Source: Deltaproteobacteria bacterium (GTDB taxonomy: Bacteria; Myxococcota; Myxococcia; Myxococcales; 40CM-4-68-19). Taken from it: DNA of 64,000 nucleotides. Position numbers and translations under genes: made by a program. The stretch covers positions 1 to 64,000 of the forward strand of contig VBKL01000065.1 in the NCBI GenBank assembly GCA_005879805.1, given 5' to 3'. Shown here one piece after another: positions 1 to 64,000 of the stretch; within the stretch, counting starts at the first letter, position 1, and every line of letters begins with the position of its first letter. Under the pieces are notes generated by a model. That model saw only the letters and a list, made by a program, of their open reading frames with translations. It made no database searches and was not told where the DNA came from.

Positions 1-746
1 GGCATGATGACCGTGCCGCTGCCGCCTTTCGGCACGAGGTCGAGACCGTGGTCGAAGAACTGTCCGAAGAACGTGAACATTAGGTTGAACGGCGCACCGA
101 GGCCGAAGTTGGGGGTGATGTTGGGGATGAACAGCGCTCCGGAATCGGCGTCGGGCGGCGTCGGGTCCTGGCACACGAAGCCGCCCGAGCCGCACGGATG
201 CGCGGCAGCGGCGGCAGCGGCCGGGTTGGCCGCCGATTGGTCGACGATCAGGTTGCTGATGATGCGCGGCTGGGAGTCGAAGACGTTGGTGTTCGTCTTG
301 TCCGCGTACGAGGTTCCCTGTTCCGCTGGGCGGAAGTTGGGCGTGGTCAGACGCGGAAAGAGCCGATCCGCGGCGCCGAACATGTGCTGATCGGGGATCG
401 GGACCAGGTTGTTGAACGACCCGTCGACGGTACGCAGACCGACTGGCTGCTGCGGATCCGAGGGGCAGGCCGCCCCCGCGGGGTCACAGGCCGCGGAGAT
501 GGGAGTGCGGAGGTTGACCTGGAATGGTCCGGGCCCGAGGAGCGGGTTGCCGGCGGCGTTGAACTGGGCCACTTCGATCGCGTGAAAGATGAACCGCAGA
601 TCCTCACCGTTGATGACGAATCCGTTTCCGACCGGTGCGGTCTGCGCGTGCGCGGACGTCCCCGGGTACAGAGCCAGCAGCAGAAGCTGGCCGACCACGA
701 GTGTGTTGCGCCACCTGCTCTTGGCAGTCATTCTCATGAGACTCAT
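1..746 (-). CDS. animal-type haem peroxidase, N-terminal part (runs off window edge)
   Basis: The reading frame is open from an ATG at 746 to the left edge, giving about 248 residues without a stop, so only the N-terminal part is present. A run of six G about 8 bases before the ATG is a usable ribosome binding site. The first 34 residues form a signal peptide ending in TSAHA, so the product is exported. Near residue 229 the protein reads FGQFFDHGLDLV, which matches the distal-histidine segment (GQFxDHD-like) of the animal haem peroxidase family (myeloperoxidase/peroxinectin type). Members bind haem covalently or tightly and oxidise halides or organic donors with hydrogen peroxide. The distal His is visible; the usual Asp after it is Gly here. 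The catalytic Arg and proximal His would lie off the window. Family assignment is good; substrate is unknown. Confidence 0.8.
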   Translation of the reverse strand, partial: MSLMRMTAKSRWRNTLVVGQLLLLALYPGTSAHAQTAPVGNGFVINGEDLRFIFHAIEVAQFNAAGNPLLGPGPFQVNLRTPISAACDPAGAACPSDPQQPVGLRTVDGSFNNLVPIPDQHMFGAADRLFPRLTTPNFRPAEQGTSYADKTNTNVFDSQPRIISNLIVDQSAANPAAAAAAAHPCGSGGFVCQDPTPPDADSGALFIPNITPNFGLGAPFNLMFTFFGQFFDHGLDLVPKGGSGTVIM

Positions 747-1562
747 CTGCAAAACCCCCCATTTCCGTTGAAGTGTTCCGAGTGAAGGCGTTCCACGAGT
801 AGCGTTGCAATCGAGCGCATTAATTCCTCTGATGGGCCGTATCGAGAGTCGATACGCCCTCGAGCTTTACAATTTGTTGAAGTTGGGAACCGTCGCGAGC
901 GAGTCGAGCGGAGGCTCCGCGAGCGAAGAAAGCAATCCCGATCCTGCCGCGGCAGGCCGACGAGCGCGTATGTTTCATGAGCCCCCCGTTGATAAGACGA
1001 TCGGGGAGTGCAAAATGATAGCGCCGCGGTTTCGCCGCACCGGGACTTGATGACGCCGCGTCGTTTGCGAAAGTCTGGAATGCAAAGCGGCGGAGAAGAT
1101 GAGCAGCAGATGGCTTGCAACCGGCGGCGTCGTTTTTCGCGAAGTGCGCGCTCGCGTCCTGCCGCCTGCGGCGCCCCCGCGTCATCTCGCGACGCGGGGT
1201 AGGGAGGATCATCCGCGCTGCAGGGCCGCAGCTCCGTGGGATCGATGCTCCTCCTGCGCGACGTCCGCTACCCGCGAGGATGGATCGAGATCGGGCTCGC
1301 CCGCCGACTGAAATCGGCGAGACTTCCGTCTCGTGTGCGCCGCACCCACATTGTGCGTATGCGCTGCGTCAAACCGACATCTAAGTGCTCTTGATGATGC
1401 CCGGTTCGGCGCGCTGGTTCAGCGATAAGTCCATATGACCAGGATGTAATAATTGTGTGATGGTTGACTGTCCACACCCGACCTTGGTACCAACTTCCAC
1501 GTATCGTACGTCGCGGCGCGGGAGGGTGTTTGCCAAGGCGGATCGTCCCCATCATTGCCGGC
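747..1562. other. intergenic region with a palindrome; no gene seen
   Basis: I see no credible gene in this stretch. Short open frames on both strands have no recognisable motif and no good ribosome binding site. It lies between two divergent genes, the peroxidase (leftward) and a sigma factor (rightward), so it should carry both promoters. A perfect palindrome CGTATCGA-GAG-TCGATACG at 838-856 sits about 90 bases upstream of the peroxidase start and looks like a regulator binding site. Confidence 0.5.
838..856. promoter_or_regulatory. 8+3+8 palindrome upstream of the peroxidase gene
   Basis: CGTATCGA and TCGATACG are exact reverse complements separated by GAG. The site lies 92-110 bases upstream of the peroxidase ATG in an otherwise featureless spacer. 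The length and symmetry suit a dimeric repressor or activator, but the cognate protein is unknown. Confidence 0.4.
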
Positions 1563-2240
1563 ATGTTGGCGCTCGCGGGTAACGCTCCCGCGAGAACGGC
1601 GTCGCGCGGTGCGTACCGATCGGTTCGCTCGACTTCGAGGCGCAAGGCCTCGTGCGAGCTCTCGGCAGACACGGTCGAGAGCCTCCACGCGTTCGTAGAG
1701 CGCCTCGTCCCGGATCCCGCCGACGCCGCGGACATCGCGCAGCAGGCGCTGCTCGTCGCGTGCTCCGAGCAGCGCGTAAGCCGCATCGGTAACGTCGATG
1801 CCTGGCTGCGCTGCATCGCGCGCCATCTCATCGTCGATCACTTTCGCGCCGGTAATCGCTACAGCTCCGTCGAGCTGCGCGACGCGCTGGCGGACTCCGA
1901 ACCAGTCCTGCGAACGCGACCCGATCTCCCCCTCGCCATCCGCGAGTCGCGCGAGCGGCTCTTCAGCCTGCTCAACGACGCGACCGGGCAGCTCTGCCTC
2001 GTACATCAGATCGCGCTCTTGCTCGCGGAGGTGTACGGACATTGCGACAAGCACTCCGCCGCGGTCCTGCAGATGAGCGTGCCTTGCTACAAGCTCGTCC
2101 TCCATCGCGCGCGCTCGGCAGTGCGCGCGAGCAGGCCCGAGCCGGCACACCCGACGGGCTGGCTCGGAGTTACCTGCCATCTCTCGAGGGCGCAGCTCGT
2201 CGCGCTACGCAGAGAGCTCCTGGAAGGTCTGGTGACGTAG
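1563..2240 (+). CDS. ECF-like sigma factor
   Basis: The protein resembles a short sigma-70 family factor. A region 2-like segment runs from VESLHAFVERLVPDPADAAD through DAWLRCIARHLIVDHFRAGN, which corresponds to the helices that bind core polymerase and the -10 element. A region 4-like helix-turn-helix candidate lies near the C-terminus (AAVLQMSVPCYKLVLHRARS). The spacing is somewhat divergent from standard ECF factors, and the C-terminal 40 residues are not typical. The frame is open further upstream to 1464, so the start is uncertain; ATG 1563 leaves a basic leader of about 40 residues. No anti-sigma gene is adjacent. It converges on mddA, with only 6 bases between stop codons. Confidence 0.6.
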   Translation: MLALAGNAPARTASRGAYRSVRSTSRRKASCELSADTVESLHAFVERLVPDPADAADIAQQALLVACSEQRVSRIGNVDAWLRCIARHLIVDHFRAGNRYSSVELRDALADSEPVLRTRPDLPLAIRESRERLFSLLNDATGQLCLVHQIALLLAEVYGHCDKHSAAVLQMSVPCYKLVLHRARSAVRASRPEPAHPTGWLGVTCHLSRAQLVALRRELLEGLVT

Positions 2241-2246
2241 CCGCGG

Positions 2247-3002
2247 TCAGGACGATGCTTCCGGCCCGAACCTCGAGGGCTTCCTCGGCGGGCGCGGGAC
2301 CAGCATCGATACCTGCTCGCGATACGCCTCGTACTGCGCCCCGTGCGCGCGCACCATGTCGCGCTCCTCGAGCCTGATGGCGACGAGGATGTACACGGTC
2401 GTCGCGACGGCGAAAACGAGGTGGGCCACGGTCATGCGCGGCGTCGCCCAGAAGGCGATGATGAACCCGAGATAGATGGGATGACGCACGTACCCGTACC
2501 AGCCGCGGGCAACGAACGGCACCGGCGTGTACGGAATGCCGCGCAAGTACAGGACCACCTGGCGCAGCCCGAAGAGATCGAAGTGGTCGATGAGGAACGT
2601 GCTGATGAGCACGATGATCCAGCCCAGAAGCGATAGCCCCTGAAGGAACAAGCTCGCTGATTGCTCCTGCCAGATCACGCCGCCGATCGGCTCCCACTTC
2701 CAGAACAGCAGCAAAAGCGCCGCGCTCGCCGCCAGCACGTAGGTGCTCCGCTCGACAGGCTTCGGCACGATCTTCGTCCATACCGACTTGAATCCCTGCC
2801 GCGCCATCACGCTGTGCTGCAGCGCGAAGATGGCGAGCAGCGCCGCGTCGGTGATCAGGGCGACGCCGAGCGGCGCCGACGGCGTGGAGTCGATCGACTT
2901 CGGCACGGCGATGCCGGCAACGAATCCGATGGCGTAGAGAAACGTGCCCAGGAAAATCGAGTAAGCGACCAGACCATACAGAAAGAACGCGACCCGCTTC
3001 AT
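2247..3002 (-). CDS. mddA: MddA-type methanethiol S-methyltransferase
   Basis: This 251-residue integral membrane protein belongs to the isoprenylcysteine methyltransferase/NnrU fold. It closely follows the MddA pattern: ALQHSVMARQGFKSVWTKIV and PKPVERSTYVL in the middle, STFLIDHFDLFGLRQV, then the S-adenosylmethionine-binding segment YVRHPIYLGFIIAFWATPRM and the terminal LEERDM motif. About five to six membrane segments are visible. MddA methylates methanethiol with S-adenosylmethionine to make dimethyl sulfide, an oxygen-tolerant soil pathway. Length matches the family (about 250). The gene stands alone, convergent with the sigma factor and followed on the same strand by a regulator-hydrolase fusion. 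The assignment rests on recalled family motifs; a related membrane methyltransferase is the alternative. Confidence 0.78.
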   Translation of the reverse strand: MKRVAFFLYGLVAYSIFLGTFLYAIGFVAGIAVPKSIDSTPSAPLGVALITDAALLAIFALQHSVMARQGFKSVWTKIVPKPVERSTYVLAASAALLLLFWKWEPIGGVIWQEQSASLFLQGLSLLGWIIVLISTFLIDHFDLFGLRQVVLYLRGIPYTPVPFVARGWYGYVRHPIYLGFIIAFWATPRMTVAHLVFAVATTVYILVAIRLEERDMVRAHGAQYEAYREQVSMLVPRPPRKPSRFGPEASS

Positions 3003-3084
3003 GAATGCCTCCTTTGCGAGGCACTCTTAGCGGCGCTGCGGCGGTGAAGCCTTTGGCGACCCTTGGATCTCGCTGAGATGTAGC

Positions 3085-4275
3085 TCAGGAAGCGCGGGTC
3101 TCGGCGAGGAACCCCTCGAACTCGGCGGTGAAGCGGCCCCAGGCCGGTTCATCCGCGAGCCAGACGTGGTTTGCGCTCTCGATCTCGACGAAGCGCGCCC
3201 CCGGAATGCCCGTCGCCAGCTCGATACCGTTGTTGATCGGGATGACCGCGTCGTGGCGGCTGTGCAGCACCAACGTCGGCGCCTTGACCAAGGGTAGCTC
3301 CTTGCGGATGTCGAGGTCGCCCAGCGCCGACAAGATGGTCGCGGCGTTCTCCGGCGACGTGGTTCGCCGCTGCAATTCGTTGAACGACTCCGTGTCGTCC
3401 TTCGACGCGCCAGGAAAGAACGCAGTGGTGAAGATCTGTCGGAAGGCGGGGTTCCGCCCGCCCCACCCCTGCCGCATCAACTGGATCAGCGCCTCGAACT
3501 TCTGCGTGACGCGGTCGCTGCCAACGGTTCGCCAGCCGCGGGTGCAGCCGCCGATCAGGACCAGCGCCGAGACGCGCTCCGGGTGCCGGGCGGCATAGGC
3601 CGCCGCCACCGAGGCGCCCTGCGAGATGCCGAGAACGGGCGCCCGCGCGATTCCCGACGCGTCGAAGATGGTCCCGAGGTCCGCGACGAAATCCTCGAAG
3701 GTGATCGAAGGCGGGTTCCAGTCGGAGAGACCGTTGCCGCGCGCGTCGTAGCGGACGAGATTCCGGCCGCGGCTCAGCAGGTCGAGCCAGTGCGCCCACA
3801 ACGTGCCGGTCAACTCCAGCTCGACATGGCTCAGCCAGTTCGCGGCCTTGACCAGCGGCGGTCCGTGGCCGAGGAATGCGTAGGCGAGCCGGGCGCCGTC
3901 GTGGGCGGTAGCGAAATGGACGCGCTGCTGGCGGGCGGGCGGCGCCGCGCTCGATGCGTGGACTTCGGCGACCAGCCGATAACCCTGGCCGCGCACAGTC
4001 TGGATCTCGATGCCGGGGGCGCCGGCCAGCGCGCGCCGGACCTGCGACACGTTGTACTGAAGGTTGTTCTGCTCGACGGTGACGTCGGGCCAGAGCTGAT
4101 CCATCAGCCACTCTTGCTTGCGCAGCGACCCGGCGCCTTCGATCAGCAGGCGCAGCGTGTCGAAGGCCTTGCTGGTGAGCGGGACGAGCTGGCCGTCGCG
4201 CAGCAGGCGCCGCTCGCCGGCCTCGAGCCGGAACGGGCCGAAGCAATAGACCCCGCCTGCGGCGCTCCCGGGCAC
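3085..4275 (-). CDS. OmpR-type winged helix fused to alpha/beta hydrolase
   Basis: Two domains are clear. The N-terminus (from VYCFGPFRLEAG) is a winged-helix DNA-binding domain of the OmpR/PhoB/CadC type, with the recognition-helix segment NNLQYNVSQVRRAL and the wing GQGYRLV. It is followed by an alpha/beta hydrolase with nucleophile elbow GISQGAS, an acid in SRHDAVIP and a histidine in SANHVWLAD, so the catalytic triad is complete. The design suggests a regulator whose effector domain senses or cleaves a small ester-like ligand. GTG 4275 puts the start a few residues before the domain, as in relatives; the frame is open as far as 4680. It is divergent from the ArsR gene, so the two probably share a control region near 4276-4377. 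Confidence 0.75.
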   Translation of the reverse strand: MPGSAAGGVYCFGPFRLEAGERRLLRDGQLVPLTSKAFDTLRLLIEGAGSLRKQEWLMDQLWPDVTVEQNNLQYNVSQVRRALAGAPGIEIQTVRGQGYRLVAEVHASSAAPPARQQRVHFATAHDGARLAYAFLGHGPPLVKAANWLSHVELELTGTLWAHWLDLLSRGRNLVRYDARGNGLSDWNPPSITFEDFVADLGTIFDASGIARAPVLGISQGASVAAAYAARHPERVSALVLIGGCTRGWRTVGSDRVTQKFEALIQLMRQGWGGRNPAFRQIFTTAFFPGASKDDTESFNELQRRTTSPENAATILSALGDLDIRKELPLVKAPTLVLHSRHDAVIPINNGIELATGIPGARFVEIESANHVWLADEPAWGRFTAEFEGFLAETRAS

Positions 4276-4356
4276 GCGACCGAATCTAGCACCGATGGCG
4301 CTACGGCGACCGGCTCTTCGAGAATTCGCGCCGCGGGCTCGCGAACACAACATCTC

Positions 4357-4388
4357 TTGACAGGCATATGACCGTATGTGCATATACG
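4357..4388 (+). promoter_or_regulatory. putative promoter of the arsR-family operon
   Basis: A perfect -35 hexamer TTGACA lies at 4357-4362. A weak AT-rich -10 candidate (CATATACG, 4381-4388) follows, in a stretch with repeated CATATG/GCATATA words that could be an operator. If this is the promoter, transcription would begin near 4393. The GTG at 4378 could not then be the start, and the GTG at 4393 would be a leaderless start. Confidence 0.35.
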
Positions 4389-4740
4389 TGTCGTGGAATC
4401 CGCATTCGCAGTCCTCGCCGAACCGCACCGCCGGGCGATCCTGAGCATGCTCTCCTCTTCCGAGCGCTCGGTGGGCGAGCTGATGCACCATCTTCGCCTG
4501 CCGCAACCATCCGTCTCCAAGCACCTCAAGGTATTGCGCGACGGTGGCTTCGTCGAATCTCGCGTGGAGGCCCAGCGGCGGGTCTATCGCCTCAATCCCA
4601 GACCGCTCCAGGAAATCGACGCCTGGCTTCTGCCCTTCCGCCGCTTCTGGTCGAGGCACGTCGATGCGCTGGAGCAACAACTGGAGCGGATGGAGGAGAA
4701 CTCATCTGTGAAAGGAAAGAAGAGACATGGGAAGCCGTGA
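4378..4740 (+). CDS. ArsR-family transcriptional regulator
   Basis: This is a winged helix-turn-helix protein of about 120 residues. It opens with the FAVLAEPHRRAILSMLSSSE pattern that begins ArsR-type repressors. The helix-turn-helix is SVGELMHHLRLPQPSVSKHL, followed by the wing VESRVEAQRRVYRLN. No cysteine metal site is present, so it belongs to the non-metal subgroup usually paired with an SRPBCC gene. It indeed overlaps the next gene, an SRPBCC protein, by 14 bases. It likely represses its own operon. The GTG at 4378 is the longest start; GTG 4393 would still give a complete domain. Confidence 0.85.
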   Translation: MHIRVVESAFAVLAEPHRRAILSMLSSSERSVGELMHHLRLPQPSVSKHLKVLRDGGFVESRVEAQRRVYRLNPRPLQEIDAWLLPFRRFWSRHVDALEQQLERMEENSSVKGKKRHGKP

Positions 4741-5296
4741 CCAGTACGCGCCGGGCGCCGCCTTTGGCGCCGAGGTCCGAAAAGACGGGGAGGAGTGGAC
4801 GCTCGTCCTCGTCCGCGACCTCCGCCACCCTCCCGCGAGGGTCTGGAAGGCGCTCACCGACCCCGAGCATCTTCGCGAATGGGCTCCGTTCGATTCCGAT
4901 CGGAACCTCGGTACCGTTGGCACCGCAAAGCTCTCGACAGTCGGGGCGGGGGCGCCGCAGGTATCCGAGACCCGGGTGAAGCGGGCCGACGCGCCCAAGG
5001 TGCTCGAATTCAGCTGGGGGAAACAGGACATCCGCTGGGAACTGGAGCCGCTGGAAGGCGGCGGCACCCGGCTCATGCTCTGGCACAACATCGACCGTCG
5101 CTTCATTTCGATGGGCGCTGCCGGCTGGCACATCTGCTTCGACGTGCTGGATCGCCTTCTCGCCGGTCAGCCGATTGGACGCATCGTCGGTGCCGATGCC
5201 ATGAAGTCCGGTGGCTGGCAGCGATTGAACGCCGAGTACGCAAAGCAGTTCGGCGTCGAGTCTCCAGGTTGGCCGACCAACACCTCGAACCGTTGA
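4727..5296 (+). CDS. SRPBCC (AHSA1-like) domain protein
   Basis: A 189-residue member of the START-like/AHSA1 superfamily, which binds hydrophobic ligands in a deep helix-grip cavity. The signature LVRDLRHPPARVWKALTDPEHLREW is at the N-terminus, and LEPLEGGGTRLMLWHNI lies in the later strands. Such genes nearly always follow an ArsR-family regulator, as here, with overlapping reading frames. The ligand is unknown. The ATG at 4727 follows an AAGGAAAGAAGAG stretch that can act as ribosome binding site. Confidence 0.82.
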   Translation: MGSRDQYAPGAAFGAEVRKDGEEWTLVLVRDLRHPPARVWKALTDPEHLREWAPFDSDRNLGTVGTAKLSTVGAGAPQVSETRVKRADAPKVLEFSWGKQDIRWELEPLEGGGTRLMLWHNIDRRFISMGAAGWHICFDVLDRLLAGQPIGRIVGADAMKSGGWQRLNAEYAKQFGVESPGWPTNTSNR

Positions 5297-5315
5297 ACCG
5301 CTCAGGAAGAACGCC

Positions 5316-5723
5316 ATGGAATCGACCCTGCACAAGCCGATTGTCGCCGCCGAGACGACCCTCAAAGCCAACATCATCGTCTATTGGATCGTAACCGCGC
5401 TCTTCTGCCTGCAGATGAGCTTCACCGCCTACGCGCAACTGCGCCTGCCGCAAGTGGCGGAAGCGTTCACTCACCTCGGGTTCCCTGCCTACTTCCGGGT
5501 GGAGCTCTCGTGGGCCAAGCTCCTCGGAGTGGTGCTGCTGCTTGCGCCGGTGCCCGCGCGGCTCAAGGAGTGGGCCTACGCCGGCTTCGCCATCGACCTC
5601 GGCTCTGCGCTCATCGCCCACCTGCTGGTTGGCGATGGCCCGGCGGCCTGGGGCTGGGCGGCGGCCACCGGTGTTCTGTGGGCGCTCTCGTACCTCTTCT
5701 GGCGCCGGTCGGAGAGATCATGA
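5316..5723 (+). CDS. DoxX-like membrane protein
   Basis: A 135-residue protein with four predicted membrane helices. The pattern YWIVTALFCLQM..QVAEAFTHLGFP.YFR..LSWAKLLGVVLLL, then RLKEWAYAGFAIDL, is that of the DoxX-like (DoxX_2) family. It lies 19 bases after the SRPBCC gene, and its stop overlaps the next start (ATGA), so it belongs to the same operon. Proteins of this type often accompany ArsR/SRPBCC pairs; the biochemical role is not established. Confidence 0.82.
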   Translation: MESTLHKPIVAAETTLKANIIVYWIVTALFCLQMSFTAYAQLRLPQVAEAFTHLGFPAYFRVELSWAKLLGVVLLLAPVPARLKEWAYAGFAIDLGSALIAHLLVGDGPAAWGWAAATGVLWALSYLFWRRSERS

Positions 5724-6139
5724 CGACGAAACCTGCCCCGAACAGCGCGGCCGCTTCGAAGAACATCACGAAGAGGATCGAGGAGCTGGGAGACTGGAGG
5801 GGCGAGACGCTCGCCAGGGTCCGCCAGCTCATCCACCAGGCGGACCCCGGGATCCAGGAGGAGTGGAAATGGGAGAAGCCCTCTTCCGGCGGGACTCCCG
5901 TCTGGTCCCATGACGGCGGCGTGTGCACCGGGGAGTCGTACAAGCAGGTCGTGAAGCTCACCTTCTTCCGAGGCGCCTCCCTGAAGGACCCACGGAAGCT
6001 GTTCAACTCCAGTCTCGAGGGAAACACGCGCCGGGCCATCGACATCCGCGAAGGCGAGAAGCTCGACGAGGCCGCCTTCAAGGAATTGATCCGGTCCGCG
6101 GTGGCGGCCAACTCCGCGGCTCGGCCCCGACGCGCATGA
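5720..6139 (+). CDS. DUF1801 (YdhG-like) protein
   Basis: A 139-residue cytosolic protein. The segments RVRQLIHQADPGIQEEWKWEKP, SHDGGVCTGESYKQVVKLTFF and GASLKDPRKLFNSSLEGNTRRA, followed by DIREGEKLDEAAFKELIRSA, match the DUF1801/YdhG family of small beta-barrel-like proteins. The start ATG overlaps the DoxX stop, and the stop overlaps the next start, so translational coupling is likely. Function is unknown. Confidence 0.82.
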   Translation: MTTKPAPNSAAASKNITKRIEELGDWRGETLARVRQLIHQADPGIQEEWKWEKPSSGGTPVWSHDGGVCTGESYKQVVKLTFFRGASLKDPRKLFNSSLEGNTRRAIDIREGEKLDEAAFKELIRSAVAANSAARPRRA

Positions 6140-6936
6140 ACCGTCTTGCAACCTCCCTTCTCGCGACGCTCCTCATCGCGGCGTGCTCCAGCGTGCCCGT
6201 CGTATCCACGAGCGATGTGGCTCCGAAAGGTGCACTGCGCGTGGCGATCGGCGTAGGCCCTGCGGCCTCGCCCTTCTGGGCGACGCGCGACAGCGGCACC
6301 GGCGGCGCGCGCGGCGTAACGGTCGAGCTCGGGAAAGCCGCCGCAGCAAGGCTCGGAGTGCCGCTGAAGCTCGTCGTCTACCAGAACTCGGGCGAGATCA
6401 CGGCGGCCGCGTCGCAGGACGCATGGGACATCTCCTTCATGCCGCAGGACGCCGAGCGCGAGAAGTTCGTGGACGTTGGCCCCGCATACGTCGTGTACGA
6501 GAGCAGCTATCTGGTGCGCGCCGGCTCCGACATCCGCAGCGCTGTCGAGGTGGACCGCGACGGCATTCGCGTCGGCGCCGTGGAGGGAACGAGCACCTCC
6601 CGCACGGTGGCGAAATCCCTGAAGCACGCGACGCTCACGTTGTTCCCCAAGCCGGACGACGCCGTCGAGCTCCTCGCACAGCGGCAGCTCGACGCGATCG
6701 CCATGGGACGCGAGTCGCTGATCGGTTTCTCGAAGAAGCTTCCGGGTACGCGCCTGCTCGACGACATCATCCAGTCGACCGGCGTCGTCGTGGTGGTGCC
6801 CAAGAACCGGCCCGCCGCGCGCGAGTGGGCGGCGCGCTTCGTCGAGGAGGCGAAGGCGAACGGCACGGTGCGGCGCGTTCTGGACGGAGCCGGCTTCACG
6901 AACGCGGCGGTGGCGCCGCCGGCCGCGAAACGCTAA
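6136..6936 (+). CDS. periplasmic solute-binding lipoprotein (family 3-like)
   Basis: The protein starts with a lipoprotein signal (LATLLIAACSS, acylated Cys near residue 17). It continues as a two-lobed solute-binding domain of the SBP_bac_3 type: GALRVAIGVGPAASPFW, GVTVELGKAAAARLGVPLK, then WDISFMPQDAEREKFVDVGPAYV and GTSTSRTVAKSL. The WDISFMPQDAERE segment is where amino-acid-binding relatives have the conserved D-x-x-x-x-x-T-x-x-R motif. No transporter permease or ATPase is adjacent, so it could be an orphan sensor-type binding protein. The ATG overlaps the preceding stop (ATGA). Confidence 0.78.
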   Translation: MNRLATSLLATLLIAACSSVPVVSTSDVAPKGALRVAIGVGPAASPFWATRDSGTGGARGVTVELGKAAAARLGVPLKLVVYQNSGEITAAASQDAWDISFMPQDAEREKFVDVGPAYVVYESSYLVRAGSDIRSAVEVDRDGIRVGAVEGTSTSRTVAKSLKHATLTLFPKPDDAVELLAQRQLDAIAMGRESLIGFSKKLPGTRLLDDIIQSTGVVVVVPKNRPAAREWAARFVEEAKANGTVRRVLDGAGFTNAAVAPPAAKR

Positions 6937-6953
6937 TCGTTCCTCTCAGCGAC

Positions 6954-7721
6954 ATGGACCAGGCGCAACAGCTCAAGGTGTACTGGCGGCCCGGCTGCTC
7001 GAGCTGCGTGAAGGTGAAGGAGTTCCTGACCAAGCTAGGAGTGGAGTTCGAGTCCGTGAACGTCTCCTCCCGTCCGGAGGCAATGGAAGAGCTGAGCGCG
7101 CTCGGCGTGCGCACGGTACCGGTGGTCGCACGCGGGCGCGAGTACGTCTTCGCGCAGGAGCTTGCCGACGTATCCGCGTTCGTGGGGCGCGCGGTGGATT
7201 TCCAGCGGCTACCGCCCGAGGCCCTGATGCGCAAGTGGCGCACGGTGCTCTCGGCCGCGCAGCGGCACGTCCTGCAGATCCCCGCGGAGCGCCTCGCGGA
7301 GCGCGCGACCGAAGGCCGCGACCGGAGCATCCGGGACCTCGCGTACCACGTCCACCAGGTGCCCGACTCGTTCTTGCAAGCCGTCGAGGACGGCGTCCAG
7401 GACCTGACGTCCGTGTACAACAGGCCGCCGCCTGCGCAGGTGACGGCGGTGGGCCATATCCACGATTACGCCGTTTCGGTGCTGGAGCGGCTGAACCGCT
7501 GGTGGGAGCGCGAGGGCGCCGCCAACGCCGCGACCGGGAAGCTCGAGACCTACTATGGCGAGCAGAAGCTGCACCACGTGATGGAGCGCTGCACCTGGCA
7601 TTCGGCGCAGCATGCGCGGCAAATCATCGCCGTGCTCGAGCGTTTCGGGATTCCCGCGGAGGGCCCGCTCACCCGCGAGGACTATGCGGGGCTGCCCATG
7701 CCGGACGCACTGTGGGAGTAG
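6954..7721 (+). CDS. glutaredoxin-DinB domain fusion protein
   Basis: Residues 1-80 are a glutaredoxin-like domain with active site WRPGCSSCVKVKEFL (CxxC) and the cis-proline segment VRTVPVV. The remainder is a DinB/MaoC-like four-helix bundle: AERLAERATEGRDRSIRDLA..YHVHQVPDSFL, and HHVMERCTWHSAQHARQI, with His residues placed like the metal ligands of DinB/YfiT hydrolases and mycothiol- or bacillithiol-dependent transferases. A joined redox and DinB domain suggests thiol transfer or detoxification. It follows the binding protein after 17 bases on the same strand. Confidence 0.75.
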   Translation: MDQAQQLKVYWRPGCSSCVKVKEFLTKLGVEFESVNVSSRPEAMEELSALGVRTVPVVARGREYVFAQELADVSAFVGRAVDFQRLPPEALMRKWRTVLSAAQRHVLQIPAERLAERATEGRDRSIRDLAYHVHQVPDSFLQAVEDGVQDLTSVYNRPPPAQVTAVGHIHDYAVSVLERLNRWWEREGAANAATGKLETYYGEQKLHHVMERCTWHSAQHARQIIAVLERFGIPAEGPLTREDYAGLPMPDALWE

Positions 7722-7767
7722 GGCTGCTTCGCAGGAATCTCCGGAGCCGTCGCGCGTTCCCCGGTCG

Positions 7768-8280
7768 ATGGTCGCTGCGCGCCGCATCACGATCCGGAAA
7801 CTCGCCCTCTCCGGTTTCTCCTGCGCGCTCGCTTGCGCGGCACCTCGCCCATCCGGTCCACGCGCCGATTGCGAGCTCACGCGCGACGACCTCGAGCGCG
7901 CGCGGACCGTCATCACGGCGTATCGCGACGCATGGTTGGACGCCGACGCCACCGCCGTCCTCGCTCTGTTCACGCGCGACGCTGTCCTGCTGCCTCATCA
8001 CGGCGACCCGCCGGTCGTGGGCGAGGCTGCGATACGCGCCTTCTGGTGGCCCCCGGGAAGCGGTCCATTCAAGCTACTGAGCATGGAGGTCAGCGTCGAC
8101 GAGGTCGGCGGGAGCTGCGGCACGGCGTTCGCGCGAGGCACCGACCAGATCGCCTGGGCGTCCGGTGGAAAGACCTATCGCCAGCGGGGGACCTACCTGA
8201 ACGTGCTCCGCAAAATGCCGGACGGTTCCTGGAAGATCTCGCACCACATGTGGGACGATCCTGCACCACAGGTGGAATGA
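7768..8280 (+). CDS. lipoprotein-like NTF2/SnoaL-fold protein
   Basis: A 170-residue exported protein. The N-terminus is a short signal with a Cys near residue 23 (SCALACAAP), so it may be a lipoprotein. The rest is a SnoaL/DUF4440 cone: DLERARTVITAYRDAWLDAD, AVLALFTRDAVLLPHHG, EAAIRAFWWPP, RGTYLNVLRKMPDGSWKISHHMW. Such domains bind or isomerise small molecules, but no function is assigned. The start ATG 7768 was chosen because it begins the signal peptide; the frame is open further upstream inside the preceding gene. Confidence 0.72.
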   Translation: MVAARRITIRKLALSGFSCALACAAPRPSGPRADCELTRDDLERARTVITAYRDAWLDADATAVLALFTRDAVLLPHHGDPPVVGEAAIRAFWWPPGSGPFKLLSMEVSVDEVGGSCGTAFARGTDQIAWASGGKTYRQRGTYLNVLRKMPDGSWKISHHMWDDPAPQVE

Positions 8281-8326
8281 AGCCCGGCGCTTGGCAGGAT
8301 GCGGTTTGCGTGGAAGAAGAGGCGCC

Positions 8327-10241
8327 GTGGCTGAGCCTCTGAGGGACATCGAGAAGAGTGAGCGTCTGCTGCGGCTCGTTCTCGACACGCTGCCGGTCGG
8401 CGTGGTGGTCCTCAACGCTGCCGGCGATGTCGTGGTCGCCAACGCCGTTTCCAGCCGGATCTGGGCCGGCATGATTCACTCGGGAAAAGAGCGGTGGGCG
8501 CGCCGCATGGGTACCTGGCGCGACTCGGGAAGGCCGGTCGCCGAGTGGCCCTCCGAGAGCGCGCTGTCGCGCGGAGAGAGCAGGCTCAACGAGGTCATCG
8601 ACATCGAGACTCTCGACGGCAAGCACAAGACCATCCGCGCCTCCGCGGTACCCATCCGCGACCACGATCAGGCGATCATCGGCGCGGTGGTCGTGAACGA
8701 GGATGTCACCGAGCGCACGCGCGCCGAGGAGGCGCTGCGCAAGAGCGAAAAGCTCCTCACCGAGACGGAGGCGCTCGGCCATACCGGGAGCTGGGAGTTC
8801 GACCTGATCAGCGGAGACATCTTCAGCACCGCCGAGAACCGCCGCATCTTCTTCGGAGACGACCGCAGCAAGGGGGCCAGGGTAGAGGACTACGTCGCGA
8901 CCTATCATCCCGATGACGCCGAGCGGCTGCTGCGCCGCCACGCCGACATCCGCGATGGAGGCATGACCGGTGAGATCGAGTTTCGCATCCTCCGGCCGGA
9001 CGGCAGTCTGCGCTGGATTCTCGGCCGCGTGCAGACGGTCCGCGAGGAGAATGGCAAGCCGGTGCGGGCCTACGGAACGAACACCGACATCACCGAGCGC
9101 AAGCACGCCGAGGAGGCGCTCCGCGAGGCGGAGAAGCAACTGCGGCAGGCGCACAAGATGGAGGCCATCGGCAGGCTTGCCGGCGGCGTCGCGCACGACT
9201 TCAACAACCTTCTCTCGGTCATCCTGAGCTACGCGGAGATGCTGGCCTCCGACATGGACCCGCAGGACCCGTCGCGTTCCGATGTCGAGGAGATCCATGC
9301 CGCGGGCAGGCGCGCCTCGACGCTCACCCGGCAGCTGCTCGCGTTCAGCCGGCACAACGTGCTGCAACCGAAGGTGATCGATCTCAACGAGATCGTCGCG
9401 GGAATGGAAACCCTCCTCCAGAGACTGATCGGCGAGGACATCGAATTGATGGTCGCCCCCTCACCGGTTCCCTCGTACGTCCACGCCGATCCGGGGCAGA
9501 TGGAGCAGGTGGTAATGAATCTCGCGGTCAATGCGCGAGATGCGATGCCGCAGGGCGGGACGCTGGCCATCGAAATCGCGAACCGGAGCCTGGACGCGGC
9601 GAACGGTCCGCCACCCGGCTTGTCCCCTGGCAGGTACGTGACGCTCTCGGTCAAGGATACCGGAGCCGGAATGGACGAGCGCACGCAGGCGCGCATCTTC
9701 GAGCCGTTCTTCACCACCAAGGAGGTCGGCAAGGGAACGGGTCTCGGGCTCTCCACCGTTTTCGGGATCGTCCGCCAGAGCGGAGGGACCATCGCGGTGG
9801 AAAGCACGCCCGCCCGCGGCGCGACCTTCCGGATCTACTTGCCGGCAGTAGATCCGCAAAGCGCGGCCGGACTCTCGGGCCGGGCGGAGGGCAAGCCCGC
9901 ACGCCGGACTGGATCCGAGACCATCCTGCTGGTGGACGACGACGACCACGTTCGCAAAGTGGCCCACGCGATTCTCGAGCGGGAAGGCTCGCATACTCGA
10001 TGCCCGCACGGCTGCAGACGCCCTCCGTTTGTGCGAGCGCCATCCCGAACGGATCGATCTGTTGCTCGCGGACGTGGTCATGCCTCACATGTCGGGAGGG
10101 GACCTCTCGGAAAAGGTCCGGAGCCTCCGTCCCGAGACGCGCGTCCTGTACATGTCAGGCTATCCGGACGACGCCCTGGTCCAGCGCGGCCTCCTCCGTC
10201 GGACTCGAGACCGCTTACCCCCGTGCCTTCAGGCAGCGTGA
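8327..10241 (+). CDS. hybrid histidine kinase with two PAS domains and a broken receiver domain
   Basis: GTG 8327 follows AAGAGG. Domains in order: PAS (about residues 15-125), PAS with PAC tail (about 150-265), a coiled segment, the dimerisation/phosphoacceptor box GGVAHDFNNLLSVILSY near residue 285, the ATPase N-box VVMNLAVNARDAMPQGG near 395 and G-boxes DTGAGMD and GTGLGLS near 445-470. A receiver domain begins near 533 (ILLVDDDDHVRKVAHAILE). There is no membrane segment, so it is a cytosolic sensor kinase. The receiver changes frame near 9994 and resumes in another frame with LLADVVMPHMSGGDL, which holds the phospho-acceptor Asp. It then stops at 10241 without the KP switch region. Two bases appear to be missing near 9994, and the 3' end looks deleted near 10197. 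Confidence 0.78.
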
Positions 10242-10794
10242 GCCGGGCGAGCACCCGTCCGTCGCCGGGGTCGATTCGGCGGATATCGCTCTCGTCGCCT
10301 TCCCAGGTGCCGTGCCACAGCTTCCCGTCCACCCAGGTGACGCCGGTGACGAAACGATTCGATTCGACGGTGCGCAGGATGGCGCCCGTTTCGGGATCGA
10401 TCTGGTGGATCTTGCGGCTGCGATTCTGCCCCACCCACAAGGTGCCCTCGGCCCAGGTGAGGCCGGAGTCCCCGCCCTTTCCCGGTGCCGCGATCGTCGC
10501 GATCACCTGGCCCGTGACAGGATCGATCTTCTGGATGCGGTCCTCGCTCAGCTGGTACAGGTGCCGGCCATCGAAGGCGGTGCCCGCATCGCAGGCCATC
10601 TCGATGGATCGGACGGGCTTGCCAGTTCCGGGATCGAATGCCTGGAGCTTCTCGCCGCTCGCAAACCAGACATGGGTTCCGTCCCAGGTCACACCGTTCA
10701 CCCGCGGCGCACCCGGAAATGGGCCGTACTCGCGAACGATCTCCGCCGGCCGGGTAAGCTCGGCCTCGCCCGCCTCGTTTTTCGTCTTGCCCAT
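10078..10794 (-). CDS. beta-propeller protein, C-terminus lost at a seam
   Basis: The start ATG 10794 follows AAGGGAG by 9 bases. The protein contains five to six repeats of about 40 residues of the type GTHVWFASGEKLQAFDPGTGK, LYQLSEDRIQKIDPVTGQV and LWVGQNRSRKIHQIDPETGA, typical of PQQ/NHL-like or glutamine-cyclotransferase-like propellers. No signal peptide is present. After GVSGLESDGG near position 10198 the sequence loses all propeller character and runs antisense through the receiver domain of the opposite gene until 10078. The natural gene probably ends some 20 residues after the break. It follows the HTH gene by 25 bases on the same strand, so the two form a unit. Confidence 0.7.
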   Translation of the reverse strand: MGKTKNEAGEAELTRPAEIVREYGPFPGAPRVNGVTWDGTHVWFASGEKLQAFDPGTGKPVRSIEMACDAGTAFDGRHLYQLSEDRIQKIDPVTGQVIATIAAPGKGGDSGLTWAEGTLWVGQNRSRKIHQIDPETGAILRTVESNRFVTGVTWVDGKLWHGTWEGDESDIRRIDPGDGRVLARLTLPEGTGVSGLESDGGGRAGPGRRPDSLTCTGRASRDGGSGPFPRGPLPTCEA

Positions 10795-10819
10795 TCCCGG
10801 TCTCCCTTCGAACGGATCC

Positions 10820-12043
10820 CTAGCCCAACGCCGGGAAGGCGGGGAGTAACAAAGTAGTCGTGAAGCCACTCACCGGCGGCGAGAGCCAGCGCTTGGTGCG
10901 CCCCCGGCCGAGGCCGCGCACCTTTCCCGCCTCCTCCAGCGCGGACAGCGCCCGCTGCACGGTACGCTGGCTCGATCCCAGGGCCAGGGCGAGAGCCGAA
11001 GTCGACCAGGCCTCGCCGTCGGCGAGCAGCGCCAGGACGTCCGCATCCGCGCCTTCGATCGGCGGCGCCAGGACCAGGACTTCCTCGTCCGGGCGCCGGG
11101 GCGCGAGGAGGAAACCATGGGGCGTGGCGCGGACCTCTCCGAGCCCGCGCAGCGCCTTGCGCAAGCGGCCCAGCTCGACCCTGAGCCGTGCGCGGTGGGA
11201 TGCATTCCCGCGCCGCGCGCCGAATGCCCGCCAGATCAGGAGCTCACGTGCGGTCTCACCGGGCCAGGCTTCCGCCAGGGCACGCAGGAGCGCGAACAAC
11301 ACGGGACGCCTGGCGAGCGCGATCACCTGTCGTCCGGAGCGCGCCGCGCGCCGGCAAGCGTCGACGACCAGGTTCTTCGAGGCGAGCACGGCCTCCACTT
11401 CCTCGAGCAGGATCGACCGTTCTTCGCCTCTCGCGATCAGCCGCGCGGCCGGTATGGCGAGGAGCCCCATGGCCTGCTCCACTTCCGCCGACAGCGACGG
11501 GATGTTCGCTCGTTCCGCCGCATGCCGCGCGCGCTCGAGGGCTGCGCGCGCGGACCGCGTATCTACCCGGCGCAGGCCGATCTCGAACGACACGAGCTCC
11601 GCGATGGCCACCAGCAGGGCGGGGGCAGTGCGCAGATCGATCCGCGATAGCGCCAGCTCGGCGCCGGCCATCTGACCGAGCAACAGGAGCCGCCGCGTCT
11701 GGAGGAGCCGGGCATACAGCTCATTCTCGCGATCGCCGTGGGCGGCGAACGTGCGCAGGGCCTCGTCGAGCGCGCGCGCCGGCCATCCGAGGTCCCGGGC
11801 GGCGAGCGCCACTTCGGCCTCGGCCGTCAGGCATCGCGCACGCGCGACGCTTTCCCGGGGACCGAAAGCGCGCGCGGCCCGGCGCAAGAGCGGTTTCGCC
11901 TTCGCCAGCTCGCCCAGTTGAGCCATGGCGATTCCGCGCAGCGCCAGGGCCGGCGCGTCTTCGCGCAGCGCAACCCGTTTGAGCGCACCGAGGGGATCAC
12001 CCGCTCGCAGCGCCCGCGCCGCGGCCGAGACCAGCGAATCCAT
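10820..12043 (-). CDS. helix-turn-helix regulatory protein with TPR-like N-terminal region
   Basis: This protein of 407 residues begins with an alpha-helical, TPR-like stretch (pairs of helices rich in Ala, Leu and Arg, about residues 1-210). A basic segment follows that resembles a bacterial transcriptional activator domain (ELLIWRAFGARRGNASHRARLRVELGRLRKAL). A C-terminal winged helix contains WSTSALALALGSSQRTVQRALSAL. It is therefore likely a transcription regulator. It lies upstream of, and on the same strand as, the propeller gene, and is divergent from the DUF899 gene across about 155 bases. Target unknown. Confidence 0.65.
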   Translation of the reverse strand: MDSLVSAAARALRAGDPLGALKRVALREDAPALALRGIAMAQLGELAKAKPLLRRAARAFGPRESVARARCLTAEAEVALAARDLGWPARALDEALRTFAAHGDRENELYARLLQTRRLLLLGQMAGAELALSRIDLRTAPALLVAIAELVSFEIGLRRVDTRSARAALERARHAAERANIPSLSAEVEQAMGLLAIPAARLIARGEERSILLEEVEAVLASKNLVVDACRRAARSGRQVIALARRPVLFALLRALAEAWPGETARELLIWRAFGARRGNASHRARLRVELGRLRKALRGLGEVRATPHGFLLAPRRPDEEVLVLAPPIEGADADVLALLADGEAWSTSALALALGSSQRTVQRALSALEEAGKVRGLGRGRTKRWLSPPVSGFTTTLLLPAFPALG

Positions 12044-12199
12044 GCCTCATCCTATGTCGGTTGCAAGGAACCGAGCTGCTGCGCGGGCCGGAAAGCCCGT
12101 CGCATTTGTTACTCCCTACCCACCGGCCGGAACGGTTACGCCATGGTCGACACAAACGCGGAGCTGGCTGCGAACGAAGTTTCGACCAAGGAGAAGACC

Positions 12200-12913
12200 A
12201 TGGACAAGAACGAGGAGAGGAAGATGCCGGAAGTGGTTTCGCGCGAGGCGTGGCTGCGCGCGCGCAAGGAGCTGCTCGTCAAGGAGAAGGAGTGGAACCA
12301 GAGGCGCGATGCGCTCAGCGCCGAGCGCCGCAACCTCCCGATGGTGCGGCTCGAGAAGGACTACGTCTTCGAGGGACCGGATGGCCGGCGCACGCTCGGC
12401 GACCTCTTCCAGGGTAGGCGCCAGCTGATCGTCTACCACTTCATGTTCGACCCGGCCTGGGAGGACGGATGCAAGGCCTGCTCGTTCGTCGCCGACAACT
12501 TCGCCGGAGCGCTCGTGCACCTCGCCGCCCGCGATACGTCGTTCGCGGTGATCTCGCGCGCGCCGATCGCGAAGATCGAGCGCTTCAAGAAGCGCATGGG
12601 ATGGAACTTCCCGTGGCTTTCGTCATACGGCGGCGACTTCAATCACGACTTCCAGGTCACCGTCGACGAGGCGCAGCCCGAGTACAACTATCGAGCGCAC
12701 TACCACCAGCCGGACGCGCAGGGGCCCGAGGGCGAGAGGGAGGGACTGAGCGTCTTCCTCCGCGACGGAAAACACCTCTTCCACGCCTACTCGACCTATG
12801 CGCGGGGCGTCGATCCCTTCCTCAACACTTACAACTTCCTCGATCACACGCCGCTCGGCCGACAGGAAGACGGCGAGCCAATGGCGTGGCTGCGGCACCA
12901 TGACCGGTACTAG
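12200..12913 (+). CDS. DUF899 family thioredoxin-like protein
   Basis: A 237-residue member of the DUF899 family. The family hallmarks are visible: VSREAWLRARKELLVKEKE near the N-terminus, YHFMFDPAWEDGCKACSFVAD (a CxxC-type site on a thioredoxin-like fold), ISRAPIAKIERFKKRMGW, and the acidic YNFLDHTPLGRQED tail. The enzymatic role is not defined. ATG 12200 was chosen because AAGGAG lies 7 bases upstream; an earlier in-frame ATG at 12143 lacks such a site. The stop overlaps the next gene. Confidence 0.85.
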   Translation: MDKNEERKMPEVVSREAWLRARKELLVKEKEWNQRRDALSAERRNLPMVRLEKDYVFEGPDGRRTLGDLFQGRRQLIVYHFMFDPAWEDGCKACSFVADNFAGALVHLAARDTSFAVISRAPIAKIERFKKRMGWNFPWLSSYGGDFNHDFQVTVDEAQPEYNYRAHYHQPDAQGPEGEREGLSVFLRDGKHLFHAYSTYARGVDPFLNTYNFLDHTPLGRQEDGEPMAWLRHHDRY

Positions 12914-13397
12914 CGCGCCACTGGTCAGGCGTTTCGGGCCGGGCCTCGCGACGCTTCCAGGCGTCGCGCTCGGCCTGCTGCCGAAGATCGCTTGCCCCGC
13001 GTGCTGGCCGGCCTGGGCGAGCGTGTTCACGTCGCTCGGGCTCGGATTCTCGCTGAACGTCCGATGGCTCTTCCCGGCCACCGCGGTGTTCCTGTTCATC
13101 GCGGTGGCCGCGCTCGCCTTCCGCGCGCGCCGGCGCAGGGGCTTCGGGCCCTTCTTCGTCGGGCTGGGCGCGTCCGCCATCGTCCTCGGAGGCAAGTTCG
13201 GATTCGGCGCCCACGCCGCGATGTATGCGGGGCTTCCCCTCCTCGCGGGGGCTTCGATCTGGAACACGTGGCCGAAGCGAACCGCTCCTATCGGCGTAGA
13301 AACCGACTCCACCAGCGCGGCTTCACCCGGAGCGGCCCGCGGATCGGATGCTCGCGCACGTACTCGATCGCCTCCTCGACGCTCATTGCCCGCATGA
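12900..13397 (+). CDS. small membrane protein with Cys pair (MerC-like)
   Basis: The start overlaps the DUF899 gene by 14 bases. The first 130 residues form four membrane helices. The segment LLPKIACPACWPAWASVFTS carries a CPAC pair in the first helix, as in MerC-type and related metal or thiol membrane proteins. No specific function can be given. From about 13288 onward the frame overlaps the 3' end of the glycosyltransferase on the other strand by 110 bases. That last 35-residue tail is Arg/Ser/Ala-rich and looks non-native. Confidence 0.55.
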   Translation: MTGTSAPLVRRFGPGLATLPGVALGLLPKIACPACWPAWASVFTSLGLGFSLNVRWLFPATAVFLFIAVAALAFRARRRRGFGPFFVGLGASAIVLGGKFGFGAHAAMYAGLPLLAGASIWNTWPKRTAPIGVETDSTSAASPGAARGSDARARTRSPPRRSLPA

Positions 13398-14109
13398 GGA
13401 TGGCGGCGAGCTGCTGGTGCACGGCGGCGTCGTACGCCGGCTTGTTTCCCCAGTAGTGATCGATCCACGGCGCCGCTTCCCTCAGCCGGCCGGTGGATTG
13501 CAGCACGACGCTTTGCGCGAGCTGTTCCACCAGCCGGTTTTGCACGCCCGCTGCCGTCATCGCGTCGCAAAGCGCGAGGGACTTTTCTACCAGGTGCACG
13601 TTCTCCGCGCCGAGAGCGACCACCCCGGAGTTCCAGATCTCGGTTCGCTCGTCGATGCGAAAGCCTTGGAAGGTGCGGCCGCGCACCTGCTTCCACAAGC
13701 GGCGATGATCCCCGCCGCGGCGGGACAGCACGGACTCCTTCTTGTCGAGGCACACAGCACCGGATTGCAAGAGACCGATCAGATCGTCGAGCGGCCGTCG
13801 CACCAGGGTATCGACGTCGACATAGAGCAGATTGGCGAACGGGGGCTGGCGCGCGATCTCCGCGATCGCCTTCAGCACCACGCGCCAGACGAATCGCTGC
13901 GGACCGCTCCACTCTTCGATCCGTTCCGGCGTGAGCAGCTCGATGCGTACCCGATGGCCGAACCAGCGGTAGCGTTCCGGCCGATCGGTCGCCACGACGA
14001 TTTCGTACGGCGGCAGGATCCAGCCGAGCGCCGTGAGGATGGAGAGATGGGCCTCCGCGTACCATTCGTCGCGATCGCCGAAACTCACCAGGCACAGACG
14101 GCTCTGCAC
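13288..14109 (-). CDS. glycosyltransferase-like protein
   Basis: A 273-residue soluble protein with the architecture of a GT-A nucleotide-sugar transferase. The N-terminal strand/loop is LCLVSFGDRDEWYAEAHLSI, an EIVVATDRPE strand follows, and FANLLYVDVDTLVRRPLDDL contains a DVD motif in the place of the metal-binding DxD. It follows the aminotransferase gene almost without gap (GTG start), so it probably acts in the same sugar pathway. The acceptor is unknown. Confidence 0.65.
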   Translation of the reverse strand: MQSRLCLVSFGDRDEWYAEAHLSILTALGWILPPYEIVVATDRPERYRWFGHRVRIELLTPERIEEWSGPQRFVWRVVLKAIAEIARQPPFANLLYVDVDTLVRRPLDDLIGLLQSGAVCLDKKESVLSRRGGDHRRLWKQVRGRTFQGFRIDERTEIWNSGVVALGAENVHLVEKSLALCDAMTAAGVQNRLVEQLAQSVVLQSTGRLREAAPWIDHYWGNKPAYDAAVHQQLAAILMRAMSVEEAIEYVREHPIRGPLRVKPRWWSRFLRR

Positions 14110-14110
14110 G

Positions 14111-15250
14111 TCAGACGGTCCGCAGCACTTCCACGGCCGTCGTCACCACCCGGTCCACATCGCCATCGGACATCTGGAAGTAGAGCGGCAGGCGGACCAG
14201 GCATTCCGAGAGCCTCTCGGATTGCGGCAACGCGCGGCCGTCGTGCAGCTTGCGACCCATCGGCGATGTGTGCAGCGCCGTGAAGTGGAAGCGGCAGGAG
14301 ATCCCTTTTTCCCCCATCTGGCCGATGAAATGGTTGCGCTGGGCGCCGCTCCGGAACACGAAAGCGAAGAGGTGGCCGTTCGGCGAGCCGTCCTTGCGGC
14401 CGCGCACGACATATCCGCCCGCGCGCTCGACGGGAGCCTCCAGTTCCTTCGCGTAGAAGTCCCAGATCCACTGGCGGCGCGATTGGATCCGCGGCAACTC
14501 CTCGAGCTGCGCGCTGAGCCACGCGGCGTTCAGCTCGCTGAGCGTGTAGCTCGAGCCGACGTCGACCCAGGTGTACCGGCCGACGAGGCCGAGCTCGAAA
14601 CGGCGGCGGTCGGTCCCTTTCTCGCGGATCTGATCGGCGCGGTCGACCAGCGACGGATCGCCGAATACGAGGGCGCCTCCCTCGCCGCAGCCGATATTCT
14701 TGGTCTCGTGGAAGCTGATCGCCCCGCAAGCGCCGAAGGTACCGAGCGGGGTTCCGCGAAACGCGGCTCCGATCGCCTGCGCCGCATCCTCGATGAGCGG
14801 AATCGAGCCCGCCACCGTGCGCAGGTGATCCATGTCGCAGGAGTGGCCGCCGTAATGCACGGGGACCACGGCGCGCGTCCGTCGGGAGAGGAGGCGAGCC
14901 ACTTCCGCGGGATCGATGTTGCCCGAGCGATCTACGTCGGCGAAGACCGGCTTCGCGCCGCGCAGCAGGAAGGCATTCGCCGTCGAGGAGATGGTGTAGG
15001 CGGGCACGATCACTTCGTCGCCGGCGCCGATCCCGAGAAGGACCGCGGCCATCTCCAGAGCGTGGGTCGCGGAGGTGACGAGCAGCGCGGGCCGGTCCAG
15101 CATTCCCTGGAGCAATTCCTCGCAGCGTCGACCGAACCGGCGGCCACCGCCCGTCGGCGCATCGAGGACTTCTACGATCCGGGACAGTTCGCTGCCCGTC
15201 CGTACAGGTCGCGAGAAGGGAATGTTTCGGTTTGGTTCCGATTGTGTCAC
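14111..15250 (-). CDS. wecE: dTDP-4-amino-4,6-dideoxygalactose transaminase (WecE/RffA type)
   Basis: A DegT/DnrJ/EryC1 family PLP aminotransferase. Its order of motifs matches E. coli WecE: SATHALEMAAVLLGIGAGDE, VPAYTISSTANAFLLRGAKP, VPVHYGGHSCDMD, EDAAQAIGAAFRG, then SFHETKNIGCGEGGA with the PLP lysine, REKGTDRRRF, and YTWVDVGSSYTLSELNAAWL. It transfers an amino group to dTDP-4-keto-6-deoxyglucose, giving dTDP-fucosamine-type sugars for surface glycans. GTG 15250 was taken as the start because it sits 9 residues before the conserved N-terminus IPFSRP. It lies between a methyltransferase and a glycosyltransferase on the same strand, as expected of a glycan cluster. No dTDP-glucose synthesis genes are in the window. 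Confidence 0.85.
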   Translation of the reverse strand: MTQSEPNRNIPFSRPVRTGSELSRIVEVLDAPTGGGRRFGRRCEELLQGMLDRPALLVTSATHALEMAAVLLGIGAGDEVIVPAYTISSTANAFLLRGAKPVFADVDRSGNIDPAEVARLLSRRTRAVVPVHYGGHSCDMDHLRTVAGSIPLIEDAAQAIGAAFRGTPLGTFGACGAISFHETKNIGCGEGGALVFGDPSLVDRADQIREKGTDRRRFELGLVGRYTWVDVGSSYTLSELNAAWLSAQLEELPRIQSRRQWIWDFYAKELEAPVERAGGYVVRGRKDGSPNGHLFAFVFRSGAQRNHFIGQMGEKGISCRFHFTALHTSPMGRKLHDGRALPQSERLSECLVRLPLYFQMSDGDVDRVVTTAVEVLRTV

Positions 15251-15306
15251 GACCGAAATAAACAGGAGTAGATCGGCAGAACGCAACCGACCTTACGCGG
15301 AGGCCG

Positions 15307-16182
15307 TCATCTGGCTCTAATCACCAGGAAAGCCCAGCTCCGCGCACGGAGGGCCTTTGGCAGCCGACGGCCGAGCGGAAACTCCACCGCCAGTCCGAGC
15401 GCCGACGCCCAGTCTTCGATGTCTGCTTTCGAACTCAAGTAGACCGCATCGTAGTCGGGCAGGGTGACTGTCGGGTGATCGAGCGCGACCGGCGCCAGGT
15501 TGACGGGGAACGGTCCGATCCGGTCGCGGGATCGGCGCAGCGCGCGAGGAAGACGGAACTTCTGGTCGTAAACGGTGATCGCGGCGTCTAGCCACCGCCC
15601 GCGCTCGAGCTTCGTCCGCGCTCGTCCCGGAGACAGGCCGGTCAGCTGCGATCCAAGCCGGCCCGATTCGACGAAGTCGGGGAACAGCAGCACCAGACGT
15701 CCGCCGGGCTTCAATACGCGGAGCATTTCCGCGAGCGCCTTTTCGGGATGGACGAACGATTCCACGACGCCGTACGAGAAGCAGACGTCGAACGAGCCTC
15801 CCGCCAGCGGGATGTCGTAGGCCGAGGCCGCGATCCAGCTCGCGTCCGGATGCCGGCGCCTGCAGTCCTCGACGATCCAACCGGCGACTTCCGTCCCGAG
15901 ATACTTCCCGGTGAATCCGGCTCGCCGCAGCGTGCGGAAGAACCGGCCGTTCCCGCAACCGATCTCGAGAGCCGCCGCCGGATGGAGATGCAAAAGGTAT
16001 TTCGCCACCTGGCGCTCGAACGGATGATCGAAGCTCTCCGCCTCGCGCTTGTCGATGTACTCCTGGTACGCCTCGCGGACCTCGGGCCGGCGGTAGAAGC
16101 GGTCCATTTGCTGCTGCAAGCTCGAGAGCAGCGCCGGGTCTCCGCGCGAGCTGGAAATCCAATCGAAGCGGCGCGACGACAT
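15307..16182 (-). CDS. class I SAM-dependent methyltransferase
   Basis: A 291-residue protein with a Rossmann methyltransferase core. Motif I is ALEIGCGNGRFFRTL near residue 92, an acidic residue ends strand 2 (YLGTEVAGW), FDVCFSYGVVESFVHPEKAL is motif post-II, and VLKPGGRLVLLFPDF is motif III. The core is of the Methyltransf_11 type. It is the first gene of the leftward glycan run, so it may methylate a sugar or lipid carrier. It is divergent from the FAD oxidase, with 100 bases between starts. Confidence 0.78.
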   Translation of the reverse strand: MSSRRFDWISSSRGDPALLSSLQQQMDRFYRRPEVREAYQEYIDKREAESFDHPFERQVAKYLLHLHPAAALEIGCGNGRFFRTLRRAGFTGKYLGTEVAGWIVEDCRRRHPDASWIAASAYDIPLAGGSFDVCFSYGVVESFVHPEKALAEMLRVLKPGGRLVLLFPDFVESGRLGSQLTGLSPGRARTKLERGRWLDAAITVYDQKFRLPRALRRSRDRIGPFPVNLAPVALDHPTVTLPDYDAVYLSSKADIEDWASALGLAVEFPLGRRLPKALRARSWAFLVIRAR

Positions 16183-16282
16183 GGGCGGCGGCGCATTGAG
16201 CCCGGAAACCGCTTGCGCGCGCAAGGCGCTAACGCAGGTCGCTCGCGACCTCGGCTGGAGTATCCTCGCCGCCCGGACCCCC

Positions 16283-19153
16283 ATGGCCAACGACCGGATC
16301 GGCAATCCCGCTCTCGCCTCGCGCCTGCGGAAGTCGCTGCGCGGCGACGTCCTCTTCGACGCCTTCGACCGTGGCCGCTACTCGACGGACGCGTCCATCT
16401 ACCAGATCGAGCCCATCGGAGTGGCCCTTCCGAAAGGCGTCGAGGATATCGAAGCCGCCATCGCCATCGCCCGCGAAGAAGGCTTCCCGGTCATCGCGCG
16501 CGGCGGCGGAAGCTCGCAGAACGGACAGACCCTGGGCGAGGCGCTGGTGATGGACACCAGTCGCTACATGAACGAGGTGCTGGAGATCGACACCGCCGCG
16601 GGGACCGCGACGGTGCAGCCCGGCATCGTGCTCGACGAGCTGAATCGCAAGCTGAAGGGCACCGGCTGGTACTACCCGGTGGACGTCTCTACCTCGGCCA
16701 ACGCCACCATCGGTGGAATGACGGGCAACAACTCGGCGGGCACGCGGTCGATCAAGTACGGGATCATGGTCCACAACGTCCTCGAGGTGGAGGCCGTGCT
16801 CGCCGACGGCTCCCGCCTCGTCTTCGGCGAGGTCCCGGACGATCTCGCGAGCTCCCCCCGGCGGCTCGCCGGGATCGTGCAGGCGATGCGCGACCTCTAC
16901 CGCAACAACGCCGAGGAGATCGCGCTCCGCGTGCCGCGCCTGCTCCGCAAGGTGGGCGGTTACAACCTCGAGACCCTGGGCGGGCCGCGCCAGAACCTCG
17001 CCAAGCTCCTGGTCGGTTCCGAGGGCACGCTGGGGTTCTTCACCCGCATCAAGCTCAAGCTGCACCGGATCCCCAAGCACAAGGTCGGCGCGATCTGCCA
17101 TTTCAAGAAGTTCTACGACGCGATGGACATGACGCGGTTCATCGTGCCGCTCGGACCGTCGGCCGTCGAGGTCGTGGACCGGACCATGCTCGAGCTCGCC
17201 CGGCAGATCGCCACCTTCCGGGCGGCGATCGAGCGTCACGTCAAGGGTTCGCCCGACGCCATCCTGCTGGTCGAGTTCGCCGGCGAGGATCAGGCCCCGC
17301 TTCTCGAGTCGATCGGACGCCTCGAGGAATTGCTCGCCGATCACGGATATCCGGATTCGGTGGTGCGCACCCTCGACGCGAAATCGCAGGCCGACATGAC
17401 CGCGGTGCGCAAGGCGGGCCTCAACATCATGATGTCGATGAAGGGCGACGGGAAACCGATCTCCTTCATCGAGGACTGCGCCGTTCCCCTCGACGATCTC
17501 GCCAACTTCACCGACCGGTTGACGAAGGTCTTCCACAAGCACGGCACCGAGGGCACCTGGTACGCCCACGCTTCGGTCGGATGCCTGCACGTCCGCCCCA
17601 TCCTCAACATGAAGGACGAGGCCGGCGCGAGGAAGATGCGGGCCATCGCCGAAGAGGCCTTCGCGATCGTCAAGGAGTACAAGGGCTCGCACTCCGGCGA
17701 GCACGGCGACGGCCTCAGCCGTTCCGAGTTCCACGAGATGATGTTCGGCGAGCGCCTGGTGCGCGCGTTCGAAGCGGTCAAGGACGCGTTCGATCCCGGG
17801 CGACTGCTCAATCCCGGGAAGATCGTCCGCGCCCCGAAGATGGATGACCGCACGCTCTTCCGTTACAAGCCCGGTTATCGGGCCCTACCGATGACGACCG
17901 CGCTCGACTGGTCCGGATCGGGCGGATTCCTCGCCGCGACGGAGATGTGCAACAACAACGGGAACTGCCGGAAGTTCGAAGCGGTGATGTGCCCGAGCTA
18001 CCAGGCTACGCTCGAAGAAAAGGACGTGACCCGCGGCCGAGCCAACAGCCTGCGGCTGGCGCTGAGCGGCCAGCTCGGTCCGGATGCCCTGGTCTCCGAC
18101 GAGATGAAGGAGACTCTCGACCTCTGCGTCGCCTGCAAGGCCTGCCGGCGCGAATGTCCCGTCGGCGTCGACGTCTCGCGGATGAAGATCGAGTTCCTGC
18201 ACCACTGGCACGCGCGCCACGGCATTTCCGCCAAATCGAGACTGACGGCCTATCTGCCCCGCTACGCCAGGATGGCAAGCCGGCTCGCGCCGCTCATCAA
18301 CCTGCGCAACTCGGCGGGCCCGCTGGCCGCTCTGGGCGAGAAGCTCACCGGGATGAGCGCCAAGCGGAAACTCCCGGCCTGGCGGCGCGACTTCTATCGC
18401 GCGCCACCAACCAAGCAGGCGGGAAGGGAAGTGGCGCTCTTCGTCGATTGCTTCTCCCGGTACTTCGAGCCGGAGAACGCACGCGCCGCGCGATCGGTCC
18501 TCGAGGCCGGCGGATACACCGTGGTGGAGGACGGCTCCGCGCGGCCGCTGTGCTGCGGGCGCACCTTCCTGAGCGCCGGGCTCGTGGACGAGGCTCGAGA
18601 GGAGTTGACCCGCGTCGTCGCCGCGCTCGGCACCAAGGCGGAGCAGGGCGTGCCCATCGTCGGCCTCGAGCCATCTTGCCTCCTCACCTTGCGCGACGAG
18701 CTACCGGTGGTCGTGAAGGACGGCCCCCTCGAGGCGATCGGCAAGCAAGCGATGCTCTTCGAGGAGTTCCTCGCCGGCGAAGCCCGTCGCAAGACTCTCT
18801 CGCTGCCGTTCCGGAAGAACGGCGCTCGCAAGGCATATCTGCACGGGCACTGTCACCAGAAGGCGCTCGGGACCATGCCCGACGTCATCGCCGCGCTCCA
18901 GCTCGTGCCCGGCCTCTCCGTGGAAGTGATCGAGTCGAGCTGCTGCGGGATGGCGGGCGCGTTCGGCTACGAGGCGGAGCACTACGACGTCTCGATGCGC
19001 ATGGCGGAGCGGAGCTTGCTCCCGGCAGTCCGCGCCGCGCCGCCCGATGCGCTCATCGTCGCCGACGGGACCAGCTGCCGGCACCAGATTGCGGACGGAA
19101 CGGGCCGGCGCGCGGAGCACGTCGCGCGGATCTTCGCCTCCGCGCTGACATAG
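16283..19153 (+). CDS. FAD-linked oxidase fused to Fe-S/CCG domains (YdiJ/D-lactate dehydrogenase type)
   Basis: A 956-residue three-part flavoprotein. The N-terminus is a PCMH-type FAD-binding domain (PVIARGGGSSQNGQTLGEAL, STSANATIGGMTGNNSAGTRS), followed by the FAD-oxidase C domain (GSHSGEHGDGLSRSEFHE, FDPGRLLNPGKIV). Next come two ferredoxin-like clusters, CNNNGNCRKFEAVMCPSY and CVACKACRRECPVG. Two CCG heterodisulfide-reductase-like motifs close the protein (CCGRTFLSAGL and CCGMAGAFGYEAEH). The layout equals E. coli YdiJ and related D-2-hydroxyacid (D-lactate, glycolate) dehydrogenases, which pass electrons to the quinone pool or another carrier. ATG 16283 is preceded by a run of C and lacks a strong ribosome site. 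Confidence 0.85.
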   Translation: MANDRIGNPALASRLRKSLRGDVLFDAFDRGRYSTDASIYQIEPIGVALPKGVEDIEAAIAIAREEGFPVIARGGGSSQNGQTLGEALVMDTSRYMNEVLEIDTAAGTATVQPGIVLDELNRKLKGTGWYYPVDVSTSANATIGGMTGNNSAGTRSIKYGIMVHNVLEVEAVLADGSRLVFGEVPDDLASSPRRLAGIVQAMRDLYRNNAEEIALRVPRLLRKVGGYNLETLGGPRQNLAKLLVGSEGTLGFFTRIKLKLHRIPKHKVGAICHFKKFYDAMDMTRFIVPLGPSAVEVVDRTMLELARQIATFRAAIERHVKGSPDAILLVEFAGEDQAPLLESIGRLEELLADHGYPDSVVRTLDAKSQADMTAVRKAGLNIMMSMKGDGKPISFIEDCAVPLDDLANFTDRLTKVFHKHGTEGTWYAHASVGCLHVRPILNMKDEAGARKMRAIAEEAFAIVKEYKGSHSGEHGDGLSRSEFHEMMFGERLVRAFEAVKDAFDPGRLLNPGKIVRAPKMDDRTLFRYKPGYRALPMTTALDWSGSGGFLAATEMCNNNGNCRKFEAVMCPSYQATLEEKDVTRGRANSLRLALSGQLGPDALVSDEMKETLDLCVACKACRRECPVGVDVSRMKIEFLHHWHARHGISAKSRLTAYLPRYARMASRLAPLINLRNSAGPLAALGEKLTGMSAKRKLPAWRRDFYRAPPTKQAGREVALFVDCFSRYFEPENARAARSVLEAGGYTVVEDGSARPLCCGRTFLSAGLVDEAREELTRVVAALGTKAEQGVPIVGLEPSCLLTLRDELPVVVKDGPLEAIGKQAMLFEEFLAGEARRKTLSLPFRKNGARKAYLHGHCHQKALGTMPDVIAALQLVPGLSVEVIESSCCGMAGAFGYEAEHYDVSMRMAERSLLPAVRAAPPDALIVADGTSCRHQIADGTGRRAEHVARIFASALT

Positions 19154-19206
19154 TGCCCCGACCGCGGCACTCGCGATCGCACGCAACTTTTGCGCGAGTC
19201 CGCGAT

Positions 19207-20037
19207 TTACGCGCAAAAATCGGCGATCGCTCGCAGCGCGTCCGGGTGCGCCACGACGCCGTAGTGGTTGGCGTCGACCTCGACTGCCTGCGCCGAAGGC
19301 ACCGCGGCGAGGAATGCGTCGCGCAGCGCGGCTCCGACGATGAAACCGGTGCCCGGCAACAGGGGGCGTGCTGCTCGCACGAGCAGCACCGGCATGCGGA
19401 GCCATTTCCAGAAATGGCCGGCGTCGTGGGTGCTTCCATAGACCGCGTCCTCGAGCACCGCCTCCTTGGAGGTCCTGGAACGTACCCCGCCCGGGACCTC
19501 TTCTAGATCGTAGAGATAAGCGGGTCCCCACACCTCCCACGGGACCGCCGCGCCGATCTTGCGGATGGTTTCGCAATACACCTCGGCGCTGGGAAAGACG
19601 GCTCCCAGCCGCTCGACGGCCGCGCGGATGGGCGGGATGGCCGCCGCCTCCGGCACCCCGACGCCGTCGATGAGGACCAGGCGGCGGATGCGGCCGGCAT
19701 CGATCGCTGCGACTTCCATAGAGACGAAGGCGCCCATGGAATGCCCGACCAGGTCGAAGGACTCGAACCCGAGGAGGCGCGCCGCCGCGAGGACGTCCTC
19801 TGCGTGGCGCCGCCAGCCGTACGTGCCGGGAGCGGTCGGCGGGCTGAAGCCCCGGCCCCGCAAGTCCAGGGCGACGACGGGACGGCCCCGCGCTACCAGC
19901 GTGCGCGCGACGGAGTCGAAGCTGCGCGCGTTGGCGGAGAGGCCGGGTACGCAAAGCACGGGAACGCCCGTCCCGGCCCCATGGCGGAGAGCCCGCATCG
20001 TGCCGGAGGGAAGCTGCAAGTCGAGGGAGTCGGCCAT
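19207..20037 (-). CDS. alpha/beta hydrolase next to the PHA genes
   Basis: A 276-residue alpha/beta hydrolase. The HG-like oxyanion region is VPVLCVPGLSANARSFD, the nucleophile elbow is LVGHSMGAFVSME, and a C-terminal histidine lies in EVDANHYGVVAHPD. The enzyme should hydrolyse an ester, thioester or related bond. It is divergent from phaR: if ATG 20037 is the start, the PhaR-type palindrome at 20042-20056 lies exactly between the two genes. An upstream in-frame ATG at 20061 would put that palindrome inside the coding region. Its place suggests control by PhaR and perhaps a role in PHA oligomer turnover, which is inference. Confidence 0.75.
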   Translation of the reverse strand: MADSLDLQLPSGTMRALRHGAGTGVPVLCVPGLSANARSFDSVARTLVARGRPVVALDLRGRGFSPPTAPGTYGWRRHAEDVLAAARLLGFESFDLVGHSMGAFVSMEVAAIDAGRIRRLVLIDGVGVPEAAAIPPIRAAVERLGAVFPSAEVYCETIRKIGAAVPWEVWGPAYLYDLEEVPGGVRSRTSKEAVLEDAVYGSTHDAGHFWKWLRMPVLLVRAARPLLPGTGFIVGAALRDAFLAAVPSAQAVEVDANHYGVVAHPDALRAIADFCA

Positions 20038-20041
20038 CTGG

Positions 20042-20056
20042 TGTTGCGATGCAACA
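20042..20056. promoter_or_regulatory. PhaR-type operator 1 (hydrolase/phaR divergent region)
   Basis: TGTTGC-GAT-GCAACA is a perfect palindrome with a 3-base spacer, located between the divergent hydrolase and phaR starts. PhaR repressors of other bacteria bind TGC-N3-GCA-centred palindromes. The same pattern recurs twice at the phasin promoter, and 11 bases (20051-20061) are identical to 20572-20582. Confidence 0.7.
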
Positions 20057-20082
20057 TCCATGATAGTGCCCGCGGAGGAAAC

Positions 20083-20562
20083 GTGCTCATCAAGAAGTAT
20101 GGCAACCGCCGTCTCTACGATACCGTCCAGAGCCGATACATCACGCTCGAGGAGTTGGGCGGGCTCATCCGGGACGGCCAGGACGTGCGCGTCGCCGACG
20201 CCAGGACCGGCGAGGACCTGACCACCGCCACCCTGGCCCAGATCATCATCGAGGGACGCGGTGCGGCGCGCCTGCTGCCCGTTCCGCTCCTCGTGCAACT
20301 CATCCGCATGGGAGACGATGCGCTGGCGGAATTCCTCGGCCAGTACGTGACCTGGGCGCTGGAAGTGTACCTGCAGGCCCGGCAAGGATTGCAGACCATG
20401 GCTCCGTTCAATCCGCTGCTCGCTTTCGCTCCGGGCGGTCTTTCGCGTGCGTTCGGGACGGGCGCGCCGCCGCCCCGGCCGGCGCCGCCTTCCGACGAGG
20501 TTGCCGAGTTGCGTCGCGAGATCGAGGACCTGAAGAAAACCGTGAAGAAACGCCGCCGTTGA
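20083..20562 (+). CDS. phaR: polyhydroxyalkanoate synthesis regulator PhaR
   Basis: GTG 20083 follows GGAGG by 4 bases. The 159-residue protein opens with IKKYGNRRLYDTVQSRYITL, the conserved DNA-binding domain of PhaR. It then has a granule-binding region (QIIIEGRGAARLLPVPLLVQLIRMG, FLGQYVTWALEVYLQARQG). A Pro-rich linker and a short coiled tail (SDEVAELRREIEDLKKTVKK) close it. PhaR represses phasin and its own gene, and is released when it binds nascent PHA polymer. Operator-like palindromes flank this gene on both sides, which supports self-regulation. Confidence 0.93.
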   Translation: MLIKKYGNRRLYDTVQSRYITLEELGGLIRDGQDVRVADARTGEDLTTATLAQIIIEGRGAARLLPVPLLVQLIRMGDDALAEFLGQYVTWALEVYLQARQGLQTMAPFNPLLAFAPGGLSRAFGTGAPPPRPAPPSDEVAELRREIEDLKKTVKKRRR

Positions 20563-20577
20563 TGGTGCATCGCAACA
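20563..20577. promoter_or_regulatory. PhaR-type operator 2
   Basis: TGGTGC-ATC-GCAACA differs from operator 1 by one arm base. It starts at the stop codon of phaR and ends 6 bases before the -35 hexamer of the phasin promoter. Its right arm continues into GCAACATCCAT, the 11 bases shared with the phaR promoter region. Confidence 0.65.
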
Positions 20578-20583
20578 TCCATC

Positions 20584-20611
20584 TTGACAGCACGTCGGGC
20601 CGCGTTATGTT
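20584..20611 (+). promoter_or_regulatory. phasin promoter
   Basis: A perfect -35 TTGACA (20584-20589) and TATGTT (20606-20611, four of six matches to TATAAT) are separated by 16 bases. Operator 2 abuts the -35 side and operator 3 overlaps the -10, so a bound PhaR would block polymerase. The predicted transcript start, near 20618, lies about 53 bases before the phasin ATG. Confidence 0.65.
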
Positions 20612-20622
20612 GCGCTGCACAA
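20608..20622. promoter_or_regulatory. PhaR-type operator 3, overlapping the phasin -10
   Basis: TGTTGC-GCT-GCACAA keeps the TGTTGC left arm and GCA of the right arm. Its centre lies 45 bases from that of operator 2, and it covers the -10 element of the phasin promoter. Confidence 0.55.
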
Positions 20623-20670
20623 GAGAAACCGGCGGTGCGCAGGGCCCCGCCGAAAACCAAGGAGCAGACC

Positions 20671-20937
20671 ATGGCGGAGTTCAAGGCGCAGGTGGAGCAG
20701 GCGGCGAATTCGTTCGAGAAGGCGGTCTCGGAGCAGACCACCAGGTTCGAGGCGGCGGTCTCGGAATGGACCAAGCTGCAGAGCAAGGGGTTCGCGCAGG
20801 CGAACGCGATCTTCGAGGACTTCGCCCGCGTGGCCCGCGAGCAGATCGCTTTCGCCGATCAGCTGGGCGGCGAGTGGCGCAAGGTCGTTCTCGCCTCGGC
20901 GAAGAGCGCCAGCGAAGTTCTTGCGCCAAAGGCGTAG
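20671..20937 (+). CDS. phaP: phasin (PHA granule-associated protein)
   Basis: An 88-residue, nearly all-helical amphipathic protein without Cys (AEFKAQVEQAANSFEKAVSE, TRFEAAVSEWTKLQSKGFAQ, FEDFARVAREQIAFADQLGGEW), as in short phasins that coat PHA granules. AAGGAG lies 6 bases before ATG 20671. Position directly after phaR and behind a promoter framed by PhaR-type operators is typical of phaP. It is shorter than many phasins (about 110-190), but the amphipathic pattern is complete. The assignment rests mainly on context. Confidence 0.8.
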   Translation: MAEFKAQVEQAANSFEKAVSEQTTRFEAAVSEWTKLQSKGFAQANAIFEDFARVAREQIAFADQLGGEWRKVVLASAKSASEVLAPKA

Positions 20938-21054
20938 AGTGACCTTTCCTGGCCAGGCGGCGGTGGCTGCCTGGCCTGCAGGTCCCTGGCTCGCTTACTG
21001 CATCGGGCCTCCACGGGCGCCATCGCCCATTACCCGATCGCAGGAGGGGTTCCC

Positions 21055-21801
21055 TTGGCTGCAAAGCTGGAAGGAAGAGTCGCGCTCGTCACGGGCGCGT
21101 CGCGAGGACTGGGACGTGCCATCGCGCTGAAGCTCGCGGAGGAAGGCGCTCGGGTCGCGCTCAACTACCGCAGCGGTGAGCTCGAAGCGCGACAGGTCGC
21201 GGACGAGATCATCGCGCGAGGCGGGACGACCTTCCTCCTCCGCGGGGACGTGAGCGTGAAGGAGGAAGCGCGCGCCCTCGTCGCCAAGACCATCGAGCAC
21301 TGGGGACGTCTCGACATCCTCGTCAACAACGCCGGGATCACCCGCGACAAATCGCTCAAGAAGCTCACCGACGACGACTGGACCGAGGTCATCGCCGTCA
21401 ACCTGAACAGCGTGTACTACTGCACGAGCGCGGCGATGAAGGCGATGTCCGATCAGAAGTTCGGGCGCATCGTCAACATCAGCTCGTTCGTCGGCCAGGC
21501 GGGGAACTTCGGCCAGACCAACTACTCGGCCTCGAAGGGCGGCATCATCGCCTTCACCAAGAGCGCCGCCATCGAGCTCGCCAAGTTCAACATCACCGTC
21601 AACGCCATCGCTCCGGGCTTCACCGAGACCGACATGCTCGCCAAGGTCGCCGAGCCGGTCAGGCAGCAGATCCTGGCGAAGATCCCGATGGGCAGATTCG
21701 GCAAGCCGGAAGAGATCGCGAAGGCCGTGGCGTTCCTCTGCACCGACGGCGACTACATCACCGGCCAGCAGATCAACGTCAACGGCGGCGTCTACATGTG
21801 A
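21055..21801 (+). CDS. phaB: acetoacetyl-CoA reductase (FabG-like short-chain dehydrogenase)
   Basis: A 248-residue classical short-chain dehydrogenase. TGASRGLGRAIA binds NADPH, NNAG is present, and the catalytic set is Ser in NISSFVG, Tyr and Lys in YSASKGG. PGFTETDML and the terminal GQQINVNGGVYM are characteristic. TTG 21055 has AGGAGG 8 bases upstream. In this PHA locus it should reduce acetoacetyl-CoA to (R)-3-hydroxybutyryl-CoA. FabG (3-oxoacyl-ACP reductase) is the paralogous alternative; context favours PhaB. Confidence 0.88.
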   Translation: MAAKLEGRVALVTGASRGLGRAIALKLAEEGARVALNYRSGELEARQVADEIIARGGTTFLLRGDVSVKEEARALVAKTIEHWGRLDILVNNAGITRDKSLKKLTDDDWTEVIAVNLNSVYYCTSAAMKAMSDQKFGRIVNISSFVGQAGNFGQTNYSASKGGIIAFTKSAAIELAKFNITVNAIAPGFTETDMLAKVAEPVRQQILAKIPMGRFGKPEEIAKAVAFLCTDGDYITGQQINVNGGVYM

Positions 21802-21812
21802 AAGAGGGAACC

Positions 21813-22199
21813 GTGCCCTTTGCATTCGATTTGATGGGAAAGTTGCGCAAGGCCCGCGACCAGGGAATGGAGTCGTGGGCCAAAACAGCCATCCAGCTCA
21901 CCAGCTCGGAGCCGTACGCGAGAGCGAACTACCTGCTCTCGCAGCCCTGGCTCATCGCCGCAGGCATCTTCCGCAAGTCGCGCGAGAAGGCGATGTCGCA
22001 GGTGCTCGCCCAGCTCAACATGCCTTCCCGTGAGGAGGTGCTGGGGCTCTCCCAGCGCCTCACCCACATCGAGATGGTGCTCGACGATCTGGGCGCGGCG
22101 ATCGAGGCGGCGCGGTCCGCACCCGCCGAGCCCGAAGCTCCCCGCGCGGCGCAGGGGAACGGTGCACGCGTCCGCCCGCTCGCGGCCGGAGAGGGATGA
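21813..22199 (+). CDS. phaE/phasin-like helical protein preceding phaC
   Basis: A 128-residue helical protein (AFDLMGKLRKARDQGMESW, YARANYLLSQPWLIAAGIFR, SREEVLGLSQRLTHIEMVLDDL). The last part (SREEVLGLSQRLTHIE) resembles the C-terminal regulatory segment of class III synthase subunit PhaE and poly(R)-hydroxyalkanoic acid synthase-associated proteins. GTG 21813 follows GAGGGAACC; an upstream GTG at 21798 overlaps phaB. Its stop overlaps the start of phaC (ATGA), so the two are translationally coupled. It probably forms a complex with PhaC; the exact class is uncertain. Confidence 0.65.
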   Translation: MPFAFDLMGKLRKARDQGMESWAKTAIQLTSSEPYARANYLLSQPWLIAAGIFRKSREKAMSQVLAQLNMPSREEVLGLSQRLTHIEMVLDDLGAAIEAARSAPAEPEAPRAAQGNGARVRPLAAGEG

Positions 22200-23075
22200 G
22201 CATGGCCGGACCCCAGGGAGTCTCCGGCGGCTTCGCTGACGCCTTCGAGCGGCTTTCCCTCGCCGCCCGCAACGCGCTCAAGGTCAGCACCACCCGGGCG
22301 ACGATCGGGAACACCCGGACCGGAGGACAGCGATCTCGGGCTCGAAGATTACGTGCTCGAGTACCTGCCCCGCGCGCTCCGGAAGGTGAAGGCGGTCTCG
22401 GGATCGAGCTCCTTCACCGTCCTCGGATGGTGCATCGGCGCCATCCTCTCGACGCTCTACGCCGCGCTCCGGCCGGACGACGGGATCGAAAACCTCATCC
22501 TCCTCACCGCGCCGCTCGACTTCGCCAACAAGGAAGCGATCAAGCTCTCCCGCATGACCGCGGAGCGCAATTTCGACGTCGATCGCATGCTCGACGCCCA
22601 CGGAAACATGCCGGCCGAGTTGCTCGACTACGGCGCGAAGATGCTCAAGCCGGTGGAGAACTTCATCGGCAGCTACGTGCGGCTCTTCGACAACCTCCAC
22701 GATCCGAAGGTCGTCGATTCCTGGCACGCCATGAACACCTGGGTGTCGGACGGCATCCCGATGGCGGCCCGGACGTACCGCCAGCTGGTGGTCGAGTTCT
22801 ACCGCGAGAACCGGCTGATGAACGGCACCCTGTCGCTGCGGGGCGAGAAGGTGGATCTCGGCCGGCTGCGCGCGAACCTGCTCGACGTCATCGCGGAGGA
22901 CGACCACATCACGCCGCCTTGCCAGTCGGAGACGGTGGTCGAGAAGGTGGGCAGCGCCGACAAGACGTTGCTGCGGGTTCCCGGCGGCCACATCGGAATG
23001 ATGGTGGGCGGCGCGGCCGCCCGGTCGACGTGGCCGAAGATCGAAGGCTGGCTTTCGGCGCGATCGAAGGGGTAG
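22196..23075 (+). pseudogene. phaC: class III-like PHA synthase phaC with internal frame-breaking deletion
   Basis: The C-terminal 240 residues are clearly PhaC: GLEDYVLEYLPRALRKVK, lipase-like box GWCIGAI with the catalytic Cys, TAPLDFANKEA, MNTWVSDGIPM, Asp in VIAEDDHITPP and His in GGHIGMMVG. The N-terminal 40 residues (from ATG 22196, FERLSLAARNALKV, TTRATIGNT) belong to the same family. Between them about 60 residues expected in the alpha/beta core are missing, and the frame changes near 22310. The junction word CCCGGACCG fits both flanks (NTRTE and PGPED coding), as expected for a deletion between 9-base direct repeats or a collapsed assembly. As written the gene cannot make a synthase. 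It would use (R)-3-hydroxyacyl-CoA to make the polymer. Confidence 0.8.
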
Positions 23076-23080
23076 TGCGT

Positions 23081-24295
23081 TCAGGAGCCGCGAATGAAGC
23101 TGGCGATGCGGGGAGCGATCTCCTCTCGCCAGCGCCTTCCGCTGAAGACTCCGTAGTGGCCCGCGCCGGACTGCACGTACTCTTGCCGGCGTCCCGCGGG
23201 GATCGACGTGCAGAGATCGTGCGCCGCAAAGGTCTGGCCGGCCCCGGTGATGTCGTCCTTCTCGCCCTCGATGGTGAACAGCGCCGTCGCCTCGATGGCC
23301 GTGGGGCGGACCGGCCGCTTTCCGCGCCAGACCATCTCGCCGCGCGCCAGATCGTGGCGCTGGAAGACGCTGGCGATGGTCTGCAGGTAGTACTCGGCGG
23401 GCAGGTCCATCACCGCCAGGTAGTCGTCGTAGAAGCGCCGCACGACCTCCGCGCTCTCTTCGTCGCCCGCGAGGAGGTCGCGGTACAGGCGGCGGTGGGC
23501 ATCGGCGTGGCGGCCGACGTTGAGCGAGACGAACGCGGTGAGTTGCAAGAAACCCGGATAGACCTTGCGCAAGAAGCCCGGCTCGCCGGCCGGGACGCGC
23601 TGGATGGCCGTCATCTCGAACCAGCGCAACGAGCGGGTGGTCGCGACGCGGTCGACCTGCGTCGGGTTCTTGCGCGCGTCGATGGGCCCGGCCATGAGCG
23701 TCATGCTCCGCGGCGTCGCGGGATCCCGATCCTCGGCGAGGAGCGAGACGGCCGCGAGGACCGGAACGCTCGGCTGGCACACCGCGATGACATGCACGTC
23801 GGGTCCCAGGGCCTGCAGGAACCGCCGCACGAGATCGACGTAGTCGTCCAGATCGAACCGGCCCGCCGAGAGCGGGACGAGGCGGGCATCGATCCAGTCG
23901 GTGAGGTAGAGGTCGTGATCGGGCAGGAGCCGCTGGACGGTGTCGCGCAAGAGCGATGCGTGGTGGCCCGAGAGCGGAGCGACCACCAGCACCTTCGGGT
24001 CGCGGCGGCGCGCGTCGCGCTCGAAGTGGACCAGATTGCAGAACGGCGTGCCCAGGCAGACCACTTCCCGCACCGCGACGGTACGGCCGTCGATCCCGGT
24101 CGTCTCGAGCCCGAAGGGCGGCTTCGCGTAGCTGCGCGTCGCCCTCTCGAGAAGCTCGCTCGCCGACGCGACCGACCGGCCGAAAAGCGTTCCCGCTCCG
24201 GGGAAGGCGGGGTGCGACCAGAGGGCCTGCACCGCCGAGGCCCACGAGTTGACCGGAGCAACCATCGCGCGGCCGAGGCTGTAGGAACCGTACAT
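23081..24295 (-). CDS. phaZ: intracellular PHB depolymerase
   Basis: A 404-residue soluble protein that matches intracellular poly(3-hydroxybutyrate) depolymerases of the PhaZ1 type. It has no signal peptide. The nucleophile region VHVIAVCQPSVPVLAA has Cys173 in place of the usual lipase Ser, as in this family. Further marks are YLTDWIDARLVPLSAGRF, MTLMAGPIDARKNPT, the Asp in EGEKDDITGAG, and the His in SGAGHYGVFSG. It degrades native granules to hydroxybutyrate units. It is convergent with phaC, only 5 bases apart, and divergent from the KAS III-like gene. Confidence 0.93.
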   Translation of the reverse strand: MYGSYSLGRAMVAPVNSWASAVQALWSHPAFPGAGTLFGRSVASASELLERATRSYAKPPFGLETTGIDGRTVAVREVVCLGTPFCNLVHFERDARRRDPKVLVVAPLSGHHASLLRDTVQRLLPDHDLYLTDWIDARLVPLSAGRFDLDDYVDLVRRFLQALGPDVHVIAVCQPSVPVLAAVSLLAEDRDPATPRSMTLMAGPIDARKNPTQVDRVATTRSLRWFEMTAIQRVPAGEPGFLRKVYPGFLQLTAFVSLNVGRHADAHRRLYRDLLAGDEESAEVVRRFYDDYLAVMDLPAEYYLQTIASVFQRHDLARGEMVWRGKRPVRPTAIEATALFTIEGEKDDITGAGQTFAAHDLCTSIPAGRRQEYVQSGAGHYGVFSGRRWREEIAPRIASFIRGS

Positions 24296-24414
24296 GGCGA
24301 AACCCTAGCCCAGAACTGCGCGCGCCGGGCATTCGTCGCGCAAGACTGTCGGGTGGCCGCCGTCTTGCTTGGTTTGCGTCGAGGTCGCCTGTCCAAATCG
24401 CGAAGGATTTGCCG

Positions 24415-26364
24415 ATGAAGCCGTTCGTGCTGAACCGTCAGGGACGTCTCGTCTTTCCCTCGAACTTCTTCCCCGAGCTCGATTTCAGCGTCTTCGACAC
24501 ACTCGAGCAGTTCGAGTCGGTGATCGAGCGCGACTTCGAGACCAAGGCTCCGACGGGGTCGGACATCCTCAAACGTGTGCAGTCGGCGGCGTATCCGACC
24601 CGCCTGGAGCTCTTGCGCGATCTGGCCCTCAATCTCCTCTGGGTGAATCGCTACGCGATCACCATGTACGTGAAGCGGCCGGCGCGCTGGCAGGACGTCC
24701 CGCGCACGCGCGACGACGTCTTCCTGCCGGTGCTCACTCCCTGGGAGGAGGGCGAGAAGAAGGTGGCCGCGGTGGAGAGCGCCTACCGCTCGCTGCCGGC
24801 GCGCTGGGACGCGAGTCTCGAGGACGCCATCTTCGACGCGCTCTTCGGGCTCTTCCGCCACCGGCGCCACCAGGCGACCGACCTCCCGGCGATCCCACCC
24901 ACGGTGAAGGAGGCGCTGAGCGATCCGTCGAACCGCACCTATCACCTGCGCCAGCACGATCCGGATTACCCGGTCCATTCGACGCAGGCGATCCTCGATT
25001 GCGAAGGCCCGGTGCCCGAGCTGGAGGCACTCAGCCGGTGGGCGATGGTGCTGCAGAACCAGCATCCCTGGGAGCGGGCGCAGTCCCGCCTCGCGCCGCT
25101 CTCGGAGCTGCGCGGCGACGACTTCGTCATCCTCTACCGGCCTCGCTCGCCCGAAGTGATGGGCTTCATCGAGCGGGTGCGGGCGGGCCGCCCGCGACCT
25201 GCGCCGCGCCCCGCGAGGCCTGCCAGCCCGCCAGTGAAACCGTACCCGCCGCTCCAGGTGGCGAAGCGCTTCGCCGTGCAGCCGCGCATCGAGGCGCTCG
25301 CGGCGGTGAACGGCGAGCACGAGTGCACCAACGAGGACCTCATCCGGAACACCGCCTTCAACTGGTCGCCCATGTCGGCCGAGGAGATCCGCGAGAAGAC
25401 CGGGATCGAGTCGCGCCGGTACACCGAGCGATCGCTGGAGGAGATCTCGCTCGAGGCGGCGGAGATCGCGCTCGCGAAGTCGGGCCGCAAGCCGGAGGAG
25501 ATCGGGGCAGTCCTCTTCTGCTCCTGCACCAGCACGCGCCTCATCCCCTCGGTCGCGACCTGGATCTCCGGCCAGCTCGGCATGCTGCAGACCCATGCCT
25601 CCTGCGACATCGTCGCTGCCTGCGCGGGCCTGCCCTACGGACTCTCGGAGGCCGTGCGCCTGCTCCAGGAAGTCGAGAGGCCCGTGCTGCTCGTCTGCGC
25701 GGAGAAGTTCTCCGACAAGATCGGGACGGTGCGCACCTCGCGCATGATCTTCGGCGACGGCGCGGCCGCGCTGGTCGTCGGCCCGGCGCCCCTCGGAACG
25801 CAAACCGACGTCGAGGTCCTGCAGACGTACGCGAGCGGGCCGGTGAGCGAGGTGAACTCGATCATCTGGCCGAACCCCGAGTTCGACAACAACATCACCG
25901 TCTTCGGCCCCGAGGTGAAATCGCTCGCCCAGAGGTACCTGAAGCAGATGATCGGAGAGCTCTCCGAGCTCCCGGGTCCGGACGGGACGGGAAGGCTCCT
26001 CGACGCCGTCGACCTGGTCGTGCCGCACCAGGCAAACAAGACGATGGTGAGCAAGATGGCCGCCGCCGTCGGTCTCGCGCAGGACCGGCTCTACTTCAAC
26101 ATCGAGCGGGTGGGTAACGCCTCCTCGGCGAGCATCCCGCTGGCGATTCGCGACGCCGTTCGCGACGGCGTCATCGACCGCCCGATGCTGATCTTCGCCC
26201 CCGGTTTTGGCGCTGGCGCCGTCGGCGGGTACGCGGTGCTGCGGATCGATCCGGCGATCGTGGCGCTGGAGCAGCCTCTTGCGGCTCGAGCGCCGGCCGC
26301 AGCCGCTGTGGAGCGGCCCGTCACCACTTCCTCGGAGGACGTGCGCAAAGCCTTCGGCGACTGA
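24415..26364 (+). CDS. KAS III (FabH)-like enzyme with a long N-terminal extension
   Basis: The C-terminal 340 residues are a 3-oxoacyl-ACP synthase III-type thiolase fold. The catalytic Cys lies near residue 402 (CDIVAACAGLPYG), His in LVVPHQANKTM and Asn in VGNASSASIP. The N-terminal 280 residues form an extra region rich in Arg, Pro and Trp (FVLNRQGRLVFPSNFFPELD, LLWVNRYAITMYVKRP, NRTYHLRQHDPDYPVHSTQA). I do not recognise it. The whole protein is 649 residues, about twice a normal FabH. GAAGGA precedes ATG 24415 by 8 bases. Neighbours are phaZ and the carboxylase, so it probably condenses acyl-CoA units, but the product is unknown. Confidence 0.8.
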   Translation: MKPFVLNRQGRLVFPSNFFPELDFSVFDTLEQFESVIERDFETKAPTGSDILKRVQSAAYPTRLELLRDLALNLLWVNRYAITMYVKRPARWQDVPRTRDDVFLPVLTPWEEGEKKVAAVESAYRSLPARWDASLEDAIFDALFGLFRHRRHQATDLPAIPPTVKEALSDPSNRTYHLRQHDPDYPVHSTQAILDCEGPVPELEALSRWAMVLQNQHPWERAQSRLAPLSELRGDDFVILYRPRSPEVMGFIERVRAGRPRPAPRPARPASPPVKPYPPLQVAKRFAVQPRIEALAAVNGEHECTNEDLIRNTAFNWSPMSAEEIREKTGIESRRYTERSLEEISLEAAEIALAKSGRKPEEIGAVLFCSCTSTRLIPSVATWISGQLGMLQTHASCDIVAACAGLPYGLSEAVRLLQEVERPVLLVCAEKFSDKIGTVRTSRMIFGDGAAALVVGPAPLGTQTDVEVLQTYASGPVSEVNSIIWPNPEFDNNITVFGPEVKSLAQRYLKQMIGELSELPGPDGTGRLLDAVDLVVPHQANKTMVSKMAAAVGLAQDRLYFNIERVGNASSASIPLAIRDAVRDGVIDRPMLIFAPGFGAGAVGGYAVLRIDPAIVALEQPLAARAPAAAAVERPVTTSSEDVRKAFGD

Positions 26365-26458
26365 CGGGCGGGAAGGCCCGCAGGATTTGCACCGGCCCGG
26401 AGCGAAGCACCGCGAAACGGACGGCACCGGCGATGCAAGGTGGGCATCGGGAGGAGCG

Positions 26459-26704
26459 ATGACCATGCGGACTGAGACGATGACATGGGCGGGGCCGTTG
26501 CCGGACGAGATGGATCCGACCGCCGAGGCGATGTGGGAGGGGCCGATGACCTTCGCCGGCCACTGGGCCGCAAAGAGCGCCGCCGCATCCCCGCCGTCGA
26601 ACGGGATCGATCCCATCGTCTGGGCCGGCCCGCTGCCCGCCGAGGCGCCGGTCCAGTCCTTGTTTCTCGAGAAACGCCGGCAGTTCACAGCGGCGGCACG
26701 CTGA
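26459..26704 (+). CDS. small W-x-G-P repeat protein, unknown function
   Basis: An 81-residue protein with GAGGAG just upstream of ATG 26459. It contains two near-identical motifs WAGPLPDEMDP and WAGPLPAEAP, plus a related MWEGPMTF between them. It has no membrane segment or signal peptide, and Trp is unusually frequent for such a short protein. The tail (SLFLEKRRQFTAAAR) is basic. I recognise no family. It lies between the KAS III-like gene (94 bases upstream) and the fused carboxylase (33 bases downstream), so it is probably co-transcribed with one or both. The good ribosome site and repeat pattern argue that it is a real gene. Confidence 0.55.
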   Translation: MTMRTETMTWAGPLPDEMDPTAEAMWEGPMTFAGHWAAKSAAASPPSNGIDPIVWAGPLPAEAPVQSLFLEKRRQFTAAAR

Positions 26705-26737
26705 GCGAGGATGCTCGGCGCCAGCCGGGGAGGCGCC

Positions 26738-29700
26738 ATGGCGCATCCGATCGTGGGGCTCGGTCGCGTCGGAGTAGTGCAGGGCGAGGAAGCAGCTCGC
26801 GCCGCACGGATTGTTCGCGAGATCGCTCGAGCGGGGCAGGCGACCGTCGCGGTGCCGATCCGTCTCCAGCCTGGAGAGCCGGTCGAGAATGCCCTTCGCG
26901 AGGCGAAGGTCGACAGCGCCTGGCTCGGGCCCGCGCCGTTGCGCGACCGCGCTGCGTTCGCCCGGGCCTGCATCAGGGCGGGAGCGACGCACGTCGGGCC
27001 GCCCGCCGACGTACTCGCGCAGCTTTCCGATCGAGAAGGGATCGCGCGGCTCGCGGCGCAGATCGGGGCACCGCTCGCGGTCGAGAGCCATTCCCGCGCC
27101 CGTCTCTTCGAGATCGTCGTCGCGCGCGACCATCGCGGCAGCCTTCGCGCGCTGGGCGTCGGCGATGCCTCGTTACGATTCGATGGGCGCGCGGTGCTCG
27201 TCGAGTCGCCACCCGCGCTCCTCACCGAGAACGAGCGCAGGGAGGCTCGAGATCTCGCTGCCCGCGCGTGCGAAGCGACGGGCTGGACGGGAATCTGCGC
27301 GGTGCGGCTTCTCCTCTTCCCCGCCGGGTCCACGTCGCGCTGGTCGCTTGCCGGCCTCGATTGCTTCGCCGACGCGGCGCCCGCCATCGAAGCGGTCGCG
27401 AGCGTCGATTTCGTCCGACTGGCGTTCCAGATCGCAGCCGGGGTTCCGCTCGGCGACCGCTCGCCGGTCGAGCAGGGCCATGCGTTCGCGGCCCGCATCA
27501 TCGCTCGCGATCCCGAGTCGGAAGCCATTGCCCGGCCTGGTCCCGTCGAAGTCCTCGCGATGCCGTCGGGCCCTGGGCTGCGGGCGGACGTCGAAGTCCG
27601 GCATGGCCAGAGTCCCGAGGGACCAGGGAGCGTGCTCGTCACGCTCGTGAGCCATGGCGCCGGCAGGGAAGAGGCGTCGCAGCGGTTGCAAGAGGCGCTC
27701 GCCGAAGGCGATCTGCTCCTGCGCGGCAGCGGCACCTCGAAAGCATGGCTCCGCGCGCTCGCCGGCCGGCCGGAAATCGCCGCCGGCGAGACGTCGATCG
27801 GCCTCCTCGATCGGCTCGCCTCGTCGGGAAAGCTGGTCGAGCCTCGTCGTGAGGCGGCGCTGCTGGCCGCGGCCATCGAGGCGTACCACGCCGAGGAGGA
27901 TCTGGAGCGGGCCCGCTTCCTCGCCGAGGCCAGGCGCGGCAGACCGCGCGTCGGTCCCTCTTCCGGCCGCGCCGTGGAGCTGACCTGTCTCGGACGCCGG
28001 TATCGGCTGGAAGTGCGCCAGCTGGGTCCGAACGAGTACCGCGTCGAGAGCGGGCTCGAGGCCCCGGCGGCCGTGCGGCTGGAGCGGCTCGGCCGCTTCG
28101 AGCAGCGGCTCGAGTGGCAAGGCCTTCTGCATCGGGTCTTCCTCTCGACGGACGGGCTCCGTCAACTCGTCCAGGTGGACGACGTCGCGCATCTCGTCTC
28201 CCGCGAGCCGGCCGGGATCGTGGCGGCGCCGATGCCCGCGGTGGTAGCGGCGATCCAGGTGGAGGTCGGACAGCAGGTGGCGCCCGGCGATCCGCTGGTG
28301 CGCATCGAGTCGATGAAGGTGCAGGTGGAGGTGACCGCCCCGGCTGCCGGGACGGTGCGCGAGATCCTGGTGGCGGGCGCGCGGGCTCGCGGTGCGCTGG
28401 CGCGAGCTCTCCGCCGCTGCTCCGCGCGACGATGCCGGAGTCCTCCGAGCCGAGAACGCCGCGCTCTGCGCGTTCGTGGATCTCCAGTCGCTCTTCAGCC
28501 GCAAGGCGCCCCTCGAGGGCGGCGCGGCGCCGCCCCTCGAAGAGCTCTGGCGCTACCTGCACGAGCCGGAAGCCCGCGGCGCGGGGCTTTCCCCGGCGTT
28601 CGTCGCGCTGCTGCGCCCGGCGCTCGCGCAGTACCGCGTCTCGATGGATGCGCCGGGCCGCGATCTGGAACTGGCCCTCCTCCGCATCCAGAAATCCCGG
28701 GAGCGGGTGGGCGAGCAGCCGGGACCCATCGCGTCGATCCTCGAGCGCTGGCTCGCCTCGGACGATCCGCTGCCCGCCGAAGGCGGGACTTCGCGAGAGA
28801 CGCTCGACAGGCTGGTCGACCTCGGACACGAGCGCTTCCCGGCAGTCGCCGATCTCGCCCGCGAAGCGCGGTACCGGAATTTCGACAAGCCGGCGCTGGA
28901 CCGGGTGCGCGCTGAAACGTTGGAGCGGGCGCAGAGCGATCTCGCGCGCCTTCCCGATTCCTCCGGCGACGAGCGGGAGGCGATCCTCGACCGGCTGGTC
29001 GCCTGCACGCAGCCGATTTCGACGACGCTCATCTCGCATATCGCCGCAACGGAATCGCCGGCGCTCCGGGCCCGGCTCGTGGAAACGCTGGTCCGCCGCT
29101 ATTACCGGTTCCGGGCGCTCGAACGGGTGGCCTCCTCCGACGTCGAGGGCATCCCGTGCGCGTGGGTGGATTACGAGCTTCGCGGCGTCCGTTACCGGCT
29201 CTTCGCCTGCTCGGCTCCGGCCGCCGGCGTCTCGGAGGGTGCGCGCAAGCTTGCGCGGCTCGCGAGCGACGTGCCCCAGGAGCGCGAGATCCTGCTCGAC
29301 CTGTACCTCGGAGAGCAGGGTCCGCGGAGCCCGCCCGACCAGGTCGCCGATTCGCTGCGGGACGTCTTGCTGAAGACGTCGTTCGCCCGTCCGCCGCGAC
29401 GGATCTCGATGGTGGTGGCAGGCGGCCTGCGCGAAGGCCGCAGGCAGTCTCCGCAGCAGAGGTCCGCGATCTCACGCCGGTCCGCGATGCGGCCGGCCAC
29501 GTCATCGAGCTTCCCGAACTGGAGCGCATCCTCCACGAGGCGCTCGGAGGGATGCGGGTCCACCAGGCGCAGCGGGCGCCGCACGAGCGGATGGAATGGA
29601 ATCGCGTGCAGCTCACGCTCACGCCGCCCCTCGATCTGCCGCGCGAGGAGGTCGAGCGCATCGCCGCCCGGCTCGCTCCGGCCACCGAGGGCCTGGGGCT

Positions 29701-31558
29701 GGAGATGGTCTCCTTGACCGCGCGCGTGCCCGATCCCGGGACCGGGCAATTGCGCGAGACACTCTTGCGCGTCGTCGCACCGGGCCAGGGCCTCAGCATC
29801 CGCTGGGACGAGCCCACCGAAGAGCCGCTGCAGCCGATGTCGCAATACCAGCAGAAGGTGGTCCAGCTTCGCCGCCGCGGGCTGGTCCATCCCTTCGAGC
29901 TCGTACGGATGCTGGCGCAGCCGGCCGGAGTCCACGCCGCCGCGCCGCCGGGCGAATTCGTCGAATACGATCTGGACGCCTCGAACGCGCTGGTTCCCGT
30001 GCAGCGGCCGCCCGGAAGCAACACCGCCAACGTGGTGGTCGGCGTGGTGCGCAACTTCACCAGGCGGTACCCGGAAGGCATGGAGCGGGTGGTGCTGCTC
30101 GGCGATCCCGGCCGCGAGATGGGATCGGTCGCCGAGCCCGAATGCCGGCGCATCGCCGCCGCTCTCGATCTGGCGGAGAAGCTCCGGGCCCCGGTGGAAT
30201 GGTTCGAGGTGTGCGCGGGCGCGAAGATCTCGATGACGAGCGGCACCGAGAACATGGACTGGGTCTCGCGCGTCCTGCGCCGGATCATCGAGTTCACCCA
30301 GCGGGGAGGCGAGATCAACGTGGTGGTGCTGGGAATCGCCGTCGGCGCGCAGCCGTACTGGAACGCCGAAGCGACCATGCTCATGCACACCAAGGGGATC
30401 CTGGTGATGGCCCCCGGATCGACCATGGTGCTCACCGGGAAGCAGGCCCTCGAGTATTCCGGGAGCGTCTCCGCCGAGGACAACGAAGGCATCGGCGGCT
30501 ACGACCGCATCATGGGCCCGAACGGCCAGGCGCAGTACCGGGCGGGCAGCGTCTCCGAGGCGCTGCAGATCCTGCTTCGCCATTACGATCACTGCTACGT
30601 CGCGCCGGGGGAACGGTTCCCGCGGCGCGCGGAGACGGCCGATCCGCGCGATCGCGACGTGCGCGACGACCCGCACGGTCCGGAGGGCGGCGCGGGTTTC
30701 GCGACCGTCGGCGAGATCTTCAGCGCCGAGCACAACCCCGATCGCAAGAAGCCGTTCGAGATCCGCAAGGTGATGGGAGCGGCGATCGATCGCGACTTCC
30801 CGCCTCTCGAGCGCTGGCGCGATCTGCGCGGCGGCGAGACGGCGGTGGTCTGGGACGCGCATCTGGGCGGCTGGCCGGTGTGCCTCATCGGCATCCAGTC
30901 CCGGCCGCTGCCGCGGCTGGAGTTCGTGCCCGCCGACGGTCCGGAGCTGTGGTCGGCGGGAACGCTGTTCCCGCAGTCGTCGAAGAAGATCGCTCGCGCG
31001 GTGAACTCCGCGAGCGGCAACCGGCCGCTCGTGATCCTCGCCAATCTTTCCGGCTTCGACGGATCGCCCGAGTCCATGCGGCGCCTGCAACTCGAATACG
31101 GTGCCGAGATCGGGCGCGCCGTGGTCAACTTCCAGGGGCCCATCGCCTTTTGCGTCGTCTCGCGCTACCACGGCGGCGCTTTCGTCGTCTTCGCCCGGAC
31201 GCTGACGGAGAGCATCGAGATCGCGGCCATCGAAGGAGCGCGCGCCTCCGTGATCGGCGGCGCGCCGGCGGCGGCCGTGGTCTTCGCTCGCGAGGTGGAG
31301 ACCCGGACGCGGAAGGATCCCCGCGTCCTCGCAGCGGAGAAGAGCGCTTCGCGGGGACACGCCCGGGGCGTCGCGCAGATGATAGAGGCGGTCCGTTCGG
31401 AAAAACTCGGCGAGGTGGGCGAGGAGTACGATCGGGTCCACTCGGTCGAGCGGGCCCTGAAGGTCGGGTCCCTGGACCAGATCATCGCCCCCCGCGAATT
31501 ACGACCCTACTTGATCGATGTTGTCGAGCGGGGAATCGCGCGATTCACGAAAAACTGA
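26738..31558 (+). CDS. eukaryote-like fused acyl-CoA carboxylase, broken by two frame changes
   Basis: One long protein in three frame segments (26738 to about 28388, 28392 to about 29440, then to 31558). GGGGAGG precedes ATG 26738. Order: a biotin-carboxylase-like region (residues 1-300) that lacks the Gly-rich ATP loop and the ExNxRxQVEH motif, a linker, and a biotinyl domain with Lys near residue 526 (RIESMKVQVEV, usual form AMKM). Next come a central helical region as in eukaryotic acetyl-CoA carboxylase, and a carboxyltransferase (LDASNALVPVQRPPG, EWFEVCAGAKISMTSG, GGWPVCLIGIQSRPL, NLSGFDGSPESMRR). It should carboxylate acetyl-, propionyl- or a similar acyl-CoA. With an inactive-looking biotin carboxylase it may need a partner. 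Total coding length is about 1600 residues; relatives I recall are larger. Confidence 0.75.
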
Positions 31559-31711
31559 ATAAATTTACGGTCCTACCCGATATCGGCTCGTTTCCTGACC
31601 GGCCGGTATATTTGCGGTGACTCTGCGTATGTTGGTATGAAACTGTAATGGCTCCGACCAATGGCGGGGTCCCGTGAACGCCGTCGGATCGCTCCCGGGG
31701 GGGAGACCAAC

Positions 31712-31903
31712 ATGCTCCGAACCATCGTGCTCGCTTCTGCCTTCGCGTTCCTCATCGCAGTTCCCGCCCTTGCGGACAGAGATGATCACGGCCACGGAGG
31801 CGGTCACCACGACGCGCCCGAGCCCCTGACGATGATCGGCCTCGGCGCGGGCGGTGCCGGCCTGGCCTACGCGAAGTGGAAGAAGAGCCGGGCCAGGCGA
31901 TAA
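31712..31903 (+). CDS. 63-residue His/Asp-rich PEP-CTERM protein (exosortase substrate)
   Basis: ATG 31712 follows a G-rich ribosome site. The protein has three parts. Residues 1-21 are a Sec signal peptide ending VPALA. Residues 22-36 are DRDDHGHGGGHHDAP, a very short acidic, His-rich mature segment. The rest is a PEP-CTERM sorting tail: PEPLTMIGLGAGG, a hydrophobic stretch, and a basic end KWKKSRARR. Exosortases cleave such tails after transport. The mature peptide would be only about 15 residues and might bind metal. The exosortase gene starts 12 bases after the stop, so this is probably its dedicated substrate. Confidence 0.85.
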   Translation: MLRTIVLASAFAFLIAVPALADRDDHGHGGGHHDAPEPLTMIGLGAGGAGLAYAKWKKSRARR

Positions 31904-31914
31904 GGGCCCCGCAA

Positions 31915-32748
31915 GTGACATCGCGCATCGCAGTGTTCCGCGCCGCGGCGATCGCCGTCGCCGCCATACAGCTTGCGCTCGCTGCACGCTCCGGAGCGGA
32001 AGAGTTCTGGCTCATTTCCTTCCTCGCTTGGGGCGGCGCGCGGCTCGTGGCCCGCGCCGGCGGGGACGAGACGCCTGCCTTCGCGGTTCGGATCGCGGGA
32101 GGCGTCCTGCTCGCGTCGTCGCTCTTCGAGCTGGCGATTGCGCAGCAGTACCAGATGGGTCATCGCCTCGCGCCGCTCGCCGGCGGGCTCGGGCTCCTGC
32201 TCCTCGCCGGGGGCTTCCTATGGGTCCGCGCGAACGGGCGCGCCCTCGTGCTGCTTTGCTTGCCGATGCTGCATCCGCCGCCGGTGGCCGTGCGGGAGCT
32301 CCTCGACACCTCTCGCGCCACGGCGTTCGTGAGCGCCCTGTTCCTGCGCCTGTCCGGCGTGGCGGTCGAGCGGCGCGGGACGCTGCTCGTATTGCCGGAC
32401 TCTTCCTTGAGCGTCGGGGGCGCCTGCTCGGGCATCAACCAGATTTTCCAGCTGCTCGCGCTCGCGGTGCTCGCCGCGATCATCCTCGAGGTGACGCCGC
32501 GGCGCGCGGCGTGGCTCGCAGGGAGCGCCGTCGCTGTGGGCCTTGCCGTAAATGCCCTGCGCATCGCCTTTCTCGCGGTGCTCGCCAATCGGGGGGAGAC
32601 CCGGCTCTTCGACCTGTGGCACCAGGGGCCACCCGCGCTGCTCGTCTCGGCCGCCGCTACCGCCGTGTGGGGCGGGCTCTCGCTGCTCGTCTCCCGGTCC
32701 GGCGGCGGCGCGCCTACCGGGTCAGCCACGAGCGCGACCGCGCCGTGA
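31915..32748 (+). CDS. exosortase/archaeosortase family transpeptidase
   Basis: A 277-residue protein with about eight membrane helices. The three conserved catalytic positions of exosortases are present: Cys171 in VGGACSGINQI, Arg216 in VNALRIAFLAV and His236 in FDLWHQGPPAL. It would cut the PEP-CTERM tail of the preceding protein and probably attach it to an envelope component. GTG 31915 was chosen because it lies downstream of the substrate's stop; the frame is open back to 31876. The gene's 3' end overlaps the convergent glycosyltransferase by 35 bases. Confidence 0.88.
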   Translation: MTSRIAVFRAAAIAVAAIQLALAARSGAEEFWLISFLAWGGARLVARAGGDETPAFAVRIAGGVLLASSLFELAIAQQYQMGHRLAPLAGGLGLLLLAGGFLWVRANGRALVLLCLPMLHPPPVAVRELLDTSRATAFVSALFLRLSGVAVERRGTLLVLPDSSLSVGGACSGINQIFQLLALAVLAAIILEVTPRRAAWLAGSAVAVGLAVNALRIAFLAVLANRGETRLFDLWHQGPPALLVSAAATAVWGGLSLLVSRSGGGAPTGSATSATAP

Positions 32749-33988
32749 ACGCGGCGTAGGGAAGGTTCCAGAAGAGCGCCACGGCGGAGAAGCAGGCGTA
32801 GAGCACGCCGTAGACGAGATCCATCGAGCGCTCGCTGTGCAGGTAGAAGAGGAGGACGAACGCGGTCCCCATTCCGCCGAGCGCGATGAGTCGCGTCAGC
32901 AAGATCGGATCATTCCAGACGAGCCCGAGCCAGAGGTACGAGCTGACGTATCCGATGGGAAAGCGCAGGTTGGTGAGCACCGTCTCGAAGAGCGAAGCGG
33001 CACGCGCCAGAGGCGGCCGCTTCCAGACGATGCGGAAGAAGCGCAACTCCTCGCGTATGTAGCTGCGGTCCCAGCGCAGGTACATCTTGGCGAGCTTCCA
33101 GTAGGTGGTCGGGACGATGGTGTGGACCACCGCCGATCGCTGGTAGAGCGTGTCCCAGCCGCGGTCGAGCAGGTAGTTGGTGAGCGCCCGATCCTCTCCG
33201 TATGTGCAGGGCGCGCCGAGGAACTTCTGCGCCTTCCACTCGTCGAGCACTTCGATCACGGCCGCGCGCCGATAGGCCGCGAGCGCGCCCGGGCAGCAGT
33301 AAACGGTCCCGTACACCGACTGCACCGCGCGCAAGAGATCGAAGGAGAGAACGAAGTGCACGTGCAGCATGCGCGGGAGGAGTCCCGAGCGGCGATTGTA
33401 GACGCTCACCTTGCCGGCCACCGCGCCGACTCGCGGATCGCGGAACACACCGGCGAGCGAGAGAAGCGCTCCGCGATCGATCACGCTGTCGGAATCGATG
33501 GTGACCACCACGTCGCCCGACGCTCGCCGGAACCCCGCCTCGAGGGCGGCGCGTTTGCCGCGATTCTCGGGGAACCGGACTGCGGTGACCAGTCCGGGCC
33601 GTCGGCCGGCGGCGCGCCCGATGTGCTCCCAGGTGTCGTCGGTGCTCCCGTCGTCGACGACGAGGATCTGGAGGCGGCCGTGCGGATACTCGGCCGCCGC
33701 AGCCGATTCGATGGCTTCCAGCACCATCGCTCCCTCGTTGTAGGCGGGGATGATCACCGTCATCGCCGGCGCGTCGGCGAGCGTGGCGGGCGGCGCCGCC
33801 CGATAGCGGAACCAGAGCACGGTCCGGAAGCAGAGCAGGAGCATGCCCGACGCCGCCCAGAGGACTCCCGGTCCGCGGACCGGGCTGCGCAGGTGCGCAA
33901 CGAAATTGTCGCGGAAGAAGACCAGGACGATGGCGCACAGACCGCAGACGATGGCCGTACGGACGATCCGTTCCCAACGCTCGTTCAC
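32714..33988 (-). CDS. membrane glycosyltransferase family 2 (hyaluronan/chitin-synthase-like)
   Basis: A 424-residue processive-type GT2. Two N-terminal membrane helices are followed by the catalytic core: VIIPAYNEGAMVLEAIES, VVDDGSTDDT, TIDSDSVID (DxD), GEDRALTNYLL and KMYLRWDRSYIREELRF, the counterpart of the (Q/R)xxRW motif. At least four C-terminal helices close the protein. Length and motifs match NodC/hyaluronan synthase relatives that make and export a polysaccharide. It converges on the exosortase gene; exosortases are commonly linked to exopolysaccharide genes. Confidence 0.85.
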   Translation of the reverse strand: MNERWERIVRTAIVCGLCAIVLVFFRDNFVAHLRSPVRGPGVLWAASGMLLLCFRTVLWFRYRAAPPATLADAPAMTVIIPAYNEGAMVLEAIESAAAAEYPHGRLQILVVDDGSTDDTWEHIGRAAGRRPGLVTAVRFPENRGKRAALEAGFRRASGDVVVTIDSDSVIDRGALLSLAGVFRDPRVGAVAGKVSVYNRRSGLLPRMLHVHFVLSFDLLRAVQSVYGTVYCCPGALAAYRRAAVIEVLDEWKAQKFLGAPCTYGEDRALTNYLLDRGWDTLYQRSAVVHTIVPTTYWKLAKMYLRWDRSYIREELRFFRIVWKRPPLARAASLFETVLTNLRFPIGYVSSYLWLGLVWNDPILLTRLIALGGMGTAFVLLFYLHSERSMDLVYGVLYACFSAVALFWNLPYAAFTARSRSWLTR

Positions 33989-34110
33989 GTGCCGGTGGAC
34001 ACCGGCCGCCGCAGTGCGATGCGTCGCGAAACGAAAGTGAAACGAGGGCGGTCCGCGGAGATGCGCGAGGCAGGCGTCGAGCTGGTGCGGAGCGCGGAGG
34101 TTCGCGCCGA

Positions 34111-34809
34111 TCAGACCGCCGCACGGCCGGCGAATCGGTAGAGCTCGGCCGGCCGGTGATAGACCTCGCGCTGCGCCTCGCCCGTCGCCTCCAGCTGACC
34201 GGAGGCGACCATGCGCCGGCGGAACGAGTCCTTGTTGAGCGGCCGCTGCAGCACCGTCTCATGGACGCGCTGCAGGTCGAGCAGGGTGAAGGTCTCGGGA
34301 AGCAGGTGGAAGGCGATGGGCGTGTACTCGAGCTTGCCGCGCAGCCGCTGCACGGCCATTCCGAGCATGGCGGCATGATCGAAGGCGAGTCCCAGCTCGC
34401 CGCCGTCGGTCTTCGCCCCGACCGGTCCTCCGGTCTCCCCCTCCCAGGGGACGTCCAGGCGCGCAAGCGTGAAGGCGTCCTGCACCGGGACCCGGCTACG
34501 CGGCACGAGCGCGAAGTAGACGACGGAGAGTACCCGCCCGCGCGGATGGCGCCGCGGCGCTCCGAAGGTGTACAGCTGCTCGACGTAGACCCGCTTCAAC
34601 CCGGTCTGCTCCCGCAGGATGCGCCTCGCGGCGTCGTCGAGCGACTCGTCCCCTTGCAAGAACCCGCCGGGAATCGCATAGCGACCCCGGAAGGGGCTCT
34701 CCCGGCGGCGGCGCAAGAGCGTCCACAGCGCCTCGTCGAAGGCGGACAGGAAGATCACGTCCACCGACACCGAGAGCCGGTGGAATGCCAGCGTACCGTT
34801 GTTCGCCAT
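34111..34809 (-). CDS. NrtR-like NUDIX domain transcription regulator
   Basis: A 232-residue protein. Residues 1-140 form a NUDIX hydrolase fold with box GFLQGDESLDDAARRILREQ. Two positions of the catalytic consensus deviate (RR for RE, EQ for EE), which suggests a sensor rather than an enzyme. The C-terminal part (LPETFTLLDLQRVHETVL, RPLNKDSFRRRMVASGQLE, YHRPAELYRF) matches the winged helix of NrtR repressors, which control NAD metabolism and bind ADP-ribose. ATG 34809 was chosen for the N-terminus. It is divergent from the cyclophilin gene. No NAD genes are adjacent, so the regulon is not visible here. Confidence 0.78.
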   Translation of the reverse strand: MANNGTLAFHRLSVSVDVIFLSAFDEALWTLLRRRRESPFRGRYAIPGGFLQGDESLDDAARRILREQTGLKRVYVEQLYTFGAPRRHPRGRVLSVVYFALVPRSRVPVQDAFTLARLDVPWEGETGGPVGAKTDGGELGLAFDHAAMLGMAVQRLRGKLEYTPIAFHLLPETFTLLDLQRVHETVLQRPLNKDSFRRRMVASGQLEATGEAQREVYHRPAELYRFAGRAAV

Positions 34810-34879
34810 CCTTCCCCCGGGCGGCGATCGTGCGTGCGCCACGATTCTATGCATGGTGCAGATTCGTCAAGCTGGTAGC

Positions 34880-35506
34880 ATGCGCGCCATGATCCGATTC
34901 GCAATGCTCGCAGCTGCGGCCGCCCTGCTCGCCGCCCCCAAGGACAAACCCTCGAAAGGGTCCAAGGAGGTCTACGCGACCTTCGTCACGAGCGAAGGCA
35001 AGATCGGCGTCCGTCTTTTTCCCGACCAGAAGCCCAACGCCGTGAAGAACTTCGTCGATCTGGCCCAGGGCAAGAAGGAGTGGACCGACCCGCGGAACGG
35101 CAAGAAATCGAAGAAACCGCTCTACGACGGGACCGTTTTCCATCGCGTGATCGAGGGGTTCATGATCCAGGGCGGGGACCCGCTCGGGCAGGGCACCGGT
35201 GGCCCGGGTTACTCGATCCCCGACGAGATCTCCCAGGGCGAGCGGTACTTCGACAAGGCTTGCCAGCTCGCCTACGCAAACTCGGGACCCAACACCAATG
35301 GATCACAATTCTTCATCACCGAGGTCCCGGCTGCACACTTGAATGCGCGCCGATGCCCGGACAGCCCTTCCGGCGTCTGCGGCTACGTGCGTTTCGGCGA
35401 AGGCGTGTGCGGGTGCGATCTCGTCGCGAAGATCGCGGCCCTCGGGAACGACAAGACGACGCTCAAGAAGGTGGAGATCTCCAGCAAGAAGCCGACCTGC
35501 AAGTAG
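34880..35506 (+). CDS. exported cyclophilin-type peptidyl-prolyl isomerase
   Basis: About 208 residues. A short signal peptide (MIRFAMLAAAAALLAA) leads to a cyclophilin fold: GTVFHRVIEGFMIQGGDPLG carries the catalytic Arg, then TGGPGYSIPDEI, LAYANSGPNTNGSQFFIT and the end FGEGVCGCDLVAKIA. The Trp of human cyclophilin is absent, as in many bacterial forms. It catalyses proline cis-trans isomerisation in the periplasm. The start codon is uncertain between 34853, 34880 and 34889. Confidence 0.87.
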   Translation: MRAMIRFAMLAAAAALLAAPKDKPSKGSKEVYATFVTSEGKIGVRLFPDQKPNAVKNFVDLAQGKKEWTDPRNGKKSKKPLYDGTVFHRVIEGFMIQGGDPLGQGTGGPGYSIPDEISQGERYFDKACQLAYANSGPNTNGSQFFITEVPAAHLNARRCPDSPSGVCGYVRFGEGVCGCDLVAKIAALGNDKTTLKKVEISSKKPTCK

Positions 35507-35510
35507 CGAG

Positions 35511-37010
35511 TCAGCCCCACTTCTTCAGCGCGTACCCATAGGCGAGGTTGGTGCGCCCGGCGCCGCCCTCGGCGTAACGCACCTTGTAGTTGGAGAGCTG
35601 ATCGGTATCGAGCTCGGCCCGCCACGACGGCTTGTAGTCGTAGATGCGGGCGTTGTTCGCGCCGAAGATCGCGTTCTTCACCGGGCCGTCGGCCGGACCG
35701 AGCGGCGCGAGCGCGTACTTCTTCTGCATGTCGGCGGGGATCTCCAGCCGCCGCAGCGCTTCGATCTGCCACTGCGGCGAGCCGGTCCAGATGGCATCGG
35801 TGCCCCAGCAGACGTGGTCCGCGCCGAGGCCCTTGACGAGCTGTCCCATCATGAAGGCGGTCACGCGCGGGTCGGCGATGGTGGACTGGGCGAAGAGCTG
35901 TCCCACGTCGGCGTAGACGTTCTTGACGCCGAACTTCGCCGGCACCTCGGCGAGATCGGTCACCCATTCGATGCGGCCGGTGTTCTCGATCTGCGCCCAG
36001 GCCTGCTCGATGGGGGCGCCCGACCATCGAAAACCGCCGTGGTAGATGATGAAGTTGAGCTTGGGCCAGTCCTTCGCGGCCTTGCCGACGTCCCGGACGT
36101 CCGAGTATTCGAGCAGGTGTGGGTACTGCTTCTCGACCGAGGGCGGGAACAGCCCCTTGTGCACGCAGACGTTCTTCAAGCCGGCCTTGAGGAACTTCTC
36201 GTACGCGGGATAGACGAGCTTCTCGTCGTCCATCAGCCACGGATGCTTGGAGAGGTTCTTGTTGGTGTTGTCGCCGATCGTGTAGCCCTTCATCGAGTCG
36301 GGCTTCAGGTCCGCAATCGCGTGATCGATGCTCTCCATCCAGCCCGGATATCCGGGCGTGAAGATGGCGTGCGAGAGCATGCGCCGGGTGCCGGAAAGCC
36401 CGTTCACGTCGGCCCGCGCCTGCGCCTTCATCTCGTTGGTGAGGAACCAGTCCTCCGGCACTTCCGAGGGAGCGCCGCTGATGCAGGCCACCTTGGTATC
36501 GCTGTCGAGATAGATCTCCTTGAGGTAGTTCGCGAACATCAGATCGTCGATCGTCTGCTGCTTCTGCCCCAGCGCCGGATTCCATCCCGCCTTGCCCACC
36601 GCGTTGCGCTGGTTGACGAAGGTCTGGATCCGCGTTCCCGGCCGGAGGAAGTGCGTGTGCATGTCCATGATGAACTGCTTGGAGAGCTTCTTCGCCCGCG
36701 CATCGGCGTGCTCGGGGGTGGCCGCCTCCGCCTCGGACACGCCGAAGAGGCGCCCGTAGGTGCGGTTCATGGCGAGGAACGCCGTCGCCATTCCCGCGGC
36801 CGACTGGAAGAAGCGACGCCGGCTCATGCCGAGATGGGCCGCGGCCTCGGTGCCCATCGCCTTCACTCGCGCTTCGAACTCGCGCTGCTTGGGCGTCTGC
36901 GGACCCGGCATGAACTCATCGCTCGAGACGCTCTGCACCGGGATCGGCGCCGGAAACAGCGACTCCGCAGAGACGAGCTTCGCAAGCTCTTCCTCGGAAA
37001 GGAACCCCAT
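35511..37010 (-). CDS. Tat-type amidohydrolase (TIM-barrel metal-dependent hydrolase)
   Basis: A 499-residue member of the amidohydrolase_2 type. A twin-arginine motif SRRRFFQSAAGMATAFLAMN lies unusually far in, at residues 63-82, after a soluble leader. The barrel is visible: FIMDMHTHFLRPG (HxH metal ligands), PAYEKFLKAGLKNVCVHKGL, NFIIYHGGFRW and CWGTDAIWTGSPQWQIEALRR with the metal-binding Asp. It should be exported folded. Related proteins include decarboxylases and hydrolases; substrate is unknown. It converges on the cyclophilin gene. Confidence 0.8.
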   Translation of the reverse strand: MGFLSEEELAKLVSAESLFPAPIPVQSVSSDEFMPGPQTPKQREFEARVKAMGTEAAAHLGMSRRRFFQSAAGMATAFLAMNRTYGRLFGVSEAEAATPEHADARAKKLSKQFIMDMHTHFLRPGTRIQTFVNQRNAVGKAGWNPALGQKQQTIDDLMFANYLKEIYLDSDTKVACISGAPSEVPEDWFLTNEMKAQARADVNGLSGTRRMLSHAIFTPGYPGWMESIDHAIADLKPDSMKGYTIGDNTNKNLSKHPWLMDDEKLVYPAYEKFLKAGLKNVCVHKGLFPPSVEKQYPHLLEYSDVRDVGKAAKDWPKLNFIIYHGGFRWSGAPIEQAWAQIENTGRIEWVTDLAEVPAKFGVKNVYADVGQLFAQSTIADPRVTAFMMGQLVKGLGADHVCWGTDAIWTGSPQWQIEALRRLEIPADMQKKYALAPLGPADGPVKNAIFGANNARIYDYKPSWRAELDTDQLSNYKVRYAEGGAGRTNLAYGYALKKWG

Positions 37011-37091
37011 GGGAGATCTCCCTCAAGACGGATATGGCAGTGTGGTCCAGATCGCTGGTCCAGGAAAAGGGGGCCCCATGGCAGGTACCAT

Positions 37092-37340
37092 CTCCTCGCT
37101 CAGCTACGCGCCGCGCTGGAAGGCGATCTCGATCGGGTCGCGAATTGCGTCAGCGTCCGAGGTTTCGTGAACGCCACGCCGGAGTTCCTCGATCATCCGA
37201 AGGTCGTCAACGGCGCCTCCGAGCTGTTCGTCTCCGTCTTCGGTGAGGCGGGGCGGCACGCCCGCACCGCCATCGGCGCCGGAGGTCTTCCCTACGGCGT
37301 CGCGGTCGAGGTGGACGCCGTGTTCGCAGTCGCGAAATGA
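37092..37340 (+). pseudogene. ridA: RidA/YjgF family remnant, N-terminal half missing
   Basis: From about 37092 the frame reads LLAQLRAALEGDLDRVANCV, SVRGFVNATPEFLDHPKVVN, GASELFVSVFGEAGRHART, then VAVEVDAVFAVAK. This is the C-terminal half of a RidA imine deaminase of the YjgF/YER057c type, with the conserved Arg of GEAGRHAR. The first 70 residues of the family do not occur upstream in any frame. Upstream bases (37011-37090) instead form the short spacer to the divergent amidohydrolase. Either the gene is decayed or a segment was lost at about 37091. Confidence 0.75.
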
Positions 37341-37359
37341 GGCGTTAGAATCCTCCGCG

Positions 37360-37926
37360 ATGCCGTCGAGAAGCGAGATGCTGGCCGTCCTGGGCGAGAA
37401 GCGGCGCGCGTTTCTTTCCTTCCTGGAAAAGCGCGTCGGCCGCAAGGATCTCGCTGAGGACGTGCTCCAGGATGCCTTCTCGCGCAGCCTCGACAAGGTG
37501 CCGCTCGAGGGAGAGGAGTCGGCGGTGGCCTGGTTCTACCGGGCGCTGCGCAACGCGGTAGTCGACCACTACCGGCGAAACGGGGCGAACGACCGCGCAC
37601 TCGCGACGCTGGCGCGCGAGTTGGAAGAGCAGGTCGAGCCCGATCTCGACGAGCGGAACGCCGTGTGCCGCTGCGTGTCGCGCCTGTCCGAGACATTGAA
37701 GCCGGAATATGCCGCGGCGCTGCGGCGCATCGACGTGGACGGCGTGCCGGTCCAGGACTACGCGGCGGAAGCGGGCATCACCGCCAACAACGCGGGCGTC
37801 CGCGTCTTCCGCGCCCGCCAGGCGCTCCGCAAGCGGGTCGTCCGCTGGTGCGGTTCCTGCGCGGAGCGCGGCTGCATCGACTGCACTTGCGGGGAGCCCG
37901 GCAGTACGGGCTGCGCGCACTCCTGA
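37360..37926 (+). CDS. Cys-rich ECF sigma factor, CorE-like (ECF44 type)
   Basis: A 188-residue ECF sigma factor. Region 2 reads FLSFLEKRVGRKDLAEDVLQ, DAFSRSL, VAWFYRALRNAVVDHYRR. Region 4 reads LKPEYAAALRRIDVDGVPVQ, DYAAEAGITANNAGVRVFRARQAL. A CxC pair (residues 103 and 105) sits in the linker, and a C-terminal tail holds six Cys (WCGSCAERGCIDCTCGEP, then GCAHS). The linker CxC plus Cys-rich tail resembles the CorE group of Myxococcus, whose members sense copper, zinc or cadmium directly without an anti-sigma factor. No anti-sigma gene is adjacent, as expected. It faces a metallothionein-like gene 41 bases away. ATG 37360 was chosen for the fit to relatives. Confidence 0.83.
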   Translation: MPSRSEMLAVLGEKRRAFLSFLEKRVGRKDLAEDVLQDAFSRSLDKVPLEGEESAVAWFYRALRNAVVDHYRRNGANDRALATLARELEEQVEPDLDERNAVCRCVSRLSETLKPEYAAALRRIDVDGVPVQDYAAEAGITANNAGVRVFRARQALRKRVVRWCGSCAERGCIDCTCGEPGSTGCAHS

Positions 37927-37967
37927 GCGACGGGGAGCGACCGCCTCCCCGCCGCCTCAGGCCGCGG

Positions 37968-38063
37968 TTACTTCGTGGTGGGGCAGGCGCACGCGCCGCC
38001 GCAGGTGCAGTTCGTCTGGCAAGCGCAGTTCTCGCAGCGGGTCTGGTTCTTGTTCGAAGTCAT
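37968..38063 (-). CDS. 31-residue metallothionein-like Cys-rich peptide
   Basis: A tiny gene read directly from the sequence: ATG 38063 to TAA 37968. AGGAG lies 8 bases upstream (38072-38076). It contains seven Cys among 31 residues in the pattern CENCACQTNCTCGGACAC, after MTSNKNQTR. The repeated CxC and CxxC spacing is that of metal-binding metallothionein-type peptides. There is no signal or membrane segment. It converges on the Cys-rich CorE-like sigma gene and follows the UvrA-like gene on the same strand after 72 bases. Metal binding is inferred from the cysteine pattern. Confidence 0.75.
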   Translation of the reverse strand: MTSNKNQTRCENCACQTNCTCGGACACPTTK

Positions 38064-38135
38064 CGGGTCTTCTCCTGTTCGCGGCGCGCCGTCTTGCGCG
38101 CTGTCACAGGGGCAAACGCAGACCGCGCCGCCGCA

Positions 38136-40733
38136 TTACACCTGGTGCAGGCTTTCTTCCGCCCACGCTTCCTGCGAGGTGGAACGCTGCGCTGTGGAAA
38201 GGAAGCGCGCGAGATAGGACGCCGTGCGGCTCTGCCGTGAGCGCGAAACGTCGGCGGGCGTTCCCGCGGCGACGATGCGGCCACCCTCCTCGCCCGCGCC
38301 CGGTCCGATGTCGATGACGTAGTCGCTCGCCGCGACGACGCGCATGTCGTGCTCGACGACGATCACGGTGTTGCCCGCTTCGACCATGCCGTCCAGCTGA
38401 GCCAGGAGACGCTCCACGTCCGCGGGATGGAGGCCCGTGGTCGGCTCGTCGAGGACGTAGAGGGTGTCGCCCCGCTGCATGCGCTGCAGCTCGGTGGCGA
38501 GCTTGATCCGCTGCGCCTCGCCGCCCGACAGCTCCGTCGCGGGCTGTCCCAATCGCAGATACCCGAGCCCGACTTCACGCAACACGTCGAGCGCGCGTGC
38601 CACCTGAGGCTCCGCGGCAAAGAATTCCCGCGCTCCGTCGACCGTCATGCCGAGGACCTCGGCGATGTTCTTGCCACGGTATTGGATCTCGAGCGTGTCC
38701 GCGTTGTAGCGCCTGCCGTGGCAGACGGGGCACGGCGCGTACACGCTCGGGAGGAAGAGCAGCTCCACGAAGACGAATCCCTCGCCCTCGCAGTTCTCGC
38801 AGCGTCCCTTGGCGACGTTGAAGGAGAACCGCCCCGCGTCGTAACGACGGGCGCGGGCCGCCTTGGTGGCCGCGAATAGCTTGCGCACGTGATCGAAGAG
38901 GCCCGTGTAGGTGGCGAGGTTCGAGCGTGGCGTGCGGCCGATCGGTTTCTGATCGACGCGAACGAGGCGCTTGATGTGTTCCATGCCGCCCGCGATCCGT
39001 CCGATGGTGGCGGGCAGTGGGTGCGCTGGCCCTTCCGTCTCTTCTGCTTCGGCGGATAGATCGTCGCCGAGGTGGGGCGCGACGAGCTCGACGAGGACCT
39101 GGCTCACCAGGCTCGACTTGCCGGATCCCGAGATGCCGGTCACCGCGGTGAGCGTGCCGAGCGGGAACTCCACGTCCAGATCGTGGAGGTTGTTCCGCGT
39201 GACGCCTTCGAGGCCCAACCAGCCGTGCGGCTCGCGCGGCTGCCTCGGCGGAGGCGGACCTTCGCGGAACAGGTAGCGCCCCGTCTCCGACACGGCCACC
39301 TCGGCGAGCCCTTCCGGCGGACCGCTGTAGAGGATCTTCCCGCCGTGCTCGCCGGCTTTCGGGCCGACGTCCACGATCCAGTCGGCGCGCCGGACCACGT
39401 CGAGATCGTGCTCGACGACAAAGAGCGAGTTCCCCGATGCCTTGAGCTTGTCGAGCGCCCGCAGCAGCGCTTCGGTGTCGGCGGGATGCAGCCCCGCGCA
39501 CGGCTCGTCGAGCACGTAGACGACGCCGAAGAGATTCGACCGCACCTGGGTGGCGAGGCGGAGTCGCTGCAGCTCCCCGGGCGATAGCGTCGGAGTGCTC
39601 CGCTCCATCGCGAGATACCCGAGGCCGAGGTCGAGGAGCACTTCGATGCGGGAGACCATGTCCTCGGCGATGCGCCGCGCGACGATGGCCTTCTCCGGGT
39701 GCTCCGCGGCCATTTTCCATAGGAGAGCGGCGGTGCCGTCCTCCGTCGGAGCGAGCAGCGCGGCGAGGCGCGCGAGCGGCAGGCGGGAGATCTCCGCGAT
39801 GTCGAGCCCCGCGAAGGTGACCGAGAGTGCCTCCGGGCGCAGGCGCTTCCCGTGGCACGTCGGGCACGCGCTAGAGATCATGTAGCGGGCAACGCGTTTT
39901 TTGATCGAGGCGCTCTCGGTGTTAGCGAAAGTGTCGAGGACGTACTTCTTCGCGCTGGTGAAGGTGCCCTGGTAGTCGGGAGGCTCGCGCCGCCGGATCG
40001 CTCGCTTGATCTCCGCGTGGTCGAGGCCGCCGTACACCGGAACCGTCGGCTGCTCGTCGGTGAAGAGGATCCACTGGCGGTCCTTCCTGGGCAGTTCGCG
40101 CCAGGGACGGTCGACGTCGTAGCCGAGGGTGATGAGGATGTCGCGCAGGTTCTGGCCGTGCCAGGCGGGAGGCCAGGCCGCGATGGCGCGCTCGCGGATG
40201 GTGAGCGAATCGTCCGGGACCATCGACCGCTCCGTCACCTGGTAGATCCGTCCCAGCCCGTGGCAGGAAGGGCAAGCGCCCTGGGGTGTGTTGGGCGAGA
40301 ACGACTCGGCGTCGAGGTGCTCTTGATCGGGCGGATAATTGCCGGCCCGCGAGTAGAGCATGCGCAGGAGGTTGGAAAGCGTGGTGACGCTGCCGACCGA
40401 GGAGCGCGAGGTCGCCGCCCCGCGCTGCTGCTGCAGGGCCACGGCGGGCGGCAGGCCGTCGATCTCGTCCACCTCCGGGACGCCCATCTGATCGAAGAGG
40501 CGCCTCGCGTAGGGGGTGACCGATTCGAGGTATCTGCGCTGCGCTTCGGCGTAGAGGGTGCCGAAGGCGAGCGAGGACTTGCCCGACCCCGAAATGCCGC
40601 TGAAGACGACCAGGGCGTCCCGGGGAATGCGCAGGTCGACGTTCTTGAGATTGTGGGTGCGCGCCCCGCGTACGCGCACGAACCCGCCGTCCCTGCTTGC
40701 GGCTGCTCGGTCGACCCGGGGCGGCAACTTCAT
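38136..40733 (-). CDS. UvrA-like excinuclease ABC subunit paralogue
   Basis: An 865-residue ABC-type ATPase pair of the UvrA family. Two Walker A sites (FSGISGSGKSSLAFGTLY and VTGISGSGKSSLVSQVL), two signature motifs (LSPGELQRLRLATQV and LSGGEAQRIKLATEL) and two DEP/DEH boxes are present. Zinc-finger Cys sets (CPSCHGLG, CPTCHGKR, CENCEGEG) are also present. The protein is shorter than E. coli UvrA (940) because the UvrB-binding/insertion region is reduced, as in class II UvrA paralogues linked to drug or DNA-adduct resistance. UvrB and UvrC are not in the window. ATG 40733 is at the start of the conserved N-terminus. Confidence 0.88.
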   Translation of the reverse strand: MKLPPRVDRAAASRDGGFVRVRGARTHNLKNVDLRIPRDALVVFSGISGSGKSSLAFGTLYAEAQRRYLESVTPYARRLFDQMGVPEVDEIDGLPPAVALQQQRGAATSRSSVGSVTTLSNLLRMLYSRAGNYPPDQEHLDAESFSPNTPQGACPSCHGLGRIYQVTERSMVPDDSLTIRERAIAAWPPAWHGQNLRDILITLGYDVDRPWRELPRKDRQWILFTDEQPTVPVYGGLDHAEIKRAIRRREPPDYQGTFTSAKKYVLDTFANTESASIKKRVARYMISSACPTCHGKRLRPEALSVTFAGLDIAEISRLPLARLAALLAPTEDGTAALLWKMAAEHPEKAIVARRIAEDMVSRIEVLLDLGLGYLAMERSTPTLSPGELQRLRLATQVRSNLFGVVYVLDEPCAGLHPADTEALLRALDKLKASGNSLFVVEHDLDVVRRADWIVDVGPKAGEHGGKILYSGPPEGLAEVAVSETGRYLFREGPPPPRQPREPHGWLGLEGVTRNNLHDLDVEFPLGTLTAVTGISGSGKSSLVSQVLVELVAPHLGDDLSAEAEETEGPAHPLPATIGRIAGGMEHIKRLVRVDQKPIGRTPRSNLATYTGLFDHVRKLFAATKAARARRYDAGRFSFNVAKGRCENCEGEGFVFVELLFLPSVYAPCPVCHGRRYNADTLEIQYRGKNIAEVLGMTVDGAREFFAAEPQVARALDVLREVGLGYLRLGQPATELSGGEAQRIKLATELQRMQRGDTLYVLDEPTTGLHPADVERLLAQLDGMVEAGNTVIVVEHDMRVVAASDYVIDIGPGAGEEGGRIVAAGTPADVSRSRQSRTASYLARFLSTAQRSTSQEAWAEESLHQV

Positions 40734-40754
40734 CTGTGGAAAGTAGGTCGCGGA

Positions 40755-41765
40755 TCAGGGGATGAGCACGGCCCGGAAGCGGATGCGATTGTCCATCACC
40801 TTGGCGAGCGCGGCGTCCGCCTGATCGAGCTTGAACGTCTCCGTCCGCGGGCGCACGCCTGTCAGCGCGCTGAACGACATCGTCTCCTCGGAGTCGATCG
40901 AGCTTCCGCTCGGCCAGCCCGCTATGGTCCTTCCGCTGAGGAGCGCGAAGGCCGACACCGTCAGAGGCTCGAACGGCGCCGCGACCAGGAGCAGCTTTCC
41001 CCGCGGCTTGAGCCCGTCGATGGTGCTGGTGATGGCCTCGCTGTGCGGCGCCGTGGCGAGCACCAGGTCCGCTCCGCCCAGCTTCTTCAGCCCTTCGGCG
41101 GCCGAGATCTTCTCGGTGTCCAGGTACTCGTGCGCTCCGAGGTGCCGGGCCAGGTCCTCCTTGTCGGCGCCGCGGGAGATGGCGACCGTGCGGAACCCCA
41201 TGTTGGCGGAGTACTGGAGCGCGAGATGGCCGAGGCCGCCGATTCCCTGCACGGCCACGGTATCCCCCGCCCGCGCACCGCTGTTGCGTAGCGAGTTGTA
41301 GGTGGTGACCCCGGCGCACAGCAGGGGAGCCGCCTCGAGCGCGGTCAGCTTGTCGGGAAGGCGCGCCACCGCCTCGACGGGCGAGACCATGTATTCCGCA
41401 AATCCGCCATCGTGGCTGATTCCAGTGATCTTCGCCTGCTCGCAATTGATGAACCATCCCTTCCGGCAGGCCGTGCATCGGAAGCAATGGCCGCCGTGCC
41501 AACCCACACCCACGCGCTCGCCCGTCTTCCACCCGGTCACTCCCGACCCGACGGCGTGAATGCGTCCGGCGATCTCGTGCCCGGGTACGCGCGGTAGCTG
41601 GAGGCCGGGGAAGGCGCCGGCCTTGATCATGGCGTCGCTGTGACATACGCCACACGCCTCCACCTTGATCCGCAGCTGTCCCGGTCCCGGCTCGGGGATG
41701 TCGCGGTCCACGAGCTCGAACGGAGCCCCCGCCTTCGAAACCTGGACGGCCTTCATGGTCGGCAT
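40755..41765 (-). CDS. zinc-dependent alcohol dehydrogenase
   Basis: A 336-residue medium-chain dehydrogenase. Zn ligands are Cys in EACGVCHSD, and His-Glu in VPGHEIAGRI. The structural zinc set is FRCTACRKGWFINCE. The NAD(P) motif GIGGLGHLALQY follows. It oxidises primary or secondary alcohols or reduces aldehydes. The pattern is closer to bacterial AdhP/cinnamyl-type enzymes than to liver ADH. It is on the same strand as, and 21 bases before, the UvrA-like gene. Nothing fixes the substrate. Confidence 0.88.
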   Translation of the reverse strand: MPTMKAVQVSKAGAPFELVDRDIPEPGPGQLRIKVEACGVCHSDAMIKAGAFPGLQLPRVPGHEIAGRIHAVGSGVTGWKTGERVGVGWHGGHCFRCTACRKGWFINCEQAKITGISHDGGFAEYMVSPVEAVARLPDKLTALEAAPLLCAGVTTYNSLRNSGARAGDTVAVQGIGGLGHLALQYSANMGFRTVAISRGADKEDLARHLGAHEYLDTEKISAAEGLKKLGGADLVLATAPHSEAITSTIDGLKPRGKLLLVAAPFEPLTVSAFALLSGRTIAGWPSGSSIDSEETMSFSALTGVRPRTETFKLDQADAALAKVMDNRIRFRAVLIP

Positions 41766-41845
41766 CGGTCCTCCTCGCCATGACTTCCATCACCAAGGGA
41801 TTCCGGCTGCAAGCGCGAGTCGTGCGCGCTATGCTTCGCCCTCCG

Positions 41846-43594
41846 ATGGAGGTGGGGATCACGCTGCTCGAAGAGCTGAAGCGCCGGCGCGTCTTCCGGG
41901 CGCTGGTGAGCTACGGCATTGCCGCCTTCGCGGTGCTGCAGATCATCGAGCCCGTCATGCACGGCCTGCATTGGTCCGAGGCGGTGCTCTCCTACGTGGT
42001 GGCGGGTCTCGCCGGCGGCTTCCCGGTGGTCGTTGCGCTGGCCTGGATCTTCGACGTGAACTCCGGCCGCATCGAGCGGACCGCGCCCGGCTCACTTCGC
42101 GGGGCCCGCGCCGGGATGATCCTCGCCGCCATTGCTCTCCTCGCTGCCTCGCCGATGGTCGTCTGGTACTTCGTGCACCGGGCGCGCACGGCCGAATCGC
42201 CGGCCGCGACGTCGGGCGCGGCCCCGGGAGCTTCCATCGCCGTGCTCCCCCTCGTGAACCTCAGCTCCGACAAGGAGCAGGAGTACTTCTCCGACGGGCT
42301 TTCCGAGGAGCTGCTCAATCTCCTCGCCAAGGTGCCCAACCTCAGGGTCGCGGCGCGTACCTCGACCTTTGCCTTCAAGGGCAAGAACGAGGACGTGAGC
42401 ACCATCGCCCAGAAGCTGCACGTCGCCACGGTGCTCGAAGGAAGCGTGCGCAAGGCGGGGGATCAGATCCGCATCACCACCCAGCTCGTGAACGCGAGCG
42501 ATGGGTACCACCTCTGGTCGGAGACCTACGATCGGAAGGTCACCGACGTCTTCGCCGTCCAGGACGAGATCGCCGGCGCCGTCGTCTCGGCGTTGAAGCT
42601 CAAGCTCCTCCACTCGCCGACGTCGGAAGAGCGCCGCACGGTTCCCGAGGCATACACGCAGTACCTGCTCGGCACGCAGTACTTCCACCGCAACAACGTA
42701 GAAAGCTTCCGCAACGCGCTCGAGGCGTACGAGAAGGCGGTCGCGCTCGATCCCCGGTATGCACCGGCCTGGGCGGGAGTCGCCATGGCCTCGTTCTGGG
42801 TGGCCGACAACGGACCAACCGCGGCGGCGGTCGCGGCCGGCCAGGAGCGCGCGCTGGCGGCGGCGGAGAAAGCGATCGCTCTCGGTCCCGATCTGCCCGA
42901 CGGGTACCTCGCGCGCGGGTTCGTACGGGTTCCCGTCCAGTGGGAATGGGAGGGCGCCCGCGCGGATCTGCAGAAGGCGCTCGCGCTCAAGCCCGACGAT
43001 CCGGACGTCTTGCACACCTACGCGCAGATCATCTTGCGACCGATGGGCCGGCTCCCGGAGGCCATTGCCAGCCTGCGCAAGGCGGCCGATCTCGATCCGC
43101 TCAATGCACGGGTGTGGAGCAGCCTGGGCGCGTCGCTCTTCCTCGACGGCCAGTTCACCGCGGCTCGCGAGGCCCTCTACCGCTCACTCGAGGTGAGCCC
43201 CGAGCAATCGTTCACGCCCTTCTACCTGGGCACCACGTTCCTGCTCGACGGCCAGCCCGCCAAGGCGAAGGCAATCTACGCGCGCTCGACGAACGAGGTG
43301 TTCACTCTCGCCGGTGCCGCGCTCGCCGACTACGAGCTGAGCAATGCCGTCGAGTCGCAGCGAGCGCTCGACGATCTGGTAACGCGTTTCCCGCACTCGG
43401 GGGCGTACCAGATTGCCCAGGTATACGCGTGGCGTAGGGAGAACGATCGCGCCTTCCAGTGGCTAGAGCGCGCCCGCGTCCAGCGCGACGGCGGACTCGT
43501 CAACGTGAAGGTCGATCTGCTGCTGCGCAACCTGCGCGGCGATCCCCGTTTCGCCGCGATGCTCCGGCGCGTCAACCTTCCCGTCGATCCGTGA
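41846..43594 (+). CDS. membrane-anchored TPR protein
   Basis: About 580 residues. Starts near LLEELKRRRVFRALVSYGIA; three hydrophobic segments follow by residue 110, then a soluble part. That part begins with a FlgO-like/adenylate-cyclase-associated domain (IAVLPLVNLSSDKEQEYFSD, GLSEELLNLLAKVPNLRVAA, VLEGSVRKAGDQIRITTQLV). Several TPR units follow (ALEAYEKAVALDPRYAPAWA, ARADLQKALALKPDDPDVLH, ADLDPLNARVWSSLGASLFL). This layout is common in proteins near CadC-like regulators. Function is unknown. The frame is open to 41780, so the start could be earlier. Confidence 0.7.
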   Translation: MEVGITLLEELKRRRVFRALVSYGIAAFAVLQIIEPVMHGLHWSEAVLSYVVAGLAGGFPVVVALAWIFDVNSGRIERTAPGSLRGARAGMILAAIALLAASPMVVWYFVHRARTAESPAATSGAAPGASIAVLPLVNLSSDKEQEYFSDGLSEELLNLLAKVPNLRVAARTSTFAFKGKNEDVSTIAQKLHVATVLEGSVRKAGDQIRITTQLVNASDGYHLWSETYDRKVTDVFAVQDEIAGAVVSALKLKLLHSPTSEERRTVPEAYTQYLLGTQYFHRNNVESFRNALEAYEKAVALDPRYAPAWAGVAMASFWVADNGPTAAAVAAGQERALAAAEKAIALGPDLPDGYLARGFVRVPVQWEWEGARADLQKALALKPDDPDVLHTYAQIILRPMGRLPEAIASLRKAADLDPLNARVWSSLGASLFLDGQFTAAREALYRSLEVSPEQSFTPFYLGTTFLLDGQPAKAKAIYARSTNEVFTLAGAALADYELSNAVESQRALDDLVTRFPHSGAYQIAQVYAWRRENDRAFQWLERARVQRDGGLVNVKVDLLLRNLRGDPRFAAMLRRVNLPVDP

Positions 43595-43658
43595 GCGCCC
43601 GTCTGAAGAAATAGGAAGGGTCGCTCGTTCGTAGCAGCGCCCAGTCCCGGGAGGTCCC

Positions 43659-44654
43659 TTGCCGCGCATCTTCGTCGCCGCGCTCTGCTGCGCTTCGGCC
43701 GCCAGCGCGTTCACCCGGCCGCCCGACTTCGCCGTTGCTCCCGCGCAGCGCACCGAGCTCGTCGAGGGCGTGTACCAACACCTGCAGCAGTACTACGTCT
43801 TTCCCGAGCGTCTCGGCACGGCCCTTCCGGCGCTGCGCCAGAAGTGGGATTCGGAGACGTTCCGCAAGCTCGACCACGCGCACGCCCTCGTCGACCGCAT
43901 GAACGAGGATCTGAAGAACGTCTTCCACGACGGGCATCTCAGCGTGCGCCTCGCCGCAGCGCTCCCGCCCGGCTTTTTCGACGATCCGGATCATCCGGAT
44001 CCGAAGATGGTCGCCGAGGAGGAAGAGTTCGAACGGCGTACCAATTTCGGGATCGGCAAGGTCGAGGTGCTACCCGACGGCATCGGCTACCTGGAAATCA
44101 AGGGATTTGCCGGGAGGTCCAGAGGCGAGCAGCAGGCCTATGCCAAGGCAATGACGGAGCTGAAGGACTCCCGGGCTCTCGTCATCGATCTTCGCGGGAA
44201 TGGCGGGGGAGACGGGGACACGGTCGCGGACCTGGTCGGTTACCTCCTCGACAAGAAGACCTTGCTGCAATGGGACATCCAACGCGGCGGCAAGGAGCTC
44301 GAGCACTTCAGCGCCGAGAAGGTGGATGGCCCGCGCTACGGCGAGAAGCGGCCGGTCTACGTGCTCACGTCCAACCGGACCTTCTCCGCCGCCGAGGAGT
44401 GCGCCTACGATCTGCAGACGCAGAAGCGCGCCGTCATCGTCGGCGAGCACACCGGCGGCGGCGCGAACCACAACCGCTTCTTCCGCATCGCCAAGGACTT
44501 CGCCGTCTCCATTCCCTACATGACGACGAAGAACGCGGTCACGGGAAAGAACTGGGAAGGGACTGGCGTGCAGCCGGACGTCGCGGCGCTGCAGATCAAT
44601 GCGTTGGATGCCGCGCGGCGGCTCGCGGCGGAAAAGCTCGCCGCCAGCAAATGA
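43659..44654 (+). CDS. S41 family exported peptidase (IRBP-type)
   Basis: A 331-residue protein with a short signal peptide (ALCCASAASA). The serine-protease region reads RALVIDLRGNGGGDGDTVAD and RPVYVLTSNRTFSAAEECAY with the nucleophile Ser in the SNRTFSAAEE loop. It resembles the C-terminal processing/IRBP-like S41 peptidases, without a PDZ domain. TTG 43659 is preceded by GGGAGG. The stop abuts the lpd stop on the other strand. Confidence 0.78.
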   Translation: MPRIFVAALCCASAASAFTRPPDFAVAPAQRTELVEGVYQHLQQYYVFPERLGTALPALRQKWDSETFRKLDHAHALVDRMNEDLKNVFHDGHLSVRLAAALPPGFFDDPDHPDPKMVAEEEEFERRTNFGIGKVEVLPDGIGYLEIKGFAGRSRGEQQAYAKAMTELKDSRALVIDLRGNGGGDGDTVADLVGYLLDKKTLLQWDIQRGGKELEHFSAEKVDGPRYGEKRPVYVLTSNRTFSAAEECAYDLQTQKRAVIVGEHTGGGANHNRFFRIAKDFAVSIPYMTTKNAVTGKNWEGTGVQPDVAALQINALDAARRLAAEKLAASK

Positions 44655-46448
44655 TCACTTCCTCTTGGGGACGTACAGATCGGTAATCGTCCCCTCGTAC
44701 GCCTCGGCCGAGAAGGCCACCGTCTCCGAAAGCGTCGGATGCGGGTGGATGGTCTTGCCGATGTCGACGGCATCCGCGCCCATCTCGATGGCGAGTGCGA
44801 CCTCCGCGATGAGGTCGCCCGCGTTGGTGCCGACGATCCCGCCGCCGATGATCCGGTGCGTCTCCTCGTCGAAGAGGAGCTTGGTCATGCCTTCGTCGCG
44901 GCCGAGGGAAAGCGAGCGGCCCGAGGCAGCCCAGGGGAAGGTTCCCTTGCCGTACTTGGTGCCCTTCGCCTTGGCTTCCTCCTCGGTGACTCCGACCCAG
45001 GCCACCTCGGGATCGGTGTACGCGACCGAGGGAATCACTCGCGCGTCGAAGTAGGACTTCATCCCGCTCGCGGCCTCCGCCGCCACGTGCCCTTCGTGCA
45101 CGGCCTTGTGCGCGAGCATCGGCTGTCCGACCACGTCGCCGATGGCGAAGATGTGCGAGACGTTGGTGCGGAGCTGGTTGTCGGCCGGGATGAAACCTTG
45201 CTCGGTGACGGTTACGCCCGCCTTCTCCGCGGCCACCATCTTTCCGTTGGGTGCGCGGCCCACGGCGACGAGGACGCGATCGTAGGTCTGCGGCTCGGCC
45301 GGCGCGTTCTTGCCTTCGAACCAGACGTGCACGCCGTCCTTGGCCGCCTCGGCGCGCACGACTTTCGTTTGCAGGAGGATCTTCTCGTACCGCTTCCCGA
45401 CGCGCCGCGCGAGCGGGCGGACGAGATCCGGATCGGCGCCGGTCATGAGCTGCGGCAAGAGCTCGACCACGGTGATCCGCGTCCCGAGCGATGCGTACAC
45501 CTGCGCCATCTCCATCCCGATGATCCCGCCGCCGATGACCAGCATCTTTGCGGGCACGCCTTGCAACTCGAGCGCACCGGTGGAGTCGATGATGCGCGGA
45601 TCGGGTGGAAGGAACGGCAGCTTCACCGCGCGTGAACCCACCGCGATGATGCAATGATCGAAGCGGACCACCTGCTTCTTGTCACCGGCGGTCACCTCGA
45701 CGTGGTGCGGATCGAGGAACTGCGCGACGCCATTGACCACCGTGACCTTGCGCTGCTTGGCGAGTTGCACGAGGCCAGAGGTGAGCTTCTTGACGACGGT
45801 CTCCTTCCAGCCGCGCAGCTTGTCGGTGTCGAGACCGGGCTTGCCGTACGTCACGCCGAAGTGACCGACCTCCTCGACCTCGTCCATGACGCGGGCGACG
45901 TGGAGGAGCGCCTTGGAAGGGATGCAGCCGACGTTGAGGCAGACGCCGCCGAGCGACTGATACCGCTCGACGAGCACGGTCTTCATGCCGAGGTCCGCCG
46001 CGCGGAACGCGGCGCTGTAACCGCCGGGACCGGACCCGATCACGAGCATCGCGCCCTCGACGTCCGCCTGGCCGCGGTACGCCGGGCCGGCGGCCGGAGC
46101 GGGCGCTGCCGGGCGCGGGGCAGCCGCGGGCGCCGGTCTGGCAACCTCTCGCGCGGGAGCCTCGGGCTTCTTCTCCGGAGCCTCCGTCTTCTTCGCCGGA
46201 GCGCCGGCTTCCGCGGTCTCCAGCACCAGGATGGAGGTTCCCTTGCTCACGCGGTCGCCGACCTTGACCTTGACTTCCTTCACCTTCCCGCTCGCCGGCG
46301 AGGGAACGTCCATGGTGGCCTTGTCGGACTCCAGCGAGACGAGAGGGTCCTCCTTCTTCACCTCGTCGCCCGGCTTGACGAACACCTGGATGACGGGGAC
46401 GTCCTTGAAATCGCCGATATCGGGGACCTGTACTTCCTGCATCGCCAT
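44655..46448 (-). CDS. lpdA: dihydrolipoamide dehydrogenase (E3) with N-terminal lipoyl domain
   Basis: A 597-residue fusion. Residues 1-80 are a lipoyl domain with the modified Lys in SLESDKATMDVPSP. A Pro/Ala-rich linker follows. The rest is a flavin disulfide reductase: redox pair GGVCLNVGCIPSKALL, NAD-binding IGGGIIGMEMAQVYAS and the terminal active-site His in HPHPTLSETVAFS. It is the last gene of the pyruvate dehydrogenase operon and reoxidises lipoate with NAD+. Confidence 0.95.
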   Translation of the reverse strand: MAMQEVQVPDIGDFKDVPVIQVFVKPGDEVKKEDPLVSLESDKATMDVPSPASGKVKEVKVKVGDRVSKGTSILVLETAEAGAPAKKTEAPEKKPEAPAREVARPAPAAAPRPAAPAPAAGPAYRGQADVEGAMLVIGSGPGGYSAAFRAADLGMKTVLVERYQSLGGVCLNVGCIPSKALLHVARVMDEVEEVGHFGVTYGKPGLDTDKLRGWKETVVKKLTSGLVQLAKQRKVTVVNGVAQFLDPHHVEVTAGDKKQVVRFDHCIIAVGSRAVKLPFLPPDPRIIDSTGALELQGVPAKMLVIGGGIIGMEMAQVYASLGTRITVVELLPQLMTGADPDLVRPLARRVGKRYEKILLQTKVVRAEAAKDGVHVWFEGKNAPAEPQTYDRVLVAVGRAPNGKMVAAEKAGVTVTEQGFIPADNQLRTNVSHIFAIGDVVGQPMLAHKAVHEGHVAAEAASGMKSYFDARVIPSVAYTDPEVAWVGVTEEEAKAKGTKYGKGTFPWAASGRSLSLGRDEGMTKLLFDEETHRIIGGGIVGTNAGDLIAEVALAIEMGADAVDIGKTIHPHPTLSETVAFSAEAYEGTITDLYVPKRK

Positions 46449-46457
46449 TCTGCCCCT

Positions 46458-47873
46458 CTACAGCATCGCTCGCCGCATGTCGGCGAGCAGGGTCGTCAGG
46501 AAGGCGGTGAACCGCGCAGCTGCGGCGCCGTCGATCACGCGGTGGTCGTAGGACAGGGAGAGCGGCACCACGAGCCGGGGCGCGAACTGCTTTCCGTCCC
46601 AGACGGGCTTCTGCAGGCTCTTCGAGACTCCGAGGATGGCCACCTCCGGAGCGTTGATGATGGGCGTGAAGGCGGTCCCGCCGATGCCTCCCAGGCTGGA
46701 GATGGACATCGAACCGCCCTGCATGTCGGCCGGCGAGAGCTTTCCTTCGCGGGCCTTGCCGGCGAGCGACGCTGTCTCCTGCGCGATCTCCAGGACGCCT
46801 TTCCTGTCGGCATCGCGGATCACCGGCACGACGAGCCCGTTGGGTGTGTCGGCGGCGAAGCCGATGTGGAAGTACTTCTTGAGGACCAGGTTGTCGCCCT
46901 CGAGGGACGCGTTGAACTCGGGGTATTTCTTCAAGGCCGCAACGCACGCCTTGATGAGGAAGGCGAGCAGCGTCACCTTGATCCCCGCCTTCTCGTTCTC
47001 CTTGTTGAGCTGGACGCGCAGCGCCTCGAGATCGGTGATGTCCGCCTCGTCGAACTGCGTGACGTGCGGAATCATCACCCAGTTGCGAGCGAGATTCGCG
47101 CCCGCGATCTTCTTGATGCGCGAGAGCGGCTTGGTCTCCACCTGCCCGAACTTGGCGAAATCGACCCGCGGCCAGGGCAGGAGGTTCAGCCCTCCACCCG
47201 TGGCCGGCGCCGCCGGCGTCCCGGTCGAGAGCGCCTGCTTCACGAACCCCTGGACGTCCTCCTGGAGGATCCGCTCTTTGGGCCCCGAGCCCTTGACCAC
47301 GGAAAGATCGACGCCCAGCTCCCGCGCGAACTTCCGCACCGAGGGCGAGGCGTGGGCCTTCTTGAAGGCTTCGGTCTCGATCGGTTGCGCCGCGGGCTGG
47401 GCGGCCGCGTCCGTTTTGGAAGCGGGCTGCGTCTCGCGTGGGCGGTCTTCTGGCGGGGGCCGCTTCTCTTCGGGAGCGGGAGCGGGAGCGGGAGCGCGGG
47501 CCGGAGCCGAGGCCGGGGCTTGTGCGCGCTCGCCGCCACGAGCTTCCGCGGCGGGCGGTTTCGCGGCGGGCGCGGCGCTCTGCGCGGAAGCCGCGGACTG
47601 CCCGTTGCCGCCCGACGGCGCCGCCTTGGCGTCCCCCGCGGCGTCGAGCACCAGGATCACTTTCCCTTGGCTCACCCGGTCGCCGACCTTCACCTTGAGG
47701 TCCTTCACCGTCCCGGCGGAGGGCGAAGGCACGTCCATCGTCGCCTTGTCGGACTCGAGAGCGATGAGCGGATCCTCCGCCTTCACCGCGTCGCCCGGTT
47801 TGACGAACACCTCGATGATCGGGACGTCCTTGAAGTCGCCGATGTCGGGGACCTTGATCTCGACCGTGCTCAT
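46458..47873 (-). CDS. aceF: pyruvate dehydrogenase E2, dihydrolipoyl acetyltransferase
   Basis: A 471-residue protein with one lipoyl domain (ALESDKATMDVPSP), an Ala/Pro linker, an E3/E1-binding domain (HASPSVRKFARELGVDLSVV) and a catalytic domain ending with the active-site DHR in SLSYDHRVIDGAAAARF. It transfers acetyl groups to CoA. Nine bases separate it from lpd and 15 from aceE, so the three are one operon. A GTG-like alternative start is not needed; ATG 47873 is in place. Confidence 0.95.
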   Translation of the reverse strand: MSTVEIKVPDIGDFKDVPIIEVFVKPGDAVKAEDPLIALESDKATMDVPSPSAGTVKDLKVKVGDRVSQGKVILVLDAAGDAKAAPSGGNGQSAASAQSAAPAAKPPAAEARGGERAQAPASAPARAPAPAPAPEEKRPPPEDRPRETQPASKTDAAAQPAAQPIETEAFKKAHASPSVRKFARELGVDLSVVKGSGPKERILQEDVQGFVKQALSTGTPAAPATGGGLNLLPWPRVDFAKFGQVETKPLSRIKKIAGANLARNWVMIPHVTQFDEADITDLEALRVQLNKENEKAGIKVTLLAFLIKACVAALKKYPEFNASLEGDNLVLKKYFHIGFAADTPNGLVVPVIRDADRKGVLEIAQETASLAGKAREGKLSPADMQGGSMSISSLGGIGGTAFTPIINAPEVAILGVSKSLQKPVWDGKQFAPRLVVPLSLSYDHRVIDGAAAARFTAFLTTLLADMRRAML

Positions 47874-47888
47874 CGCGCTCTCCGGGCC

Positions 47889-50552
47889 TCAGACGGTCCA
47901 GGGCGCCGGACGATTCGCGTCGACGCCATACTTTTCGATCGCTTCGGCGACTTTCTTTGCAGGGATCGCCCCGTCGTCCGCAAGCGCCTTCAGCGCCGCG
48001 ACGGCGACGTGGAACCGATCCACCTCGAAGAAGCTGCGCAGCTTCTCGCGGGTATCGGAGCGGCCGAATCCGTCGGTGCCGAGGACCACGTACCGCCGCG
48101 GGACATAGCCGCGGATCTGGTCGGCGAACGACCGTACGTAGTCGGTCGCGGCGACGACCGGCCCTTCCATCTCCCCGAGCAGCCGCTCGACGTACGCACG
48201 CTTCGGCGTCTCCTCCGGATGGAGCAGGTTCCAGCGGGTGGTCGCGCGCGCCTCGCGGCCAAGCTCGTTGAAGCTCGGGCAGGCCCAGAGATCGGACTCG
48301 ACGCCGAAGTCGTTCCGGAGCAGATCCGCCGCCGCGATCACCTCGCGGAAGATGGCTCCGCAACCGAGAAGCTGCACGCGGGGCGCCTTCTTGTTGCCGC
48401 CCTCGCCGCGGCGGAACAGGTACATCCCGCGCACGATTCCGTCGGGCGCGTGCTTGGGCATCGCAGGCTGCGGGTAATTCTCGTTGAGGACCGTCAGGTA
48501 GTAATAGACGTCCTGCTGCTCGGCGTACATGCGGCGCAGCCCGTCCTGGACGATGACCGCCACTTCGTAACCGAAGGTCGGGTCGTAGGAGATGCAGTTC
48601 GGGACCGTGCCCGAGAGGATGTGCGAATGCCCGTCCTCGTGCTGCAGGCCCTCGCCGTTGAGGGTGGTCCGGCCCGAGGTCCCGCCGACGAGGAATCCCC
48701 GGGAGCGCATGTCGCCCGCCGCCCAGCAGAAGTCGCCGATGCGCTGGAACCCGAACATCGAGTAGAAGACGAAGAAGGGGATCATCTGCACGCCGTGCGT
48801 GGAGTAGGCGGTCGCGGCGGCGATGAAGTCGCACATCGACCCTGCCTCGGAGATGCCCTCCTCGAGGAACTGCCCCTTCTTGTCCTCCTTGTAGAACATG
48901 AGCTGCTCGGCATCCTGCGGCGTGTACCGCTGGCCGGTGTGGCTCCAGATCCCGAGCTGCCGGAACATCCCCTCCATGCCGAAGGTCCGCGCCTCGTCCG
49001 GCACGATGGGCACGACGTACTTCCCGATGTTCTTGTCGCGGGCGAGCATCTGCAGGATCTGCACGAGCACCACGGTGGTGGAAGGCTCGCGATCCTCGGT
49101 GCTCTGGAAGAAGCGCTCGAAGGCCGACAGCTCGGGAACGACGAGAGGCTGCGCCTCGGTGCGGCGCGAGGGCAGGTAGCCGCCGAGGGCCTGCCTCCGT
49201 CCGCGCATGTACTCGAGCTCGGGCGAGCCCTTCTCGAACTCGAGATACGGGATCTCTTCCAGCGTGTCTTCGGGAACAGGGAGGTTGAACCGATCGCGGA
49301 TCTTCTTGATGGTGGTGGACGAGAGCTTCTTGATCTGGTGGGCGGTGTTCATGCCCTCGCCTTCGTCGCCCATCTGGTAGCCCTTGATGGTCTTGGCGAG
49401 GATCACCGTCGGCTGCCCCGTGTGGTTCACGGCGGCGTGGTAGGCGGCGTACACCTTGAACGGGTCGTGGCCCCCGCGATTGAGGTTCCAGATGTCCTCG
49501 TCGGAGTAGTCCTTCACCAGCTCCTTCAGCTCGGGCGTGTTGAAGAAGTGCTCGCGCACGTAGGCGCCGTCGCGGCTCTTGTAGACCTGGTACTCGCCGT
49601 CGACGGCCTCCATCATCCGCTTGCGCAGGATGCCGTTCTTGTCGCGGGCGAGGAGCGGATCCCAGTGCCGGCCCCAGATCACCTTGATCACGTTCCAGCC
49701 GGCGCCGCGGAAGGCGCCTTCCAGCTCCTGGATGATCTTCCCGTTGCCGCGCACCGGACCGTCGAGGCGCTGCAGGTTGCAGTTGACGACGAAGATGAGG
49801 TTGTCGAGCTGCTCGCGGCCGGCGAGGCTGATGCCGCCCATCGATTCGGGCTCGTCCATCTCGCCGTCGCCGCAGAACACCCAGACCTTGCGGCCTGCGG
49901 TGTCCACCAGCTCGCGGTCCTGCAGGTAGCGCATGAAGCGCGCCTGGTAGATGGCCATGAGCGGTCCGAGGCCCATCGACACCGTCGGAAACTGCCAGAA
50001 CTTCGGCATCAGCCAGGGATGCGGATACGAGGCGATCCCCTTGCCATCGACTTCCTGGCGGAAGTTGTCCAGCTGCTCCTTGGTCAGGCGTCCGAGCAGG
50101 AAGGCGCGCGCGTAGATGCCCGGGGACGAATGACCCTGGACGAAGACCAGGTCCCCGCCGTGCTGCTCGGAGGTCCCGCGCCAGAAGTGGTTGTAGCCGA
50201 CGTCGTAGAGCGTCGCGGCGGAAGCGAAGCTGGAGAGGTGGCCGCCGACGTTGGTGTGCTTGTTGGCGCGCACCACCATCGCCATCGCGTTCCACCGCGT
50301 ATAGGAGTGGATGCGCTGCTCGATGTTCAGGTCGCCGGGGAACTTGACCTGCTTCTCGAGCGGGATGGTGTTGATGTAGTCGGTCGTGGCGGAGAAGGGC
50401 AGGAGCGTTCCGGCGCGGCGCGCCTCGTCGATCAGTTTCTGGATGAGGTAGTGGGCGCGCTCGGTCCCTTCCTTCTCGAGCACGGCGTCCAAAGCATCGA
50501 GCCATTCGCGAGTTTCCTGGGGGTCGCGATCCTGTTGTTCAGTGGATGGCAT
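47889..50552 (-). CDS. aceE: pyruvate dehydrogenase E1 (homodimeric type)
   Basis: An 887-residue E1 of the gamma-proteobacterial homodimeric type. Thiamine-diphosphate binding is visible as FCGDGEMDEPES with NCNLQRLDGPVRGNGK. The start is ATG 50552 with AGGAGG about 10 bases upstream. It decarboxylates pyruvate and acetylates the lipoyl group of E2. It is the first gene of a leftward aceE-aceF-lpd operon. No PdhR-type regulator gene is adjacent. Confidence 0.96.
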   Translation of the reverse strand: MPSTEQQDRDPQETREWLDALDAVLEKEGTERAHYLIQKLIDEARRAGTLLPFSATTDYINTIPLEKQVKFPGDLNIEQRIHSYTRWNAMAMVVRANKHTNVGGHLSSFASAATLYDVGYNHFWRGTSEQHGGDLVFVQGHSSPGIYARAFLLGRLTKEQLDNFRQEVDGKGIASYPHPWLMPKFWQFPTVSMGLGPLMAIYQARFMRYLQDRELVDTAGRKVWVFCGDGEMDEPESMGGISLAGREQLDNLIFVVNCNLQRLDGPVRGNGKIIQELEGAFRGAGWNVIKVIWGRHWDPLLARDKNGILRKRMMEAVDGEYQVYKSRDGAYVREHFFNTPELKELVKDYSDEDIWNLNRGGHDPFKVYAAYHAAVNHTGQPTVILAKTIKGYQMGDEGEGMNTAHQIKKLSSTTIKKIRDRFNLPVPEDTLEEIPYLEFEKGSPELEYMRGRRQALGGYLPSRRTEAQPLVVPELSAFERFFQSTEDREPSTTVVLVQILQMLARDKNIGKYVVPIVPDEARTFGMEGMFRQLGIWSHTGQRYTPQDAEQLMFYKEDKKGQFLEEGISEAGSMCDFIAAATAYSTHGVQMIPFFVFYSMFGFQRIGDFCWAAGDMRSRGFLVGGTSGRTTLNGEGLQHEDGHSHILSGTVPNCISYDPTFGYEVAVIVQDGLRRMYAEQQDVYYYLTVLNENYPQPAMPKHAPDGIVRGMYLFRRGEGGNKKAPRVQLLGCGAIFREVIAAADLLRNDFGVESDLWACPSFNELGREARATTRWNLLHPEETPKRAYVERLLGEMEGPVVAATDYVRSFADQIRGYVPRRYVVLGTDGFGRSDTREKLRSFFEVDRFHVAVAALKALADDGAIPAKKVAEAIEKYGVDANRPAPWTV

Positions 50553-50672
50553 GGAGACGAACCTCCTGGGGTCCCGGTTCTACTCGATCCGCGGACGTTC
50601 GGGTCGGATTGTGGCAGCCGGGCCCCGCGGGGCTTTTCACTGCCAGTGAAATACGGTAGGAAGCAGTCCCGA

Positions 50673-50927
50673 ATGGCATCGGGGATGCGGTGGTCCGTCC
50701 GCTTCGAGTGCACCTTGCCTGCCGCCCTGCTTCGTCTCCGCAACCAGATCGCAGAGCGCTTGATCGAGGTCGCCCAGGCGCTGGCCGATCTCATCCACCC
50801 GCAGAGCCCGTTCTGGACCCACGAGCAGGGTCTCGAGATGCACTTCGAGGGCTACCGGATTGGCTATCGCGTCGATCTCCCGCAGGCGCGCATCGCGGTC
50901 ACCGATGTCCGGCGGAAACCACCGTAG
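50673..50927 (+). CDS. small protein, possibly RelE/ParE-like fold
   Basis: An 84-residue basic protein that starts about 120 bases upstream of, and divergent from, aceE. The pattern (VRFECTLPAALLRLRNQIAERL, then FEGYRIGYRVDLPQARIAVTDVRRK) recalls the strand order of ParE/RelE-type toxins or mRNA interferases. No antitoxin gene is seen beside it, so a toxin role is unsupported. It could also be a conserved hypothetical protein. AGGAA lies 9 bases before ATG 50673. Confidence 0.4.
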   Translation: MASGMRWSVRFECTLPAALLRLRNQIAERLIEVAQALADLIHPQSPFWTHEQGLEMHFEGYRIGYRVDLPQARIAVTDVRRKPP

Positions 50928-51306
50928 GCTGCGGCCGCTCCGGGCGGCGCGTGCTCCGCTTTCGCGGTGGTTCGTCCTTGGCCTCTTGCGCCTACGTCGA
51001 GGTGGCTGGCGCGGTCGATAGCGGCTCCACTGGCGACCGCGAGGCCATTCGTGATCGCCGGTCCCCAGCGCGAGCATGCGCGTCGAGCCACTCCGCCGGG
51101 TCTCGCTCTGGCGCGGCGATGGTTGCCGCCGGTAGCCGGAAGAACACAGTTCCCGACGATCCCGCGCCGTGTGAAGCGCGTGGGTCGGTCCGGTGGCGTG
51201 CGTTTGCCCCGTCCCCCGCGCCGTTGCGCAGCGCGGGATCGTCGAAGATCACGGCAGCTCGAACACGCGCGCCGAGCCGCCCGGGATTTCGGCTACCGCT
51301 CGGTAG
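50928..51306. other. gene-free spacer with a long inverted repeat
   Basis: I find no credible gene in this 379-base region. It contains an exact 13-base inverted repeat: GACGATCCCGCGC at 51155-51167 and GCGCGGGATCGTC at 51231-51243, with 63 bases between the arms. The arms are too far apart for a simple terminator. Confidence 0.5.
51155..51243. repeat. 13-base perfect inverted repeat, 63-base loop
   Basis: GACGATCCCGCGC (51155-51167) pairs perfectly with GCGCGGGATCGTC (51231-51243). It lies downstream of the cytochrome c gene stop (51307, leftward), and could be a remnant of a mobile element or a processing structure. No transposase is near. Confidence 0.45.
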
Positions 51307-51717
51307 CTATTGCGACGGAAACGCCTCCCACCAGTGGAAGAAGGTCGGTTCGTTGGGCGTGCCTAGCGATGCGAGGTATGCCTCGATGTCGTCGAGCTCC
51401 TGGTCGGTCACGCGTCCCCTGAAATTGGGCATCCCCGTCGGGGTACCCTCGTGGACGACGTCGACGTCGACCTCGCGGCCGCGCAAATTGGGGCACATGC
51501 CGCCTTGGGCGATCTGTCCGTGGCAGCTGTAGCAATTCTCCCGGAGGAAGACCTTGCGTCCGTTGATCTGGGCCGGGGTCGACGCCGCAGGGCTCCTCGC
51601 AGAATCGACGTGCATCTGCCCGCCGGCCGGGTCGCCAGGCGGCTGTGCGCTGCACCCAGCCAGGAGCGCGGTCGCCAGCCCAGCAACCGCTCCGGAAAAG
51701 CTAGACACTGTTCGCAT
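51307..51717 (-). CDS. class I cytochrome c lipoprotein (electron acceptor of the PQQ dehydrogenase)
   Basis: A 136-residue lipoprotein (signal ending LLAGC). One haem site ENCYSCHGQ and a likely Met ligand in PTGMPNFRG are present. GAGGAG lies 7 bases before ATG 51717. It is the third gene of the leftward xoxF-xoxJ run, so it should be the XoxG-like acceptor that takes electrons from the lanthanide alcohol dehydrogenase to the terminal oxidase. Direct partnership is inferred from order and strand. Confidence 0.85.
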   Translation of the reverse strand: MRTVSSFSGAVAGLATALLAGCSAQPPGDPAGGQMHVDSARSPAASTPAQINGRKVFLRENCYSCHGQIAQGGMCPNLRGREVDVDVVHEGTPTGMPNFRGRVTDQELDDIEAYLASLGTPNEPTFFHWWEAFPSQ

Positions 51718-51763
51718 ATCCGTTCTCCTCGTGTTTCGGTTTCCCAAACGTTCGTTCGCCCAG

Positions 51764-52588
51764 CTACCGCTCGGCCGCGCTCTGTGGCGGCTCGACGAGC
51801 GGCACTCCGTACTTCTCCAGGATCCGGCGGATGTCGCCTCGCTTGCGATCCAGGATCGCTTCCAGCTCCCGCTTGAAGGGCTCCTCGCCCCGCCTCACGC
51901 CCATCGCGATGTCGAAGACGAAAACGAAGGGCGGATCGACGGAGGGCGAGACGGGGACCACCTCGAGCTTGCGGTGCTGCCGCTGCGCGAAGTAGCCGCC
52001 GAAGGGGCCCCAGACGATCCCCACGTCGATGTCGCCGGCGGCGACCGATTCCACGATCCTCTGCGGAGGCGTTCCCGAGGGCCCCGCGTCCGCCTGCGCG
52101 AATCCGACGACGTTCCCGAACATTCCGCGGCGCTCGAGCGCGTGGGCAGGCGGCGTGTTGCCGCCGGCGTGCGAGAAGGCATGGAGGCCTATGCGCAGCT
52201 CTCGCAGCGCCGGGTCGTCGAAGGACCGCAGATGGATGTCCTTGTCTGCCGGGTAGACGAATACGTACGTCGATCGATAATACGGCTTCGTCGCGAGCAC
52301 CTCGTCGTAACCCGCCGGAACACCCATGACGAGGTCGCATTCCTTCGCCTTCAAGGTGCGACGGATGAAGCCGCGCCTCTGGGGTTTGAAGGTGTACCGG
52401 AGCGTCGCGTGCATCTCGCGGGCGAGCAGCTTCGCGATCCGGTCCTCGAATCCTTCCTGCTTCTGGTTGGAGAAGGGAAGGTTGTCGGGGTCCGCGCAAA
52501 CGCGAAGCTCGCGCTTCGCCGCCGCCGCTCCCGCGAACAGAAGAACGGCGACCGCGGCTGCCCGCTGCCAGTTGCCGACTCGAGCCAT
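51764..52588 (-). CDS. xoxJ: XoxJ/MoxJ-type periplasmic binding protein
   Basis: A 274-residue exported protein of the solute-binding fold that matches the quinoprotein-dehydrogenase-associated MoxJ/XoxJ group: LRVCADPDNLPFSNQKQEGFE, KAKECDLVMGVPAGYDEV, PYYRSTYVFVYP and DIDVGIVWGPFGGYFA. It has a signal peptide ending AGAAAA. These proteins assist maturation or activation of the partner dehydrogenase. It starts 11 bases after the xoxF stop. ATG 52588 has GAGAGG 6 bases upstream. Confidence 0.9.
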   Translation of the reverse strand: MARVGNWQRAAAVAVLLFAGAAAAKRELRVCADPDNLPFSNQKQEGFEDRIAKLLAREMHATLRYTFKPQRRGFIRRTLKAKECDLVMGVPAGYDEVLATKPYYRSTYVFVYPADKDIHLRSFDDPALRELRIGLHAFSHAGGNTPPAHALERRGMFGNVVGFAQADAGPSGTPPQRIVESVAAGDIDVGIVWGPFGGYFAQRQHRKLEVVPVSPSVDPPFVFVFDIAMGVRRGEEPFKRELEAILDRKRGDIRRILEKYGVPLVEPPQSAAER

Positions 52589-52598
52589 GGAACGCCTC

Positions 52599-54293
52599 TC
52601 AGGGCAGCTTGAACACATGCACGATGGCGGCGGTGTGCGTCACGGCCACGGGAGGCGCGCCGCCCGCTCCCGAGTAGATGGCGACGCGCTGGCGCCCGTC
52701 GGGGCCGAGGAAGGTCATCGGTTGCCCGATGATTCCCGCATCGAGCGTCGTCTGGAACAGCACCCGGCCCGTGCGGGCGTCGACGGCCTTGAAGAACCTG
52801 TCCAGCGTCCCGTAGAACACCACGTCACCGGCGGTGGCCAGGGCTCCGCTCCAGACCGGTAACGCCTCCAGGATTTCCCACGCCTTCGTTCCGGTAGCCG
52901 CGTTCCAGGCCATGAACGTGCCGCCGAAGCCTCCCGGCCCCTGATTGAACGCGAGGGCCACGCCCATGAACGGCGCTCCCTCGAAGAGGTTCACCTTCAG
53001 CGCATGGTAGTCCTGGCAGAAGTTGTTGGTAGGGACGTAGAACAGGTTCGTCCGGGGCGAGAACGCGGCGGGCTGGAAATCCTTCCCTCCCGATGCCGCG
53101 GGGCAGATGTCCTTGACGTTCACACCCTCGTGCGTCTGCTTGGCGGGGTTCTTGATGGGCGCTCCCGTCGCCAGGTCCACGCCGCTCGCCCAGTTGAGGA
53201 AGATATAGGCCTTCGCCACCAGCACCTGGCCCGTGGTGCGATCCATCGTGTACGCGAATCCGTTCCGATCGAAGTGCACGTTCACCTGGCGAGTGACGCC
53301 GCCGATGGGCAGGTCGGCGACGATGTTCTCGTTGACGCCGTCGTAGTCCCAGCTGTCGTGGGGCGTGAATTGATAGGCCCAGATGGCGTCGCCCGTGTCG
53401 GGATTGCGCGCCAGCACGGTGCTCGACCACTTGTTGTCGCCGGGTCGCAGATCGGGGTTCCACACCCCCGGGTTGGCAGTGCCGTGATAGAGGAGGTTGC
53501 TCACCGGATCGTAGGTGATCCAGGCCCACACCGTGCTGCCGCCGTGGAGCCAGAGGTCACCGCCCCAGGTCGTCGACCCCAGGTTCGTACCCCGATCCTT
53601 CGCGTAGAACGGATGGAAGCGCGGACCGATCCGGACGTCCGCATCCGGGCCGGTGCTGAAGGCCTTCCATACCGGGGCGCCGGTATCGACGTTGAGCGCC
53701 TGGATGAAGCCTCGGACGCCCATCTCGCCCCCGCTGTTGCCGATGAAGACGTTGTTGCGGACGACGAGCGGAGCCATGGTCGTCGTCTGACCGGTCCGGG
53801 GGTCGCCAACCTTGGTGCGCCAGACCCCGTTTCCGGTGACGGCGTCGACGGCGACGACCGTGTTGTCCATCACGTTGTAGATGATCTTGCCGTTTGCGAA
53901 GACCGCTCCGCGGTTGACCCTGTCGCAGCAGGGCTTGTCCGTCGCGAACCGATCGGCGCGCGGATCGAACGTCCACTTCAACGCGCCCCCGCGGGCGAGA
54001 TCGAGCGCGAAGAGGCGGTTGGGGAACGGGCTCACCACGTACATGGTGGAGCCCACGACCAGGGGCGCCCCTTCAAAGCCGTCCACGACGCGGGTGTTGA
54101 ATTGGAACTCCTCCCGGAGCTGGGCGACGTTGCCGCTGTTGATCTGGTTCAGCGAGCTGAAGCGAGTGCCCTGGACGGTGCCCGCCGGCGTGGTCCATTC
54201 GGCGCCGGCGGCAGCCTGCGCCAGAGCGGCGCCGGCGGGAAATAGCACCGCCCAGAGCAAGAGAGCGGTCGACCCCACCCGATGACTCTTCAT
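52599..54293 (-). CDS. xoxF: PQQ-dependent alcohol dehydrogenase, lanthanide (XoxF/PedH) type
   Basis: A 564-residue exported eight-bladed propeller quinoprotein; AGGAGG lies 8 bases before ATG 54293. The vicinal disulfide Cys122-Cys123 (KPCCDRVNRG), the metal ligand Glu190 (SGGEMGVRG), Asn274 and the catalytic Asp316 (PHDSWDYDGVN) are visible. The additional Asp318, two residues on, marks lanthanide-dependent enzymes; calcium types have Ala there. It oxidises methanol, ethanol or related alcohols in the periplasm. The propeller repeats continue to the terminal VHVFKLP. It heads the xoxF-xoxJ-cytochrome c operon; the spacer upstream has repeated TTGCAA words and three larger palindromes. Confidence 0.92.
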   Translation of the reverse strand: MKSHRVGSTALLLWAVLFPAGAALAQAAAGAEWTTPAGTVQGTRFSSLNQINSGNVAQLREEFQFNTRVVDGFEGAPLVVGSTMYVVSPFPNRLFALDLARGGALKWTFDPRADRFATDKPCCDRVNRGAVFANGKIIYNVMDNTVVAVDAVTGNGVWRTKVGDPRTGQTTTMAPLVVRNNVFIGNSGGEMGVRGFIQALNVDTGAPVWKAFSTGPDADVRIGPRFHPFYAKDRGTNLGSTTWGGDLWLHGGSTVWAWITYDPVSNLLYHGTANPGVWNPDLRPGDNKWSSTVLARNPDTGDAIWAYQFTPHDSWDYDGVNENIVADLPIGGVTRQVNVHFDRNGFAYTMDRTTGQVLVAKAYIFLNWASGVDLATGAPIKNPAKQTHEGVNVKDICPAASGGKDFQPAAFSPRTNLFYVPTNNFCQDYHALKVNLFEGAPFMGVALAFNQGPGGFGGTFMAWNAATGTKAWEILEALPVWSGALATAGDVVFYGTLDRFFKAVDARTGRVLFQTTLDAGIIGQPMTFLGPDGRQRVAIYSGAGGAPPVAVTHTAAIVHVFKLP

Positions 54294-54355
54294 ATCGGTC
54301 CTCCTTTGCAACGATCGCGGATTGCAAACTAGCAACTGGGCCTCCGCAACCGATC

Positions 54356-54389
54356 TGTCAATACCGCGCGCATGGAATGCAAAATTGCA
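54356..54389 (-). promoter_or_regulatory. putative xoxF promoter elements
   Basis: On the leftward strand a perfect TTGACA lies at 54361-54356; a matching -10 is weak. The palindrome TGCAA-AA-TTGCA at 54378-54389 lies 16 bases behind it, and further TTGCAA words occur at 54306, 54322 and 54504 (approximate). These suggest a regulator site; the partner is unknown. Confidence 0.35.
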
Positions 54390-54534
54390 CTATCGAAATT
54401 GGTTAACTAAAGTCTCCTTTTCCGTGGGTAGGATATGTCAGCACATACAAAACTGTCGTTGTGCGAATCGCCGACTCTCGTTCCCATCTCGGTATACGAT
54501 TGCAAATCACCAACACCGCACGGGTCATCGCGAT

Positions 54535-54652
54535 GTCCGCAGGAGCGCGGACTCCGGCGGCGCGGATCGACCACGGGCTGTCCGCTCTCTCGCGGACGCT
54601 GGACTACTCCGGCGGCGCAGATCGACCGTGCGCTGTCCGCTCTCTCGCGGAC
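54535..54652. repeat. three copies of GTCCGC-N6-GCGGAC, two inside a 55-base direct repeat
   Basis: Perfect 6+6+6 palindromes occur at 54535-54552, 54580-54597 and 54635-54652. The last two lie inside a near-perfect tandem direct repeat (unit starts 54551 and 54606, 55 bases each). The set occupies the spacer between panE and xoxF, both leftward. It may be an operator array or RNA hairpins in the panE 3' region. Confidence 0.6.
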
Positions 54653-54658
54653 GGAGGA

Positions 54659-55582
54659 CTACCGGGATTCGCGCGCGGCCAGCTCGTGCGGCCAGAGCAG
54701 CGCGTAGAGCGCTTCGTGCGCCGGAACCGGCACCCGCCCCGCCGCCGCCCGCAGGACGGCGCCCACCAGGTCGTCGAGCTCGGAACGCCTTCCGGCGAGC
54801 AGATCGCGGTGCATGGAGGTGGTGCCCTCCGGCGGGAGCGCGTCGACGCGCGCCATCGCCGACGCGACCGCGGCGTCGGCGATCGAAGCGCCGCTCGCGT
54901 GTGCGACGGCCTGCACTTCCCGCATGGCGCGATCGAGCAGCGCTCGCGTCTCGCCGATCGACCGCAAGCGCCCGGCGGCGACCCGCGCCGCGGCCCCGAC
55001 CGCGCCGAGCGGGCCGACGAAGAGCAGCTTCTCCCAGAGCGCAGTCCGTATTTCCGCGGACACCGAGCACCCGGCGCCGGCGGCCCGGAGCGCCGCGCAC
55101 AGCTCCTCGAGTTTCTCCCGGCCATGGCCGAACAGCTCTCCCATGGTCACGCGGGGAGGGATTCCGGCCCTGCGAATCACGCCGGGAGCTTCGATCCAGG
55201 CGAAGACGTGGCAGAGCCCTCCGCACACGCGCTCCTTCCCGAGCGACGCGGCGAGGACATCGGCTGCCTCGACGCCGTTCAAGAGCGGCACTGCCACGCC
55301 GGACGGCTCGAGCAGGGCGCCGAGGCCAGGCAGCGCCGCCGGCAGCTGCCACGTCTTGACGGCGACGATGAGAGCCTGCGCGGGCGGCAGATCGGCAGGA
55401 GAGTCCGAGGCGTCGACGCGGGCGGTGACGGCGCCCTCAGGCGTCTCGACGCGGATCCCGTTCTCGCGGATCGAGCGGAGATGCTCCCCGCGGGCAAGGA
55501 GCGAGACCTGCGTTCCAGCCCTGGCGAGGAGTCCCGCGAGGAGACCGCCCACTCCTCCAGCACCAGCAATCGCAACGCGCAC
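54659..55582 (-). CDS. panE: 2-dehydropantoate 2-reductase
   Basis: A 307-residue ketopantoate reductase. It has the NADP-binding start VAIAGAGGVGGLLAGLLARAG, the VKTWQL segment, LNGVEAADVL with the conserved Asn, and GTTSMHRDLLAGRRSELDDL with the family-specific Ser/Glu. It makes pantoate for coenzyme A, or acts on related 2-keto acids. No other pan genes are beside it. The C-terminus ends at a stop just before the palindrome array. Confidence 0.88.
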   Translation of the reverse strand: MRVAIAGAGGVGGLLAGLLARAGTQVSLLARGEHLRSIRENGIRVETPEGAVTARVDASDSPADLPPAQALIVAVKTWQLPAALPGLGALLEPSGVAVPLLNGVEAADVLAASLGKERVCGGLCHVFAWIEAPGVIRRAGIPPRVTMGELFGHGREKLEELCAALRAAGAGCSVSAEIRTALWEKLLFVGPLGAVGAAARVAAGRLRSIGETRALLDRAMREVQAVAHASGASIADAAVASAMARVDALPPEGTTSMHRDLLAGRRSELDDLVGAVLRAAAGRVPVPAHEALYALLWPHELAARESR

Positions 55583-55674
55583 GACCGACCCCTTAGCAGG
55601 TTGGCGAGTGCGGCGCAGCGCGGTGCTTCCTCGTGCGGCTCGCGATGCTCACCTTGGCGCGCAGGAGGTAGTCC

Positions 55675-56298
55675 ATGGACGCGATCGCTCTCTTGAAGAA
55701 AGACCACATGACCGTGAAGCGGCTCTTCGACCGCTTCGAGAAGGCCCGCAGCGGCAAGAAGGAGATCGCCGACCGCATCGTGAAGGAGCTGGCGGTGCAC
55801 GCCGCGATCGAGGAGCAGCTCTTCTATCCAGCCGCCCGCCTCAAGGCGAAGCGGAACGAGATGGAAGAAGCGGACGATCAGGTCCTCGAGGCCCTCGAGG
55901 AGCACCACGTGGCGAAGTGGCTGCTCTCCGAGATCGACAAGCTGGACGAGGACGACGAGCGGTTCGAGGCCAAGGTCTCCGTGCTCATCGAGTCGGTCAA
56001 GCACCACGTCAAGGAGGAGGAGGGAGCGCTCTTCCGCTACTGCCGCCGGTTGTTCACACGCGACGAACTGGTGACGCTCGGCCGGATGATGGCCAAGGCG
56101 AAGAAGATGGCCCCCACCCGGCCGCATCCGCGTGCGCCCGACCAGCCGCCCGGCAACCTGGTCGCCGGCGCGGCCGCGGCCATGTTCGACAAGGGCCTCG
56201 ACTTCATGCGCGACGCCGGCAAGCAGGCGATGTCCAAGGTCAACGGCCGCATGCGCCGCGTGGCGCGGCAAGCCCACCTCAACGATCCGCCGGGGTAG
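55675..56298 (+). CDS. hemerythrin-domain protein
   Basis: A 207-residue protein with an HHE cation-binding domain: DAIALLKKDHMTVKRLFDRF, VHAAIEEQLFYPAA, EEHHVAKWLLSEID and VKHHVKEEEGALFRYCRR supply the His and Glu ligands of a di-iron site. A second region, helical and Lys/Arg-rich, makes up the C-terminal 60 residues. It probably binds oxygen, NO or iron. It converges on the MscS gene and ends at the suspected seam near 56300. Confidence 0.85.
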   Translation: MDAIALLKKDHMTVKRLFDRFEKARSGKKEIADRIVKELAVHAAIEEQLFYPAARLKAKRNEMEEADDQVLEALEEHHVAKWLLSEIDKLDEDDERFEAKVSVLIESVKHHVKEEEGALFRYCRRLFTRDELVTLGRMMAKAKKMAPTRPHPRAPDQPPGNLVAGAAAAMFDKGLDFMRDAGKQAMSKVNGRMRRVARQAHLNDPPG

Positions 56299-57185
56299 AA
56301 CTTCGACTGCCCCCGCAACTCTCCGTCGACACCGGCGAGGATCTGCCGCATTTGCGCCGCCGACGTCCCGTAGGTGAGGCCGAGGACGGTGTAGAAGCGG
56401 AACCGATCCCGCGCGGCGTAGTTCTCCGTCCGGGTCTCGGCGAGCCGTCCGTTGGGAAAGCAGACCATCGTCCGCTCGGAAGTGCGGACGCGGGTGGAGC
56501 GAAGACCGATCGATTCCACCCATCCCTTGACCCCGTCGATCTGCACGAAGTCGCCTTCGCGGATGGGCTGGTCGAAGCCGATGGCGAAGGCGCCGAAGAG
56601 GTTTTCCACCGTCTTCTGCGCGGCGAGCGCGAGGGCGAGGCCTCCGATGCCCAGGCCCGCGATCAGGCTCGCGACCGGAAAGCCGAGCGCGGAGACGACC
56701 GCGATGATGGTCATCGCCGCCACGATCGCCTTCGCCACTCGCGAGCCGAGGGCGAGGAGCTGCCGGGAGGAGGGGTTCGCCGAGGCCCATCTGGATCGGT
56801 GGACGGCTTGTTTGCCGACGTCGACGAAACGGAAGAGCGCCCAGAAGAAAGCGAGGAAGAGGCCGCCGTTGATGGCGCGGATGGTGAAGAGCTCGGGCCG
56901 CGGCGGCAGCTCGATCAGGACGAGGAGCGCGTGCAGGGCCGCGAAGAACCAGGCGAGCACGATGGGGCCGGAAAGCCCTTCCACCATCTCGTCGTCGAAG
57001 GACGTCTCCGTGCGAGCGGCGAAGCGGGTGAGGACGGCGTGGGTCGCGCCTCCCAACAGGCGGGAGGCGATCCAGGCGGCGGCCGCGGTGGCGGGCAGGG
57101 CGAGCCACTGCCACAATGCGAGCTGGTAGGGCCCGGCGCGAAGGAGCGGAGCGGGGACCCAGGAGGGCGGATCGAAGGCGAGCAT
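56037..57185 (-). CDS. MscS-family mechanosensitive channel, C-terminus lost
   Basis: ATG 57185 begins a protein with four membrane segments and a standard MscS core: VASLIAGLGIGGLALALAAQ pore helix, NLFGAFAIGFDQPIREGDFV, GWVESIGLRSTRVRT and VCFPNGRLAETRTEN. The soluble domain is normal only until about 56300 (ILAGVDGELRGQSKFY). Then it continues as unrelated antisense sequence of the hemerythrin gene to 56037. About 90 residues of the usual C-terminus are lacking. The gene is probably truncated by a deletion or assembly seam. Confidence 0.75.
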   Translation of the reverse strand: MLAFDPPSWVPAPLLRAGPYQLALWQWLALPATAAAAWIASRLLGGATHAVLTRFAARTETSFDDEMVEGLSGPIVLAWFFAALHALLVLIELPPRPELFTIRAINGGLFLAFFWALFRFVDVGKQAVHRSRWASANPSSRQLLALGSRVAKAIVAAMTIIAVVSALGFPVASLIAGLGIGGLALALAAQKTVENLFGAFAIGFDQPIREGDFVQIDGVKGWVESIGLRSTRVRTSERTMVCFPNGRLAETRTENYAARDRFRFYTVLGLTYGTSAAQMRQILAGVDGELRGQSKFYPGGSLRWACRATRRMRPLTLDIACLPASRMKSRPLSNMAAAAPATRLPGGWSGARGCGRVGAIFFALAIIRPSVTSSSRVNNRRQ

Positions 57186-57272
57186 GCGGCGACTCCGAGG
57201 GTAAAGAGGCCGCGTAGGGTACTCTGGGATCGTCCGGCCGGGCACACGCCACGGCTCACCTCGGAGGGTTGC

Positions 57273-57836
57273 ATGACGAAGGGCCATCGCCGACGCCTCT
57301 CGCTCCCACTGCTGGCCATCGCGGTCGCCGCGGCGGGCTGCGGATCGTCGCGGAAGGACCTGGGCGAAATCCAGGTGAAAACGCTCACTCCCCAGACGAC
57401 CAGCCAGCAATTCGACTACGTGAACTTCCACGTCGAGGACGGCAGGATGTTCGTCAGCTCGCCGCACACGCCAGTGGACTTCGACCTGGTCGCCATGGAC
57501 GACGGCTGCCTGCGGGGAAGCTCGGGGACGCAGCAACTCTACTTCTGCCCCGTCTCGCAAAGGCCCGATCCCGACGGCACCACCCACTGGCGCAGCGTGG
57601 GCCGCGACCTCGATGCGTTCTCGACCCGGTTCCGCGAGGGAGGACGGATCCTCGAGATCGAAGCGACCAGCTTTCGCGCCGAGCTCGAGCTCGGGAAGAC
57701 GCGGATCGACACCGAGATTCGCAGGCACCCCGGCCTGATCGGCGCCGCGTTCGCGCGAGGCCTCTTCCCAGCGTCGAAGGACGAGGAAGGCAGCGATTCC
57801 CTCCACCACGAGTGGAAGTACGTGCTGGCGCAGTGA
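57273..57836 (+). CDS. lipoprotein of unknown function
   Basis: A 187-residue lipoprotein (LLAIAVAAAGCGSS) with no family I recognise. Two Cys (GCLRGS and YFCPVS) may form a disulfide. The mature part is mostly beta (VNFHVEDGRMFVSSPHTPVD). It is divergent from the mechanosensitive channel gene and convergent with the AI-2E transporter gene, which ends one base later. An envelope role is likely but not shown. Confidence 0.65.
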   Translation: MTKGHRRRLSLPLLAIAVAAAGCGSSRKDLGEIQVKTLTPQTTSQQFDYVNFHVEDGRMFVSSPHTPVDFDLVAMDDGCLRGSSGTQQLYFCPVSQRPDPDGTTHWRSVGRDLDAFSTRFREGGRILEIEATSFRAELELGKTRIDTEIRRHPGLIGAAFARGLFPASKDEEGSDSLHHEWKYVLAQ

Positions 57837-58946
57837 TCACGGCGCGTTCTGCAGCGCCGTCTCCTCCGGCTCGGTGACGTCGGGCGCCCGGGGCGGGCCG
57901 CCCGGCCGATAGTCGCGCTGGTAGATGCGCACGATGGCGAGGAAGACCGCCACCGCGATGGGACCCATCACCACTCCCAGGATGCCGAACGCCTCCACCC
58001 CTCCGAAGATGGCGATGAACACGAGCAGATCGTTCATGCGGATGCGGGTCCCGACCAGCTTGGGCCGCAGGATGTAGTCGGCGACGAAGACGACGACTAC
58101 CGCACCCCAGGCGAAGAGGCCGATTCCTGCCGCCAGATGGTGGGTCGCCATGAGGAAGATGGCGATCGGCACCCAGACGAGAGCGGTTCCGATGCCGGGA
58201 AGGATCGACGCGATGCCGGTGAGCGAGGCCCAGACGAGCGGGCTTTCCACGCGGAAGATCGAGTAGCCGACGAAAGCAGTGACGCCCTGGTAGAGGGCGG
58301 TGATGCCGGTGCCGACCAGCATCGCGCGGGTCACGTCGCGCACGTTCTGGACGAGCTCCCACATCTGGCCGTCGGGCAGCGGAACCACCTCGACGAACCA
58401 TTTGGTTCCTTCCTTTCCCTCGACGAGCAAGTAGTAGCTCGTCAGGGCCGTGAAGATGAAGATGAAGATGAGGCTGAAGGTCGCGGCGAGCAGGGTTGTC
58501 GCCGTCTTGCCCATCGCGCCCGCGACGTCGGCGGTCAATTCGCCAATGCGCTTCTGGACGGTGGCCGGATCGAGTCCGAATCGGGAGAGCAGCTGGCTCA
58601 GGTCGTCGCCGAGCAGGCCGGTCGCCCCTTTCTGCTGGTAGCGATCCGCCGCCTCGCGCAGGAAGTCGACGAGACGGCTTCCGACCACCACCACGAGGAA
58701 GAAGAGGATTCCGATTCCTATCGCCAGCACCAGCGCGGTGAGCAGCGCCGCGGCGATTCCCGGCTGCCTCCCGAGCCGCCCTTTCAGCATCCGTTCTTGT
58801 AGCGGGAAAACGGCCACGGCGATGGTCAACCCGAGGAAGACCGGAATCCAGATCGGTTCCAGCGTCCGCCAGAAGAGGTAGGCGCCCAACGCGAACATGA
58901 CGAGGAAGGTGCTGTTCTGGAGTGAATCACGCTGGAGTTTGGACAC
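57837..58946 (-). CDS. AI-2E family transporter
   Basis: A 369-residue membrane protein with about eight helices. The pattern IWIPVFLGLTIAVAVFPLQE, then GTGITALYQGVTAFVGYSIF, ASILPGIGTALVWVPIAIFL and FGGVEAFGILGVVMGPIAVA is that of the AI-2E/YdiK/TqsA family (PF01594). It may export a signal or a solute. GTG 58946 was chosen because the region between it and 59102 is atypical. The start is in divergent position to the RDD gene. Confidence 0.85.
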   Translation of the reverse strand: MSKLQRDSLQNSTFLVMFALGAYLFWRTLEPIWIPVFLGLTIAVAVFPLQERMLKGRLGRQPGIAAALLTALVLAIGIGILFFLVVVVGSRLVDFLREAADRYQQKGATGLLGDDLSQLLSRFGLDPATVQKRIGELTADVAGAMGKTATTLLAATFSLIFIFIFTALTSYYLLVEGKEGTKWFVEVVPLPDGQMWELVQNVRDVTRAMLVGTGITALYQGVTAFVGYSIFRVESPLVWASLTGIASILPGIGTALVWVPIAIFLMATHHLAAGIGLFAWGAVVVVFVADYILRPKLVGTRIRMNDLLVFIAIFGGVEAFGILGVVMGPIAVAVFLAIVRIYQRDYRPGGPPRAPDVTEPEETALQNAP

Positions 58947-59080
58947 GGTTGCGACAGTACCTTGGCAATCGAGTTCTCCGCCGGTTTTCGCCGCATCGGT
59001 CAGTTGACCGCTCAACCCGCGAAGACCGTTCGTGGTTGGCTCGCCTCCAGCTTCCGCGAATGCGAAGCGAGGAGGGTGAG

Positions 59081-59545
59081 ATGATGAATGCGGCGTATCC
59101 AAAGGCCCCTTTCGACCGTCGTCTGCTTGCCACGCTGGTCGATGCGGCCATCGCCTGCGGCCCGCTGGGCGTCGCCGGCGCGCTGACGGCGGCGGCGGGC
59201 TGGGCCGGGTCCGCGGGCATGGCGATCCTGGTCGGCGTCGTTGCCGGAGCGCCGGCGTTCCTCTGGGCGGCGTACTACGGATTCGTCAAGGACGGCCAGG
59301 AGCGCGGACAGAGCATCGGCAAGAGAAGGCTCGGGCTCATGGTCGTCCATCTGGAGACGAACGCTCCTTGCAACCGGGCGCAGTCGGCCCTGCGCCAGCT
59401 GGTGATGGCCGGGACCAATGTCATTCCGTACATCGGCTGGCTGGTCGAGCCCGTCGCGGCGATGGCGGCGGACGGCGGGCGCCGTCTGGGCGATCACGCT
59501 GCCGGTACGCAGGTCATTGCCGTCGAGAGTTATCGGGCTCGATAG
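59081..59545 (+). CDS. RDD family membrane protein
   Basis: A 154-residue protein. RRLLATLVDAAIACG supplies the N-terminal RDD-type segment, and the pattern GQSIGKRRLGLMVV, then GDHAAGTQVIAV, is typical. Three membrane helices. GAGGAGGG is 5 bases before ATG 59081. It may be a transporter-like or lipid-associated protein; function is not known. Confidence 0.85.
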   Translation: MMNAAYPKAPFDRRLLATLVDAAIACGPLGVAGALTAAAGWAGSAGMAILVGVVAGAPAFLWAAYYGFVKDGQERGQSIGKRRLGLMVVHLETNAPCNRAQSALRQLVMAGTNVIPYIGWLVEPVAAMAADGGRRLGDHAAGTQVIAVESYRAR

Positions 59546-59604
59546 AAGATAGAAGCTTTGCGAGCGGCTCCCGGCCGCGCTATGCCCCGCGGCCGGGAGA
59601 TTCC

Positions 59605-60921
59605 ATGCTCGCACTCGCACTGCTCTTCGCCGCAGCCGACGTTCCCCGCATACCGTTCGAGAAGTATCAACTGGCGAACGGCCTCACCGTCATCCTCTCC
59701 GAGGACCACCGCGCTCCGGTCGTCGGGGTGGACGTCTGGTACCACGTCGGCGCGGCCAACGAGGGGGCCGGAAAGAGCGGTTTCGCGCACCTCTTCGAGC
59801 ACCTCATGTTCCAGGGGACGAAGCACGTCACCGGCGATGAGCGCGCCTTCTTCAACCATCTCGAGCGCAACGGCGCGACCAACCTCAACGCCACGACCGA
59901 GTTCGATCGCACCAACTATTTCGAGACCATGCCCTCCGATCGGCTGGAGATCGCGCTCTGGCTGGAGAGCGATCGGATGGGCTTCCTCCTCGACGCGGTG
60001 GACCAGAAGAAGCTCGACACCCAGCGCGAGGTGGTGCGCAACGAGCGCCGGCAGAGCATCGAGAATGCGCCGTATCAAAAGGCCGAGGTGCGGCTGGTCG
60101 AGCTGCTCTTCCCCTCGCCGCACCCGTACTTCGGGGCAGTGATCGGATCGCACGCCGATCTGCAAGCGGCACGGCTCGACGACGTGCGCGCCTTCTTCCG
60201 CACGTACTACGCGCCGAACAACGCCAGCCTGGCCCTGGTCGGGGACTTCGACCCCGCCAAGGTGAAGCCCATCGTCGAGAAGTGGTTCGGCCCCATTCCG
60301 CGGGGGCCGGAGCCGCCCGCGCTGCAGCAGGCTGCCGCCCTCCGCGCGGCGCCGCGCAGGGAGAAGCTGGGTGATCAGGTGCAGCTTTCCAAGGTGATCT
60401 TCGGCTGGGTGGGACCCAGGCCGACCGAGGGCGACGCGCTGCAGATTGCCATGCGCATCCTGGGCGCCGGCAAGTCGAGCCGGCTCTACCAGGCGCTGGT
60501 GCACGAGCAGCGCGTGGCGCAGGACGTGAGCGCCACCAGCACCCCGGCCCAGCTCGGAGGCGAGATCGAGATCGAGGCCACCGTGCAGGTGGGGCATTCC
60601 CCCGAGGAAGTGGAGAAGTCGCTCGCTGCGCAGATCGCCAAGCTGCGCGACGCTCTCCCCTCGGAGGAAGAGCTCCTGCGCGCCCGGCGCAACCTCGTCG
60701 CCTCGCTCTTCTCCTCGCTCGAGAACGTGGGAGGTGGCGGCAAGGCGGACCTGCTCAACTACTTCGAGATGTGGAGGCGCGACCCGGGGTTCTTGAGCGA
60801 GCAGATCGCCCGCGCGCAGGCGGTGACCGCGGCGGACGTGCAAAAAGCCGCAGAGCAATGGCTGGCGGACGACGCGCGGGTGACCTTGCACGTCGTTCCC
60901 GAGCAAGGAGCGACGCGATGA
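59605..60921 (+). CDS. M16 zinc protease, active subunit
   Basis: A 438-residue insulinase-type protease with an N-terminal signal-like stretch (MLALALLFAAADVPR). The zinc motif is HLFEHLMFQGT (HxxEH), and the third ligand Glu is in the NERRQSIENAP region. The two halves are homologous (peptidase M16 and M16_C). It is coupled to the next gene (ATGA overlap), which encodes the inactive partner. It likely degrades peptides in the periplasm. Confidence 0.9.
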   Translation: MLALALLFAAADVPRIPFEKYQLANGLTVILSEDHRAPVVGVDVWYHVGAANEGAGKSGFAHLFEHLMFQGTKHVTGDERAFFNHLERNGATNLNATTEFDRTNYFETMPSDRLEIALWLESDRMGFLLDAVDQKKLDTQREVVRNERRQSIENAPYQKAEVRLVELLFPSPHPYFGAVIGSHADLQAARLDDVRAFFRTYYAPNNASLALVGDFDPAKVKPIVEKWFGPIPRGPEPPALQQAAALRAAPRREKLGDQVQLSKVIFGWVGPRPTEGDALQIAMRILGAGKSSRLYQALVHEQRVAQDVSATSTPAQLGGEIEIEATVQVGHSPEEVEKSLAAQIAKLRDALPSEEELLRARRNLVASLFSSLENVGGGGKADLLNYFEMWRRDPGFLSEQIARAQAVTAADVQKAAEQWLADDARVTLHVVPEQGATR

Positions 60922-62474
60922 GCCGCCTGCTCCTCGTCATGGCGCTCCTCGCTGGGTGCGCGAGCAAGCCTCCCGCGCCGGAGCGCACCGCTCCCGCCGC
61001 GTCCGATGCCGGCGTGTCCGATGGCGGCCTTGCCAGGACGGAAGCGCCGCCCGCCGGGGCCGAGCCGCAAGGAACTCCGGACGCGCCCTTCCGCGCGCAG
61101 CCGCCCGCGCCCTCCGCGGCCATTTCCTTCCACGCGCCGGTCCCGCGCATCGCCAAGCTCTCGAACGGCCTTCCGGTCTGGATCGTCGAGTACCACGAGG
61201 TGCCCCTCGTCACCGTCGACCTGGTGGTGAAGAGCGGCTCCGACACGGAAGGCCCGTCGCAGGCCGGCCTCGCCTCCTTCGTTCTCGATGCTCTCGACGA
61301 GGGGACGCAGACCCGCGACTCGGTCGGCATCGCCCGCGCCTTCGAGAACCTGGCGGCGCGTTACCGGACCGAGGCCGACGCCGACTCGTCCGAGGTCCTG
61401 GTGACCGCGCTCTCCTCGACGCTCCCTGAAGTTCTGCAGATCTTTGCCGACGTCGCGCTGCACCCGGCCTTCCGGCCTGCCGATGTCGAGCGGGTCCGCG
61501 AGCAGCGCCTTGGACAGATCGCGCAGATTCTCGACGATCCGGCCCAGGTGGCCGAGCGCGTCCTCCGCCGCGCGATCTACGGCGAGAAGCATCCCTGGGC
61601 CTATCCCTCCGAAGGAACGGCGCGGTCGATCGCCGCTCTGCAGCCGCCCACGCTCATGAAATGGCACGAGACCTGGTTCCGTCCCAACAATGCGGCACTG
61701 GTGGTCGCGGGAGACGTGAACGGCGACGCCCTCTTGCCGCTGCTGGAGAAATCGTTCGGCGGCTGGCGGCCGGGGAAGGTGCCGGCGGCGCGTACCAAGG
61801 CGCCCGCATCGGCCGGCGCGCCGCGGACGGTGATCGTCGTCGATCGGCCTGGCGCTCCGCAATCCCAGATCTTCGTGGGCGAGCTGGGCATCGAGAGCGC
61901 CGCCCCCGACCGGTTCGCCGCGCGGGTGATGAACCTGATCTTCGGCGGCAGCTTCAACTCGCGGCTCAACATCAACCTGCGCACCGAGCACGGCTGGTCG
62001 TACGGCGCCTTCAGCTTCTTCGAGGAGCACCGCCAGGCGGGTCCCTTCATCTCGGAGAGCGGGGTCATGGCCGACCACACCGCAGAGGCCCTCTCCGAAA
62101 CGTTTCGTGAGCTGAGGCGCATGCAGCAGGGAGAGGTGACCGACGCCGAGCTTTCCGACGCCAAGGAATCGCTCTTGCACACCATCCCCGCCCGCTTCAC
62201 GAGCGGAGAGAGCGTGGCCGAGCTTTTCGCCCGCGCCTTCGCCCATGGCCTGCCGCCCGACTACTTCGCGACGTACTCCCAGCAGGTGTCCGCGGTTAGC
62301 AAGGAGGACGTGGCCAGAGCGGCTCGCGAGCGGCTTCATCCCGATCGCGCGGCCATCGTGGTGGTCGGACCGCTGGCCGAGACGCGCAAGGCGCTAGGGT
62401 CTCTCGGACTCGGCGCGGTGGAAGTGCGCGACGCGCAGGGGGAGGCCATGCAAGCGAAGGCGCCGCAGCAGTGA
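60918..62474 (+). CDS. M16-like lipoprotein, inactive partner subunit
   Basis: A 518-residue lipoprotein (LLAGC) with an M16 fold (NGLPVWIVEYHEVPLVTVDL, VKSGSDTEGPSQAGLASFV, PNNAALVVAGDVNGD, NLRTEHGWSYGAFSFFEEHR). The HxxEH site is replaced by LDALDE, so it is catalytically inactive. Such pairs resemble mitochondrial processing peptidase and the PqqF/PqqG type. Its tail is long and flexible. It overlaps the active subunit gene by four bases. Confidence 0.88.
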   Translation: MSRLLLVMALLAGCASKPPAPERTAPAASDAGVSDGGLARTEAPPAGAEPQGTPDAPFRAQPPAPSAAISFHAPVPRIAKLSNGLPVWIVEYHEVPLVTVDLVVKSGSDTEGPSQAGLASFVLDALDEGTQTRDSVGIARAFENLAARYRTEADADSSEVLVTALSSTLPEVLQIFADVALHPAFRPADVERVREQRLGQIAQILDDPAQVAERVLRRAIYGEKHPWAYPSEGTARSIAALQPPTLMKWHETWFRPNNAALVVAGDVNGDALLPLLEKSFGGWRPGKVPAARTKAPASAGAPRTVIVVDRPGAPQSQIFVGELGIESAAPDRFAARVMNLIFGGSFNSRLNINLRTEHGWSYGAFSFFEEHRQAGPFISESGVMADHTAEALSETFRELRRMQQGEVTDAELSDAKESLLHTIPARFTSGESVAELFARAFAHGLPPDYFATYSQQVSAVSKEDVARAARERLHPDRAAIVVVGPLAETRKALGSLGLGAVEVRDAQGEAMQAKAPQQ

Positions 62475-62500
62475 CCGTTCCGGCGGGCACGCGGTGAAAC

Positions 62501-62941
62501 TCACAAGCTCGGCGTAGTCACTCGCGTGTGGATGTGGATCTCCGAGGTCAGCGTCCGGTGGACCGGGCACCGATCGGCGATCTCGCCGAGGCGCTTGCGC
62601 TGCTCCTCGCTCAGCGGACCGCCGACGATGACCTCGCGCTCGATCCGGTCGAGCCTTCCTTCCTTGGTCTCGCAGGTGACGCAGTCCTTGGCGTGGATCT
62701 TGTCGTGCGAGAGGCGCACCTCGACGGTCTCCAGCGGCCATCCCTTGTTGCGGGCGTAGAGTCGCAGCGTCATCGCCGTGCAGGCGCCCAGCGCGGCGAG
62801 GAGCATTGCGTACGGCGACGGGCCGAGGTCGGTGCCTCCGAACGAAACGGGCTCGTCCACGATCATGCGGTGCGCCCCGGCCTCGACGTCCTGGCGGAAT
62901 CCGTCGCCGGCGCTGCGGACCACGACCTCTTGTGGGCTCAT
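62501..62941 (-). CDS. OsmC/Ohr family protein
   Basis: A 146-residue protein of the OsmC family. Both redox Cys are present ([20 protein letters not shown] and [11 protein letters not shown]). These proteins reduce organic hydroperoxides or related species. It converges on the M16 pair. ATG 62941 has no very strong ribosome site, but the N-terminus fits the family. Confidence 0.9.
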
Positions 62942-62950
62942 GCGCCGATT

Positions 62951-63940
62951 CTACCGCGTAAGAACCGGCGGTAGCCGCACCACTTCGAACGCGCTGAGGG
63001 GAACCTCCTTCAGCTGATCGAGGTCGCGATCGTCCCAGCGCGAGTCGGTCGCACCAGATATCGCGGCGAAGGATCCTTCCGCTTCGTCGACGAGGAACAT
63101 CCCGTACCGCTGCAGGGCGAGGAGGATCACGCGCGACATCCCCGTCGCGCGCGAGAGATCGTACGAGGCCCGCAACCGGATCCGCGTCGCCATCGGAGGC
63201 GCGTCGGGCGCGTCGCTGTTGCCGGGATGGGTGCCGGGGTGCACGAATGCGCGGGCGGCCGTCCCGGCCGTGAAGGTGAGCGCGTGCCGGATCTCGCGCG
63301 CGACGGCGACCTCCTCGTAGCGCGCGAGTCCCGGAAGAATGGGAAGCCCCGAGGCGGTGGCGCTCGTCCAACCATCCGGGCGCAGGGCTCCGGTGCGCAG
63401 GTCGAAGAGAGCCCCCGAGCCGGCGCGGTATCCGAGCCCGGGACCGAGCCAATGCGTGTCGAAGGTCTCGTAGAGGAGGCACCGGCCGGAATCGACCACC
63501 ACCGCATGCCGGTCGCCGGGCGCATCGCGGCCGCCTTGAATCGGCACATCGTCGGGGAACGGATAGGGCCCGGGATCGCTCTGCGACGCGAAGGTGAAGG
63601 TCATCGGGACCCGCGGCTGCGAAGCAGCGACGACGACGTAGGGGATACCGGACTTCGGATCGGCGCCGAAGTCCGCGTGCAGGCTCAAGGCGCCCGCGCC
63701 CATGTGGCGCAGGAGCGCATCGGAGCGCGCATCGACGGGATCGGCGGACACGTCCCGGTTCCAATCGTTTCCGGCGGGAAAGATCGGGCAGCCGGCGATC
63801 TCGGGTCCGGGCGGTTCCGCGCGGGGCGGCGGCGGACCTGCATCGGGAGGTCCCGGCGGCACGGTCGAGGCGGCGCCTTGGGGACCGCTGCTGCCGCACG
63901 CGAATGCGAGCGCAACGGCGATGCAGAGGGAGGGTCTCAC
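62951..63940 (-). CDS. lipoprotein with CPIFPAGNDWNRDVS-type motif, unknown function
   Basis: A 329-residue lipoprotein (LAFACGSS) with a Pro-rich spacer. The mature part opens with CPIFPAGNDWNRDVSADPVD. It continues with beta-rich sequence and several conserved-looking His (LSLHADFG, DTHWLGPGLGYRAGSG, FVHPGTHPGNSDAPDAPPMA). It may be a secreted carbohydrate- or cell-wall-related protein; I recognise the N-terminal motif as recurrent in bacterial genomes but cannot name a function. It lies 9 bases upstream of osmC on the same strand. Confidence 0.65.
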   Translation of the reverse strand: MRPSLCIAVALAFACGSSGPQGAASTVPPGPPDAGPPPPRAEPPGPEIAGCPIFPAGNDWNRDVSADPVDARSDALLRHMGAGALSLHADFGADPKSGIPYVVVAASQPRVPMTFTFASQSDPGPYPFPDDVPIQGGRDAPGDRHAVVVDSGRCLLYETFDTHWLGPGLGYRAGSGALFDLRTGALRPDGWTSATASGLPILPGLARYEEVAVAREIRHALTFTAGTAARAFVHPGTHPGNSDAPDAPPMATRIRLRASYDLSRATGMSRVILLALQRYGMFLVDEAEGSFAAISGATDSRWDDRDLDQLKEVPLSAFEVVRLPPVLTR

Positions 63941-64000
63941 CGCCCTTACGGTAGGCCTTCCGTCAGGACCCGGGCCCGTTCGCCCGTCACGCTACCGAGC

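Follow-up and report, generated by a model that had tools for sequence, protein, structure and literature searches.

Candidate PhaR operators beside phaR and a phasin-like gene in a probable myxobacterial PHA locus

A PHA locus with a PhaR-family regulator

The window analyzed here, a stretch of 64,000 nucleotides, carries a PHA locus in which phaR (20083..20562, + strand) adjoins phaB-, phaE-, phaC-, and phaZ-like genes. phaR has a GTG start with a Shine-Dalgarno-like GGAGG upstream, and its product matches the PHB_acc_N profile (PF07879; E 4e-26, 91.2 bits against a cut-off of 25); the scores for TIGR01848 (E 3e-28, 98.2 bits) and PHB_acc (PF05233, 23.3 bits) lie below the respective cut-offs of 109.45 and 27. 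Of the 59 relatives searched, 7 carry PhaR orthologues, 56–77% identical. There is also a second PhaR-family gene (G000:C134:35911-36177), whose product is about 46% identical to PhaR over the N-terminal residues 2–90; paralogues of this type occur in nearly all 59 relatives, including several without a strong class III phaC match. Divergent from phaR lies a gene for an alpha/beta hydrolase (19207..20037, − strand, ATG at 20037; Abhydrolase_1, E 8.5e-20), whose relatives of solved structure are generic alpha/beta hydrolases only (7al5 and 3bwx).

The gene that follows phaR on the same strand (20671..20937, +) encodes 88 amino acids and is 60% identical to the gene in the same place in the relative G010. 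The earlier note had called it a phasin. Its position, its size, and a weak family similarity agree with this naming, but the product was not matched by the phasin profiles PF05597 and PF09361, and the gene of one syntenic relative gave only a weak Phasin_2 match below the cut-off (E 7e-4). From its position, size, and weak similarity, we regard the product as phasin-like. Next come a phaB or acetoacetyl-CoA reductase-like gene (21055..21801, +), and a phaE-like gene (21798..22199, +), which shows a very weak PHA_synth_III_E match and resembles the gene beside phaC in the relative G003. The class III phaC (22202..23075, +) is interrupted and covers only positions 103–350 of TIGR01836. It is 69% identical to the G003 PhaC over the last 254 residues. 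Relative to G003, where phaC is intact, it lacks about 70 codons and changes frame near 22310, with the GWCIGA active-site region retained in the downstream frame. The interruption may be either a real deletion or an assembly error. On the opposite strand, phaZ encodes an intracellular PHB depolymerase (23081..24295, −; TIGR01849, E 5e-166), and no PhaR consensus site precedes it. No plasmid match to the locus was found.

Three palindromes, the phasin promoter, and their rarity in the genome

Three palindromes of PhaR type reported in the earlier note were confirmed by a sequence check, and we refer to them as operators 1–3. Operator 1 (20042..20056, TGTTGCGATGCAACA; TGTTGC-GAT-GCAACA), with perfect 6-bp arms around a 3-bp center, lies as the note had placed it, within the 45 bp that separate the start codons of phaR and the divergent hydrolase gene. 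Operator 2 (20563..20577, TGGTGCATCGCAACA; TGGTGC-ATC-GCAACA) directly adjoins the phaR stop codon on its 3′ side, and 6 bp separate its end from the −35 box of a phasin promoter, TTGACA-N16-TATGTT (20584..20611, +; −35 at 20584–20589 and −10 at 20606–20611). Operator 3 (20608..20622, TGTTGCGCTGCACAA; TGTTGC-GCT-GCACAA) shares four bases with the −10 box TATGTT, and the register of the two operators at this promoter is 45 bp. The promoter was thus found as described, with operator 2 upstream of it; the idea that two palindromes flank it holds only in part, since operator 3 overlaps the −10 box rather than standing clear of it. Inspection by eye revealed no clear sigma-70 promoter before phaR or the hydrolase gene. 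An 11-base word shared by the two promoter regions, GCAACATCCAT, is indeed present at 20051–20061 and 20572–20582, though the motif itself accounts for 6 of the 11 bases. Because the non-motif remainder, TCCAT, is not kept in G003 or G010, we assign no separate role to this word.

To judge how unusual the palindromes are, the 5.02-Mb genome was scanned with each pattern and with its reverse as a control. The form TGNTGC-N3-GCA, put forward earlier as a marker to be sought genome-wide, proved not to be specific, with 228 stranded matches against 142 for the reversed control. A tighter pattern, TTGCN3GCAA, does not single out the locus either (70 places against 58). We also used TKNTGCRNYGCANMA, the 15-bp core of the published Ralstonia eutropha PhaR palindrome, which was derived independently of the present genome. 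All three palindromes match it exactly, and it occurs at only 4 places in the 5.02 Mb (reversed control, 3), 3 of which are those described here within 581 bp. Given about 3 background occurrences in every 5 Mb, the number expected by chance in 581 bp is ~0.0004. No further consensus site lies within the window. The fourth exact place, C166:14295, is on another contig, with no recognized PHA gene beside it. A wider PhaR regulon in this genome was considered and set aside, as neither C166:14295 nor the set of one-mismatch sites (79 places; control, 66) rises above background. About 20 further candidate sites were inspected; many fall within coding frames, and none adjoins a recognized PHA gene.

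Conservation across PhaR loci

A scan of named genomes yielded 80 PhaR loci, almost all of which bear the label Myxococcota, Myxococcales, or Deltaproteobacteria; since they were picked by PhaR similarity and are related by descent, they do not amount to 80 independent observations. A consensus site lies within 200 bp of phaR in 73 of these loci, within 200 bp upstream of the gene in 54, and after its stop codon in 53. The phaR flanks (31 kb) hold 120 sites, or 3.84/kb, compared with 78 sites, or 0.11/kb, in the remaining 702 kb of the loci, and dinucleotide shuffles of the flanks gave no sites. Of the 58 sites located downstream of phaR, 43 have 6–9 bp between their end and a TTGAC −35 box. 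Most relatives share the placement of operator 2 with respect to TTGAC and the phaR stop codon. A second operator after the −35 box, allowing up to 2 mismatches, is absent from 35 of the 43 such phasin promoters examined. The two-operator form recurs in G003 and G010, two relatives of the same family, where the −35 box, spacer length, and −10 box are as in the window and the operator register is 45–46 bp. In G003, the spacing of operators and promoter equals that of the window to the base, with the upstream operator off consensus at one end position, and the arrangement is kept even though the phasin-phaE-phaC cluster and phaR are on different contigs. That PhaR controls its own gene, as had been predicted, is generally supported by the upstream sites in 54 of the 80 loci, but G003 and G010, the two nearest relatives with PhaR, have no site directly upstream of phaR.

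Two side observations came from the same loci. In L051–L130, 0–260 bp past the phaR stop codon, an almost unvarying PhaR site placed 6–9 bp before TTGAC precedes short genes of about 85–108 amino acids that the phasin profiles mostly do not detect; they are likely an under-annotated group of myxobacterial phasins. L105, L115, and L117 have 9–11 consensus sites per about 10 kb, a density that suggests a much wider local PhaR regulon.

The hydrolase is less widely shared: of the 59 relatives searched, just two have an orthologue, G003 (64% identical) and G036 (51%). In G003, it adjoins the phasin-phaE-phaC cluster, and between it and the divergently transcribed phasin-like gene lie two PhaR-type sites, an exact match and one with a single mismatch. 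Around the G036 orthologue, the 10 kb inspected held no consensus site, and no recognized PHA gene was seen nearby. The earlier proposal that the hydrolase belongs to the PHA regulon therefore gains from G003 and loses from G036 and the scarcity of orthologues. Since the gene stands beside PHA genes in two genomes of differing gene order, the tie to PHA is suggestive, and the hydrolase as a PhaR target is plausible but weakly supported.

Proposed control by PhaR and comparison with known systems

Motif identity, genome-wide rarity, and the footprint across the 80 loci lend strong support to operators of PhaR type at the promoters of phasin and phaR. We consider it very probable that the three palindromes are PhaR operators and that PhaR holds down the phasin-like gene, and probably its own gene, for as long as it is not titrated by PHA granules. 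Without PHA, PhaR, probably as one dimer per palindrome, would occupy both operators bracketing the phasin promoter; placed just upstream of the −35 box and over the −10 box, it would keep RNA polymerase off this promoter. At operator 1, binding would restrain phaR itself and perhaps the hydrolase gene. Once PHA granules form, PhaR would leave the operators for the granule, allowing production of the phasin-like protein, which would coat the granule. For binding, repression, and release by PHA, this scheme draws on the PhaR literature; the sites, their rarity, their conservation, and the promoter geometry come from the present analysis. A more speculative version, which we regard as rather unlikely, is that PhaR in myxobacteria controls the phasin-like gene mostly from a single operator, 6–9 bp before the −35 box, that this position could serve for contact with RNA polymerase, to repress or to activate, instead of simply occluding the promoter, and that the regulon has recruited a lineage-specific alpha/beta hydrolase.

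Other explanations of the palindromes deserve consideration. They may be PhaR operators from which PhaR activates, rather than represses, some promoters. The near-fixed position of 43 of the 58 sites, ending 6–9 bp before TTGAC, would suit contact with RNA polymerase, 35 of the 43 phasin promoters examined have no second operator (up to 2 mismatches) after the −35 box, and R. eutropha PhaR activates phaP3 (PMC12849132). However, the second operator covering the −10 box in the window and its family suits repression, and R. eutropha phaP1 and Sinorhizobium meliloti phaP1 and phaP2, with sites beside the −35 box, are repressed; we regard activation as improbable. It seems still less probable that the sites are bound by the paralogue G000:C134 instead of the window's PhaR. 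The N-terminal region of PhaR is shared by the paralogue (46% identity over residues 2–90), which occurs in nearly all relatives, but in several relatives that have only the paralogue, such as most of family f6, consensus sites are few and do not exceed the reversed control, and most of the 80 loci have sites at the phaR gene itself. We give almost no weight to chance, or to RNA hairpins or terminators. Operator 2 does lie immediately 3′ of phaR, where terminators occur, but its arms are of 6 bp with no T run, and the motif is conserved as DNA at a near-fixed distance from the −35 box, also at the G003 phasin gene without phaR upstream; the enrichment in the genome and in the flanks of the 80 loci goes far beyond chance.

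Repression by PhaR, our preferred reading, recalls two characterized systems. Operators shortly before the −35 box and near the start site are already known from Ralstonia and Sinorhizobium, and the present analysis documents this familiar type of arrangement across myxobacteria. It extends the PhaR operator and promoter geometry from alpha- and betaproteobacteria to many loci labelled as myxobacteria; no report of either in myxobacteria was found in the open literature searched. The rule of TKNTGCRNYGCANMA 6–9 bp before TTGAC can also serve to find phasin-like genes that profiles miss, such as the 88-amino-acid gene of the window.

The palindrome deduced for R. eutropha PhaR is YTKNTGCRNYGCANMAR, whose core is matched by operators 1–3; at phaP1, PhaR represses from operators immediately 5′ of the −35 box and around the start site, and it is sequestered by PHA granules (PMC12849132). 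Common to the PhaR-phaP1 system and the window are the TKNTGCRNYGCANMA core, a PhaR family regulator, a phasin target, and a pair of operators, the first immediately 5′ of the −35 box and the second around the −10 box or start site. Unlike R. eutropha, the window has a probable Myxococcota host, as judged from its relatives, class III phaEC, a possible hydrolase target, and a phaR gene that immediately precedes the phasin-like gene and has an operator at its stop codon. In S. meliloti, PhaR sites that operators 1–3 resemble have been proven by EMSA and mutation, for example GTTTGTTGCGCTGCACAAGAA at phaZ, and mutated palindromes lost PhaR binding (PMC12542648). This phaZ site includes TGTTGCGCTGCACAA, the 15-mer identical to operator 3 of the window. 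S. meliloti PhaR (AniA) has the same core palindrome, YGCRNYGCR, and the phaP1 and phaP2 promoters, like the window phasin promoter, carry two copies, flanking the −35 box. The two systems differ in that phaZ has a proven site in S. meliloti but no consensus site in the window, whereas the phaR/phbAB region of S. meliloti is bound only weakly and the region upstream of phaR in the window has a perfect site.

Follow-up and report, generated by a model that had tools for sequence, protein, structure and literature searches.

A probable dedicated exosortase/PEP-CTERM pair with a micro-cargo in a Myxococcota genome

A micro PEP-CTERM protein and its adjoining exosortase
A very small PEP-CTERM protein and the exosortase encoded directly downstream of it probably form a dedicated pair that delivers a tiny peptide to an envelope lipid or glycan. 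Both genes lie in the middle of the window, the whole stretch of 64,000 nucleotides that was analysed (Table 1). The pair belongs to a known type of protein sorting, not a new one, and is a small and little-studied form of it; its novelty lies in joining a CrtA-like, otherwise unnamed Myxococcota exosortase with a micro-cargo, an arrangement present in two lineages with differently charged mature peptides.

Table 1. Features of the locus, in window coordinates, with the predicted layout of the cargo protein
Feature	Position	Strand	Details
Intergenic leader 5′ of the cargo gene	31559..31711	+	153 bp
Micro PEP-CTERM cargo	31712..31903	+	63 aa; ATG at 31712, stop ends at 31903
Cargo layout (predicted, residues)			Signal peptide 1-21 (ALA site); mature stretch DRDDHGHGGGHHDA 22-35; PEP 36-38; hydrophobic stretch; KWKKSRARR end
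Exosortase, cyanoexosortase-A-like	31915..32748	+	GTG start; 277 aa; C171/R216/H236
GT2 glycosyltransferase, NodC/PgaC-like (below cut-off)	32714..33988	-	424 aa

The cargo protein, which reads MLRTIVLASAFAFLIAVPALA / DRDDHGHGGGHHDA / PEPLTMIGLGAGGAGLAYAKWKKSRARR in its three parts, combines all the features of an exosortase substrate: a signal peptide, a C-terminal PEP motif, a hydrophobic stretch and a basic end. Its cut sites are predictions read from the ALA and PEP motifs, and the predicted mature peptide between them contains four His and four Asp among its 14 residues. Against the NCBIfam model TIGR02595 (PEP_CTERM) the protein scores 21.3 bits, above the cut-off of 16, and against PF07589 it reaches 19.8 bits, slightly below the cut-off of 20.7. 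A MYXO-CTERM identity was ruled out, as that motif needs an invariant C-terminal Cys and the cargo contains no Cys. A ribosome-binding-like sequence, GGGGGGGAGA, lies directly 5′ of the gene; searches of the intergenic leader gave no clear promoter, no sigma-54 or sigma-70 site of convincing quality, and no match to a riboswitch or other Rfam family.

Small ORFs that combine a signal peptide, a PEP motif, a hydrophobic run and a basic end were also counted in a chance scan. The source genome yielded exactly one case in 187 kb and the relatives one in 106 kb, each located immediately 5′ of an exosortase gene; 1.9 Mb of simulated DNA yielded no case. The arrangement of cargo and exosortase exceeds chance expectation.

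The spacer between the cargo stop and the GTG start of the exosortase is 11 bases long. The enzyme carries the motifs CSG (C171), NALR (R216) and LWH (H236), whose Cys, Arg and His line up with the catalytic residues of other exosortases, and C171, G173, N213 and R216 are invariant in an alignment of nine myxococcal exosortases. It passes the superfamily model PF09721 (EpsH/archaeosortase; 90 bits, cut-off 25.7) and TIGR04178 (49.6 bits, cut-off 23), and scores under the cut-off of every named subfamily; a search by sequence returned no related PDB chain. The enzyme is a divergent cyanoexosortase-A-like protein. An earlier note on this DNA had described the gene anatomy accurately: its cargo stretch of about 15 residues was correct to within one residue (DRDDHGHGGGHHDA, then PEP), the three catalytic residues that it listed are all present, and the exosortase does start closely downstream of the cargo.

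One exosortase and one cargo in the source assembly
The source assembly, a 5.0 Mb bin that is 87.9% complete, contains one exosortase. A permissive whole-genome scan for PEP-CTERM sequences gave five matches, with the cargo ORF ranked first, and the other four were rejected for their non-PEP contexts, such as the N-terminal segment of a membrane protein. One credible PEP-CTERM gene is left, and it adjoins the sole exosortase. This bears out the dedicated one-cargo system proposed in the earlier note: with one enzyme and one adjacent target, the two genes are a dedicated single-target exosortase pair within an assembly of this completeness, from which further cargo could be missing because it is incomplete. 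Single-target sorting systems, those of exosortases included, are a category named by Haft and Varghese (2011; PMC3237569).

Misbinning was considered and rejected: the contig's aceE shares 84% identity with its counterpart in a same-genus genome, and the tetranucleotide composition of the contig agrees with that of other contigs (correlation 0.996). Synteny with a same-genus genome stops at the pyruvate dehydrogenase operon, and 11 further family members, the same-genus G011 (93% complete) among them, lack the exosortase.

Recurrence of the micro-cargo
Searches at the level of the order and the class, covering 145-147 genomes, found a clearly related exosortase in one only, the Myxococcaceae MAG PMV_1_maxbin.012 (G092), at 32-36% identity. 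Directly upstream of it, a gene of 67 codons for amino acids encodes a signal peptide, 18 residues (DGGGSRGKRQTNARRHKA) and a PEP tail; this predicted mature stretch is basic and contains one His. The small size of the cargo thus recurs beside the nearest homologous exosortase (locus L041), which is where the earlier note had proposed to look for conservation of the small gene, but the His-richness does not. A scan of contigs with a two-row exosortase alignment and strict patterns returned the known Myxococcaceae MAG only, and searches of plasmid and viral collections gave no matches. In the G092 exosortase (L002/L041/L047; residues DFALWDGEG) the Cys and Arg are kept and an Asp stands at the expected third catalytic His, so this copy may be inactive or altered.

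Upstream of the G092 pair lies an EpsV-like polysaccharide chain-length determinant (co-polymerase; 209 bits, below cut-off), which also matches TIGR03007, the chain-length family of the XrtA system, at 63 bits, again below cut-off. The cluster upstream also contains an NRPS and a GT2, and these three genes together place the G092 pair among exopolysaccharide genes; a link to exopolysaccharide is supported because the relative adjoins the EpsV-like protein. The NRPS of this exopolysaccharide and exosortase cluster (L047, 3451-7341) comprises condensation, AMP-binding, carrier and thioesterase domains, and could indicate a peptide-modified polysaccharide.

The second example also weighs on whether a larger PEP-CTERM protein has shrunk to the present cargo in a system that has lost its function, a reading that we consider improbable. 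Lone PEP-CTERM genes may be remnants, as Haft 2006 (PMC1569441) cautioned, and decay would fit a single PEP-CTERM gene per genome, a system missing from close relatives and a G092 exosortase without its catalytic His. Both genes in the window are nevertheless intact, with three catalytic residues in the enzyme and a closely spaced stop and start, and a similar micro-cargo stands beside an exosortase of 32% identity, where decay twice to the same layout is hardly to be expected.

The composition of the G092 peptide likewise bears on the earlier note's suggestion that the cargo may be metal-binding, which would be a sub-case of the dedicated pair: a surface peptide whose His and Asp were selected for Zn, Ni or Cu on exopolysaccharide. 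In the peptide itself, what speaks for this is its composition, and there is a parallel in ZepA, a larger zinc-binding PEP-CTERM protein whose flexible N-terminus contains His residues (PMC10957091). Given that the sole related micro-cargo is basic and that the scanned neighbours include no metal transporter or Zur-like gene, we lend this possibility little credence.

Comparison with known sorting systems
The best match of the cargo is TIGR04200 (targ_of_XrtJ, PExPT-CTERM), a whole-protein model of 57 positions. Cargo residues 4-63 align to model positions 4-57, near its whole length, but the score of 23.5 bits falls short of the cut-off of 40, and no XrtJ model is among the 14 NCBIfam matches of the exosortase at E≤1. 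Across 195 Myxococcota genomes TIGR04200 gave weak matches only, the cargo of the window ranking first, followed by four others. A micro-cargo has precedent, because TIGR04200 already models a tiny target that is little more than a signal peptide and a tail. In the case of the enzymes, cyanoexosortase A (TIGR03763) is the best family for both myxococcal micro-cargo exosortases, with near full-length matches of 104.9 and 94.4 bits; both are below the 150-bit cut-off, however, and both enzymes occur in Myxococcota.

The other Myxococcaceae exosortases examined, G092's apart, are mostly XrtQ/XrtN-like. These resemble the present system in having one adjoining PEP-CTERM gene and no other credible one in genome scans, but they belong to another exosortase subfamily and their VIT-type cargo is about 490 aa or longer. 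At several Myxococcaceae loci (L004, L005, L007-L010) the VIT-type cargo ends in PEPETW[ML]LL followed by hydrophobic and basic stretches; other tail-like matches inspected in Myxococcaceae genomes were MYXO-CTERM-looking or spurious. One-to-one pairing of an exosortase with a PEP-CTERM gene is common among the examples seen in the order. Rhombosortase/GlyGly-CTERM pairs, including those of Anaeromyxobacter (PMC3237569), also place one sorting protease beside one substrate gene, although the enzyme and the signal motif are unrelated. To call the present pair unusual, as the earlier note did, is therefore an overstatement: dedicated pairs are established (PMC3237569) and a micro-target has already been modelled.

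Proposed action of the pair
The family model, as outlined in PMC1569441, PMC11980579 and PMC12188702, comprises Sec export, removal of the signal peptide and processing of the PEP tail by the exosortase. For the dedicated pair we infer, past the gene anatomy, that the cargo would be exported by Sec and lose its signal peptide, while the tail of PEP, hydrophobic stretch and basic end would keep it in the inner membrane before the exosortase acts. The adjacent enzyme would then cut at or near PEP and transfer the new C-terminus to an acceptor, which, judging from the family, is most likely an envelope lipid or glycan. The product would be a 14-residue Asp/His/Gly peptide shown on, or linked to, surface material.

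It is very unlikely that the 63-residue protein is instead a small two-helix membrane partner of the exosortase, either an accessory subunit or a pseudo-substrate. Two hydrophobic segments with a short linker between them would suit such a role, as would a linker that varies between the two examples beside a conserved PEP motif and tail layout; against this, the tail exceeds the cut-off of a PEP-CTERM substrate model, and the assembly holds no other substrate for the exosortase.

A broader form of the dedicated pair is speculative and, on balance, unlikely. Here the enzymes would represent an unnamed myxococcal exosortase subfamily whose sole substrate serves as a throw-away carrier of a peptide of 14-18 residues, and which tags a surface glycan or lipid with that peptide rather than sorting proteins, the charge shifting between lineages. 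For the acceptor of exosortase substrates, a pair with one processed substrate of about 14 residues would be a clean test case, because mass spectrometry could read the whole mature product together with any attached group.

The neighbouring glycosyltransferase and the surroundings
The GT2 gene converges on the exosortase gene, their 3′ ends overlapping by 35 bp. The earlier note had this position right, but its inclusion of the GT2 in the system is not supported. A homologue in G005 (100% complete), 67% identical over query residues 39-424, adjoins epimerases and a GT4, and searches of that genome found no exosortase and no PEP-CTERM match; because of this, the GT2 is probably an independent neighbour and is not counted as part of the system. 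The G092 contig stops shortly after the exosortase, which limits the view of GT2 linkage there. A three-gene module, in which the adjacent, convergent and processive-synthase-like GT2 would make a polysaccharide carrying the peptide, is highly improbable in view of the sugar-epimerase/GT4 setting of the G005 homologue and the fact that convergent genes do not form an operon.

The neighbours scanned in the window include no polysaccharide export genes. The ORF adjoining the cargo on the carboxylase side has no close match among 11 family members. Positions 20584-31558 of the window form a lineage-specific stretch of polyhydroxyalkanoate-type genes, which include a PHB depolymerase C-terminus, an acyl-carrier synthase III-like gene and parts of a biotin carboxylase.
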